This document shows positions 1-44,061 of a DNA stretch of 44,061 bases, piece after piece (position 1 is the stretch's first letter; each line of letters begins with the position of its first letter). The notes below the pieces were generated by a model. The model searched no databases. It was not told the DNA's origin and saw only the letters and a program-made list of their open reading frames with translations. Where the stretch lies: contig JAIUMB010000002.1 of NCBI GenBank assembly GCA_022565745.1, forward strand, positions 1 through 44,061. Reading direction: 5' to 3'. The translations under genes were made by a program, and so were the position numbers. The stretch is from Cryomorphaceae bacterium (GTDB lineage Bacteria; Bacteroidota; Bacteroidia; Flavobacteriales; Schleiferiaceae).

Positions 1-878
1 CGTCCGCTGGGATATAACCCTGCTTTATTGGGAATAAAGTCAATTCCCCTCAGTGGCATTGAGACTTCACTTGGTGGATTAAAATCGGCTGGTAAGTTGA
101 TTGGTGTTTCATCTATTTCCAAAATTTTCAGTTCCACTCGTCTGTTTTGCAGTTCTTCTTCTGCACTGGTTTCTCTGATTAATGGACGTAAATTTCCGTA
201 TCCCTTGTAGTTCAACCTATTTTTATTGACGCCGTGTTGGATGAGAAATTCGTAAACAAACTGCGCCCGTTCGTCAGAGAGGGGTTTGTCGTTAACACAA
301 CAAACATGCCCGAGAATGTCGGCTTTTAGGGTGGGGTATTTGTGAAAGATGGTGACCATATCGCTCAATACATCAAAGGCATACCACATGGGTACAATTT
401 GGTTGCCCACGAAGTGTAGGTTGGGCATCACGTAGTTTTCGCCCTTTCTTAACTCGAGATCTGTTACGCGGAGTGTACTGAAGAAAGGGATGTTTGGTTG
501 ATGGTAAACGATGATTTCACAGCGTCGATTGAGGTCAAATTTTTCATCGTCAAAATACTTGGGTTGCAACCGGCCATAGTAGTTTGAAACCAGTTGATTT
601 AGTTCAAATCCCCGGCTGATTAAGTAGCGCTTAACGGCTATAACTCTTCGGGAAGACAATTCTAAATTGTATTCGTCAGTGCCCAGACTGTCACAGTGTC
701 CAAAAATATGAATGGAGTCAATTTTCGATTTGGGGATGGAGAAAATTTCTCTATCGAGTTTTTCCTTTTCGCTTTGTCCCAATCGGTCATCGTCGAAGGG
801 AAAGTAGACTTCAAATTCAGCCACTTGCGCTCCGAGGATAAAGGGAAAAAGCAAGAGAAGTATAAGGTGTTTGCTCAT
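1..878 (-). CDS. OmpA-family protein with two tandem OmpA-like domains (3' end cut by window)
   Basis: The reading frame starts at ATG 878 and stays open to the window edge, giving at least 292 residues without a stop. A signal peptide is visible (MSKHLILLLLFPFILGAQ). Two OmpA-like peptidoglycan-binding modules follow. The first has the core IFGHCDSLGTDEYN and the helix LSSRRVIAVKRYL. The second has ILGHVCCVND, LSDERAQFVYEFL and YKGYGNLRPL. The usual GHTD of such domains is GHCD in the first and GHVC in the second, so diaminopimelate contacts may differ. It lies 43 bases after mlaF on the same strand and could be co-transcribed. A role in tethering the outer membrane to peptidoglycan is inferred from the family. 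Residues after the second domain are unrecognised. Confidence 0.85.
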   Translation of the reverse strand, partial: MSKHLILLLLFPFILGAQVAEFEVYFPFDDDRLGQSEKEKLDREIFSIPKSKIDSIHIFGHCDSLGTDEYNLELSSRRVIAVKRYLISRGFELNQLVSNYYGRLQPKYFDDEKFDLNRRCEIIVYHQPNIPFFSTLRVTDLELRKGENYVMPNLHFVGNQIVPMWYAFDVLSDMVTIFHKYPTLKADILGHVCCVNDKPLSDERAQFVYEFLIQHGVNKNRLNYKGYGNLRPLIRETSAEEELQNRRVELKILEIDETPINLPADFNPPSEVSMPLRGIDFIPNKAGLYPSG

Positions 879-921
879 GCTGTTATAACGTGATTTTTGC
901 ACAAAAAGGTATTGGCAAATC

Positions 922-1683
922 TCATTCCGAACGTGCAGCACGTCGCACCTTTTTAAACAATTCTGAGCTGAAGACAAAATCGGCGAGCTCTTGATTGTCG
1001 GTATGAAGTACGTCCTCTTTGCTGCCTTCCCATATTTTTTTGCCACCAACCAAAAAATTGACATGGTCACCAATTTGCAACACGGAGTTCATGTCGTGTG
1101 TATTGATAACGGTGGTAATGTTGAATTCTTGCGTGATTTCCTGAATCAATTCGTCGATGACCATAGCGGTTTTAGGGTCAAGTCCACTATTGGGTTCATC
1201 GCAGAAAAGGTATCTAGGGTTCATAACTATGGCTCTAGCAATAGCAACCCGTTTTTGCATTCCACCACTGATTTCTGCGGGAAATAAATGGTTGGCATTT
1301 TCAATATTCACGCGATTTAAGCAAAAGTTGGTGCGTTCGGCAATCTCTTTTGCGCTTTTTTTGGTAAACATTCGAAGCGGGAAAGAAACATTTTCTTCCA
1401 CCGTCAATGAGTCAAACAATGCGCTTCCTTGAAAAACCATACCAAGCTCTAAGCGAAGTTTGCGCCTGTCTTCAATAGACATTTGCGATATCAGTCGCCC
1501 GTCAAAGTCAACATCTCCTTCGTCAATGTCGTGAATGCCCAGCAAACATTTTAAAAACACCGTTTTACCTGATCCACTCTTGCCAATAATGAGGTTCGTT
1601 TTGCCCTCCATAAAGGTTGCGTCTATGCCTTTAAGTACGTGTAAATCTCCAAATGATTTGTGTATGTTGGTGACGCGAATCAT
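922..1683 (-). CDS. mlaF: ABC transporter ATP-binding protein, MlaF/Mkl type
   Basis: This 253-residue ATPase has a Walker A GKSGSGKT at about 35-42, the signature EISGGMQKRVAIARA at about 137-151, a Walker B YLFCDEPNSGLDP and an H-loop NTHDM. The ISGGM signature and the NSGLDP after Walker B are typical of MlaF/Ttg2A proteins, which power phospholipid traffic between inner and outer membrane. It starts 3 bases after the stop of the MlaE-like permease, so the two are surely one operon. No MCE-domain (MlaD) gene is visible in the window; it must lie elsewhere if the system is complete. Its C-terminal tail (SSELFKKVRRAARSE) is basic. Confidence 0.93.
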   Translation of the reverse strand: MIRVTNIHKSFGDLHVLKGIDATFMEGKTNLIIGKSGSGKTVFLKCLLGIHDIDEGDVDFDGRLISQMSIEDRRKLRLELGMVFQGSALFDSLTVEENVSFPLRMFTKKSAKEIAERTNFCLNRVNIENANHLFPAEISGGMQKRVAIARAIVMNPRYLFCDEPNSGLDPKTAMVIDELIQEITQEFNITTVINTHDMNSVLQIGDHVNFLVGGKKIWEGSKEDVLHTDNQELADFVFSSELFKKVRRAARSE

Positions 1684-1686
1684 GGC

Positions 1687-2436
1687 TTAACCGAGTAACA
1701 ATTGAGTGAGTAAATAATTGGTCAAAATGAGTACCAAGCTACTGGCTACAACGGCCTTGGTGCTGTTTTCTCCCACTTCAATGGCACCACCTTTAACAAA
1801 AAAGCCGTAATAGGCAGAAATGCTGGTAATCACAAAGGCGAAAACTACTGTTTTGATGAGGGCATAAGCAATGTAAAATGGCGTATAATCCATTTGTAAG
1901 CCCTTAATGAAATCGGTTCCAGTGATCATTCCTGTAGAAGTACCAAATATGTAACCGCCAACGATACCCAAGAACATGGAGATAATTATAAGAATAGGGT
2001 TAAAAATGACACAAGCGGCTATTTTTGGCATAATGAGGAAACTGGCGCTCTTAACCCCCATCACTTCAAGGGCTTCAATTTGTTCACTCACACGCATGGT
2101 TCCAAGTGTTGAAGCAATGTTTGAGCCTACTTTTCCAGCTAAAATCAAGGAAATCATAGTGGGAGAAAACTCCAATATGATGCTTTCGCGAGTCGCAATG
2201 GCAATGTAATATTTGGGAATGATGGGGTTCTCTAAGTTTAGTGCCGTTTGAATGGTAACCACAGCGCCTACAAACAGAGAGATGATGGCAACTAGGCCAA
2301 GTGATTTAACACCTAAATTATATAAGTCACGCACAAATGCATCCCAATACATGCGGTAGTTATCGGGGCGGCGAAATACGAGTTTCATGAGGATGAAATA
2401 CCTGCCAATGTCCTCTAAAATGCGTTTGATAAACAT
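1687..2436 (-). CDS. mlaE: ABC transporter permease, MlaE family
   Basis: This 249-residue integral membrane protein has the MlaE/Ttg2B layout: an amphipathic N-terminus, then about five hydrophobic segments. The conserved loop ILAGKVGSNIASTLGTMRVS and the EQIEALEVMGV coupling region are both present. It is the membrane part of a retrograde or anterograde phospholipid ABC transporter with the ATPase encoded 3 bases downstream. Length and motif order match the family. No TAnnTTTG promoter was found directly upstream, so its transcription start is unknown. Confidence 0.93.
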   Translation of the reverse strand: MFIKRILEDIGRYFILMKLVFRRPDNYRMYWDAFVRDLYNLGVKSLGLVAIISLFVGAVVTIQTALNLENPIIPKYYIAIATRESIILEFSPTMISLILAGKVGSNIASTLGTMRVSEQIEALEVMGVKSASFLIMPKIAACVIFNPILIIISMFLGIVGGYIFGTSTGMITGTDFIKGLQMDYTPFYIAYALIKTVVFAFVITSISAYYGFFVKGGAIEVGENSTKAVVASSLVLILTNYLLTQLLLG

Positions 2437-2909
2437 GAGGGCGAAGATAAGGTAATAGTTGCAAATATTGAGGACAGATTTTAATAGGTAGAGAACTAAA
2501 ATACAGATTAGAGTTGGTGCTCTGGAGTTGGGTTAAACGGAACGCAATAGAGGTCAGTATAGGGTAAGCGCTCTGGGTTTGGTTTTTAACGAATGGGTGC
2601 TAGAGGTGTTTGTTTTTGCAGATGTTTTAAATGGAGATGATTGACGATGGCCGAAAAAACGGTCAATGCATTAGGGTAAAATGATTTCACACATATGAGA
2701 ACTTCAAATATTCACGAAAGCCTAAAGACATGATTTCATCAAAAGTGAATAATTGTATCCATCCAATTATCCATCCCACTTTAAATGCTGGGTTGAGGAT
2801 CGTGTTCCCCCTGTTTAAGTACTTTAATATTGATCTTTAAATGTTTTAATAGGCTGTATATCAGGTGTTTTTCCTGGTCAAAAAATTATTTAGAATTTTT
2901 ATAAATAAC
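2437..2909. other. Intergenic region between divergent mlaE and TonB receptor
   Basis: About 470 bases with no credible coding frame. The part near 2437-2700 is mixed in composition; 2820-2909 becomes AT-rich toward the receptor promoter. No strong hairpin or riboswitch motif was recognised. Confidence 0.6.
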
Positions 2910-2940
2910 TTGTTTGGAATAATTCCATATTATACTTTTG
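2910..2940 (+). promoter_or_regulatory. Bacteroidota-type promoter of the TonB receptor
   Basis: TTG at 2910-2912 and TACTTTTG at 2933-2940 are separated by 20 bases, matching the TTG / TAnnTTTG pattern. The start codon follows 28 bases after the -7 box. Confidence 0.65.
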
Positions 2941-2968
2941 CCGCATTATTTTAAACCAGTCTAAATAA

Positions 2969-5395
2969 ATGAAGTCAAGAGTTTTCTTCGCATTATTGCT
3001 CATCACACCCATGCTTTCTTGGGGGAGTAGCAACAACAGTAATTCGGCTGATGAAGACCGAAATCGCTACAACGTTACCGGTTTTGTGTTTGACAAAGAC
3101 GCTAATCTTTTGGCGGGTGCAACGGTGCAATTGCTCAAAAGCAACCATACGACCTTGACCGATGCATATGGTGCATTTAAACTTGCTCGGGTGGTTGAGG
3201 GCACCTATACTTTAGAGGTTCGCTATCTTGGCTATGTAACCTTGAGAAAAGAGATTGATGTAAACAGTGATATTAATATGGGCGGCATTGTGTTGAAAGA
3301 GGATCAATACATGTTGATGCAATCGACCGTGATAAGTGAAAGAGACCATCTATTTAGAAATGTGCCGGGAACCGTTCGTATTATGGATAAAGAAGAAATA
3401 GACAGGTTGCAACCATTGAGTGGTAATGAAGTGCTTCGCAGAACGCCGGGGGTTAATCCAGTTGATGAAGATGGCGTTGGCTTGCGCTTGAATATTGGTA
3501 TTCGCGGACTAGACCCCGATCGCTCGAGGAATGTGCTCATTCTTGAAGACGGGGTGCCTATAGCGCTTAACCCATATGGAGAGCCTGAAATGTATTATTC
3601 ACCTTCCATAGACCGTATGGATGGGGTTGAGATTATAAAAGGGAGTGGTCAGATCCTTTATGGCCCTCAGACCTTAGGTGGAGTGATCAACTTTATTACG
3701 GCCGATCCGCCACAAGAGGAGACGTATAAGTTGCGCGTGCAAGCAGGCGAAGGAGGGTTTCGCTCCATTCACGCTCAGTACGGCAATACGTTTGAAAAAA
3801 CCGGTATGCAAATCAGTTATTTGCGCAAAGAAGCCGAGGCCCTCGGGCCACTGAATTTTGCCTTGGATGACGTTAATGCAAAATTCCGAATTCCCATCAA
3901 CGAACGCTCCGTACTTGGGGTCAAGATAAGCGCGTATAATGAACAGTCTAATGCCACTTATTTAGGTATGACTCAGCGTATGTTTGATATGGGAGGAGAT
4001 GATTTTCGCGTGTTGGCGCCAAACGATCACTTGTCGGTAAAGCGATTTGCAGGGTCGGTCAACCACCGCTACAATGCCGGCAACAACGTGATTATTCACA
4101 GTACGTTTTTTGCGAATCAAACAACACGTGATTGGCGCAGACAGGATTTTGCTTACAACCAACACGATGAGAATGGTAATATAACTCCAGAAAATTATAC
4201 GCAAAAATGGGGCGACACTTCTGTTGCTGGAGGTGCCATTTATTTATTTGACCGTACGGGCAGCAGAAATCGGACCTTCCAAGTGGCTGGATGGGAGCAA
4301 AAACTACAGTGGAAGTTCAATACAGGTGAATTGGTGAGTCACGATTTACAAGTGGGATACCGTTACATGTTTGAGCGTGCCTTTGAGCAGCGTATCAATG
4401 GCACATTTGCCGAAGCAAGGTCTGGTGAGTTGGTTAATGATGAAGTACGTACCGGTCACGCTTTCAGTGCCTATATCTTAGACCGGATTAAAATCGGTGA
4501 TAAATTGGAGCTGTCACCAGGTGTTCGCATCGAAAGTTATACCTTTGAGAGAGAGGTATTACGCCAGCGTTCGGTAGACACTTTAATTACAGCCAACAAT
4601 GAGATATTTTCCATTATTCCCGGTGTTGGGGCGAGTTTCAGTCTGTTCGATGAATTGAATGTTTACGGTGGGGTGCACAGGGGGTATGCGCCGCCAAGAG
4701 TGAAGGACGCGTTGGATTTCACCTTTGAAAACCCTGTGCTGGATTTAGATGCCGAGTTGAGTTGGAACTATGAGTTTGGTATGCGTACCCAGTTGACTCG
4801 TGGACTACAAGCTGAAGCCGCGTTGTTTCTTCTCGATTTTGCCAATCAAATCATCCCTGCCTCTGAATCTGCTGGCGACGCTTTTGGGGTAGTCAACGCA
4901 GGTGCTACCGTCAACCGCGGTGTTGAAGCTTCGGTAAACCTCAATACCAGAGATGCTTTTAAGACCAATTGGTTGATGTTGCTTGACGGACAAATGACTT
5001 ATTTGCATGCCGTATTTAACAACGACCGCATGGTCAACGGTGAAAGTGTAAGAGGCAATCGCTTGCCGTACGCCCCAGAGTGGATGTTGTCGGCTGCAGC
5101 TACAGTTGAAGCACCATTTGGTACCGGTGTAAGATTGACATACAGCTATATGGGTGAACAGTTTACCGACGAAGCCAATACAGTAACACCAAGTGCAAAC
5201 GGACGATTTGGTCGAATGGATGCATTCCAAATCATTGACTTAACGGTTTATCACCACATTCCAAAATGGAACACAAGATTCAACGTGGCCATTAAAAACA
5301 TCACCGATGAGCGATATATCGCGACCCGTAGACCACGAGGCATTACTATGGGATTGCCGAGAATGATTACCGCTGGTTTTGACATTCAATTTTAA
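2969..5395 (+). CDS. TonB-dependent outer-membrane receptor, FecA-like
   Basis: The 808-residue protein has a signal peptide (about 1-19), a carboxypeptidase-regulatory-like beta domain at about 35-112 (GATVQLLKSNHTTLTDAYG), a plug domain at about 125-245 (LRRTPGVNPVDEDG, NIGIRGLDPDRSRNVLILED, GSGQILYGPQTLGGVINFIT) and a 22-strand-type barrel ending in a terminal aromatic (AGFDIQF). The barrel resembles ferric citrate and related siderophore receptors. The ligand is therefore probably a ferric chelate, but this is inference. The N-terminal carboxypeptidase-like module is typical of Bacteroidota receptors. No SusD partner follows; instead a small membrane protein is encoded 11 bases downstream. 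Start at ATG 2969 is supported by the signal peptide and the promoter spacing. Confidence 0.93.
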   Translation: MKSRVFFALLLITPMLSWGSSNNSNSADEDRNRYNVTGFVFDKDANLLAGATVQLLKSNHTTLTDAYGAFKLARVVEGTYTLEVRYLGYVTLRKEIDVNSDINMGGIVLKEDQYMLMQSTVISERDHLFRNVPGTVRIMDKEEIDRLQPLSGNEVLRRTPGVNPVDEDGVGLRLNIGIRGLDPDRSRNVLILEDGVPIALNPYGEPEMYYSPSIDRMDGVEIIKGSGQILYGPQTLGGVINFITADPPQEETYKLRVQAGEGGFRSIHAQYGNTFEKTGMQISYLRKEAEALGPLNFALDDVNAKFRIPINERSVLGVKISAYNEQSNATYLGMTQRMFDMGGDDFRVLAPNDHLSVKRFAGSVNHRYNAGNNVIIHSTFFANQTTRDWRRQDFAYNQHDENGNITPENYTQKWGDTSVAGGAIYLFDRTGSRNRTFQVAGWEQKLQWKFNTGELVSHDLQVGYRYMFERAFEQRINGTFAEARSGELVNDEVRTGHAFSAYILDRIKIGDKLELSPGVRIESYTFEREVLRQRSVDTLITANNEIFSIIPGVGASFSLFDELNVYGGVHRGYAPPRVKDALDFTFENPVLDLDAELSWNYEFGMRTQLTRGLQAEAALFLLDFANQIIPASESAGDAFGVVNAGATVNRGVEASVNLNTRDAFKTNWLMLLDGQMTYLHAVFNNDRMVNGESVRGNRLPYAPEWMLSAAATVEAPFGTGVRLTYSYMGEQFTDEANTVTPSANGRFGRMDAFQIIDLTVYHHIPKWNTRFNVAIKNITDERYIATRRPRGITMGLPRMITAGFDIQF

Positions 5396-5406
5396 ACACA
5401 GACACT

Positions 5407-5805
5407 ATGAATCAATCGCTTTCACTTCCACAGCGCATCATATTATTATGGTTGGTTATAACCATTGGAATGTTGTTTCACCAATTCTTTAGTTTGCATA
5501 ACCTGCGCTTTGGTGCAGACGTCATAAAGTCGGGGTACGACCAAACACCGCCAATTGAACTCACCAAGCGGTTGGTGCTTTACGTCTTACCATTGATGTA
5601 CGTTGTAGTCAATGCCGTGTGGCAAGTGAAAACGGTTAGGCTTTTAAACGTAGTGGCGGCACCGTTTTATCTGATGTTTCACACCTGGCATTTTGCCCAT
5701 GAATGGGGTAAAATGACCGATCCAGTTCAGTGGGTGCTTCTAACCTTTTTGGTCATTTGGTCCGGTCTGCTGGTCTTTTCCTGCTGGAAATGGCTGAAGT
5801 CGTAG
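5407..5805 (+). CDS. Small multi-pass membrane protein of unknown function
   Basis: The 132-residue product has four likely membrane segments: about 10-30, 58-75, 78-98 and 107-127. A histidine-rich stretch (MFHTWHFAHEWGK) sits at the third segment. No known domain was recognised. It begins 11 bases after the receptor stop and before a shared hairpin terminator, so it is almost certainly co-expressed with the receptor. A role in handling the receptor's ligand at the inner membrane is possible, with the His residues as candidate metal or heme ligands. This rests on context only. Confidence 0.75.
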   Translation: MNQSLSLPQRIILLWLVITIGMLFHQFFSLHNLRFGADVIKSGYDQTPPIELTKRLVLYVLPLMYVVVNAVWQVKTVRLLNVVAAPFYLMFHTWHFAHEWGKMTDPVQWVLLTFLVIWSGLLVFSCWKWLKS

Positions 5806-5832
5806 GTAAGGGCGTATTCAATATGCCCTTAC
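5806..5832. terminator. Hairpin between convergent genes
   Basis: An 11-bp stem (GTAAGGGC with GCCCTTAC plus three inner pairs, one G-T) closes a 5-base loop. It lies between the plus-strand receptor operon and the minus-strand response regulator, so it may stop both. No long T tract follows. Confidence 0.55.
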
Positions 5833-5836
5833 ATAT

Positions 5837-6472
5837 CTAATCAACATCGTATTTATTAAACGTTGAAATCAGTTCTGCAATGTTGTTGACTTTCAGCTTT
5901 TGGAAGATGCGCTGTTTGTAAGTGGAAATGGTGGAGGGTTTTAAATTGAGCTGTTCCATAATCAATAGATTCCCATCCCCAGCAGCGAGAAGGCGCCCAA
6001 CTTCTAATTCTCTTTTTGATAAATGATTCAGTGGATTAATACCTTTTTTAGAGGTTCTGTCTTTGAGTTTGGACTGAAATTGTGGGCTGACATATGTTTT
6101 GCCTTCAAGTGTAGTTTTTATGGCATCTTCAATGTCATTTTCGGGACTTAACTTATTGACATACCCCAAGGCACCAGCCCGAAGAAACGCTTCAGCATAC
6201 ACGTCTTCTTCGTAACTGGTAAACACCAGCACCTTGCAATGAGGAGAAATGCTCATGATTTCCGCCATCATCTTACTGCTGTTGCCTCCCGGTAGATTAA
6301 TGTCCAAAACAACCAAATCAGGCTGCCTTGTTTTTAGTAATTCTATGGTTCTTGGAAAAGTATCGGCTTCTATAACGTCAAAGCTGCTGTCTATGCGCGA
6401 AAACAGCAAGTGGATCCCTCTTCGAACGATGCTGTGGTCATCGGCAACAATGACGCATTTTTTGTTGTTCAT
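5837..6472 (-). CDS. LuxR/NarL-family response regulator
   Basis: From ATG 6472 the product is 211 residues. The receiver domain has the acidic pair D11-D12, phospho-acceptor D57 (VVLDINLPGG), a TS switch pair in VLVFTSYEED and the conserved lysine in GYVNKLSP. The C-terminal LuxR-type helix-turn-helix begins LSKRELEVGRLLAAGDG. It is thus a two-component transcription regulator. No histidine kinase is adjacent. The frame is open upstream to 6541, but that extension (MTNKILQRYTFHTNF...) is not receiver-like, so the internal ATG is preferred. Targets are unknown; the T9SS protein at 6680 is divergent and could be one. Confidence 0.9.
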   Translation of the reverse strand: MNNKKCVIVADDHSIVRRGIHLLFSRIDSSFDVIEADTFPRTIELLKTRQPDLVVLDINLPGGNSSKMMAEIMSISPHCKVLVFTSYEEDVYAEAFLRAGALGYVNKLSPENDIEDAIKTTLEGKTYVSPQFQSKLKDRTSKKGINPLNHLSKRELEVGRLLAAGDGNLLIMEQLNLKPSTISTYKQRIFQKLKVNNIAELISTFNKYDVD

Positions 6473-6575
6473 TTTTACTAAGTTAAATAAGCAAGTAAAA
6501 TTAGTGTGAAAAGTGTAACGTTGCAAAATTTTGTTTGTCATTAAAGCGCGGTAAGGGGCTACTTGGACTTTTTTG

Positions 6576-6606
6576 TTGTGCGATAAGATAAAAATGCCTA
6601 CATTTG
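6576..6606 (+). promoter_or_regulatory. Bacteroidota-type promoter of the T9SS protein at 6680
   Basis: TTG at 6576-6578, 20-base spacer and TACATTTG at 6599-6606. The start codon follows after 73 bases. Confidence 0.6.
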
Positions 6607-6679
6607 TGGTATTATAACTATTTTTTTTTTTAAATAGACAATAAAAGCCATCATCTTTTTAATCCAAAACATGTGAATT

Positions 6680-8167
6680 ATGAGAATATCTATTATTGTC
6701 TTTATGGCTTTGACTTCGATGACTTCTTTGTGTGCTCAGACAACCACTTCGTGGGAGATGTTATCGTGGGGCAGTACAAGCGCCGCAGATATTTTAGTGG
6801 TGGATAATGGATATATAGCAGGTATTTCGTACGGCACTCAAGATGTGGTGGATGGAGTTCTGACTTTTAACAGATTAGCGTCTTTGGTTAAATTCGATAA
6901 AAGTCTTTCAATCGTTGATAGTGTTAATTTTAGTGCAATCCCAGATCACAATGCATATGTTTACAGCATAAACCTAGTGGGTGATAGTGTGTATGTATTA
7001 ACGTTTCAAATGGAAGTAGACGCGAGCTTTCAATCTTTACAACACTGGAGTATGCATTCATTTGATATTGACTTAAATCGCGGTAATCGGTATGATCTGA
7101 ATACTGATAGTTCAATTGTTTTTACCACCGCCACTCTGCATGCGGATTCATCCTTCTTTTTTGTCGGGAGAGAGAGGAATAACCTAACTGTTGACAGTGT
7201 TTTTGTCTTTAAGCATGTTGATTTAAGTGGTGGGGTATTGTCTGACACAGCATTGCCATTTGTTGTGAGACCTCATGTTCGATCTATTTGGAATGTCCCC
7301 AATACCGATCAGATTTTGATAAATGTAAATACATCTCCACATTCGTTGGTTTATTATGATATGGTAAATTTTCGCTTTGATTCGGTTGCCGCTTCGCCCT
7401 ATAACATTTTCCAAATTAATACGCTGTACGATGGATCACATTTAGGTGTTGATCGAAGAGCCAATGAGTTGACCAGCTATGTTGCCTTTGATGATAATGG
7501 CAATTTGGTTGAGTCTTTTGTCGTTGACACAACATTTTCTCTTAAAAATAGATCCCAAATAGCCAGGCCTTTTGCAAATGCTGTGGATTACGATACTGTT
7601 AATGATGCAATATACATTGCCAATTTGCACCATTATTCTATTGATGGACCAGGTCCTTCATCAAGTAGTGATACGCTCATTGTAGATTTGTATGTGCACA
7701 AGGTAAATCCATCTGATAGGTCTATAATATGGAAGAAAAGCATTGAGATTATTAATGCCACTGGATCAAATGCTAGTAATGCCAGTTTGACCAGCATCCG
7801 CGCAACTTCAGATGGCGGAAGTGTAGTCGTTTTTCAAAGTGCTGCATATTCATTGGGTAGTGGTAATGTTGTTTACATTATAAAGTTAGGGCCTAACGGT
7901 GAGGTTTTAAGTAGAAATGAAATAGAATTGGAAGCACCTACTATGCGGCTTTTTCCAAATCCAGCAACGTCTCACTTAACCATTAAATCAGATGATTTCC
8001 CTGTTTTTACAAGCATTGCTGATTTGAATGGTAAAATATTGTATAATGAGCCATCATTAAAACACAATCACTCTATAAATGTAGAAGGCTGGCCAAAGGG
8101 TGTCTATTTGGTCAATATTCGTGGTGAAAAAGGATTTTCGACGATAAAGAAAGTCATTGTAAAATAA
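6680..8167 (+). CDS. Secreted protein with T9SS type A sorting domain, function unknown
   Basis: The 495-residue protein starts with a signal peptide (MRISIIVFMALTSMTSLCAQ). Its body is beta-rich with repeated short DS/DT-rich strands and may form a beta-propeller-like or sandwich fold. It ends in a T9SS type A sorting domain: MRLFPNPATSHLTIKS, a central ADLNGKILY strand and the closing GVYLVNIRGEKGFSTIKKVI. The domain directs export across the outer membrane and cell-surface anchoring or release. No catalytic motif was recognised. It is preceded by its own promoter and stands alone. Confidence 0.88.
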   Translation: MRISIIVFMALTSMTSLCAQTTTSWEMLSWGSTSAADILVVDNGYIAGISYGTQDVVDGVLTFNRLASLVKFDKSLSIVDSVNFSAIPDHNAYVYSINLVGDSVYVLTFQMEVDASFQSLQHWSMHSFDIDLNRGNRYDLNTDSSIVFTTATLHADSSFFFVGRERNNLTVDSVFVFKHVDLSGGVLSDTALPFVVRPHVRSIWNVPNTDQILINVNTSPHSLVYYDMVNFRFDSVAASPYNIFQINTLYDGSHLGVDRRANELTSYVAFDDNGNLVESFVVDTTFSLKNRSQIARPFANAVDYDTVNDAIYIANLHHYSIDGPGPSSSSDTLIVDLYVHKVNPSDRSIIWKKSIEIINATGSNASNASLTSIRATSDGGSVVVFQSAAYSLGSGNVVYIIKLGPNGEVLSRNEIELEAPTMRLFPNPATSHLTIKSDDFPVFTSIADLNGKILYNEPSLKHNHSINVEGWPKGVYLVNIRGEKGFSTIKKVIVK

Positions 8168-8625
8168 ATTGAGCTTATTGATAAATTTATAGGCTAGTCT
8201 TAAAAGCGTCAGAACAATCAAGGCCTGAAGCAGTGAGTGGTTATGTGCTAGCTGTAATGCCGTTAACGTATTTTACAAAAAGTGTCAAGTAGTATACATA
8301 TCAATTGCTTGATCCAGTCTACCCTTTTCTTTCCAATCACAACCTTAAAATTTTGTAATAGGTCTTTCTTCTCATTGGCAAAACATTTAAATATGCCAAC
8401 TATAAATGCATGGAATGAATAAATATTCACTCACCCCATTTTTGGTGTTTTCGTTTTCCCGCCCACAAGATCGTTTATATGGAGCTGTTCAGATTTAATC
8501 AGAAAGTTTATTTTTTATTGAGGAAATATGAAATTATCGGGGGTGCCGTTGTTTTAAAGTTATTTTTGTTGATGGTTATTAAAAAAATAGGGGGGTGTTG
8601 TTGAAAAAAAATCATTTTTTTTTAG
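8168..8625. other. Intergenic region before glnN
   Basis: About 460 bases without a credible gene. The last 100 bases are very A/T-rich with poly-A and poly-T runs leading into the glnN promoter. No riboswitch or clear operator was recognised. Confidence 0.6.
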
Positions 8626-8654
8626 TTGTCGCTGTCTTTGCATATTTACTTTTG
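8626..8654 (+). promoter_or_regulatory. Bacteroidota-type promoter of glnN
   Basis: TTG at 8626-8628, 18-base spacer and TACTTTTG at 8647-8654. The longest open frame nominally starts at this TTG, but that would place the start codon inside the -33 element, which argues for ATG 8671. Confidence 0.6.
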
Positions 8655-8670
8655 CAAAAAAAATAACGCC

Positions 8671-10857
8671 ATGCCTACAATTCGTTTTGCCGCTTTACAG
8701 GAAAGTTTCAATAGAAAGCCTGTAACACTCAATCTTTCCAATGAGCGTGTGTCTCAGTTTTTTGGAAGCCATGTTTTTAACGAGCATACCATGCGTGAAA
8801 GTCTTACGCCGGAGGCGTATTCCTCCGTTCGAGAAGCCATGGAGAAGGGCAGTAAAATTACCCGCGACGTTGCCGATCAAGTAGCGTCGGCCATGAAAAC
8901 TTGGGCGACCAAGCATGGCGCAACCCACTATACGCACTGGTTTCAACCGCTGACTGGTGCCACTGCAGAAAAGCATGATGCCTTTTTTGAGCCTACGGAG
9001 AATGGACAGGCCATTGAGCGATTTGACGGTAGTTTGTTGGTTCAACAAGAACCGGACGCCTCTTCATTCCCCAGTGGCGGTATTAGAAATACATTTGAAG
9101 CCCGTGGTTATACCGCTTGGGATCCCACTTCACCTGCTTTTGTTATGGGTACAACGCTTTGTATTCCTACGGTTTTTGTAGCTTATACCGGAGAAGCGCT
9201 TGACTATAAAACACCTTTATTGCGCGCATTGCAGTCGATAGATAAAGCCGCTACAGAGGTTTGTCGATACTTTGATAAAAACGTCAATCGCGTGACGGCT
9301 ACATTGGGATGGGAGCAAGAGTACTTCCTTATAGACAAGGCTCTTTTTAATGCGCGTCCAGACTTGGTATTAACCGGTCGTTCTTTGTTGGGACACGCGC
9401 CTGCTAAAGGACAGCAGTTGGAAGACCATTACTTTGGATCTATCCCTGAGCGCGTCATCACCTTTATGCGTGAGTTGGAGCACGAATGCTACCGTTTGGG
9501 CATACCTGTAAAAACCCGTCACAATGAGGTGGCGCCTTCACAGTACGAATTGGCACCTATTTTCTCGGAAGCAAACATCGCTGTTGACCACAACTCATTG
9601 ATCATGGACTTGATGGACAAAATTGCTCGTCGCCATGATTTTAAAGTCTTGTTCCACGAGAAGCCGTTTGCCGGTGTGAATGGAAGTGGTAAGCACAACA
9701 ACTGGTCGTTGAGTACCAATACCGGCAAGAACTTGTTGAGTCCGGGCAAAACACCTAAGAACAACCTGATGTTTTTGACTTTCTTTATCAATACCATCAA
9801 AGCAGTTCATGACAACGCAGACTTACTACGTGCGGCCATTGCATCTGCCAGCAACGACCACCGCTTGGGCGCCAATGAAGCACCACCGGCCATCATCTCG
9901 GTCTTTATTGGAAGTCAGCTCACCCGCGTGCTCAACGAACTCGAGAAGGTAGAGGGCAAGTTGAGTCCTGAATTTAAGAGTGAGTTAAAGCTCAATGTAG
10001 TGGGTAAGATTCCGGAAATCCTCTTAGACAATACCGATAGAAACAGGACATCTCCTTTTGCCTTTACAGGGAATAAGTTTGAATTCCGTGCGGTTGGCTC
10101 TACGGCAAACTGTGCGCAAGCCATGACGGTTCTCAATACCATAATGGCCGACCAATTAAAAGAATTCAAAGTCGAAACCGACGCGCTGATTAAGGGTGGA
10201 ATGAAAAAAGACGATGCTTTGTTTAATGTGTTGCGCAAGTACATCAAGGCATCTAAAAACATCCTCTTTGAAGGCGATGGCTACAGTGATGAGTGGAGAG
10301 ATGAAGCCGAGAAAAGAGGTTTGAGCAATATCCCCAAAACACCAAAAGCCCTCGATGCTTACGTGACCGATAAGACGGTTTCTCTGTTTGAGCGCAACGG
10401 TGTAATGAGTAGAATAGAGGCAGAAGCGCGTCACGAAATTCTCTTGGAAGAGTACTTCAAAAAAATACAAATAGAATCTCGCGTATTGGGCGATATCGCC
10501 GGAAATCACGTGGTGCCCACGGCCATTGCTTATCAAAACACACTGATTGAAAATGTGCGTGGACTGAAATCTGTGCTAGACGAGCCAGTGTTTAAGAAAG
10601 TGGCCAAAGAGCAATTGGAAATGATCACCGAAATAAGTGATCGCATTTCAAGCATGCTGGCGCTAAGAGACAACATGATTGAAGCGCGTAAAAAGGCCAA
10701 TAAAATTGAAGACGCCAGAGACAGAGCCATTGCTTACTGCGAGGAGGTTCAGCCTTTCTTCGATAAGATTCGTTATGAATCGGATAAATTGGAATTGATC
10801 ATTGACGATGAGCGTTGGCCTTTACCTAAGTATCGTGAGATGTTATTTTCAAAATAG
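8671..10857 (+). CDS. glnN: Glutamine synthetase type III
   Basis: From ATG 8671 the protein has 728 residues, the usual length of type III glutamine synthetase and much longer than GlnA types I and II. It forms glutamine from glutamate, ammonia and ATP. Family sequences visible include the N-terminal FGSHVFNEHTMRE, the metal-site region GWEQEYFLID, the long conserved GVNGSGKHNNWSLST and the NRTSPFAFTGNKFEFRA stretch. It is monocistronic: its own promoter lies upstream and a strong terminator downstream. GSIII is the main ammonium-assimilating enzyme in many Bacteroidota. No GlnB/AmtB genes are adjacent. Confidence 0.97.
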   Translation: MPTIRFAALQESFNRKPVTLNLSNERVSQFFGSHVFNEHTMRESLTPEAYSSVREAMEKGSKITRDVADQVASAMKTWATKHGATHYTHWFQPLTGATAEKHDAFFEPTENGQAIERFDGSLLVQQEPDASSFPSGGIRNTFEARGYTAWDPTSPAFVMGTTLCIPTVFVAYTGEALDYKTPLLRALQSIDKAATEVCRYFDKNVNRVTATLGWEQEYFLIDKALFNARPDLVLTGRSLLGHAPAKGQQLEDHYFGSIPERVITFMRELEHECYRLGIPVKTRHNEVAPSQYELAPIFSEANIAVDHNSLIMDLMDKIARRHDFKVLFHEKPFAGVNGSGKHNNWSLSTNTGKNLLSPGKTPKNNLMFLTFFINTIKAVHDNADLLRAAIASASNDHRLGANEAPPAIISVFIGSQLTRVLNELEKVEGKLSPEFKSELKLNVVGKIPEILLDNTDRNRTSPFAFTGNKFEFRAVGSTANCAQAMTVLNTIMADQLKEFKVETDALIKGGMKKDDALFNVLRKYIKASKNILFEGDGYSDEWRDEAEKRGLSNIPKTPKALDAYVTDKTVSLFERNGVMSRIEAEARHEILLEEYFKKIQIESRVLGDIAGNHVVPTAIAYQNTLIENVRGLKSVLDEPVFKKVAKEQLEMITEISDRISSMLALRDNMIEARKKANKIEDARDRAIAYCEEVQPFFDKIRYESDKLELIIDDERWPLPKYREMLFSK

Positions 10858-10916
10858 TGGCTGCTCTAAACCAATCACTTTGATTTTACCGTAAACGTTG
10901 ATCATAAGCAAGATTT

Positions 10917-10949
10917 AAGCCCGCGGTTTTATCCGTGGGCTTTTTTTTG
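10917..10949 (+). terminator. Rho-independent terminator of glnN
   Basis: A 10-bp stem (AAGCCCGCGG with CCGTGGGCTT, one G-T) with loop TTTTAT is followed by eight T residues. The T tract doubles as the -33 element of the next promoter. Confidence 0.85.
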
Positions 10950-10977
10950 CGTATGATTAATACGTGCGCCATCTTTG
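10946..10977 (+). promoter_or_regulatory. Promoter of the acetyltransferase gene, overlapping the glnN terminator
   Basis: TTTG at 10946-10949, 20-base spacer, then CATCTTTG at 10970-10977 (one mismatch to TAnnTTTG). Only four bases separate the -7 box from ATG 10982, so the mRNA would be leaderless or nearly so. Confidence 0.5.
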
Positions 10978-10981
10978 CTTT

Positions 10982-11440
10982 ATGAATAATACAGGAAGCT
11001 TAGAATACAAGACTTTGTTTTTTGATGATTTGCCACTTTTGTCTTACCATAAGCTTTTGGCTTTAAGGGTAGAGGTGTTTGTTGTTGAACAGAATTGTCC
11101 GTATCAAGATGTTGATTTTAGAGATGTGGAAAGTCACCATGTGGTGGGGTATACAAAAGATGGCGAGGTGGCGGCTACCGCGAGAATCGTTCCACCAGGA
11201 TTGCGTTTTGAGGATGTATCCATCGGACGAGTGGTGTTGGCTAAGGACTACCGAGGCACGGGTGAAGGCGATGTGCTTATGAAAGCAACCATTGAGGCGA
11301 CGTATCAGATTTACGGCAATGTACCTATTCGAATATCTGCGCAAGCTTACCTCGAGAATTTTTATTCGCGTCACGGGTTCACGCCAACGGGTAAGCGGTA
11401 CCTGGAAGACGATATTCCGCATTTAGAAATGCTGAGGTGA
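10982..11440 (+). CDS. elaA: GNAT-family N-acetyltransferase, ElaA type
   Basis: The 152-residue product matches the ElaA layout. The N-terminal LRVEVFVVEQNCPYQDVDF corresponds to the ElaA hallmark VFVVEQNCPYQD. The acetyl-CoA-binding region IGRVVLAKDYRGTGEGDVLM and the C-terminal FYSRHGFTPTGKRYLEDDIPH complete the fold. It should transfer an acetyl group from acetyl-CoA to an unknown small molecule or protein. An upstream in-frame GTG (10964) lies within the promoter spacer, so ATG 10982 is preferred. It is a single-gene unit followed by a palindromic repeat. Confidence 0.9.
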   Translation: MNNTGSLEYKTLFFDDLPLLSYHKLLALRVEVFVVEQNCPYQDVDFRDVESHHVVGYTKDGEVAATARIVPPGLRFEDVSIGRVVLAKDYRGTGEGDVLMKATIEATYQIYGNVPIRISAQAYLENFYSRHGFTPTGKRYLEDDIPHLEMLR

Positions 11441-11496
11441 AATCAATCCACTACTTTTTTTATCCTACGCAAATGCTTTTGCTCTTCAAAAGAGTA

Positions 11497-11562
11497 TTAG
11501 CCACGAATTTCACGAATACCCACGAATAAAATTCGTGAAAATTGGTGTTAATTAGTGGCTAA
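11497..11562. repeat. Palindromic dispersed repeat (TTAGCCACGAAT type)
   Basis: TTAGCCAC at 11497-11504 pairs with GTGGCTAA at 11555-11562. Inside, TTTCACGAAT (11508-11517) pairs with ATTCGTGAAA (11531-11540). The heptamer CACGAAT occurs three times (11502, 11511, 11521). This outline recalls dispersed intergenic repeats seen in many environmental genomes. The copy sits downstream of two converging gene ends. Confidence 0.7.
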
Positions 11563-11591
11563 AGAACATTGCGAAGCCATTAAAAGTGGTC

Positions 11592-12668
11592 TTAGCCCTT
11601 CAGAACTTCGCGATAGATGCCGAGCACTTTTCCCCCCATTTTTTCCGTGGTAAAGGACTGTAGATGCGCGTTCGCATTTTTAACCAGTTGTTCTCTCAGT
11701 TCGTCGTTAGAAAGAATACTTGTGATTTGCCGTGACAGGCTTTTGTAGTCACCTATTTCTGAGGTTAATCCGGTTTGTTGGTGGATGACGATTTCCGGTA
11801 TTCCACCGGCACGAGTGGAAACAACAGGCACTTCTGCGGCAAAAGCATCTAGAATAGACGTGCCCAGTCCCTCCGTTTTAGAAGGCATGAAAAACACATC
11901 TAAACATGGTAGCAACATCGTTAAATCGTTGCGAAACCCAGTAAGATGAACGTGGTCTTGAATATTGAGAGATTTAATTTTCGCTTCAATATTTGTGCGC
12001 TCTTCTCCTTCTCCAAATATGACGAAGTGTGCATTTGGTTTTGATTTCAACACTTCTGCCGCTGTTTTTAAAAAGGTGGGGTAATCCTTATGGTCGGCCA
12101 GAGCCGAACTGTTGCCCACCAGTGGTGTGTCAGAAGAAAGGCCCAGTAAGTTATGTAATGCATCACTGGGCTTATCAAAGCGTTTAGGATCAACGCCCGA
12201 GTGAACGGTAACCGCTTTTTCTTGCGCGATAATGCCTTTTTCGACCACCGCCTTAATAAGGTGAGAAACGCAAATGATTTTGGCTATGCTGGGGTGGTTG
12301 TATTTGCGTTTGGAGGATGCACCTTTACTTATCGGAAAATCAACCCGTCGATGTACGACAATGGGGGTGGTGTTTCCTAAGCGTGCGGAAATATACGCTG
12401 CTGTATGAGCGTGAGAATCGTGAACATGTATGAGGTCTACATCTTTGCATAGCCGCTTTAGTCGCCAAGCAAAGCTCAGGTTGAGTGCACTTTTTTTCTT
12501 GTAGGGGATGCAATCGATGAATCCCTGCATTTTTTTGTGTAATTCGCCATTGTGAATGCAAGCCAGTTGCTGATTGACGCCCAATTTACCTAGCGCATGG
12601 ATGAGATAAGCCACTTGTTGTTCACCACCACGCCAAGTTTTGGCCGACGACACGTGTAGTACCCTCAT
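11592..12668 (-). CDS. Glycosyltransferase family 4
   Basis: The 358-residue protein has a GT-B fold signature: N-terminal SSAKTWRGGEQQVAYLI, a linker ICVSHLIK followed by TVHSGVD, and the C-terminal nucleotide-sugar site FGEGEE, HLTGFRND, MPSKTEGLGTSILDAFA and VVSTRAGGIPEIV. It transfers a sugar from an activated donor, probably in lipopolysaccharide or other surface glycan assembly. Its start overlaps the end of the GT2 gene by four bases (ATGA), so translation is likely coupled. The acceptor and sugar cannot be read from sequence. Confidence 0.92.
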   Translation of the reverse strand: MRVLHVSSAKTWRGGEQQVAYLIHALGKLGVNQQLACIHNGELHKKMQGFIDCIPYKKKSALNLSFAWRLKRLCKDVDLIHVHDSHAHTAAYISARLGNTTPIVVHRRVDFPISKGASSKRKYNHPSIAKIICVSHLIKAVVEKGIIAQEKAVTVHSGVDPKRFDKPSDALHNLLGLSSDTPLVGNSSALADHKDYPTFLKTAAEVLKSKPNAHFVIFGEGEERTNIEAKIKSLNIQDHVHLTGFRNDLTMLLPCLDVFFMPSKTEGLGTSILDAFAAEVPVVSTRAGGIPEIVIHQQTGLTSEIGDYKSLSRQITSILSNDELREQLVKNANAHLQSFTTEKMGGKVLGIYREVLKG

Positions 12669-13462
12669 GACTTCTCAATGGGTTGCTTGGTTTGCGGATC
12701 GGTGAGTGTTTCCCCTTCTTGTATACGCCAAATTTTTACAGCTCGGACGAATTTGCTCCAGCCCGTATGACTGGCAGAGATGAATCCTCTTTTTCCATCC
12801 AGAAATCCCAATTTCAAAACGTAATCGCGAAAAAAGGCAAACCAAGGCTTAATAGTGAAATCCAAACAGCCCACACGGCGTGAATTGGCGCGATCAACCG
12901 CGGCCCAACTGGTGTAACGATCGGTTTTTCTTATCATCTCTGAAAATCCTCGATAGGTGTTGTGACCAATCACTCCATTTAGTTCACCAACAGTGCCGTT
13001 GCACTTTATTTCTGCGTGTACCCGCTTGTCTTCATACCGACATTTGTCGCGTTGAAACAGTCGAATGACCTTATCGTTTTTCCAACCGCCAAACCGCATG
13101 CGTTTGCCCATAAAGTGGTTGTGGCGCGGAATCCAAAACGCCGCTTCATTGGGATTGTTGGTTACGGTTTTTACGATGGTCTTTTGTGTGACCTCATCCA
13201 GCCATTCGTCGGCATCCAAAAGCACAATCCAAGGGTGTTTGGCTTGAGGTATGGCCCAGTTTTTTTGTGAAGCAGAATAGGCGTATTCCCTTTGAATAAT
13301 TCTGGCGCCCATGCGCTTGGCTATGTCAATTGTATTGTCGGAAGAATAGCTGTCCACCACCAATATGTCATCACAAAACTGAACCGACAGCAGCGCGCGT
13401 TCGATGTTGTCTTCTTCATTATAAGTTGGGATGATTGCCGTTATGGCCATTGGTGAATTCAT
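12665..13462 (-). CDS. Glycosyltransferase family 2, WaaE/KdtX-like
   Basis: The 265-residue GT-A protein begins ITAIIPTYNEEDNIERAL, followed by DDILVVDSYSSDNTIDIA and the metal-binding LLDADEWLD. The W-rich region FGGWKNDKVIRLFQRDK and the C-terminal YVLKLGFLDGKRGF resemble the KdtX/WaaE group that adds glucose to lipopolysaccharide core. It forms a two-gene operon with the downstream GT4. ATG 13450 (MAITAIIPT) is an alternative start. Involvement in LPS core is inference from family and pairing. Confidence 0.9.
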   Translation of the reverse strand: MNSPMAITAIIPTYNEEDNIERALLSVQFCDDILVVDSYSSDNTIDIAKRMGARIIQREYAYSASQKNWAIPQAKHPWIVLLDADEWLDEVTQKTIVKTVTNNPNEAAFWIPRHNHFMGKRMRFGGWKNDKVIRLFQRDKCRYEDKRVHAEIKCNGTVGELNGVIGHNTYRGFSEMIRKTDRYTSWAAVDRANSRRVGCLDFTIKPWFAFFRDYVLKLGFLDGKRGFISASHTGWSKFVRAVKIWRIQEGETLTDPQTKQPIEKS

Positions 13463-13496
13463 TTCAGCAAATTTAAGTCATTATGCCGATGTTCAC

Positions 13497-15389
13497 TTAC
13501 ATCAACCGATTAAAAATTAAAAGCAGCGTTTGCAAAGCTTCAATATCTTCTTCTTCGTTTTTCAAATGAAGTCGTTCAATCTGGGCATTAACTTCTTTGA
13601 TTACTGTCTTTTTTTCCTCGGGGTATCGATGAATCCAATCGCATATGACGTCCTCAGGTGCGTGATTCCACTGTGGAGAAGCGTTACAAGGGTCGGTGGG
13701 GAGGTTTACGTCTTTCTTGCCAAGTTTCTCGCGGAGAATATTTGCTGCACGAGTGGCCTCAAAATAGCTGCCATCTTGCACGAATTGGGTTAATCCGCTT
13801 TCTAATCGAGATGACGCAAAAGCGGGGATGGTTTCTGAGGCACTCAAGGCCATGTCTCGTATGGATTGTAATGGGTCGTCTAAGCCAAATGATGCAGCCG
13901 TTGCTCTTGTGTGTGGAGAGGCAGAGTTGAGTAACGAATGCATTGCCCAATATCGCGATAAGGCATCGTTTCGTTCTCTGTATAATTGCCATGCTTGTCC
14001 GTCGTTTTGTGTAAATGAAACTGGTGCATCAATTTTTACAGGTAGATAATACTCAGGTGTTGGTTTGGGAAGTCGCAGCGTTGTGTTTCTTTCAACGGTA
14101 ACAATGGTGTCGCCGTCAGCAAAGTTCAGAATGATGTCAACTTTACCCTTACCTGTATGGGATAATTCTAAAGCGTTTTTTGCACGGTTTCTCCTTACAC
14201 TAATGGTGAAAGGTTCAGCGTTAAAAGCATTGGAAAAAACAGCCTTACCTTGTTCTGAATGGGTGTAAATGCCATTGTGGTAATTGTAAAGTGTTCGAAC
14301 CAAAACTTCGTCGTCGCCGTATTCCATTCGAAACTGTTGTAGGGCAATTTCCCAAAGGTTGTCTTCGCTGGCTTCTTTTAGGGCTTCGATGCGTTCAAAC
14401 AGTCCTTTGTCAACCACGTGAAACAATCCTAAATAGGGGGGCTCAAAACGCTGTTGAAACACCAATGTTTTGAGGTCGGTTTCGCTGGTAATGGGCGATT
14501 CAATGGGCTCAACTTCAAAAGGAAGTGAAATAATTGGATTGAGACGTTTGTCTAAAGGCCGACTCACCAATGGAATAGGACGGAGGTTTACCAGTACGGG
14601 CCGTCTTATCGGACGATCAATGGTTTCTTCTGCATCACTGACGGGTGTTTGTTCTCCTTCAACAGCTTTGTCTTCTTGAACTACTGTTTGATCTTTGCTA
14701 ATAACCTCATCCTGAACGGCTAAAAGTACATCTTGTGTGGTTGTAAAGTAAAAGTCACGTAGATCAACAACGCCAAAGTTAATGGTTAATCGCGCCTCAT
14801 CTTCGACAAGAAACACGGCGTCGTTGCTGCTCATCCACTCAATGCCTTCGGCAATGCGAATGCTTAGATTTAAGCGCTGTATGTTTGAAGGAAACACCTT
14901 AGACCATTTGAATTGTTTGATTTCAAAAGGGTTTAGAGACGGGCATTTTTTGCACTTGATGGGATTGAGCGTTATATCACCGTTTTTTCGCGCTAAGCTA
15001 CCCAACGTTTGAAACGATACGGTGTACTGTAAATCCAAAGCTTGATGCAGCTGATCTTTCCATTGCCGCATGTCGACCTGCCATTTGTCGCCCATTTTTA
15101 TTATCGTCACGTTTTCGCGTTGTCTGAGTTGACGGCGATGGGCCATTATTTCGTTTACGCCCAATAATTCAAATTCAACTTCTGAAAACGTGTTAACCTC
15201 ATTGGTCAATTGAACACGGATCGCACCTTCGGATAAGTCGATGTCGAGCAGTGCTTCCGATTGACCGTGTAAATGTGTAACGATGGAGATAAACAGTAAA
15301 ACAATGAATGTTTTGTGACTGAAAAGAGTGAAGGGCATCAAAGGTTTTTCGTTAAGACGTTTTTTTATTCGTGCAAAGTTAACGTGCAT
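13497..15389 (-). CDS. Large periplasmic protein of unknown function with CxxC motif
   Basis: From ATG 15389 the product has 630 residues. A hydrophobic secretion signal lies at about 25-43 (TFIVLLFISIVTHLHGQ). ATG 15338 (MPFTLFSHKT) gives a more normal signal peptide and is an alternative start. The start forms a TGATG junction with the upstream barrel gene, implying translational coupling. Features seen: a KCKKC motif at about 145-149, a Pro-rich linker with repeated RP pairs (about 250-300), a beta-rich middle and an alpha-helical C-terminal third of armadillo/HEAT-like appearance containing two further Cys. It is last in the mbnP-mbnH-barrel operon, which suggests a part in the same copper or heme-enzyme pathway. 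No family was recognised. Confidence 0.8.
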   Translation of the reverse strand: MHVNFARIKKRLNEKPLMPFTLFSHKTFIVLLFISIVTHLHGQSEALLDIDLSEGAIRVQLTNEVNTFSEVEFELLGVNEIMAHRRQLRQRENVTIIKMGDKWQVDMRQWKDQLHQALDLQYTVSFQTLGSLARKNGDITLNPIKCKKCPSLNPFEIKQFKWSKVFPSNIQRLNLSIRIAEGIEWMSSNDAVFLVEDEARLTINFGVVDLRDFYFTTTQDVLLAVQDEVISKDQTVVQEDKAVEGEQTPVSDAEETIDRPIRRPVLVNLRPIPLVSRPLDKRLNPIISLPFEVEPIESPITSETDLKTLVFQQRFEPPYLGLFHVVDKGLFERIEALKEASEDNLWEIALQQFRMEYGDDEVLVRTLYNYHNGIYTHSEQGKAVFSNAFNAEPFTISVRRNRAKNALELSHTGKGKVDIILNFADGDTIVTVERNTTLRLPKPTPEYYLPVKIDAPVSFTQNDGQAWQLYRERNDALSRYWAMHSLLNSASPHTRATAASFGLDDPLQSIRDMALSASETIPAFASSRLESGLTQFVQDGSYFEATRAANILREKLGKKDVNLPTDPCNASPQWNHAPEDVICDWIHRYPEEKKTVIKEVNAQIERLHLKNEEEDIEALQTLLLIFNRLM

Positions 15390-16318
15390 CAAAAGAAAAA
15401 GCCGACATTAAATCCAGTTCGCCAAGTTCCTGCAGGCATGCCTTCGGGAAGGTCGAGCTGTACGGGTAAATCAGAAAACAACTGAAACATCCAACGACCG
15501 GCATAGAGATCCAAACCAAATTGTACCCAAGTGGTGGTGCCGCCATTTTTCTCGTAGACGGTTCCCTCTGGTCTAAATTGATAAGTATCGGGTTGGAAGT
15601 GTTCGTAGCTTAGTCCAACGGACGGCATCAAAGTTTGTCGGCCAAAATTTTTCCAATAAAACAAGCGGCTCGAACTCAACACTTGATTGCCCCAACGGTA
15701 TAGTCGTTCATTGGTGGTATTGGTGGTGAACATGAAATCGGTTGTGAATCCTACCGACTTATAGCGAATGGTGTACATAAGGTTTCCCGAAAATCCGTAC
15801 CCTCCAGTTCCGATCTGAAAGAGCTCTGGCATGACTTGCAACCTAACGGGGTCTCGTTGCTGGTAAGGGCCGGTGGGTAATTTCACCTCTCCGCCAGCCA
15901 AAAGGGTGTGCTTGAATGTACCTGCTATGCTGTCACCCGTATTAACAATGGTGTAGAGGGCGCGAAAGCGAATATCCCCCACGCCTGACAGTTGTGCGCT
16001 GTGTTCTGTTTCTTGGCGAATATGGGTTTGGTAAGGTACAAAGGTCAAGATTTGTAATCGACTGGACGCGTAGTAGCGCAACCAGAGGTCGGAGCGAAAC
16101 ATTAGATCCTGCTTTACCCGACTGCTTCCGTTGTAATTGAGGTAGGTGTCGGGGTGTTCAAAGCGTTGGTACTGATTGCGAATGCCCACGATATTATCGC
16201 TGAAGTTAGGCATAATACCTAAATAAAATCCTCCAACGCCACAGCCACACATGTCGCAAGCAAAGGCGTTTATTTGAATGATGACCAACAGTATTGTTGG
16301 TGCCCAAATTTTTTTCAT
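15389..16318 (-). CDS. Outer-membrane barrel-like protein with N-terminal CDMCGCG motif
   Basis: The 309-residue protein has a signal peptide ending NAFA, so the mature form starts with the tight cysteine cluster CDMCGCGVGG. The rest has alternating aromatic strands (LWLRYYASSRLQILTFVPY, VQFGLDLYAGRWMFQLFSD) and a terminal GFNVGFFF, typical of an outer-membrane beta barrel with a C-terminal Phe. The Cys cluster could bind copper, iron or zinc. It is encoded 9 bases after the di-heme protein and overlaps the next gene by one base. In other Bacteroidota I recall similar CDMCGCG proteins near MbnP-like genes. Its transport role is inferred, not shown. Confidence 0.8.
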   Translation of the reverse strand: MKKIWAPTILLVIIQINAFACDMCGCGVGGFYLGIMPNFSDNIVGIRNQYQRFEHPDTYLNYNGSSRVKQDLMFRSDLWLRYYASSRLQILTFVPYQTHIRQETEHSAQLSGVGDIRFRALYTIVNTGDSIAGTFKHTLLAGGEVKLPTGPYQQRDPVRLQVMPELFQIGTGGYGFSGNLMYTIRYKSVGFTTDFMFTTNTTNERLYRWGNQVLSSSRLFYWKNFGRQTLMPSVGLSYEHFQPDTYQFRPEGTVYEKNGGTTTWVQFGLDLYAGRWMFQLFSDLPVQLDLPEGMPAGTWRTGFNVGFFF

Positions 16319-16327
16319 TTTTGTATT

Positions 16328-17353
16328 CTAGAATGACTGATTAACAAATGTTTGGTCAGACAACTGAAGCAAGAATTGGTAGAGGTCTTCTTTTTGCTGA
16401 GAAGAAAAGTCAAAGCCACCGACTGGTAAGTTGGGGTCAAGATTGGGATGAGCTGCAATAGACGTGCTGTAGGCTTCAATTACATCGTTTAATGTATTGA
16501 GTTGCCCGTGATGCATGTAGGGTGCGGTGTATTCGACGTTCCTGAGTGAAGGTACGCGAAATCGACCTTCGTCTTGAATATTACCGGTCACTTCTGCACG
16601 ACCAATGTCATTTGAGCCCATGTTTAGTCCGTTGTTTTTAAACGAAAAATCGGTCTGTAACACCCCAGAATGACACCCGGCGCAGCTTTCATCGAAAATG
16701 ACTTTACCACGCATGGCCTTTTCTGGAAGCGGTTTGTTGTCGCGGTGAAAGGCATCAATCGGTGCGTTATCTGAAACCAAGGCACCCATAAACTGCGCAA
16801 AGGCCCAGAGGATACGGGCTGCGGTAACACTGTCGGAGTCAAAGGCACGTTCAAACAAACCGGGGTATTCCGGGTGGTTTTGTAGAATACGGACGGCGTT
16901 GGCAATCCCCACGCCCAGTTCCAATGAGTCGTTGATGGGTGCCACCGGCTGAACCTCAATATGGTTGATTCCGCCATCTTGGTTGAAGTGTGGATACCAG
17001 ATGAGATTGGCCAATGCTGGTGTATTGCGTAATCCTGATCTACCGAATACTCCTTTTGAAACGGCAGTGCTTCTTGGGTCGGCAAAGGCTGCTGAGGCTG
17101 CGTGACAAGTGCCACAACTCACTTGTTGGTCTAACGACAAAATCGGATCGAAAAACAATCGTTTACCCAATTCGAATCCGGAGCGGGTAGGTGGATTGTT
17201 GTCAAAGGTGTAAACCGGTTTTGGAAAGTGCGCAGGTTGACGAATATACAGTGGTACATTGGTGTTTTCTTCTTTAGCATCTCTTGCGCACGCAAAAAGT
17301 AAAAGCATCCCCAGCAATATAATTACTGGGGATGGCTTTATATACCCTTTCAT
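16328..17353 (-). CDS. Di-heme cytochrome c peroxidase/MauG-like lipoprotein (MbnH-like)
   Basis: The 341-residue product has a lipoprotein signal with lipobox LLFAC (Cys22) and two c-type heme sites: CGTCH at 80-84 and CAGCH at 224-228. The segments GFELGKRLFFDPILS, LRNTPALANLIWYPHFNQDGG and RVPSLRNVEYTAPYMHHGQ are classic for bacterial cytochrome c peroxidase/MauG proteins. It starts 6 bases after the MbnP-like gene. MbnH, a member of this superfamily, oxidises a Trp of MbnP to kynurenine to build a copper site. The same substrate relation is likely here. An ordinary peroxidase is the alternative. Confidence 0.93.
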   Translation of the reverse strand: MKGYIKPSPVIILLGMLLLFACARDAKEENTNVPLYIRQPAHFPKPVYTFDNNPPTRSGFELGKRLFFDPILSLDQQVSCGTCHAASAAFADPRSTAVSKGVFGRSGLRNTPALANLIWYPHFNQDGGINHIEVQPVAPINDSLELGVGIANAVRILQNHPEYPGLFERAFDSDSVTAARILWAFAQFMGALVSDNAPIDAFHRDNKPLPEKAMRGKVIFDESCAGCHSGVLQTDFSFKNNGLNMGSNDIGRAEVTGNIQDEGRFRVPSLRNVEYTAPYMHHGQLNTLNDVIEAYSTSIAAHPNLDPNLPVGGFDFSSQQKEDLYQFLLQLSDQTFVNQSF

Positions 17354-17359
17354 GGATGC

Positions 17360-18148
17360 TTAGTTGTGCAAGTGGTCAAAGCGAAAGGCGCCAATCCAAT
17401 TGTCGGCAATGGTAGTGGCATTAGGTCCGGGCATGTGGATGGAAAACACATCGGCCAGACTGATGCCGCCGTGCCAGAAACGAGCGCTGTTTACCTTTAA
17501 GTGAATGGATGGGTTTGAAGCGGCCACGACGTTTAAGCGCTGTTCACCAAAAGCTATGGTGGTGGTGCGAATGGCATTGTGTGGATCTTCAAATCCTCCA
17601 ATGTGATACATAAACTGTCCATTTGGTGCGGCTGGACTCATGCCTTCAGCCTTGAAAAAGATGTATCCGGTAGACCAGTCCCAGAACATATTTTCTGCCG
17701 GACTAAGGGCGCCTTCTTGCGCACCACTGGTATTTCTGTCCTCATCAACACCTATCATAAACTTTACGGCGCTGTACTCTCCAGGAGGTACGTTTGGTAC
17801 GGTGAGTTCTTGCACAGAGCTGTTCCCTTCTACGGTAACGATGCGGTAGCTTTCGTCTTCCTTCCACACAGTTCCGTCGGCTTTGTGTAGTTCGATGTTG
17901 GTGACGTAGTAACGCAATTTGGTAAAGGTAATTTCCTCCTGCGTTGCGGGGTGCATCAATGCAGTATTGATGGCAAAGGGTAAATGGTTGGGGCCCCAGC
18001 CGTGGTCGAATTTAATGGTAACGGAAGCCGCGGCATCACCGTTGCCATTCCCGTTGTCGTCATCATCTGAGCAAGCGGTTAGTGAAAAAATGAGTATGGC
18101 GGGTAGCATAAACAACCACCCTTTGAAGTTTGAATTGAAACGTTTCAT
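17360..18148 (-). CDS. MbnP-like copper-binding lipoprotein
   Basis: The 262-residue protein has a lipobox LTAC (Cys26), an acidic DDDDNGNGNG linker and then an MbnP-type domain: VTIKFDHGWG, FTKLRYYVTNIEL, GEYSAVKFMIGVDEDRN, AENMFWDWSTGYIFFKAEG and GQFMYHIGGF. The Trp-rich motif W156-D-W158 is the best candidate for enzymatic Trp modification. MbnP proteins bind copper in the periplasm through a kynurenine-containing site made by the paired MbnH. The MbnH-like gene follows immediately. No methanobactin precursor gene was seen, so this is a stand-alone pair. Family assignment rests on recalled motifs. Confidence 0.88.
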   Translation of the reverse strand: MKRFNSNFKGWLFMLPAILIFSLTACSDDDDNGNGNGDAAASVTIKFDHGWGPNHLPFAINTALMHPATQEEITFTKLRYYVTNIELHKADGTVWKEDESYRIVTVEGNSSVQELTVPNVPPGEYSAVKFMIGVDEDRNTSGAQEGALSPAENMFWDWSTGYIFFKAEGMSPAAPNGQFMYHIGGFEDPHNAIRTTTIAFGEQRLNVVAASNPSIHLKVNSARFWHGGISLADVFSIHMPGPNATTIADNWIGAFRFDHLHN

Positions 18149-18168
18149 GACTAATGTTTTGATTGATT

Positions 18169-18196
18169 AAAAAAAAAATAAACGAGCAAAAAGCTC
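18169..18196 (-). terminator. Weak hairpin plus T tract after the small Cys protein gene
   Basis: On the minus strand GAGC-TTTTT-GCTC (18196-18184) precedes a run of ten T residues (about 18178-18169). The stem is only 4 bp, so it may act as a partial terminator between the Cys-rich gene and the mbnP operon. Confidence 0.4.
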
Positions 18197-18207
18197 AAAA
18201 TTTGGTT

Positions 18208-18579
18208 TTAAATCAAAACATTGGGAGGGGGAGTAGGAACTTCTGAGATATTCTCTTTGACAAATGACTTTTCAAAAGGGACAAGCGTACAATGAATGTC
18301 ATTAAATAAATTTAGTGAAAGAGAAAAAGCCCGTTCATTGAATACAATAATTTCAACCTTCAGAGATTCGGGGATGGATGGAGGCATGGGCGCATCTTTC
18401 TTTTCGGTATGTTCTTTTGCCCATTGACACGTACCATTACATTGCATTTCTGGACGGTCGAAGTTTTCACAAGCAGCCAAGTAAGCGTCGTAAGACAGCA
18501 AATACTTTGCAATATCAGCGGTTTTACTCAAAAATGGCAGAGTAAGCGATAAAAGTAATATGTAGGCTGAAATACGCAT
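18208..18579 (-). CDS. Small exported Cys-rich protein, unknown function
   Basis: The 123-residue protein has an N-terminal hydrophobic signal (ISAYILLLSLTLPFLS) and the motif CENFDRPEMQCNGTCQW, giving a C-x10-C-x3-C cluster. I recall small Bacteroidota proteins with the same CEN...P.M.CNGKC pattern, but no function. A Pro-rich tail (EVPTPPPNVLI) ends it. It is encoded 59 bases upstream of the MbnP-like gene on the same strand, so it may be a metal-handling accessory. The -7-like box TATATTTG lies four bases before its ATG. Confidence 0.8.
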   Translation of the reverse strand: MRISAYILLLSLTLPFLSKTADIAKYLLSYDAYLAACENFDRPEMQCNGTCQWAKEHTEKKDAPMPPSIPESLKVEIIVFNERAFSLSLNLFNDIHCTLVPFEKSFVKENISEVPTPPPNVLI

Positions 18580-18583
18580 ACAA

Positions 18584-18591
18584 CAAATATA
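18584..18591 (-). promoter_or_regulatory. -7 box for the Cys-rich gene, possible leaderless start
   Basis: TATATTTG fits TAnnTTTG and ends four bases before ATG 18579. No good -33 element at the usual distance was seen. Confidence 0.4.
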
Positions 18592-18602
18592 CGTAAAGTT
18601 TA

Positions 18603-19583
18603 TTAATCGGTTACTACCTTAACGCGTTTTGTGACACCACTCACATTAAGGATGTATATACCAGCGGGATAATTTTGCACGTTTATCGTCATCCGGCTAC
18701 CATCTGACGTTCCTTGCCAAAGTACTTTTCCGTTTAAATCAATAAGTTGAATGTCTGATTGAAAGGGCACGCCCTCGAGTACAAATTGATCGGAGGTAGG
18801 ATTGGGGTAAACATTCCACACGACGTCATTGACACGATGAATATGCAGTCCGTCGTTTGTTGAGTCAACAGTAAATAGGGTTGAGAATGTAGCGGTGTCG
18901 ATACCGTTACACGCTAATGGATCATCACTTTGAACCGCGTGAACGGTCAGGTTGTATTGACCGGCAGGGAGTGTACCAAGAGCGAAGGTATCGAGCGTAC
19001 TGTTGGTGTTGGGGATACTGTCGGCGTAATAACACAAGTCGATGGTCACGTCGTTGCCACTTATGTTGACGGCATCAGTCAGCAAGAACCCCAACGCAGG
19101 CAGTTCTATACCAACTTCGGCATGAATATCGGTGGTGTCGTTGGGTAAGGCGGGTATAATGTTTACCCCCAAAATATCGATACAGCATGGTGGAGCAGGC
19201 GGAGGTGTGCCCACTGTAAATGTGGTGGATAGTTGCGATGAGTCTGCCGGAACACACGCATTGGCATCAAAACTAACCAGAGCATTCATATTTACTGTAT
19301 ACACACCTGATGGTAATATACCTAATGAAATCGTATCGTAGTGAAAGTCCACTGCTGGCAGCATACCGCTATAATAGCATCCTTCTATGTCGACAACGGT
19401 TCCGCTAAGCGTATGAGACACGCTGATGGTGTGGCCTTGACTTCCAGTGGTTACGGTTATGGCAACAAAAACAGAGTCGGTTGGTGACGGGTTCGACGGA
19501 ATAGGTGTTAGGCTTGTTACGCCGATGGGTTGAGCGCTGAGGCCACCGATGAAAAGGCTTAAAATAAAAATTATTTGACGCAT
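18603..19583 (-). CDS. Secreted protein with two repeated beta domains and T9SS sorting domain
   Basis: The 326-residue protein has signal peptide MRQIIFILSLFIGGLSAQ. Two copies of a roughly 105-residue beta domain follow. Each has a nearby GCYYSG or DLCYYAD turn, then DT..LG.LP.G.Y..., then a Cys-containing loop (FDANACVPAD; DDPLACNGID) and an STTF/STLF exit strand. The paired Cys may form a disulfide within each repeat. The C-terminus is a T9SS type A sorting domain (WNVYPNPTSDQFVLEG, LIDLNGKVLW, AGIYILNVSGVTKRVKVV). The protein is thus surface-exposed or released. Binding or structural role is likely; no catalytic residues were recognised. Confidence 0.87.
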   Translation of the reverse strand: MRQIIFILSLFIGGLSAQPIGVTSLTPIPSNPSPTDSVFVAITVTTGSQGHTISVSHTLSGTVVDIEGCYYSGMLPAVDFHYDTISLGILPSGVYTVNMNALVSFDANACVPADSSQLSTTFTVGTPPPAPPCCIDILGVNIIPALPNDTTDIHAEVGIELPALGFLLTDAVNISGNDVTIDLCYYADSIPNTNSTLDTFALGTLPAGQYNLTVHAVQSDDPLACNGIDTATFSTLFTVDSTNDGLHIHRVNDVVWNVYPNPTSDQFVLEGVPFQSDIQLIDLNGKVLWQGTSDGSRMTINVQNYPAGIYILNVSGVTKRVKVVTD

Positions 19584-19756
19584 AACTAAACAGGTTTTTG
19601 ATTTGAGGGTGACTCAAATATACAAATGGTTATGCGAGAAGAGAAATGGAATTAGTTAACGATACAGTAAGCTAGTTAGAGGTACAGTATGCTTAGCGCG
19701 CTCATGGACAAGTGTGCATGCAGTAGGCGAACGGTTTAGTTGCGTCCAAAATCATC

Positions 19757-19794
19757 TAAAAAAATCACCTAAATAACCTTATTTTTTTTAGGTG
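19757..19794 (-). terminator. Terminator of pheS
   Basis: On the minus strand CACCTAAA (19794-19787) pairs with TTTAGGTG (19773-19766), followed by an AT then seven or more T residues. It lies just past the pheS stop. Confidence 0.75.
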
Positions 19795-19815
19795 TTTGAA
19801 TTCTACGTTTCCCGA

Positions 19816-20814
19816 CTAAAACTGCTTAAGGAATCGCATATCATTTTCACTCAACATTCTGATATCCGGAATTTGGTAACGGTTGAGGGCGATGCGTTCA
19901 ACGCCCATGCCAAAGGCAAATCCACTGTACACCTCCGGGTCGATATTGGATGCTTGAAGCACAGCGGGATCGACCATGCCACAGCCCATGATTTCCAGCC
20001 AACCGGTTCCTTTGGTTAGGCGGTAGTCGACCTCATTGTTGAGGCCCCAGTACACATCTACCTCTGCACTTGGCTCGGTAAAGGGAAAGTACGACGGGCG
20101 CATGCGGATTTTACTTTTCCCAAAAAATTGTTCGGCAAAGTAGAGAATGGTTTGTTTTAGATCTGCAAAACTCACCCCCTTGTCGATATAAAGTCCTTCA
20201 ATTTGGTGGAAAAAGCAGTGTGAACGCGCAGAAATGGCTTCGTTACGGTAGACACGCCCTGGAGAAATGGTGCGAATGGGAGGTTTCTCATTTTCCATCA
20301 CACGCACTTGCACAGAAGAAGTATGTGTACGGAGCGCGAAGTCTGGATTTTTTTCCACGAAAAATGTATCTTGCATATCACGAGCTGGGTGCTCTTCTGG
20401 GAAGTTGAGTGCGGAAAAGTTGTGCCAGTCGTCTTCAATTTCTGGACCGTAACTCACATCAAATCCGATACGTGCAAATATGTCGATGATCTCATCGCGA
20501 ATAACCGAGAGTGGGTGCCTGTTGCCGAAGGGTAAGTCTTTAACAGATCTTGTATAATCAACAGACTGCTGCTGTTTTTGCTGTACAGATTGAAGTCCTT
20601 CTTTATAGAGGTCTTCCGCTTGCTGTTTTAAAGCGTTGATGGTTTTTCCATACAAGCGTTTCTCTTCACCAGGAAGCTGTTTGAACTGTTCAAAGAGCGT
20701 GGGAATCTGTCCTTTTCGGCTCAAAAAGCTGAGTCGAAACTGTTCAGCATCTTCTGATGAGCCAATTTTAAATGCTCGAATGGCTTCTTCTATTTTCGCA
20801 ATTTGTTCGTTCAT
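19816..20814 (-). CDS. pheS: Phenylalanine-tRNA ligase alpha subunit
   Basis: The 332-residue class II synthetase subunit charges tRNA-Phe as an alpha2-beta2 complex with PheT, which is not in the window. The N-terminal helical arm (about 1-85) is followed by RHPLSVIRDEIIDIF, motif 2 (RTHTSSVQVRVME... GRVYRNEAISARSHCFFHQ) and motif 3 near the end (GFAFGMGVERIALNRYQIPD). Length matches PheS. It has its own promoter and terminator and is single-gene. Confidence 0.97.
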   Translation of the reverse strand: MNEQIAKIEEAIRAFKIGSSEDAEQFRLSFLSRKGQIPTLFEQFKQLPGEEKRLYGKTINALKQQAEDLYKEGLQSVQQKQQQSVDYTRSVKDLPFGNRHPLSVIRDEIIDIFARIGFDVSYGPEIEDDWHNFSALNFPEEHPARDMQDTFFVEKNPDFALRTHTSSVQVRVMENEKPPIRTISPGRVYRNEAISARSHCFFHQIEGLYIDKGVSFADLKQTILYFAEQFFGKSKIRMRPSYFPFTEPSAEVDVYWGLNNEVDYRLTKGTGWLEIMGCGMVDPAVLQASNIDPEVYSGFAFGMGVERIALNRYQIPDIRMLSENDMRFLKQF

Positions 20815-20834
20815 AACACGGTATTAATACGCAG

Positions 20835-20865
20835 CAAATGTACGTTGAATTAAGTGTCCGAGCAA
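20835..20865 (-). promoter_or_regulatory. Promoter of pheS
   Basis: On the minus strand TTG (20865-20863), 20-base spacer and TACATTTG (20842-20835). The start codon follows after 20 bases. Confidence 0.65.
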
Positions 20866-20929
20866 TTGGCGAATACACATAAAAATCATCGTAAACGAAA
20901 TAAATTATCCCGTTGTCTCGTTTTCTATA

Positions 20930-20958
20930 TTGTTTGGAAATTTTTTGTTGTATTTTTG
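20930..20958 (+). promoter_or_regulatory. Promoter of the paired lipoproteins
   Basis: TTG at 20930-20932, 18-base spacer, TATTTTTG at 20951-20958. The -33 surroundings (TTGTTTGGAA) are the same as at the TonB-receptor promoter (2910). Confidence 0.55.
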
Positions 20959-21019
20959 GCAATTGTATTGGGTAATGTTAAATCTACTTAATGCATAAAA
21001 ATTTTAACAATCATTATTT

Positions 21020-21382
21020 ATGCGCCGCATTTTCACTTTATCAGTTGTAGCCGCATTAATTGTAGGACTATCTTCTTGTAGACAGGACGACCGCGATTAC
21101 GAAGTTAGCATTTTGGTTACTGTTCACGATACTGTTCCTGTAAGAAATGCTACAGTTGAGCTTTTTGCTCCAGTTGAAGGAAGTATTGTCAATACACAAA
21201 GAACGACCAATGCTAATGGTATTGCAACATTTAGCTTTAGTAACAAAGCGTTTTTAGAGGTTCACGCTGTGAAAGGTTCATGGAAGAAATGTGACGCCAT
21301 TGAGCTGGAAAAAGGAATGAAGGAGTTTACCATTAATATGTATCCTTTTGGAGATCCTCGCCGAACCTGTTTAGGAGAGTAA
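21020..21382 (+). CDS. Small lipoprotein with carboxypeptidase-regulatory-like fold
   Basis: The 120-residue product has a lipobox LSSC (Cys20). The mature part is a single beta-sandwich-like domain with VPVRNATVELFAPVEG and TTNANGIATFSFSNKAFLEV. This matches the transthyretin/carboxypeptidase-regulatory pattern of a strand, an NxNG turn and an FxF strand. No catalytic residues appear. The next gene, 42 bases downstream, has the same layout and both end with a Cys close to the C-terminus, so they look like diverged paralogs. It is likely periplasmic and membrane-anchored; function unknown. Confidence 0.85.
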   Translation: MRRIFTLSVVAALIVGLSSCRQDDRDYEVSILVTVHDTVPVRNATVELFAPVEGSIVNTQRTTNANGIATFSFSNKAFLEVHAVKGSWKKCDAIELEKGMKEFTINMYPFGDPRRTCLGE

Positions 21383-21424
21383 TCGATCAACCCCATTGTT
21401 CAAACAACCATTCATTCTTACCAC

Positions 21425-21922
21425 ATGAAAAAATTCATACCCTCTTTCCTTTCTTTGAGTGCAATAGCATTATCGGTATTGCTTACAGCAGTATCATGTA
21501 CTTCAGATGACCCTGAATACCCTTTTAGAATAAGGGTTTTAACGGAGGATTTGGATTATGAAGGCGATGACCCTCGTTTTGTGCCAGTCTTTTTAGCGGA
21601 AGTAAGGGTAGCACCAGACAATCCTCGATCCAATGTATTGTTTGAAGGGTTAACCAATACGAATGGAGAGGTTGCGTTTAGTTATGATCTTGAAGCTTTA
21701 TTTTTGGTAGAGGCCATAGGTGCAACCTACGTTATCGACACCATTTCTTTTATTGATTCAACCGGTTATCCGGCAGTTCCTCCACGTTTTGTTCAACAAT
21801 TTGATACCGTGAGTACAGAGAAGTCTCGCGCTTGTAGTTTTATTAAGTTGGAAGAGAACGAAGAGGTCTACCTTGAAGTGATTCTAGAGCCTTGGGACCC
21901 CAGTGAGGGTTTGTGTTTTTAG
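21425..21922 (+). CDS. Small lipoprotein, diverged paralog of the preceding one
   Basis: The 165-residue product has a lipobox AVSC (Cys26), then TSDDPEYPF. The mature domain shares the preceding gene's pattern: EVRVAPDNPRSNVLFEG followed by LTNTNGEVAFSYDLEALFLVEA. It has an insertion around a Pro-rich loop (STGYPAVPPRFVQQFD) and an extra Cys in RACSFIK. The two genes form one transcription unit ended by the terminator at 21931. Function is unknown; a structural or ligand-binding lipoprotein is likely. Confidence 0.85.
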   Translation: MKKFIPSFLSLSAIALSVLLTAVSCTSDDPEYPFRIRVLTEDLDYEGDDPRFVPVFLAEVRVAPDNPRSNVLFEGLTNTNGEVAFSYDLEALFLVEAIGATYVIDTISFIDSTGYPAVPPRFVQQFDTVSTEKSRACSFIKLEENEEVYLEVILEPWDPSEGLCF

Positions 21923-21930
21923 TATTTTAG

Positions 21931-21959
21931 CAGCCTCTTTTTAGAGGCTGTTTTCTTTT
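21931..21959 (+). terminator. Strong terminator of the lipoprotein pair
   Basis: An 8-bp stem CAGCCTCT/AGAGGCTG with a 4-base T loop is followed by TTTTCTTTT. The stop codon of the opposing gene (21941-21943) lies inside this hairpin. Confidence 0.85.
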
Positions 21960-22318
21960 CTGTACACGCCGTCGGTCGTGTCGTCAAAATATCTTATAAT
22001 GGCTTCCTTCATCATTAAGCTTTGTTCACCAGGTCGTAGATTTGGTAAGGGTTCAATGAGTTTATAGTGTGGCCATCCATCGGAATCAGTACCCTCAAAT
22101 TCATAGTAACCATAGGGTTCCAGTACGCGACATATGGCTATGTGGAGTAAATTAATCTTTTCGTCTTTTTTAAATCGGCGGTGGCCTTTACCCAATTCTT
22201 GTACACCAATTAAAAAAAGAATACCATCTACGTCCACATCGCCTTCCGGTTGAAAGGTGTCTTCAATAAACTTGCAAAGTAAGCGCCACTGTTCTTTTAA
22301 ATGTATGTTCTCGCTCAT
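21941..22318 (-). CDS. Conserved-looking protein of unknown function
   Basis: The 125-residue soluble protein has no signal peptide. It is largely helical with LLCKFIEDTFQPEGDVDVDGILFLIGVQELG, then KINLLHIAICRVLEPYGYYEF and a closing helix SLMMKEAIIRYF. I recall similar short proteins in Flavobacteriia near RNase G, without a known role. It begins about 15 bases after the rng terminator on the same strand. It may be a small adaptor; this cannot be shown from sequence. Confidence 0.75.
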   Translation of the reverse strand: MSENIHLKEQWRLLCKFIEDTFQPEGDVDVDGILFLIGVQELGKGHRRFKKDEKINLLHIAICRVLEPYGYYEFEGTDSDGWPHYKLIEPLPNLRPGEQSLMMKEAIIRYFDDTTDGVYRKENSL

Positions 22319-22332
22319 GCATTGGTAAGATT

Positions 22333-22371
22333 AAAAAAAGCCTCAGCGGCGATATATTCACTGCTGAAGCT
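22333..22371 (-). terminator. Terminator of rng
   Basis: On the minus strand AGCTTCAGC (22371-22363) pairs with GCTGAGGCT (22347-22339), one G-T, followed by seven T residues. Confidence 0.8.
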
Positions 22372-22403
22372 TTGTGGTTTAACATTGGCAATGGCCAATT
22401 TGA

Positions 22404-23948
22404 TTACGTGGTAATGGACTCGCCATCTTTGAAAAAGCGATATTCGAGATACTTGAAGCCATCACGAGAAACGATTTTCAGTTTACAGCCATACTTTTTC
22501 ACCCACTTTCTTCTCAAGCTTTTAAATAAGCCTTTGGTAAGAAACGCAGCAATAAAAGGATGCACGTGTAACTCAAACTTTTCCTTGGGGTTGGTCAAGC
22601 AGAGCGACTCAAACGTTTGCTCTATGTTTTCGAGGATGGCTACCGGTGCTTCGGTTTTGCCATTTCCATCAGGGTCTTCTTCTCGGGTATCGATGTTCAT
22701 TTCTGGTCGAACCCGCTGACGGGTGATTTCTACCAGTCCGAACTTACTAACGGGAAGGATTTTGTGTTTGGCTCTGTCTGTCTTCATGACATCGCGCAAC
22801 TTATCCTGAAGCACACGGCGATTTTCTGGTTTATGCATATCGATAAAATCGACGACAATAATACCTCCCATATCCCTTAGACGTAATTGACGTGCGATTT
22901 CTTCTGCAGCCAATAGGTTTACGGCCAAGGCATTTTCTTCCTGTGTATCACTTTTGCTAGATCGATTGCCGCTATTGACATCGATAACGTGCATGGCCTC
23001 GGTATGCTCGATAATAAGGTACGTCCCTTTTCCAGCGGAAACCGAGCGACCGAACGACGTTTTTATTTGTCTTTCAATACCAAATTTCTCAAACATTGGA
23101 AGTCTACCCGTGTGCATTTTTAGTATGTCAACTTTATCGGGAGCGTTTTCTTCCAAATAGGTTTTAATGGTATCGAATTTTTCTTGCTCATCGACCACGA
23201 TAGAGCTAAACGTATCATTAAGTACATCTCTTAGTAAAGCAGAAGCAGCACCTAATTCGCGAAGTATACGCGCTGGTGGTTTTGCTCTAGGAAGATGTTT
23301 GTGCATGGATTTCCATCGCTGCACAAGGTTTCTTAAGTCGCTTTCAATCAGTTCTCGTTCAACTTCTTGAGCAACAGTTCGTATGATGACACCAAAGCCA
23401 GGAGGCTTGATGTCGTTGAGTAATTTTCTTAAGCGATCACGTTCTTTTCGTTCTCTGATTTTCTGAGAGATAGAAACTTTATCGCTAAAAGGAACCAATA
23501 CCACATAGCGTCCTGCCAGTGATATTTCGGATGTAATACGGGGGCCTTTGGTTGAAATAGGCTCTTTGGCAATTTGCACAATGACATTTTGATTGGCTTT
23601 AAGAACCTGATCAATGGTGCCATTTTTATCGATTTCAGGCTCAAGCTCCAAGTCTGCAAGGTTCCATACTTGCTTTCCCTTAGTGGTTTTGCGATAAAAC
23701 TTATCAAGAGAACGTATGTGAGGACCTAAGTCATGGTAATGCAAAAATGCATCTTTGCTGTAGCCAACATCGACGAAAGCTGCATTTAAACCGGAAGCAA
23801 TTCGCTTCACCTTTCCGAGATAGATATCACCAACAAGAAATTGACGGTTGTCTTCTTCGGTATGCAGCTCAATGAGTTTGCCTTCTTTCAACAGGGCAAT
23901 GGCCAAACCATCGGTATTACGCGAGTGAATATATAGTTCAGCGCTCAC
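22404..23948 (-). CDS. rng: Ribonuclease G/E family endoribonuclease
   Basis: The 514-residue product is a short RNase E/G protein. It begins with an S1 domain (GDIYLGKVKRIASGLNAAF, GYSKDAFLHYHDLG), followed by the 5'-sensor and catalytic core with EHTEAMHVIDVNSGN and GGIIVVDFIDM, which supply the two catalytic aspartates. The C-terminal part is KEKFELHVHPFIAAFLTKG. It cleaves single-stranded RNA with a 5' monophosphate preference and matures 16S rRNA or mRNA. There is no long unstructured degradosome tail as in RNase E. It has its own terminator and follows a hairpin that ends the upstream small gene. Confidence 0.95.
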   Translation of the reverse strand: MSAELYIHSRNTDGLAIALLKEGKLIELHTEEDNRQFLVGDIYLGKVKRIASGLNAAFVDVGYSKDAFLHYHDLGPHIRSLDKFYRKTTKGKQVWNLADLELEPEIDKNGTIDQVLKANQNVIVQIAKEPISTKGPRITSEISLAGRYVVLVPFSDKVSISQKIRERKERDRLRKLLNDIKPPGFGVIIRTVAQEVERELIESDLRNLVQRWKSMHKHLPRAKPPARILRELGAASALLRDVLNDTFSSIVVDEQEKFDTIKTYLEENAPDKVDILKMHTGRLPMFEKFGIERQIKTSFGRSVSAGKGTYLIIEHTEAMHVIDVNSGNRSSKSDTQEENALAVNLLAAEEIARQLRLRDMGGIIVVDFIDMHKPENRRVLQDKLRDVMKTDRAKHKILPVSKFGLVEITRQRVRPEMNIDTREEDPDGNGKTEAPVAILENIEQTFESLCLTNPKEKFELHVHPFIAAFLTKGLFKSLRRKWVKKYGCKLKIVSRDGFKYLEYRFFKDGESITT

Positions 23949-24030
23949 CTTAATTTGATTTGTGCCGGGTTGGATGGAAAAAAACCATCACATCCCTGCG
24001 TTAATATTGTAAATAACGTAAAACACGAAT

Positions 24031-24056
24031 AGAGCAATGGGCGCACCCATTGCTCT
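24031..24056 (-). terminator. Perfect 11-bp hairpin after the small basic protein gene
   Basis: AGAGCAATGGG and CCCATTGCTCT pair perfectly around a CGCA loop. On the minus strand it lies between the 29-residue gene and rng. A clear T tract is lacking (ATTCGTGTTTT follows). Confidence 0.6.
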
Positions 24057-24100
24057 AATGTTGTTTTCTCATGAAGCTCAGTGGCTAAATGAGAATGGCG

Positions 24101-24190
24101 TTACTTCTTCTTGTGACGGTTCTTGCGAAGACGTTTTTTTCTTTTGTGCGTGGCCATTTTATGGCGTTTGCGTTTTTTTCCACTTGGCAT
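24101..24190 (-). CDS. 29-residue basic protein, AURKAIP1/COX24 (mS38)-like ribosome-associated
   Basis: The tiny frame encodes MPSGKKRKRHKMATHKRKKR followed by LRKNRHKKK, 29 residues, two-thirds Lys, Arg and His. The pattern KRKRHKMATHKRKKRLRK matches the COX24_C / AURKAIP1 motif of mitoribosomal protein mS38 and the small bS22-like bacterial proteins. A role as a small ribosomal-subunit protein is likely. It is easily missed by gene finders. It lies 11 bases after the TPR gene stop on the same strand and is followed by a strong hairpin. Confidence 0.9.
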   Translation of the reverse strand: MPSGKKRKRHKMATHKRKKRLRKNRHKKK

Positions 24191-24201
24191 AATGCAATGT
24201 T

Positions 24202-24702
24202 TTAATGTGTTTTTTCAAGGGAGGAGATGGTCTTTTCTACCCCGATACGTACCTCCTGTTCTATATCAAGGGTCAGCATTTTATTGTACATCTCGAGCGC
24301 CATCGCAGTGTCTCCAACTCCGAGGTATGCGGCGCCTGCTGCATCGAGAATACGCGGGTTTTCATCGTCTTGCAACATCAATCGCTCAAAGCGTTGTACC
24401 GCCTTTTCGTATTGATTGGTTTGCAACGACATCAATCCAAGAGATAAAAGTGCCGCATAGTGGTCTGGATTTTCATCCAATACCTCAGTAATCATGCTTA
24501 TGGCTGTCATAGGAGGCGCTTCGCCCGATTGAAGCAAACGCAACGCCTCCTCAACTTTTTTATCTAATGGGTCTTTATCTCCTTCGTGTTGGTGATTTTC
24601 CTTGATGGTTTTGGCTTCAGGATACCTGTCGGCACGAACTAAGTACGCACCTATTCCCAATACAGCAACCAACGAGATAATTATGATTCGCGAAGAAGAC
24701 AT
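24202..24702 (-). CDS. Membrane-anchored TPR protein
   Basis: The 166-residue protein has an N-terminal membrane anchor (about 5-20, IIIISLVAVLGIGAYLV), a charged linker and then TPR-like helices: DHYAALLSLGLMSLQTNQYE, KAVQRFERLMLQDDENPRIL and DAAGAAYLGVGDTAMALEMY. It probably acts as a periplasm-facing scaffold for protein contacts. It lies between HU (11 bases upstream) and the small basic protein. Partner proteins are unknown. Confidence 0.85.
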   Translation of the reverse strand: MSSSRIIIISLVAVLGIGAYLVRADRYPEAKTIKENHQHEGDKDPLDKKVEEALRLLQSGEAPPMTAISMITEVLDENPDHYAALLSLGLMSLQTNQYEKAVQRFERLMLQDDENPRILDAAGAAYLGVGDTAMALEMYNKMLTLDIEQEVRIGVEKTISSLEKTH

Positions 24703-24713
24703 GAAGTGATGAA

Positions 24714-25007
24714 TTATTTCTCTACTTTAACGTTGCTCTTAACGTTCTCAAGGAATACCTTAGCTGGTTTAAAAGCAGGAATATTGTGTGCAGGAATAAT
24801 AATGGTGGTGTTTTTGCTGATGTTGCGACCAGTTTTCTCTGCGCGGGTTTTGATAAAGAAGCTACCGAAGCCACGGAGGTAAACATTTTCACCACTTTCA
24901 AGGGAAGTTTTTACTTCTTTCATGAAAAGTTCTACAACTTGTTGAACATCTACGCGTTCCATTCCTGTAGAGTCGGTGATGTTGTTTACGATTTCTGCTT
25001 TAGTCAT
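24714..25007 (-). CDS. HU/IHF-family DNA-binding protein
   Basis: The 97-residue protein is of the DNABII family: MTKAEIVNNITDSTG helix, the signature LRGFGSFFIKTRAEKTGRNI and the C-terminal NIPAFKPAKVFLENVK. It bends DNA and compacts the nucleoid. Length and arm sequence fit HU or IHF subunits. It is the first gene of a probable minus-strand operon with the TPR protein and small basic protein, and is divergent from mutY. Confidence 0.95.
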   Translation of the reverse strand: MTKAEIVNNITDSTGMERVDVQQVVELFMKEVKTSLESGENVYLRGFGSFFIKTRAEKTGRNISKNTTIIIPAHNIPAFKPAKVFLENVKSNVKVEK

Positions 25008-25047
25008 TGTATTAAAATTACTGTTAAACTTCTAATTTTGAGGGCTG

Positions 25048-25055
25048 CAAATATA
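25048..25055 (-). promoter_or_regulatory. -7 box of the HU gene
   Basis: TATATTTG fits TAnnTTTG and ends 40 bases before the HU start codon. No clear -33 at the usual distance. Confidence 0.45.
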
Positions 25056-25095
25056 CACAGGATTTTTTGCTCCACCACCTTACTGAAATATTTTA

Positions 25096-26127
25096 ATGAA
25101 GTTTTTTATGATTGAGCAGGTTTTTTCCCAAAATATTGAAAATTGGTATCGAAATAATAAACGCGATTTGCCCTGGAGGCATCATCCTGAACCTTATTTC
25201 GTTTGGCTGGCTGAGATCGTATTTCAGCAAACGCAAATTGCACAGGGCTTGTCTTATTACAAGCGCTTGCTAAAGGCTTTCCCCACTGTAAATGCGCTGG
25301 CCAATGCCCAGCAAGATGAGGTGCTAAAGTTGTGGGAAGGGCTTGGGTACTATAGTCGGGCCAGAAATCTCCACCTAACGGCGCAAATTTTGAACTCCAG
25401 AAAACAATTACCCCAAACCGCTGCCGAGTGGTTGAAGTTGCCAGGGGTGGGTCCATACACTGCAGCAGCCATTACTTCTGTTTGCTTTGGTGAACGCGTT
25501 GCCTGCGTTGATGGCAACGTGTTACGCGTTATTGCTCGTACACATTTCATTACTGATGACATTCGAAAGTCTACGACGGTTAAGACCATACAGGCATTGG
25601 TCAATTCGTTGATCGAGTATGCAGACGATCCTGGAGATTTTAATCAAGGTCTTATGGAGATTGGGGCAACGGTTTGTAAACCAAAAGCACCTCAGTGCAA
25701 TCGCTGTCCATTGCAATATGAATGTGCTTTTTATCGCAGTGAGGCGCTTCCGTCGGCTGTGCCTTTTAAAAGCAAACCCCAAAAGCGAAAAGTGCGCCAT
25801 TTACATTTTTATTATTCCTCAAAGGCCGAAGATGTATTTCTGTTTAAAAGAAACGATAAAGACATTTGGGGCGGCCTTTATGTCTTGCCGTTTGAAGAAT
25901 CAAATGGCAAGGATTGTCCATCGTCTACCATCAACGCAAGCTTAATCAAAAAAAATACGCATTTGTTAACGCATCAACAAATTCATTACTACATTTGGGA
26001 TATGGAAAGTTGGTACCATTCTCCGGTAGAATTAAAGCATTTTTCGCGTTTTGTTAAAGGACGAGATCTGCCAGCGCTACCTAGACCTCTCCAACAATTT
26101 TTTAATGAATCATTTGCAAAAATGTAA
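25096..26127 (+). CDS. mutY: A/G-specific adenine glycosylase
   Basis: The 343-residue enzyme removes adenine mispaired with 8-oxoguanine. Catalytic E40 lies in AEIVFQQTQIAQG, and the helix-hairpin-helix LPGVGPYTAAAITS leads to catalytic D139 in VACVDGNVLRV. A [4Fe-4S] site C194-x6-C201-x2-C204-x5-C210 is complete. The C-terminal MutT-like domain recognises 8-oxoG (HLHFYYSSKAEDVFLFKR, WGGLYVLPFEE). ATG 25108 is an alternative start. It heads the mutY-ssb-gldE-gldD order seen in many Bacteroidota. Confidence 0.96.
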   Translation: MKFFMIEQVFSQNIENWYRNNKRDLPWRHHPEPYFVWLAEIVFQQTQIAQGLSYYKRLLKAFPTVNALANAQQDEVLKLWEGLGYYSRARNLHLTAQILNSRKQLPQTAAEWLKLPGVGPYTAAAITSVCFGERVACVDGNVLRVIARTHFITDDIRKSTTVKTIQALVNSLIEYADDPGDFNQGLMEIGATVCKPKAPQCNRCPLQYECAFYRSEALPSAVPFKSKPQKRKVRHLHFYYSSKAEDVFLFKRNDKDIWGGLYVLPFEESNGKDCPSSTINASLIKKNTHLLTHQQIHYYIWDMESWYHSPVELKHFSRFVKGRDLPALPRPLQQFFNESFAKM

Positions 26128-26144
26128 TTAAATTATTACATTTG
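26113..26144 (+). promoter_or_regulatory. Promoter of ssb-gldE-gldD
   Basis: TTTG at 26113-26116, 20-base spacer, TACATTTG at 26137-26144. It overlaps the end of mutY, and ssb starts 25 bases after it. Confidence 0.7.
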
Positions 26145-26169
26145 CCCAAACTTTAAAATATACATTATT

Positions 26170-26628
26170 ATGGCAGCTTCACTAAACAAAGTTATGCTCA
26201 TCGGAAATCTTGGAGCGGATCCTGAGGTGAGAAGGTTTGAAGACGGCAACGCCTTGGCGAGAATTTCCCTGGCAACGTCTGAGACATACACCAATAAAGA
26301 GGGACAAAAGATCACGCAAACCGAGTGGCACATGGTCGTGTTTCGTCGTGGGTTAGCCGATGTTGTAGAGCGTTACGTTAAAAAAGGGGATAAGCTTTAT
26401 GTAGAAGGAAAAATAAAGACCCGTAAGTGGGAGGAAAATGGTCAACCCAGATACTCCACAGAGGTTCATGCCGACAATATGACCATGCTCACACCTAAAG
26501 GTGCGGGTGATGAGCGGCAAGCGGAAAACTATACCCAAAGCACACCTGCAAAGGATAAAAGCAATACCTTTGCCAGTGAACCGGCACCTACGCCGGATGA
26601 GATCGATTCAGACGATCTTCCATTTTAA
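26170..26628 (+). CDS. ssb: Single-stranded DNA-binding protein
   Basis: The 152-residue protein has the SSB OB fold: MLIGNLGADPEVRRFEDGN, TEWHMVVFRRGLADVVERYV, GDKLYVEGKIKTRKW. A flexible Pro/Thr-rich linker follows and the acidic tip DEIDSDDLPF binds partner proteins in replication and repair. Its own promoter overlaps the end of mutY, and gldE follows 18 bases after its stop. Confidence 0.97.
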   Translation: MAASLNKVMLIGNLGADPEVRRFEDGNALARISLATSETYTNKEGQKITQTEWHMVVFRRGLADVVERYVKKGDKLYVEGKIKTRKWEENGQPRYSTEVHADNMTMLTPKGAGDERQAENYTQSTPAKDKSNTFASEPAPTPDEIDSDDLPF

Positions 26629-26646
26629 TAACCAAACTACGCGTTA

Positions 26647-27948
26647 GTGGACCCCGAACCGGAACCTCTTTTACTATTCGCAAATATTGAAGCCATTCAA
26701 GGTGGCCATATTGTTGCCTTGGTTGCTCTTCTAGTATTATTAGTCACTTCTGCACTGATTTCCGGTGCCGAAGTGGCTTTTTTTTCTAAGCATAAGGAAG
26801 CAGAAATCGAAGACAATCCACGCATGGATGAGTTGCTCGAAAATCCAAAAAAATTACTGGCTACGATTTTGGTGAGCAATAATTTTATCAATGTAGGCAT
26901 CGTTATCTTGTCTGCTTTTATGATCGATGGCTTGTTTGATTTTTCAGATAACCCCCTTGCTGGTATCCTCATTCAGTTGGTGGGAATTACCTTCGTCTTG
27001 TTGCTTTTTGGCGAAGTGCTCCCCAAAATTTATGCGAGCAGAAAACCACAGCGCTTTGCGTTATTTGTGCTGCCTGGCGTTTATGTGACTTATCAGCTGC
27101 TGCTGCCACTAAGCCGTCTCTTGGCTAAGAGCTTGGACTTCTTCAAAGAACGAGGCGGCTCTTCAACGTCTATTTCGGTTAATGATTTAAGTCAGGCCTT
27201 AAAACTGGCCAATGCTGAAAAGGAGGGCGACGATAAGATGCTGATTGATATCGTTAAATTTGGGAATACCACCGTCAAGCAAATTATGACGCCAAGACCA
27301 GATATGATTGCCATTGACGATGGTGTCGATTTTGCCGAGGTCTTGGCTCTTATTAGAGATTCGGGGTATTCCAGACTGCCTGTTTATTCAGAAAGTATCG
27401 ACCAAATTTCTGGTTTGCTCTACATCAAAGATTTGTTGGCACACACCCAAAAAGAAAAAGATTTTCGCTGGAAAGAACTCATGCGCCCCGCCTTTTTTGT
27501 TCCGGAAAGTAAAAAAATTGATGACTTGTTACAGGAGTTTCGAGCAAAGAAAATCCACTTAGCCATTGTTGTTGATGAGTTTGGAGGCACGTCAGGATTG
27601 GTAACTCTTGAAGACATCATCGAAGAGGTCGTGGGTGAAATCAATGATGAGTTTGATTTAGAAACAGCAATCTATAATAAGGTCGACGACTACACGTATA
27701 TCTTTGAAGGCAAAACACCATTGCATGAGTTTTTACGCATTTTACACGTTGAAAATACCGATGTGTTTGATCAAGCAAAAGGGGATAGCGATACGCTGGC
27801 AGGTTTTATCATTGAGCAAACTGGTGAGTTGCCACAAATCAATCAATCCTTTGACTTCGAAAATATAAATTTCTCTGTGGAAACCATTGAAAACCGTAGG
27901 ATACAAAGAATAAAGGTCACTTTGCCACCCCATGAAAACGCCAAGTAA
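26647..27948 (+). CDS. gldE: Gliding motility protein GldE (CNNM/CBS family)
   Basis: The 433-residue protein has an N-terminal DUF21/CNNM membrane domain with three or four segments (VALLVLLVTSALISGAEVAF; ILIQLVGITFVLLLFGEVLP), a pair of CBS domains (IMTPRPDMIAIDDGVDF; FVPESKKIDDLLQEF) and a C-terminal CorC_HlyC domain. The start is GTG 26647, giving MDPEPEPLLLF, as in other GldE proteins. GldE supports GldD in gliding and T9SS function and resembles magnesium/cobalt efflux proteins. Location just before gldD supports the name. Confidence 0.92.
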   Translation: MDPEPEPLLLFANIEAIQGGHIVALVALLVLLVTSALISGAEVAFFSKHKEAEIEDNPRMDELLENPKKLLATILVSNNFINVGIVILSAFMIDGLFDFSDNPLAGILIQLVGITFVLLLFGEVLPKIYASRKPQRFALFVLPGVYVTYQLLLPLSRLLAKSLDFFKERGGSSTSISVNDLSQALKLANAEKEGDDKMLIDIVKFGNTTVKQIMTPRPDMIAIDDGVDFAEVLALIRDSGYSRLPVYSESIDQISGLLYIKDLLAHTQKEKDFRWKELMRPAFFVPESKKIDDLLQEFRAKKIHLAIVVDEFGGTSGLVTLEDIIEEVVGEINDEFDLETAIYNKVDDYTYIFEGKTPLHEFLRILHVENTDVFDQAKGDSDTLAGFIIEQTGELPQINQSFDFENINFSVETIENRRIQRIKVTLPPHENAK

Positions 27949-27961
27949 GCTGTTGATTATT

Positions 27962-28549
27962 ATGCGATATACGTCTAAGAAATTCTTTTTTAACCATTGC
28001 CGCCAACTGGTAATGCTGATGGTATTACTGGGTCTTTTCTCGTGTGGACAAGATCCTATACCCAAGCCCATAGGCTATTACAGAATAGCCCTACCCCCAG
28101 ATACTTTTAAGGTTTGGGATGGACAATGCGCCTATACATTCGATGTGCATGCTTATTCCATAGCCAAAGAAAAGCGAGAAAAGTGTTGGATAGATATACA
28201 TTATCCACACTTAAAAGCCATGATCCAGTTGACCTATAAACCCGTAAATAACAACATCGATACATTGCTGAATGATATGCATAATCTGGTTTTTCGTCAT
28301 ACGGTAAAAGCCGACGGAATTTCAGAAAAGCAGTTTTTCAACGATGAGGCCAACGCCTACGGAACCCTTTACAAGCTTCATGGATCATCGGCAACACATA
28401 CACAGTTTTTTATTACCGATAGTGTCAATCACTTTTTGCGCGGCGTGGTTTACTTCAACGCAGTTCCCAATGAAGACTCTCTTAAGCCGGTTAACGAGTA
28501 TATGTATCAACAAGTGTCGCGGTTGATGGAGTCTCTCGAATGGCAGTAA
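27962..28549 (+). CDS. gldD: Gliding motility lipoprotein GldD
   Basis: From ATG 27962 the product is 195 residues with lipobox LFSC, followed by GQDPIPKPIGYYRIALP, close to the GldD N-terminal pattern. GldD is required for gliding and type IX secretion in Flavobacterium. An upstream ATG at 27932 would overlap the gldE end by 17 bases and give an unusually long signal, so the inner start is preferred. Its stop lies 2 bases from the stop of the convergent Trm112-like gene with no terminator between. Confidence 0.93.
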   Translation: MRYTSKKFFFNHCRQLVMLMVLLGLFSCGQDPIPKPIGYYRIALPPDTFKVWDGQCAYTFDVHAYSIAKEKREKCWIDIHYPHLKAMIQLTYKPVNNNIDTLLNDMHNLVFRHTVKADGISEKQFFNDEANAYGTLYKLHGSSATHTQFFITDSVNHFLRGVVYFNAVPNEDSLKPVNEYMYQQVSRLMESLEWQ

Positions 28550-28551
28550 TT

Positions 28552-28809
28552 CTACTTATCTAGCAAACGAAAGTCTTCTCTTCCTTTTAGTCCCCACTTT
28601 TGATAAAGCGGTTTTTCTAAGTGGAATTCGCGATACTCATCGGGATTCATTATTGGTAATCCGCGGACAATTGGGTACACCCGCTGGCAGTCTTTACAAG
28701 TGAAATAGCCCTCTATGATGTCGCCTTCGGGGTCACGGGTTACGATGTCTAAATTTAAGTCTGACTTGTCGAATGGACAGCAGAGTTTTTCTATGGTTTC
28801 CGGTTTCAT
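28552..28809 (-). CDS. Trm112-like/UPF0434-type zinc-ribbon protein
   Basis: The 85-residue protein starts IEKLCCPFDKSDLNL and continues YFTCKDCQRVYPIVRGLPIM, the Trm112 pattern. Cys sits at 10, 11, 38 and 41, but the second ligand of the first pair, normally CPxC, is Asp14, so metal binding may be atypical. In eukaryotes and archaea Trm112 binds and activates SAM methyltransferases. Here it ends an operon that begins with a class I methyltransferase. It lies 37 bases after the ThiE-like gene. A role as methyltransferase partner is inference. Confidence 0.82.
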   Translation of the reverse strand: MKPETIEKLCCPFDKSDLNLDIVTRDPEGDIIEGYFTCKDCQRVYPIVRGLPIMNPDEYREFHLEKPLYQKWGLKGREDFRLLDK

Positions 28810-28846
28810 TGTATCTTATTTTTTCAGGGGTTAGTGGTTGGCTTAC

Positions 28847-29458
28847 TTATTTGATGGCTTCTGTATATTCGTTGATGGCCTTCTCTATATCATCGGCATC
28901 CATGATGCCTGATACAACGGCTACACCATTGAAGTCAAGTGTTTTTAGTTTTTGAACGGTTTCTGAATTGATGCCGCCGGCCAAAAAGATTGGCATATTT
29001 GTCATTGCTCGCGCTTGTCGAATACTGTCAAAACTTACCAACTCACAGCTGTTGCTGGTCGACGACGGGAATACCGAACAAAAAGATATGTAGTCAAAGT
29101 GGTTGTCAATAGCCCATGATATAACGCTTAAGTCATTGTTGCAGGTAATGCCTTTAATGCAGTTATCGGGTAATTGGTTGACGACGTCGGGCTTGGGGAT
29201 GTCGTCAAAATGAATCCCATCAAAAGGGTGTGAGTTTAGAAGGTCTACTCGATTGTTGATGATGAATGGTGTGTTGTTTAGACGGGTGATTTCAGAAAGT
29301 TTTACAAATAGCTTGTTCGCATTCTCAACCTGTGATAAATTGTCCCATACTTGTACCGCAGCTAAGCCGGCACTTGTTGCAGCGGTAACTTTTTCAATAA
29401 GCTCATCTCGCTTCATCGAAGGGTCTATTACCAAGTATACGCCATTTGAAATATTCAT
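28847..29458 (-). CDS. ThiE-fold protein lacking pyrophosphate-binding residues
   Basis: The 203-residue TIM-barrel protein is related to thiamine phosphate synthase: INNRVDLLNSHPFDGIHFDD corresponds to the ThiE NDRVDVA...GVHLGQ stretch, SVFPSSTSNSCELVS to its phosphate loop, and LAGGINSETVQKL to the GGI loop. Key residues are changed. The canonical VQLREK is VQVWDN (35-40), so its Arg and Lys are gone, and the Lys of the TSTK loop is replaced (TSN). It may have a different substrate. TPP-riboswitch control fits a thiamine-linked role. The TenI group is an alternative relationship. Confidence 0.8.
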   Translation of the reverse strand: MNISNGVYLVIDPSMKRDELIEKVTAATSAGLAAVQVWDNLSQVENANKLFVKLSEITRLNNTPFIINNRVDLLNSHPFDGIHFDDIPKPDVVNQLPDNCIKGITCNNDLSVISWAIDNHFDYISFCSVFPSSTSNSCELVSFDSIRQARAMTNMPIFLAGGINSETVQKLKTLDFNGVAVVSGIMDADDIEKAINEYTEAIK

Positions 29459-29509
29459 TTTTTTGTTTGATTAATTGGTATGAGACAGCACAACACTGAC
29501 GAATAAATT

Positions 29510-30562
29510 TTATTTCCAGCCTTTATTAAGCGCGGTAAAAAACGCTGCCCAATATGGATCTTCATCGCGGTATTGGTATGCTGCTGTGGAACGGTGGGGG
29601 TGGTGTAAGCGCACGCCGACTTCTGCTGAAAAATGACCGACGATTGTGGCGGGGATGTCGTTCTCATTGAGGTGTTGACAAAGCGATTTAGCCGCATTTT
29701 TTTCCACACTCATCAGCATAGATCCAGCGCCAATACATTCGGCAGGGTTGAGTGCAAACAGCTCGCAAATGGCTTGCTGGTCTTCGCCAATAGGCATGAG
29801 TTCAAGATTGATTTCGGCCCCAAGTTCAGATGCGCTTGCCATTTCAAAAATGGCCCCCAATACACCACCTTCGGTTACATCGTGCATGGCGTGTAAGGAT
29901 GTGGAAAAATGCGTTTTTGCCAGTAATGCTTCCTTCAGCGATGAGGTTTTAAAAAACGAGGCTTGTAGTCGGTCGCAGACGTCCTTGCCGAGTTTATCGC
30001 TTACGGTTTTTGGAAAACACCCGGCCAAAATAGCCGATGTGCTCAATGCACATGATTTTGTAACGACAATGGCGTCGCCTTCTTGCGCATGCTTTGCAAC
30101 TAGAATTTCACTCAATGGGGCTATTGTATTGATGGTGACACCCCCGGCAATGGTCGAGTTTTGGCCTTCAATAAAACCGGTATGACCGCCGGTTATCGAT
30201 AAGTTTACGTCTTTGCAAAAACGATGAATATGACCCCAATATTCGGAAAAGTCTTCTGGGCTCATGTGACTCGGCAGGTTGAGCACGAATTGTGCGTATT
30301 GAGGTGCAAATCCAGTGGTGGCCATGTCGTTAACGGCTAGGTGTACCGATAGCCAAGCGGATTTTTCTAACCCCAAAATTGGAATAAGAGAAAGCGGATC
30401 GCTGGTAGACGCCAAGCCCAAGTTGTTGCCTATATCAACGACGGAAACATCTACGCCAAACGCCGGTTCAACCAAAACGTTTTTACGCAAAGCACCCAAT
30501 TGTGTTTGTACGACCGATTGAAGCGTGGTGGCATTGATTTTACCTAGATTGTGATCTGCCAT
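29510..30562 (-). CDS. AIR synthase-related (PurM/ThiL/HypE-fold) protein
   Basis: The 350-residue protein has the PurM-superfamily layout. The N-terminal ATP-binding half contains TSDPLSLIP and the helix LSVHLAVNDMATTGF, with D55 and N78-D79 at metal-site positions, and a GGHTGF loop. The C-terminal half contains MHDVTEGGVLGAIFEMASAS. Relatives include ThiL (thiamine-phosphate kinase), HypE and SelD. The TPP riboswitch upstream and the ThiE-like gene downstream favour a thiamine-phosphate-type kinase, but the exact reaction is not proved. It lies 135 bases after the methyltransferase and 52 bases before the ThiE-like gene. Confidence 0.85.
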   Translation of the reverse strand: MADHNLGKINATTLQSVVQTQLGALRKNVLVEPAFGVDVSVVDIGNNLGLASTSDPLSLIPILGLEKSAWLSVHLAVNDMATTGFAPQYAQFVLNLPSHMSPEDFSEYWGHIHRFCKDVNLSITGGHTGFIEGQNSTIAGGVTINTIAPLSEILVAKHAQEGDAIVVTKSCALSTSAILAGCFPKTVSDKLGKDVCDRLQASFFKTSSLKEALLAKTHFSTSLHAMHDVTEGGVLGAIFEMASASELGAEINLELMPIGEDQQAICELFALNPAECIGAGSMLMSVEKNAAKSLCQHLNENDIPATIVGHFSAEVGVRLHHPHRSTAAYQYRDEDPYWAAFFTALNKGWK

Positions 30563-30697
30563 GACGTAAATATTTAAAATTACAGCTTGAATTTATGTCT
30601 GTTGTGTATGGGCTGCTTAGTTCGAGAGTAAGGCTTGCGGTAGTTGGTAGCCTTGTGTATTCAAATGCAGCCAACGGATTTTACAGACGGACACTAA

Positions 30698-31408
30698 TTA
30701 GTCTTCTAATTTGACATAAAGACCAAAAAAGTCGCCATAAGGGAGGTTCCATTGTTGGACGGGAAACCACTTTGGCAGCCCGGTACAGGTCCAGTAAATG
30801 GTGTAATTTCGGCCTTGAAGTGCTTCGTGGATGATGCTTTTTAGCATAGACGGTGTGTAGAACGTAGCCGTTACGTAGAAGGGGTTTTTGCCAAAAAGTT
30901 GCTGCACCCGCCTTCTCAGTACTTTGGGTGAGTTTCTATTCATCATGCCCATGGCTATGCCATGACGGGCTACCCGTGCAGCTTCGCGTATTACTTGCAC
31001 GGGATCTTTGTAGTATTCAAACGTGGTGATAAACGCCAATGCATCAAAGGTGTTGTCTTTAAACGGCATATGGTGTGAATCGGCCATCACCAAGTCGCCT
31101 TCAAACAAGTGAATGGCCTGAGAGAGCATCAAGGGAGAGATGTCACCTCCAGTGGCTTTGATGCCTATTTCTTTCCACCACCGGGTAAATCGGGTGGTGC
31201 CACAGCCAAATTCGAGCAGTGTTTCTACCCTTTGGTCGCTTTTTACCAGTTGCTCCATGACTTTTTTCTGCCATATTTCAGCACGCTTGTATCGACCTTC
31301 GTACCACTGTTCGTACGTATCGGTATGTTCGCGGTTAAAAAACCACTCTTCTCTATTTTGCCAGTTTTGTTGATTTTGGGGAATCAGAACGGTATTTTGT
31401 CTTTCCAT
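30698..31408 (-). CDS. Class I SAM-dependent methyltransferase under TPP riboswitch
   Basis: The 236-residue product has the Rossmann SAM site: motif I LLEFGCGTTRF (64-74), acidic motif II ending GGDIS (D89), then MADSHHMPFKDNTFDALAF and a YYKDPVQVIREAARVA helix. The N-terminal cap (WFFNREHTDTYEQWYEGRY) is aromatic-rich. Methyl acceptor is unknown. Its leader carries a TPP aptamer and the start codon lies inside a possible switching hairpin. It is first in an operon with AIR synthase-like, ThiE-like and Trm112-like genes. The TPP link makes a thiamine-related methyl acceptor worth considering. Confidence 0.88.
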   Translation of the reverse strand: MERQNTVLIPQNQQNWQNREEWFFNREHTDTYEQWYEGRYKRAEIWQKKVMEQLVKSDQRVETLLEFGCGTTRFTRWWKEIGIKATGGDISPLMLSQAIHLFEGDLVMADSHHMPFKDNTFDALAFITTFEYYKDPVQVIREAARVARHGIAMGMMNRNSPKVLRRRVQQLFGKNPFYVTATFYTPSMLKSIIHEALQGRNYTIYWTCTGLPKWFPVQQWNLPYGDFFGLYVKLED

Positions 31409-31469
31409 TGGTTGGGCTGTGTTTACTGAGTAATGCCAATGAAGACTATGATTTCACCCCTGTGAAGTC
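31406..31469 (-). promoter_or_regulatory. Expression platform with alternative pairings at the start codon
   Basis: The RNA segment TTGGCATTAC (31439-31430) can pair perfectly with aptamer core GTAATGCCAA (31492-31483), extending to about 14 bp with wobbles. The overlapping segment CATTGG (31441-31436) can instead pair with CCAATG (31411-31406), which includes the AUG. A further 8-bp hairpin lies at 31469-31450. There is no T tract, which suggests a translational switch. Confidence 0.6.
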
Positions 31470-31471
31470 CA

Positions 31472-31546
31472 GCATCCCTACGTTGGCATTACCCAAATCA
31501 GGTTAAACGGGTATTTTCTCAGCCAATGCATTTTGGCACCCCGTGC
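31472..31546 (-). ncRNA. TPP riboswitch aptamer (THI element)
   Basis: On the minus strand the sequence has the classic order: ACGGGGTGCC (31544-31535), GGCTGAGA, ACCCG, ACCTGATTTGGGTAATGCCA and CGTAGGGA. Short P1 closes with GCA (31546-31544) and TGC (31474-31472). It matches the TPP aptamer consensus CUGAGA and ACCUGAUCUGGAUAAUGCCAGCGUAGGGA. It should bind thiamine pyrophosphate and control the methyltransferase operon. Confidence 0.95.
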
Positions 31547-31551
31547 GTTTG

Positions 31552-31559
31552 CAAATGTA
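31552..31559 (-). promoter_or_regulatory. -7 box directly before the riboswitch
   Basis: TACATTTG fits TAnnTTTG and ends about 5 bases before the aptamer, so transcription should start right at P1. No clear -33 was seen. Confidence 0.55.
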
Positions 31560-31567
31560 AAATAGAG

Positions 31568-31584
31568 AGGCAAATCTATTGCCT
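31568..31584 (-). terminator. Weak hairpin after the CotH/T9SS gene
   Basis: AGGCAA and TTGCCT form a 6-bp stem with a 5-base loop, followed on the minus strand by CTCTATTTT. It would separate the large T9SS gene from the riboswitch operon. Confidence 0.4.
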
Positions 31585-31609
31585 GAATAGCTGCAAATAA
31601 TGGGTTAAA

Positions 31610-34600
31610 TTAATACTTGACCAAACGCACGGTTTTTTCACTTCCGTTTTCCCAAATGACCCGAAGTAGGTAAACAGCTGCGGGGATATCGCCGGTTTCA
31701 ATTTCCCATTTAGAACCAAAGCCCGACTGAGCGTGCAGTCGTTGACCTTGCATGTTGTAAATGCCAACTTCTTTAATAGGGTCTAGTGATTCGAGCATAA
31801 AGCGTCCTTCGGTAGGGTTGGGGTAAATATGAACCAATGGGTGGGTGTTGCTGTCGGTGGTATTTAAAAAACTGCTGCCTTCAACAGCGATGTTGTTTAT
31901 GTGTATCCTATGTCCGTTGTCGTCTTCCATATTGTCGCCACTAAAACGCAGTCTCACTTTAAAAAACGGATTGTTCGATGCGTCTTGTATCGATGAAAAG
32001 TCAACCTCACACAATCGGTAGTTCTGGTCGATATAAAATGAATCCATTGGCAATCCCCCAGCGCTCCACTGACCATTGGCCCAATATTCCACATGTATGT
32101 AACAACCTTTTGGGAGTTCGGTATTCGCCGCAAAACTAAACATGATATTGCTTTTGCCATCTGTGGGCAGATCAATTTCAATGTGACTGTCTTGATTCTG
32201 GTAGGTAAACGGTTGTCGGAGTTGAATACCGCGCATATCAATGATGTCGTAGGTAAATCCGAAATTTGCCGATGGGCGATAATTGATGGGTGTTCGTTGA
32301 TTTCGGCGCTCCATTGAACCTTTTCTCCAGTTGGGGTGATTGATGGTATATGGGTATCCGCCAAAGCAAGAGTTGAAGCGCATAACGCCATCTTGTCCCG
32401 TGCGTTCAAAGGTAGAAGCCACACTGTCAAGTGGCGTGTTGTTATCAATTCTGCTGTCGAATAACCAAAAATAGATAACCTCTCTAGGGTTATTATCAAC
32501 GGTGAAATTTGCTTGTATGTTTAGGTTGCTGGTTCTTGTAAGTGAAATGGTGTCGTCGTTGCCGGTGACGTCTCCGGACCAATGGGAAAATTCGTAACCA
32601 GGTTTGGCTTTGGCTATAAGCTTAATGGGTATGTTGTTGAAATAAACCCCATCCCATGGATATGGAACTTGAGGTACACCCACGGTGCTTGGTAGAATGT
32701 CTATGGTATTGATTTGGATATATCCGTGGGTTGTGTCGGATACATTTAGCGTTACGTCAAACGTGCCGTTGATATTGAAGTGACTGCGGATTTCATTCCT
32801 TTGACGGGTATGGTGGGCATTGCCCCAGTTGAGAAGTGCTTGTCTTTCAGATTCGAGATAGAAACTACCTCTAGGCGCTCGGTTGCTATCTAAGGCTAAG
32901 TAGGGTTGTACTTCAGCCAAAACGGAGTCGGTAATGGCTTCAAAACGAGTCGGGAGGTAAGCACTGTTGAGCAGGTCGGCAAAGCGATTGATGAAGTCAT
33001 TTTTAAAGTTGTCGTTTTCCAATAAATTTCCAAAAATTGCATCATTGGCATTAAGGAGCCCTGCCCAGTGGGTCAGCCAGTTTCGATCATCGAGAAGCGA
33101 TTGTTCAAAATCTTGCGTATACATGCGCCACTTTCCGTCACCATATTCCGGGTTTTCCTTATCCCGTACTTTCCAAAAGCTTCTTTCGTAATGGGTATCG
33201 CCAGAGTACACTTGCAATACCATGTGGTCGATGAATGACTTCATGCACAGTCTGTCGGCCACGTATTCGAAGTTTGTATCGATAGATAAATCGGTATTGA
33301 TGATGTGATTTCTAAAGCTGTTGTATTCGCTCAAGTCTCCGGGATTTCCAATTTCTAAATGACAAACGGAACGTCGACATTCCACTTCTATAATATTATC
33401 AGCCGAAACATTGTAATTGGTCGACCAGTGAAATTGATCAAATCTATCTCGTATGGCGGTTATGCCCCAATACTCGCCATTGATAAAATGTACCGCTGGT
33501 TTTATCCGAGTTATGCCTTTAAAAAGAGGCTGCATCAATCGATTAAACACCACATCATTGTAAATTGGCCCACCGGCACCATCTCCTCTCAGCATGATGC
33601 GTTTATACTTTGTGTTTTCTGGACGTCGAGAGTCGGTTACTTTTTCATCAAAGAGATCATGATCAAATTCGTTTTTTTCATCGTAGATGTTTCGTGCGTA
33701 AAGTCGAAGATTTTTGATGATGCGATTGCGTGAAAAGTTACCGTGTATACGAAACCCTGCATTTTGACTGATAACTTGGCTAAAATTGTTGGGTTCAAAA
33801 AACTCCACGTGAAGTGGGTATTCCCACGCAGGACCTCTACGCCAATAATTGCCGTACATTGGGCGTTCGGGACGGCCAGCTGTAGGATTGTTGTTTCTCC
33901 AAGTGTCAAATGTAATTCCTGCTGTGTAGATGCCAGTATAGTAGTCAAATAAATAGTTATGTTGAATTTTTAGTGAAATAATCGGGACATCAAAGGGGTT
34001 TCCTTGAGGCCAAACAAAATAAGTGGCTGATACTTCGCTGGACTCTAGATTGTTATTAAAGGCTTTTACTCTAATAACCGTTCCTTTAGGAACTGGATTG
34101 GGCGGAAAGTACATGGGGTGCTGTCGCGGGTTGAAATGCGTGAAGAAGTCGGGCTCAGGTGATCGGTCGTAAATGTGAATGGCGCTGTCGTATACATGTG
34201 AATAATAGGTTGAGTATAATGAATCTCCAACCGGATCACTGGTATAGAACTTATAGTCATTTTTATACATGAAGGTTGTGCCATTCGTATTGTTGATATC
34301 AGGCTCAGAGCCATCAAGGGTGTAGACAATGGTAACCCCTGTGTCTGGATGAGAAAGCGTTAAATAAAAATCTGACGTGTAAAGTCCAGCGGGGTGCGAC
34401 AGTTGAGGTGGGGCAAATAAAGCACTTCTACCATCATCCACATTTGCTGCATCGGGGGTGGGTTGATAGAAATAATGCCAATTGTTGCCACCGTTGGGGT
34501 AGCGACCAAACGACACATTTCTCGTTAAAGTCGTAGGTGGAACAGAGTCAATTCGTATGCCGCCGGGGGCAGAAAGCAGCAGCTCTTCCCCGTCTTGATC

Positions 34601-34936
34601 AATGGAAAAGTTGGTGTGTAGGGGCTGACCTACGATTCGGCGGTTTTTGTTAGACGCCCAAACCAACATGTAGCTTTGAGCAGCCAGTGTGGTGTCGGGA
34701 AACACCCACCGATAGGGCTGTTGGGCGTTATCAGAAAGACCGTAGCCTTCCAAATTAACCGGACTGCTCGTGGGGTTATAAATTTCTATCCAATTGGGAG
34801 AGTCAAAGTCTTCGTCAAATATCCATTCGTGGTTAGACGATGAGAATTCGTTGATGACCAGTTGTTGGGCAATGAGTTGGGCCGAAATCAGCCATAACAA
34901 ACAAAGATATCCAAAATACTTGTAAACCTGCTTCAT
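31610..34936 (-). CDS. Large secreted protein with lamin-tail, CotH and T9SS sorting domains
   Basis: From ATG 34936 the product has 1108 residues with signal peptide ending LIAQQ. Domains in order: lamin-tail domain (about 25-140, VINEFSSSNHEWIFDEDF; WIEIYNPTSSPVNLEGYGLS), chitobiase C-terminal-like module (IVYTLDGSEPDINNT), CotH kinase-like domain (FRIHGNFSRNRIIKNLRLYA; LRGDGAGGPIYNDVVFNRLM), an InlB-like repeat (AKPGYEFSHWSGDVTGNDD) and a T9SS type A domain (VHIYPNPTEGRFMLESL). CotH domains can be protein kinases; activity here is not tested. It is probably a surface protein. The frame extends to 34990, but the inner ATG gives the signal peptide. Confidence 0.9.
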   Translation of the reverse strand: MKQVYKYFGYLCLLWLISAQLIAQQLVINEFSSSNHEWIFDEDFDSPNWIEIYNPTSSPVNLEGYGLSDNAQQPYRWVFPDTTLAAQSYMLVWASNKNRRIVGQPLHTNFSIDQDGEELLLSAPGGIRIDSVPPTTLTRNVSFGRYPNGGNNWHYFYQPTPDAANVDDGRSALFAPPQLSHPAGLYTSDFYLTLSHPDTGVTIVYTLDGSEPDINNTNGTTFMYKNDYKFYTSDPVGDSLYSTYYSHVYDSAIHIYDRSPEPDFFTHFNPRQHPMYFPPNPVPKGTVIRVKAFNNNLESSEVSATYFVWPQGNPFDVPIISLKIQHNYLFDYYTGIYTAGITFDTWRNNNPTAGRPERPMYGNYWRRGPAWEYPLHVEFFEPNNFSQVISQNAGFRIHGNFSRNRIIKNLRLYARNIYDEKNEFDHDLFDEKVTDSRRPENTKYKRIMLRGDGAGGPIYNDVVFNRLMQPLFKGITRIKPAVHFINGEYWGITAIRDRFDQFHWSTNYNVSADNIIEVECRRSVCHLEIGNPGDLSEYNSFRNHIINTDLSIDTNFEYVADRLCMKSFIDHMVLQVYSGDTHYERSFWKVRDKENPEYGDGKWRMYTQDFEQSLLDDRNWLTHWAGLLNANDAIFGNLLENDNFKNDFINRFADLLNSAYLPTRFEAITDSVLAEVQPYLALDSNRAPRGSFYLESERQALLNWGNAHHTRQRNEIRSHFNINGTFDVTLNVSDTTHGYIQINTIDILPSTVGVPQVPYPWDGVYFNNIPIKLIAKAKPGYEFSHWSGDVTGNDDTISLTRTSNLNIQANFTVDNNPREVIYFWLFDSRIDNNTPLDSVASTFERTGQDGVMRFNSCFGGYPYTINHPNWRKGSMERRNQRTPINYRPSANFGFTYDIIDMRGIQLRQPFTYQNQDSHIEIDLPTDGKSNIMFSFAANTELPKGCYIHVEYWANGQWSAGGLPMDSFYIDQNYRLCEVDFSSIQDASNNPFFKVRLRFSGDNMEDDNGHRIHINNIAVEGSSFLNTTDSNTHPLVHIYPNPTEGRFMLESLDPIKEVGIYNMQGQRLHAQSGFGSKWEIETGDIPAAVYLLRVIWENGSEKTVRLVKY

Positions 34937-34956
34937 GTGTTCATATGATGAACGTA

Positions 34957-34964
34957 CAAAGTTA
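34957..34964 (-). promoter_or_regulatory. -7 box of the CotH/T9SS gene
   Basis: TAACTTTG fits TAnnTTTG and ends 20 bases before ATG 34936, which supports that start over the one at 34990. No -33 match at the usual distance. Confidence 0.45.
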
Positions 34965-35163
34965 CAAATAAAAGTTTGTCGCATCTTCACTATTCAGCTA
35001 ACTAAGCGTTAGAGACGTGTTGCTGTAAAAACCATTTAGTTCATTTGTAATCACTGAATCAAAGCGTACCTCGGCACTCCAGTACATGTATGCGAAGCTC
35101 TCCATGTCCTGTGCGCGCGTAGTGCAACTGAGCCAGCGACAGTGCTCCTGAGCTTTTTAACCC

Positions 35164-36795
35164 TTAATTTTTCTTGCGCTTTTTATAAACCTTATTCCCC
35201 ACATAAATCAACAACCCCACAACAAAGGCGTACCAGAAATACGACTTGCGCTCTCCGCTGGGGTTTACTAGAGTGAATACGCGATCGGTACGCACCTTAT
35301 CGGCTATATTGCTGGCAAATTTGTCGTAACTCATCCACACAAAAACGGGTTTGCCGAGAATGTGATCTTCGGGTACAAAGCCCCAGAAGCGACTGTCTTC
35401 ACTGTTGTGTCGGTTGTCGCCCATGGCCCAATAGTAGTTTTGCTTAAAGGTATACGTATTGGTGGTTTCGCCATTGATGACAAAGGTGTTATTGCCCTTG
35501 TCTTCAAACTCATTGCCTTCGTAAACCCTAATGATGCGATGATACATATGGATATTGTCATCAGTAAGCGTTACGCTTTTGCCTTTTTCGGGAATCCAAA
35601 TGGGACCGTAATTGTCGCGTGTCCATTTAAACGGCACGCTTTTATGGTCTTGTGGATTGGGGAAAATGGCCGCGCTCGGTGAAGCGTATTGAGCGAGATA
35701 GCGCTTCATCGTATTGGGCAGACTGTCGGCGTAGTCTAACGGGTCACTCAATGCGTTAAGGGCGATGACTTGTTCCACATTGTTTAATTGTCTAAAATCC
35801 TCCACCAAATCTTGAGGAATGGTGATGAGGTATTCGGTCTGACCAATTTGGATAACGTCGCCAAAACTATAGCCCGTCTGCATTTCATCCACAGATCCAT
35901 AGTAAATGTCAAAGCGTTTTTTGAGCGTAGTCTTGTTAAAGTTAATGCCGTTGGTCTGTACATAGTAAGTAAATTGCAGTCTTGTGGCTTGGTCGTAGGC
36001 AGATGGGGCACCATTGATCATCAATTGCTGGTTGATGATTTCTAGGGTATCGCCGGGAACACCTACGCACCGCTTGACGTAATTCATTCGTTTGTCTAAT
36101 GGCAAGTCACTGTCCATAGGATAATTAAACACAAACGGCTCATTTCGCTTAACACTTTGTAAGCCGGGTAGTCTTCCGTAAGGCAATTCAAACCAACGCA
36201 AATAACTTGGCATTTGGGTAAAGGGGATGCGGTCGTGCATCAGAGGTAGTGCCAAAGGGGTGGTAGGCATTCTGGTGCCGTAGTGCATTTTGCTCACAAA
36301 GAGAAAATCACCGACCATCATTGATTTTTCCATGGAAGGCGTAGGGATGGTATAGGCCTCAAAGGTGAAGAAGCGAATAAAGCTGGCCACAACCACGGCA
36401 AAAATCAGTGCCGGAATGGTCTCGCCGAGCCGCTTGCGAATCTCTTTTCCGTCTTTTTCTCCAAAGATGAGTTTTTGGGTAAAGCTCAAATACCCCATGT
36501 ACACACCGAAGGTCAATATGGTAACGACGGTGTGGTAGGTTTTTTTGAAGCCAAATTTATGTAGCAACTCGTAGGCTGCAATGATGGCCATGACGTTGTT
36601 GATCACCGGGATTAAGAACAACGGCAACCACCATACAGGACGGTCGATGAGCTTGAGTAAAACATAAGTTTTGTAAATCGGAATGGCGGCTTCCCACCAT
36701 GCCCTGCCGGCAGCCATGTAGAAGCGGAATGTAAATAGAAAACTCACCAACTGAATGGCGAGTACATAGCCTAAAAATCCTTGTAGTTGTGTCAT
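35164..36795 (-). CDS. lepB: Signal peptidase I, long Bacteroidota type
   Basis: The 543-residue protein removes signal peptides at the inner membrane. The first 130 residues carry four or so membrane segments (DUF5684-like: YKTYVLLKLIDRPVWWLPLF). The catalytic part has Ser154 in AYTIPTPSMEKSMM and Lys241 in MNYVKRCVGVPGDTLEI. The large middle insertion (about 270-430) is typical of Bacteroidota LepB. The final box MGDNRHNSEDSRFWGFVPED is intact, and a last membrane segment ends the protein. It is last in the parA-parB-DUF5683-dapB-lepB operon. Confidence 0.95.
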   Translation of the reverse strand: MTQLQGFLGYVLAIQLVSFLFTFRFYMAAGRAWWEAAIPIYKTYVLLKLIDRPVWWLPLFLIPVINNVMAIIAAYELLHKFGFKKTYHTVVTILTFGVYMGYLSFTQKLIFGEKDGKEIRKRLGETIPALIFAVVVASFIRFFTFEAYTIPTPSMEKSMMVGDFLFVSKMHYGTRMPTTPLALPLMHDRIPFTQMPSYLRWFELPYGRLPGLQSVKRNEPFVFNYPMDSDLPLDKRMNYVKRCVGVPGDTLEIINQQLMINGAPSAYDQATRLQFTYYVQTNGINFNKTTLKKRFDIYYGSVDEMQTGYSFGDVIQIGQTEYLITIPQDLVEDFRQLNNVEQVIALNALSDPLDYADSLPNTMKRYLAQYASPSAAIFPNPQDHKSVPFKWTRDNYGPIWIPEKGKSVTLTDDNIHMYHRIIRVYEGNEFEDKGNNTFVINGETTNTYTFKQNYYWAMGDNRHNSEDSRFWGFVPEDHILGKPVFVWMSYDKFASNIADKVRTDRVFTLVNPSGERKSYFWYAFVVGLLIYVGNKVYKKRKKN

Positions 36796-36798
36796 GTT

Positions 36799-37506
36799 TT
36801 ATATGTCTAATAGATCGTCCATGCCGAGAATTCCCGTTTTACCGGGCAGCCATTCTGCAGCTATTACTGCGCCTAGAGCAAATCCTTCACGACCAAAGGC
36901 TTCGTGGGTGATTTCAATGGCGTCTTGTTCAGATGTGTAGCGAATGGTATGGGTGCCGGGCACTTCTCCTTCGCGGATGTCTTTGATGGGCAAATCGCCT
37001 GCCTTCTCACTGCCTTTGAGCTTCCAATGATTGTACTTGGGGTGCGCTCCGATGATGCCTTCTGCTAAGGTAATGGCGGTGCCGCTGGGCGCGTCTTTCT
37101 TGTGAATGTGGTGAATTTCGGTCATCTCGGCGCCGTATTGCTCGTGCTTGGCCATCATTTTGGCCAGTGTTTTATTCAAGGCAAAAAAGAGGTTGACACC
37201 CAAACTGAAGTTGGAGGCGTAAAACAGCGTGCCGTGCATTTTATTCACCTCCTTGGTCACCACATCCCAGCGGTCGAGCCAGCCAGTGGTGCCGCAGACT
37301 ACAGGAACTCCGGCTTCGGCACAAACCAAAATGTTGTCCACAGCCGCATCCGGCTGGGTAAACTCAATGGCTACGTCTGCGTGTGAAATGGCACTTGCAG
37401 ACATGAGTGGGTCGTTGGAGGCATAGACGATTCGGTGATGGCGCGAGGTGGCAATGCGCTCAATGGTTTTACCCATTTTACCATATCCAATGATGGCGAT
37501 GTTCAT
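36799..37506 (-). CDS. dapB: 4-hydroxy-tetrahydrodipicolinate reductase
   Basis: The 235-residue enzyme reduces HTPA in lysine and diaminopimelate synthesis with NAD(P)H. The N-terminal MNIAIIGYGKMGKTIERIA is the nucleotide-binding start and EIHHIHKKDAPSGTA is the active-site box. The frame is open to 37575, but this extension runs into the previous gene and ATG 37506 matches family starts. It overlaps the DUF5683 gene end by 29 bases, so translation may be coupled. Confidence 0.95.
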   Translation of the reverse strand: MNIAIIGYGKMGKTIERIATSRHHRIVYASNDPLMSASAISHADVAIEFTQPDAAVDNILVCAEAGVPVVCGTTGWLDRWDVVTKEVNKMHGTLFYASNFSLGVNLFFALNKTLAKMMAKHEQYGAEMTEIHHIHKKDAPSGTAITLAEGIIGAHPKYNHWKLKGSEKAGDLPIKDIREGEVPGTHTIRYTSEQDAIEITHEAFGREGFALGAVIAAEWLPGKTGILGMDDLLDI

Positions 37507-38149
37507 GTGGTTGTTTTTTCTTTTGGTCAAAAGTAAGGGATAACCGCAAACCAGCGGTAGGGCTCCTAAACCCAATAAGTGCAGGGTTTACTTGTGGTTC
37601 CCAGCGAAGCGTAAGGTCGTCAGAAATGTCGTATTCAAACAAATGTCCATCGACGTAGGCATCAACCAGAATTAATCCGTAGCTCACCACGGCCAAAATG
37701 ATCATTAAATCGCGGTTTTGCAGGGTCTGGTTTTGTAGAGTGATGAGCTGTTGGGGGGTGAACTGGCCGTTATAAGGGTCTTCAGGGACGCTTTCGACAA
37801 AATCTTCCAGTCCAAAACGTTGGATGAGGTCAATTTCTCTTAAGGTCATAAAGCCATTGTAGTATTCACGGTATTGCCTGTGGTGGACAATTGCGAAGTT
37901 GATCGTTGCTCCAAGCATACCCCAAGCAATAGGCGCTTTCCAGTACTTTCTGTTGTAAATCTGTCCGGCACCAGGTAAGGCCAACGACAGGTATACCGCA
38001 CGCTGCGGAGAGTGGCGCTTTTTGACGGTGTCATTAGGCGCTTTTTTTTTAGATTCGGTTTGGGGAATGGTATCGCTTTGTCCAGGTTCAAATTGCCCCA
38101 GAACACAGTGGCCGGCCAGCAGCATTATGGTCAGCACCAGGATACGCAT
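37478..38149 (-). CDS. DUF5683 membrane protein
   Basis: The 223-residue protein has a signal peptide (MRILVLTIMLLAGHCVLG), a charged linker with KKR, then the DUF5683 core: RAVYLSLALPGAGQIYNRKYW, a membrane segment, FMTLREIDLIQR and a second hydrophobic stretch (LMIILAVVSYGLILVDAYVD). Such proteins sit between parB and dapB in many Bacteroidota. Function is not known. Confidence 0.88.
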   Translation of the reverse strand: MRILVLTIMLLAGHCVLGQFEPGQSDTIPQTESKKKAPNDTVKKRHSPQRAVYLSLALPGAGQIYNRKYWKAPIAWGMLGATINFAIVHHRQYREYYNGFMTLREIDLIQRFGLEDFVESVPEDPYNGQFTPQQLITLQNQTLQNRDLMIILAVVSYGLILVDAYVDGHLFEYDISDDLTLRWEPQVNPALIGFRSPTAGLRLSLTFDQKKKQPHEHRHHWIW

Positions 38150-38154
38150 GGTGA

Positions 38155-39045
38155 TTATTTATTGAGAATTTCTACAATTCTACTCAAGTCGTCGTCGCTG
38201 CTAAAGTTGATGGTCAGTTTTCCGCGACCGTTTTTGCTGCGCGTGATGTTGACCTTACTTCCCAAAAAGTTTTCCAATTGCTGACGAAGCTGTTTGTGCT
38301 CTTCGGGCAAATTAGGCGATTTACTCGACGATTTTTTACTGCTTGTTTTACTGCTTTTGGCTTGACGTACGAGCTCCTCCACTTGTCTTACCGACAAATC
38401 ATTGGAGACGATGTCTTTGTAAATATTGAGCTGATCGTCTTCGCTTTCGATGTTGACCAATGCTCTGGCGTGCCCCATGCCAATCATTTGATCGCGGATA
38501 CCGGCTTGAATGATGGGGGGGAGTTTTAGCAAGCGAAGGTAATTGGTTACTGTACTGCGTTTTTTGCCCACACGATCGCTCATTTCCTCTTGGGTAATGT
38601 CGCATTCGTCAATAAGGCGCTTATAACTGATGGCCACTTCTATGGCGTCCAAGTCTTGACGTTGGATGTTTTCAACCAAGGCCATTTCCAGCATGCCTTG
38701 GTCGTCGGCGAGTCTAACATAGGCTGGCACTTCTTCCAGTCCCGCCATTTTAGCAGCGCGCCATCTTCGTTCACCGGAAATCAGTTGAAAGTGGCCGTCT
38801 TCGCTTTTGCGTACAGTAATTGGCTGAATGATGCCCAACTGGGTAATCGAATTGGCCAATTCTTCCAGTTGTTCTCTGGCAAAGTGAATGCGCGGCTGGA
38901 AGGGATTGGGTTCGATGTCGTTGACATCAATCAACATGGTTCGGGAGATGACTTCCTTTGCCCCCGGGTCATTGGCCGATTGTGTGGCCGGGTCTTTGAG
39001 TAATGCCGAGAGACCTTTGCCTAATCCGGATTTTTTTGCGGCCAT
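38155..39045 (-). CDS. parB: ParB/Spo0J chromosome-partitioning protein
   Basis: The 296-residue protein has the CTP-binding ParB core ELANSITQLGIIQPITVRK, LISGERRWRAAKMAGL and ALVENIQRQDLDAIEVA. A helix-turn-helix follows (TQEEMSDRVGKKRSTVTNYL), then a Lys/Ser-rich linker and a C-terminal dimer domain. It loads on parS and works with ParA. No parS site was spotted in the window. It lies 3 bases after parA. Confidence 0.95.
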   Translation of the reverse strand: MAAKKSGLGKGLSALLKDPATQSANDPGAKEVISRTMLIDVNDIEPNPFQPRIHFAREQLEELANSITQLGIIQPITVRKSEDGHFQLISGERRWRAAKMAGLEEVPAYVRLADDQGMLEMALVENIQRQDLDAIEVAISYKRLIDECDITQEEMSDRVGKKRSTVTNYLRLLKLPPIIQAGIRDQMIGMGHARALVNIESEDDQLNIYKDIVSNDLSVRQVEELVRQAKSSKTSSKKSSSKSPNLPEEHKQLRQQLENFLGSKVNITRSKNGRGKLTINFSSDDDLSRIVEILNK

Positions 39046-39048
39046 ATC

Positions 39049-39831
39049 TTACGCTTGAGGTTGGGTTTGGGGATTTTTTTTCAACAGTTCCTTGGCGAGT
39101 TTGAGGTAGTTAACCGCGCCTTTAGACGCTGCGTCGTACATAACGATACTCTCACCAAAACTGGGGGCTTCGCTCAGTCTTACATTGCGGTAAATCATGG
39201 TGTTAAAAACCATATCGCCAAAGTGATTGCGCACTTCTTCTACCACTTGATTCGACAGTCGCAAACGTTGGTCGTACATCGTCAAAAGCAAGCCTTCGAT
39301 GTCCAAATCCGGGTTGTGGAGGTTTTGTATGCTGCGGATGGTGTTGAGTAACTTTCCGAGACCTTCTAGTGCAAAGTATTCACACTGAATAGGAACCAAT
39401 ACGGAATCTGCCGCAGTAAGGGCATTGACGGTGATGAGTCCCAATGAAGGGGCGCAATCGATGAGAATAAAGTCGTATTCGTCTTTCAGCGGCTTAATCG
39501 CTTTGCGAAGCATGTACTCTCGACGTGGCTTGTCTACCAGTTCAATTTCTACGGCCACTAAGTCTACATGGGCAGCAATAACGTCCACATTGGGTGCAGA
39601 GCTTTTGAGAATAACCTCTTGAGGCTTATTCTCGTGCTCAATTACTTGATAGGTTCCCAAGGTGACGTTGTCGGGGTCTATGCCCAAGTTCGACGTTGCA
39701 TTGGCTTGCGGATCGGCATCGATGATGAGCACCTTTTTTTCCAGTACCCCAAGGCTTGCCGCCAAGTTAACAGAGGTTGTTGTTTTTCCTACACCACCCT
39801 TTTGGTTGGCAATTGCAATAATTTTTCCCAT
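39049..39831 (-). CDS. parA: ParA/Soj chromosome-partitioning ATPase
   Basis: The 260-residue ATPase begins GKIIAIANQKGGVGKTTTS, the deviant Walker A. It also has LIIDADPQANATSNLG, the Walker B FILIDCAPSLG and the SFGESIVMYD helix near the end. It moves origin regions with ParB. It is first in a five-gene minus-strand operon. A -7-like box TATTTTTG lies at 39865-39858, 26 bases before its start, without a clear -33. Confidence 0.96.
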   Translation of the reverse strand: MGKIIAIANQKGGVGKTTTSVNLAASLGVLEKKVLIIDADPQANATSNLGIDPDNVTLGTYQVIEHENKPQEVILKSSAPNVDVIAAHVDLVAVEIELVDKPRREYMLRKAIKPLKDEYDFILIDCAPSLGLITVNALTAADSVLVPIQCEYFALEGLGKLLNTIRSIQNLHNPDLDIEGLLLTMYDQRLRLSNQVVEEVRNHFGDMVFNTMIYRNVRLSEAPSFGESIVMYDAASKGAVNYLKLAKELLKKNPQTQPQA

Positions 39832-39952
39832 AATGTATCCACGATATCTGTGAGTGACAAAAATAAGGCCTTTGAGGCATCACTTTTGGAAAATTAGAAA
39901 AAAATTCTCAACAGCTAATGGTAGGTTTGTTGGGAAGTGTGTCAGTGTTAAA

Positions 39953-39987
39953 CAAAAAAATCACAGCGAGAAGGTCTTCGCTGTGAT
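39953..39987 (-). terminator. Terminator of the BpuR gene
   Basis: ATCACAGCGA (39960-39969) and TCGCTGTGAT (39978-39987) form a 10-bp stem, followed on the minus strand by seven T residues. It ends the gene at 40022. Confidence 0.85.
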
Positions 39988-40021
39988 ATAATTTTGGATT
40001 AACGCACGTACGTGGGCTGCG

Positions 40022-40372
40022 TTACAATTCGTCAAATTCCGGTCCGGAAAAATCTGTTGATGGTTCTACCTTTTGGAAATTGGGGTCGTGGCGCTCAGAT
40101 ATGACTTCTTCGCCTTTTTCGTTGATGATAAAGTCGGTGGCATCTTTGAGCATGTCGATAAAGCCTTGGAAATCTTCTTTGTAAAGATAGATTTTGTGCT
40201 TTTTGAAATAAGGTTCACCGTTGTCATTAAAAAACTTTTTACTCTCGGTGATGGTCAAGTAATAGTCGTCGGCTCTGGTGGATCGCACGTCAAAAAAATA
40301 GGTGCGTCTTCCTGCGCGAAGCACATTTGCGTAAATGTCTTCCTGTTCGTGGTTGTTGTCAAATTCGCTCAT
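40022..40372 (-). CDS. PUR-alpha-like DNA/RNA-binding protein (DUF3276, BpuR)
   Basis: The 116-residue protein matches DUF3276: VLRAGRRTYFFDVRSTRADD, YYLTITESKKFF and HKIYLYKEDFQGFIDML. BpuR-type proteins bind single-stranded DNA and RNA through a PUR fold. It is single-gene, with its own promoter and terminator. The promoter lies within the remnant gene upstream. Confidence 0.92.
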   Translation of the reverse strand: MSEFDNNHEQEDIYANVLRAGRRTYFFDVRSTRADDYYLTITESKKFFNDNGEPYFKKHKIYLYKEDFQGFIDMLKDATDFIINEKGEEVISERHDPNFQKVEPSTDFSGPEFDEL

Positions 40373-40382
40373 ACGTCACAAA

Positions 40383-40841
40383 TCATAAGGTTGGGTCAAT
40401 TGGTAAGGCAAAAATATTACTTAAAGGTTTGTCTGCAAAATATATTTTCGGGGTGAGGGGATGAGGAGGGTTTTTGTTCGCTTCGCTCACGGTTTTGTTA
40501 CACAATAAGGTGCTGTCATATGTGCGAAGTTTGTCGTATTCAAGATGAAGCATTATAATCGGAACTGCCAATTGTGAAGCGATGGTCTCTTTAAAATTGG
40601 GCATAATGCTGTCAATTTCATTGTATATTTTCCCAAGATTAGCGCCTCCTATTTTCGAAAGAAACTGCTTAAAATCATTGGCATTTAATGATATTAACTC
40701 AGCGTTTTCTCCATCGATTAGCGTTAAATTTACATTCCAAACGATGTGATCAAAAATGAATCCCGAAGTACTATGCTGCACCAAAGGCGCAAAAACCGAA
40801 TCAAAACTTGAGTCCGCTCCAAAAAGGATGATTTTATTCAA
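40383..40841 (-). pseudogene. Remnant open frame without proper start
   Basis: A 152-codon open frame with only a TTG at its 5' end. It has no signal peptide and no recognised domain (LIDGENAELISLNANDFKQF; KIYNEIDSIMPNFKE). Just upstream, in another frame, is a start with a signal peptide (41041) that stops at 40895. The pair may be one interrupted gene. A 19-bp inverted-repeat arm covers its first codons (LFGADS). Confidence 0.5.
40409..40439 (-). promoter_or_regulatory. Promoter of the BpuR gene
   Basis: On the minus strand TTTG (40439-40436), 19-base spacer and TATTTTTG (40416-40409). It overlaps the 3' end of the remnant frame at 40383-40841. Confidence 0.55.
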
Positions 40842-40953
40842 AATCGACGCGGAGGGGTTTTTTGAACCGGAGCTAACCAGTTGTTAGTGAGGATTCAAAA
40901 ATCTACCGACAAGGAAGATTTTGGCAGAAAGGGACTTTTTGGAGCAGACTCAA
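40808..40953. repeat. 19-bp imperfect inverted repeat flanking 108 bases
   Basis: Arm 40808-40826 (TTGAGTCCGCTCCAAAAAG) is the reverse complement of 40935-40953 except one base. The arms enclose exactly 108 bases, a multiple of three. This could be an invertible segment, a small mobile element or a rearrangement scar. Confidence 0.6.
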
Positions 40954-41041
40954 ACTTGAAATTTCTATAGTATCCATTTGGCCATGAGTTTTTTACAAAA
41001 CTCAATGTGGCCAAGCTGATCAAAAATAAATATTTTTTCAT
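40895..41041 (-). pseudogene. Interrupted 5' end of a secreted-protein gene
   Basis: ATG 41041 begins MKKYLFLISLATLSFVKNSW, a good signal peptide, then reaches a stop after 48 codons, within the inverted-repeat segment. It probably is the start of the gene whose rest is at 40383-40841. The start is 19 bases after the upstream remnant's stop, as in an operon. Confidence 0.5.
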
Positions 41042-41060
41042 ATGGTTAAAAGATTAAGAA

Positions 41061-41417
41061 TTAATATTCTATGGTGAACTCTGTAACATCATGAGGCTTA
41101 CAAACTAAAGGCACAAGAACATGATCTCCCTCTCCAGGCCCGTCTCCGGGAGGGTATCTAAAAGTACTTAATTCTATCTCAACATCACCAAACACTGTAA
41201 ATTCATGTACTTCGTCTATATCCTTTCCATATAGCTGAATGCCTGTAGCTAAAGGACTTCCCGGTGGTGTGTTTAAATGAAACCTATCGTAAACCTTATC
41301 AACATTTACTATACGTACTCGTAATGTAGCTTGCGGTAAAAGGAAAATGGTTTCATTGAAATAATCTTCCCTTCTTACGTTTAAATTACACAGAGTAACA
41401 CAGAGGGTTCGTTTTGC
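41061..41417 (-). pseudogene. 5'-truncated coding remnant
   Basis: A 118-codon frame with normal-looking protein sequence (NETIFLLPQATLRVRIVNVD; GIQLYGKDIDEVHEFTVFGD) ends at TAA 41061. It has no usable start: upstream it runs into a short CACAGAG repeat and a stop at 41420. The fold looks beta-rich. It is likely a gene that lost its 5' end, or a non-AUG start. Confidence 0.5.
41386..41407. repeat. Short direct repeat (ACACAGAG twice)
   Basis: TTACACAGAGTAACACAGAG contains ACACAGAG at 41388-41395 and 41398-41405. It recalls dispersed intergenic repeats of the CTCTGTGTTACTCTGTG type. It marks the break point of the truncated remnant. Confidence 0.45.
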
Positions 41418-41484
41418 TCATTGGCGAGTGTCAATACATAAGCCGCTCATGTTTATTAGTAGAGTAGCATAAGAGACAACCACG

Positions 41485-41506
41485 CCAATACACTCTTTTG
41501 TATTGG
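41485..41506. repeat. 8-bp palindrome in intergenic region
   Basis: CCAATACA and TGTATTGG form a perfect 8-bp stem with a 6-base T-rich loop. It sits between the decayed locus and the permease gene and could be a terminator-like hairpin or an operator. The remaining bases 41420-41662 hold nothing else recognised. Confidence 0.45.
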
Positions 41507-41662
41507 TAAATAAAATTTAGAGTTGCTCAATTAATTAAGAAACCATGTATGTAAATGAGTGTCTCGATTATTGTTCCCTTGCGTTTATTTTTGCGCTTGA
41601 TTGGTTGTAATTTCTAACGCTGATAAAATTTATAGCTAAAGCCTCGATCATACAGCGATATC

Positions 41663-42910
41663 ATGAATACAGGTCTACTTTCGGAAAATATACGTTTGGC
41701 TTTCTCCTCTTTGCGGAGTCAGCCCTTACGTGCCGTGCTTACCCTGTTGATCATCGCTTTTGGTATTACAGCTCTGGTGGGCATTCTTACCGCGACTTCG
41801 GCCATTGAGTCAACCATTGCCGGACAGTTTTCACAATTGGGCGCCACCACATATTCTATCCAAAACTATTCGTCGGAGGTGCGCATCGGAAGAGGGGGGC
41901 GGAGTTTTAAGATGTATCCGCAAATCACCTACAATCAAGGCGTACGGTTCAAAGAACAATACGCACACCCCGATGTGACGGTGTCGCTGTCCTTTCAGGC
42001 ATCGTCTACCGCAGAAGTAGGCTTTAGAAATAGAAAAACCAATCCCAATACTTCTGTGATGGCCATCGATGAAGATTATTTGTTTAGCAATGGGTACGAA
42101 TTGGTCGAGGGGCGCAACATCACAGAGACGGAGCGAAAGCGTGGATCGGCCGTGTGTATCATTGGCAGTGATGTGGCGGAAAAGCTTTTCCCGGACGGAA
42201 ATGCTCTGGGTAATTACGTAGTCTTGCGCCAAAAGACGTTTCAGGTCATCGGCGTACTGGTGAGTCGTGGCAGCAGTTTTGGCTTTAGCGGTGACCGCTC
42301 GTTAATGATTCCTCTGCGGGCCGGACCGGTGGTCTTTCCAACCAAAACGGCCAGAACACATGCCATCAATGTGCGCGCCGCTACCCCGGAAGCCATGGAG
42401 CTTTCTATTATGGAGGCCGCGGGCGTTATGCGTGCCGTTCGTAAACTTCGTCCAAGCGAGGACAATAACTTTTCCGTGACGCGCAGTGACAACCTCTCGA
42501 GTTCGCTGATCGAACAGTTGAGCTATGTGAGCATCGCCGCCACCGGCATAGGATTGATTACGCTGCTTGGTGCCGCCGTAGCCTTGATGAACATCATGTT
42601 GGTCAGCGTGACCGAGCGCACACGCGAAATAGGCACCCGCAAAGCATTGGGCGCTTCTCCCTTCGTCATCCGCATGCAATTTCTCACCGAAGCCATTGTG
42701 CTTGGACTTACCGGAGGAGTAATAGGGGTTGTACTCGGTATTGGCATTGGAAATATTGTCTCGTTTCAAATTGGCAATGCCTTCATCATGCCTTGGGCAT
42801 GGGTGCTTTTGGGCTTGTCGCTTTGTTTTATAACTGCGTTGATTTCCGGTTTTTATCCGGCGGCCAAGGCATCAAAATTAGACCCTGTAGAAGCCCTGCG
42901 TTATGAATAG
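41663..42910 (+). CDS. ABC transporter permease, MacB/FtsX-like
   Basis: The 415-residue protein has the MacB layout: one N-terminal membrane segment (about 22-45), a periplasmic MacB_PCD domain and three C-terminal segments of the FtsX type. The TERTREIGTRKALGASP motif contacts the ATPase, and the end is FYPAAKASKLDPVEALRYE. No ATPase gene is adjacent in the window, so its partner must be elsewhere. Substrate is unknown; such permeases work in lipoprotein, peptide or macrolide export. It overlaps the next gene by eight bases. Confidence 0.92.
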   Translation: MNTGLLSENIRLAFSSLRSQPLRAVLTLLIIAFGITALVGILTATSAIESTIAGQFSQLGATTYSIQNYSSEVRIGRGGRSFKMYPQITYNQGVRFKEQYAHPDVTVSLSFQASSTAEVGFRNRKTNPNTSVMAIDEDYLFSNGYELVEGRNITETERKRGSAVCIIGSDVAEKLFPDGNALGNYVVLRQKTFQVIGVLVSRGSSFGFSGDRSLMIPLRAGPVVFPTKTARTHAINVRAATPEAMELSIMEAAGVMRAVRKLRPSEDNNFSVTRSDNLSSSLIEQLSYVSIAATGIGLITLLGAAVALMNIMLVSVTERTREIGTRKALGASPFVIRMQFLTEAIVLGLTGGVIGVVLGIGIGNIVSFQIGNAFIMPWAWVLLGLSLCFITALISGFYPAAKASKLDPVEALRYE

Positions 42911-44051
42911 AATACTGCTGTTTTTGTTTTTCCTGATGCTGTCCACACCGATGTTGGCGGCATCGACTCTTAGTGAAGAGTCAAAGATTTCACTACTCAC
43001 CTGTGGTGCCGGCGATGATTTGTACAGCGTGTTTGGACACAGTGCGCTGCGGGTAACCGACGAGCAGCAAGGGATAGACATTGTGTTTAACTACGGTACT
43101 TTCGATTTCGATGCGCCCAATTTCTATCTCAACTTTGCCCGTGGTAAGCTGAACTACATTCTCAGCGTATCCGGCATCAATGGTTTTATGCGTGGTTATG
43201 TGTACGAAGAGCGCTATGTGTTGGAGCAGGATTTGGACCTGACTTTATCGCAAAGACAAGCGTTGTTTGAGGCGTTAAAAGAAAACAGACTGCCCGAAAA
43301 CAGAGCCTATTTATACGACTTTTTCTACGACAATTGCAGTACCCGCATTCGCGACATGCTTAAAAAAGTATTGGGGGAGTCGCTGGATTACCGCTTTGAT
43401 TTGGCACCGGAAAATGATATGAGTTTCCGCGATTACATTGAAGCATACACCTTCAATGTGCCTTGGGGCGATTTTGGCATCGACCTGGCCTTAGGGCTGC
43501 CCACCGATAAAAAGGTAACGCCGTTTCACCGCATGTTTTTGCCCGAGGAAATGAAACTGGCCTTTGACAGAGCCGTCTTGTTGGACGAGCAAGGCAACGC
43601 CCGTCCATTGGTAGCGGAAGAGCGCATGCTTCTGGACTTGCCGGTTCGCACGCCGCAGTGGCAGTGGGGAACGCCCGTGCAACTGTTTTGGTTACTGGCG
43701 TTGATGTTTGTCTTTTTGTGGTGGAAAAACAAGTTGAGCAACGTGCTTACCCGTATTACCCAAGGCGTCTTCGGACTGGTTGGTTTGGTCATGGTCTTGC
43801 TGTGGTTCGCTACTGACCATACCGCTACGGCCTGGAACTTCAATCTGCTCTGGGCCATGCCTACGTGGTTGCTGTTGGCGGTGATTCCTTCACATAAAAA
43901 AGCAGCCCATACGCTAAGCCGCGTTCATCGCGTGCTGCTTTTAGCCACGTTGTTGGGCTGGTTTTTTTGGCCACAAGATTTGCATCCGGCAGTGGTGGCT
44001 ATTGTGGTGATGCTGGGGGTGACGGTTTTGAGAATGAAAAATGAAGAATGA
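42903..44051 (+). CDS. DUF4105 protein with C-terminal membrane segments
   Basis: The 382-residue product has a signal peptide (MNRILLFLFFLMLSTPMLAA), then the DUF4105 domain: LLTCGAGDDLYSVFGHSALR, VFNYGTFDFDAPNFYLNFAR and YDFFYDNCSTRIRDML. The His in FGHS and the Cys in DNCST look like a papain/NlpC-type catalytic pair, as in the Lnb N-terminal family. Four hydrophobic segments follow (about 255-380). It overlaps the permease gene by eight bases, so the two are coupled. Function unknown, perhaps a periplasmic peptidase or acyltransferase. Confidence 0.87.
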   Translation: MNRILLFLFFLMLSTPMLAASTLSEESKISLLTCGAGDDLYSVFGHSALRVTDEQQGIDIVFNYGTFDFDAPNFYLNFARGKLNYILSVSGINGFMRGYVYEERYVLEQDLDLTLSQRQALFEALKENRLPENRAYLYDFFYDNCSTRIRDMLKKVLGESLDYRFDLAPENDMSFRDYIEAYTFNVPWGDFGIDLALGLPTDKKVTPFHRMFLPEEMKLAFDRAVLLDEQGNARPLVAEERMLLDLPVRTPQWQWGTPVQLFWLLALMFVFLWWKNKLSNVLTRITQGVFGLVGLVMVLLWFATDHTATAWNFNLLWAMPTWLLLAVIPSHKKAAHTLSRVHRVLLLATLLGWFFWPQDLHPAVVAIVVMLGVTVLRMKNEE

Positions 44052-44061
44052 AGAATGAAGA

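Follow-up and report, generated by a model that had tools for sequence, protein, structure and literature searches.

TPP riboswitches can act on either transcription or translation, and the mode used in Bacteroidetes is described as uncertain in a study of Bacteroides thetaiotaomicron (PMC5613172). The riboswitches of that species share phylum and ligand class with the one considered below, but they control thiSEGCHF-tenI, OMthi, and pnuT-tnr3 and not the operon examined here (PMC5613172). Bacteroidetes lack Shine-Dalgarno sites, and the structure of the start region tunes initiation in these bacteria (PMC6847099). Among the closest described mechanisms is that of the Escherichia coli thiC riboswitch, in which a TPP-bound stem holds the start codon and, without ligand, the aptamer is disrupted by a competing strand (PMC5234074). 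Both features are predicted for our leader; however, thiC hides the RBS also and uses an anti-P1 stem, whereas here the competing strand would pair with the P4/P5 region and the AUG itself is the predicted target. Dual transcription/translation platforms, which combine a terminator with a hidden initiation region, have likewise been described (Barrick and Breaker, 2007; PMC2258182) and are a close counterpart of the orthologous leaders analyzed below. Such platforms have the RBS in the terminator 3' arm, whereas in the orthologs the AUG is usually paired by a distinct strand located 5' of the terminator, and our leader has no terminator. A search of the open-licence literature found no report of AUG sequestration by Bacteroidota riboswitches, nor any account of this operon with a TPP riboswitch.

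Here, we describe a leader in a 44,061-nucleotide stretch of a Cryomorphaceae genome (referred to throughout as the window). It is likely to be a TPP riboswitch whose platform switches translation OFF, an interpretation proposed in an initial annotation and supported computationally by the pairings themselves, by their mutual exclusion, and by start-codon pairing in orthologs. The case provides a concrete, testable answer, for one operon, to the question of how Bacteroidetes TPP riboswitches work, and it shows a way in which translation could come under riboswitch control with no Shine-Dalgarno site to hide. It also offers hints for the phylum in the form of a covarying start-codon pairing, often in series with a terminator.

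The Leader and Its Operon

The elements of the locus are as follows, in the direction of transcription.

31559-31552, minus strand: predicted promoter box TACATTTG, matching the Bacteroidota -7 promoter box TAnnTTTG
31553-31458, minus strand: TPP riboswitch aptamer (RF00059; Rfam cmscan 71.8 bits, model positions 1-105, full length)
31496-31483, minus strand: aptamer strand UUGGGUAAUGCCAA, target of the anti-aptamer strand (14-bp helix, 0/3000 shuffles)
31446-31436, minus strand: anti-start strand GUCUUCAUUGG, whose CAUUGG pairs with CCAAUG
31439-31426, minus strand: anti-aptamer strand UUGGCAUUACUCAG of the predicted ON state, which is paired when the free leader is folded to minimum energy
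31411-31399, minus strand: 3' arm CCAAUGGAAAGAC containing the AUG, with two bulged bases
31408-31406, minus strand: methyltransferase start codon; start and first residues match orthologs
31408-30698, minus strand: first operon gene, encoding a class I SAM-dependent methyltransferase (Pfam Methyltransf_11, E 3.7e-18)
30562-29510, minus strand: AIRS-superfamily ATP enzyme resembling HypE, SelD, and ThiL without reaching the cut-off of any of them
29458-28847, minus strand: ThiE-like protein with QxW replacing the QxR motif (PF02581, E 7.3e-31)
28809-28552, minus strand: Trm112-like protein (PF03966; NF038101 below cut-off)

The aptamer scores above the RF00059 gathering score of 54.3 bits and is the sole Rfam match in the whole 44-kb window. 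The initial annotation had called a clear TPP aptamer at 31546-31472, and on re-reading of the minus strand all of its coordinates and complements were found to be right. The RNA is predicted to bind TPP. The promoter box would place the transcript start at about the 5' edge of the aptamer; the -33 box is weak. A match to the -7 motif lies no more than 45 nt before GGGGTG in 28 of 56 non-redundant orthologous leaders, against 1.6 expected from mononucleotide shuffles. The distance from aptamer to AUG, 68 nt, is the shortest of the set, the other leaders having mostly 75-125 nt. No Shine-Dalgarno site was seen in the window leader, and its overall folding energy is ordinary relative to shuffles (z -0.87).

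The order methyltransferase - AIRS - ThiE-like - Trm112 (28552-31408, minus strand) is kept in orthologous loci with enough flank; here and in the orthologous loci L062-L164, these genes make up a conserved operon under a predicted TPP riboswitch, which would tie it to thiamine status. The methyltransferase resembles the BUD23 type and the 18S rRNA guanine-N7 methyltransferase chains 7wtw_q and 6g4w_q. BUD23 and Trm112 form a pair, and by analogy the methyltransferase and the Trm112-like protein of the operon may pair up as well. The ThiE-like protein has conserved cysteines (SFCS, NSCELV), and the Q and W of its Q-x-W, which stands where ThiE has Q-x-R, are invariant in 79/79 orthologs; it is unlikely to be a regular thiamine-phosphate synthase. 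The genes behind the aptamer include ThiE-like and ThiL/HypE-like members. A true ThiL of this genome is on contig 203, and neither ThiC nor any other ThiE was found in the assembly (88% complete), so the organism may depend on external thiamine or its precursors. A link between the operon and absence of ThiC was considered and dropped, ThiC being present in 1/24 genomes with the operon vs 5/32 without, which is no clear contrast. The gene upstream of the leader (31610-34990, minus strand) encodes a large protein in which CotH and lamin-tail domains are accompanied by a sorting tail for type IX secretion.

Two Predicted, Mutually Exclusive Folds

The initial annotation had described TTGGCATTAC (31439-31430) as a perfect complement of GTAATGCCAA (31492-31483) in the aptamer core. 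This holds, and the helix is longer than was claimed: UUGGGUAAUGCCAA and UUGGCAUUACUCAG form 14 bp with G-U pairs counted and a stacking energy of -23.6 kcal/mol, a value reached in 0/3000 dinucleotide-shuffled platforms. The complementarity of CATTGG (31441-31436) to CCAATG (31411-31406), with the ATG at 31408-31406, was likewise confirmed. As an ungapped helix, UUCAUUGG/CCAAUGGA, it comprises 8 bp at -12.3 and is reached by 74/3000 shuffles; with two bulges it extends to 11 bp, GUCUUCAUUGG/CCAAUGgAAaGAC, pairing 31446-31436 with 31411-31399. The start codon itself is backed by homology (MERQNTVLIPQNQQNW in the window, MEKENTVLIPQNQQNW in the orthologous locus L062). By itself, the start helix is only modestly above chance in the window sequence, and the two helices jointly were matched by 0/3000 shuffles. 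Under a looser duplex score that allows loops, 147/5000 shuffles reach the anti-aptamer helix, 287/5000 the start helix, and 12/5000 both.

The strands share only 4 nt, 31439-31436, and the mutual exclusion that had been proposed is borne out. In constrained folding, a check suggested along with the initial annotation, enforcing the aptamer gives the start hairpin a probability of 0.98 and leaves the AUG 2% unpaired; enforcing the anti-aptamer helix reduces the hairpin to 0.00 and leaves the AUG 31-41% unpaired across three different 3' ends, so that the start codon is only partly free in the predicted ON fold. Left unconstrained, the leader is predicted to form the anti-aptamer helix but not the start hairpin. 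In a model that includes neither ligand nor tertiary contacts, this ON fold lies 11.5-12.5 kcal/mol below the ligand-free aptamer fold, and at equilibrium the gene would probably stay ON. With folding favouring ON by about 12 kcal/mol, switching would have to be co-transcriptional, TPP needing to bind before 31439-31426 is transcribed. Ligand binding before a competing strand has been transcribed is common riboswitch logic.

The proposed sequence of events would then run as follows. Transcription would begin close to the aptamer. When TPP is scarce, 31439-31426 would pair with the P4/P5 region and dismantle the aptamer, leaving the start region largely single stranded (ON). When TPP has bound before 31439-31426 emerges, the aptamer would hold and 31446-31436 would be free to close over 31411-31399, burying the AUG itself (OFF). 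TPP binding by this RNA, the co-transcriptional timing, and the effect on ribosomes are inferred.

Start-Codon Pairing in Orthologous Leaders

Close relatives of the methyltransferase are sparse in Bacteroidota, occurring in 13/396 genomes of the phylum, with strong matches in 5/88 genomes of the window's own family. From a species collection 80 loci were kept, and 97 orthologous leaders were extracted, 56 of them non-redundant. A TPP aptamer lies upstream of the methyltransferase gene in nearly all loci with enough upstream sequence; L127, L130, and L145 fell outside the pattern search, yet carry TPP-like sequence by eye.

For each leader we took the score of the best platform-to-start-region helix, and we then exchanged platforms between leaders. 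For the 56 non-redundant leaders the mean was -11.44 with their own platforms vs -9.45 when swapped (z -8.4, 0/5000 permutations), and with the helix forced to include the whole AUG the difference persisted (z -6.5, 0/300). The start-codon pairing thus covaries in homologous leaders, so the absence of covariation that the initial annotation had named as refuting does not apply to this pairing. At most flanking positions of the helix several standard pair types occur, as in L088 (AUCCAUUUUAUA/UGUAAAAUGGAU), L149 (UGCUUAUUGCA/UGCAAUGAGCA), L066 (CUCCAU/AUGGAG), and L099 (UUCCAUUUUGU/ACAAAAUGGAA), where the AUG is 156 nt from the aptamer core. A two-dimensional map, in which source windows are counted from the aptamer and target windows from the AUG, has just two foci. 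One is the start codon (z to -6.9), with its source at about +6 to +48, and the other is the terminator stem (z to -5.2). Accessibility of the AUG was 0.24-0.25 with the true platform vs 0.38-0.40 with shuffled ones. Across this leader family, start-codon sequestration is therefore supported as both conserved and covarying, and the matched base changes that preserve the pairing across Bacteroidota leaders suggest a way in which such switches could work without Shine-Dalgarno sites. Several leaders without a terminator (e.g., L068-L076) gave no strong start pairing.

The anti-aptamer pairing is less amenable to swapping (z -2.8), which is uninformative because the aptamer strand hardly varies; compared with shuffles, core-platform helices in the orthologous leaders are stronger (z -4.8 and -4.0). 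UUGG was considered as a conserved anti-aptamer motif and rejected, having no enrichment over dinucleotide shuffles (22 vs 20.9 expected; 8 vs 7.1). In most orthologs the anti-start element is located just 3' of P1, outside the anti-aptamer strand. The window, where the two overlap directly, is thus one particular version of the theme, and its exact arrangement was seen in none of the other leaders.

Transcriptional or Translational Control

About two thirds of the orthologous leaders (58-66/97) carry a hairpin and U tract between aptamer and AUG, the range reflecting two terminator scans, the first of which chose the wrong hairpins in some leaders while the second recovered several and missed others. 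In the stricter scan the terminator 3' end is a median of 23 nt before the AUG. With a terminator this frequent, the usual ortholog switch is probably dual, joining termination to start sequestration. An alternative for the window is attenuation, in which TPP would bring about intrinsic termination within the leader, following the pattern of most orthologs; L062, the sister of its methyltransferase gene, is among those with a terminator. The window leader, though, has no U tract after the hairpin, in keeping with the absence of a T tract noted in the initial annotation, and repeated terminator scans found nothing between aptamer and AUG, which makes attenuation very improbable here. A different route is offered by E. 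coli thiC, which combines start-codon sequestration with pausing and Rho (PMC5234074); by analogy, a TPP-dependent block of translation might be followed by Rho-dependent termination or mRNA decay that does most of the work, which we consider unlikely for the window.

The start-codon hairpin might instead be uncoupled from the aptamer, acting as a constitutive damper of translation or reflecting chance pairing. Coupling is not evident in most orthologs because the anti-start and anti-aptamer elements do not overlap there, and the window start helix alone would arise by chance in 2.5% of shuffles. That the start pairing covaries across orthologs nevertheless speaks against this reading, and in the window the strands overlap and either fold precludes the other, so we regard an uncoupled hairpin as having little probability. 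The predicted window switch is thus translational only, by sequestration of the AUG.

On the methyltransferase tree, whose terminator labels are those of the first scan, the window gene is sister to L062, a gene from a Cyclobacteriaceae MAG (99/85), and stands apart from other genes of its own family, with many weak forks. The operon has probably moved between families and, since L062 has a terminator, the window lineage probably lost or replaced one. Origin of the short leader by a deletion running from the ATGGAG of a terminator arm to the start-codon ATGGAA, an idea prompted by the 68-nt distance, was set aside as speculation, the window and L062 platforms being too different by eye to demonstrate it. 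The only nearby terminator-like hairpin on the minus strand is upstream of the riboswitch (31584-31568), between it and the CotH/lamin-tail gene. In the terminator-bearing leaders L062-L114, the anti-start element UUCCAUUUU, just 3' of P1, is similar to the 5' arm of the terminator CUCCAUUC, as is the start codon context AAAUGGAA to the terminator's 3' arm GAAUGGAG; the two 5' and two 3' elements could trade partners.

Other TPP Leaders of the Phylum

A further 104 Bacteroidota TPP leaders were collected, many of them before TonB-dependent receptors. Among the 75 non-redundant ones start-region pairing was again the signal (z -5 to -6.2), weakened because gene starts were assigned mechanically. 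TonB-receptor leaders of the window's own family have hairpins with the AUG in the 3' arm, for example L017 (UUCGUGAUAAGA/UCUUAUCAUGAA) and L015 (CUUGUGAUUAAC/GUUAAUCAUGAG), and an AUG-only test on eleven own-family leaders gave z -2.6 (1/300). In some deeper lineages a GGAG-type site is paired instead of the AUG.

These results indicate that start-codon sequestration is probably common in the phylum. A broader generalization, which we find plausible and still fall short of calling probable, is that in Bacteroidota, without Shine-Dalgarno sites, TPP riboswitches would as a rule target the AUG via a dedicated anti-start strand, which would act either by itself or in series with a terminator that the anti-start/start pairing encloses. 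The window leader would then be a reduced form, with the terminator gone and the anti-start and anti-aptamer strands merged. The window's own genome has a second, weaker TPP aptamer (L002; contig 104, 622-695; 39.5 bits) before a TonB-receptor-like gene, with a possible start helix AUUCAUUU/GAAUGAAU.
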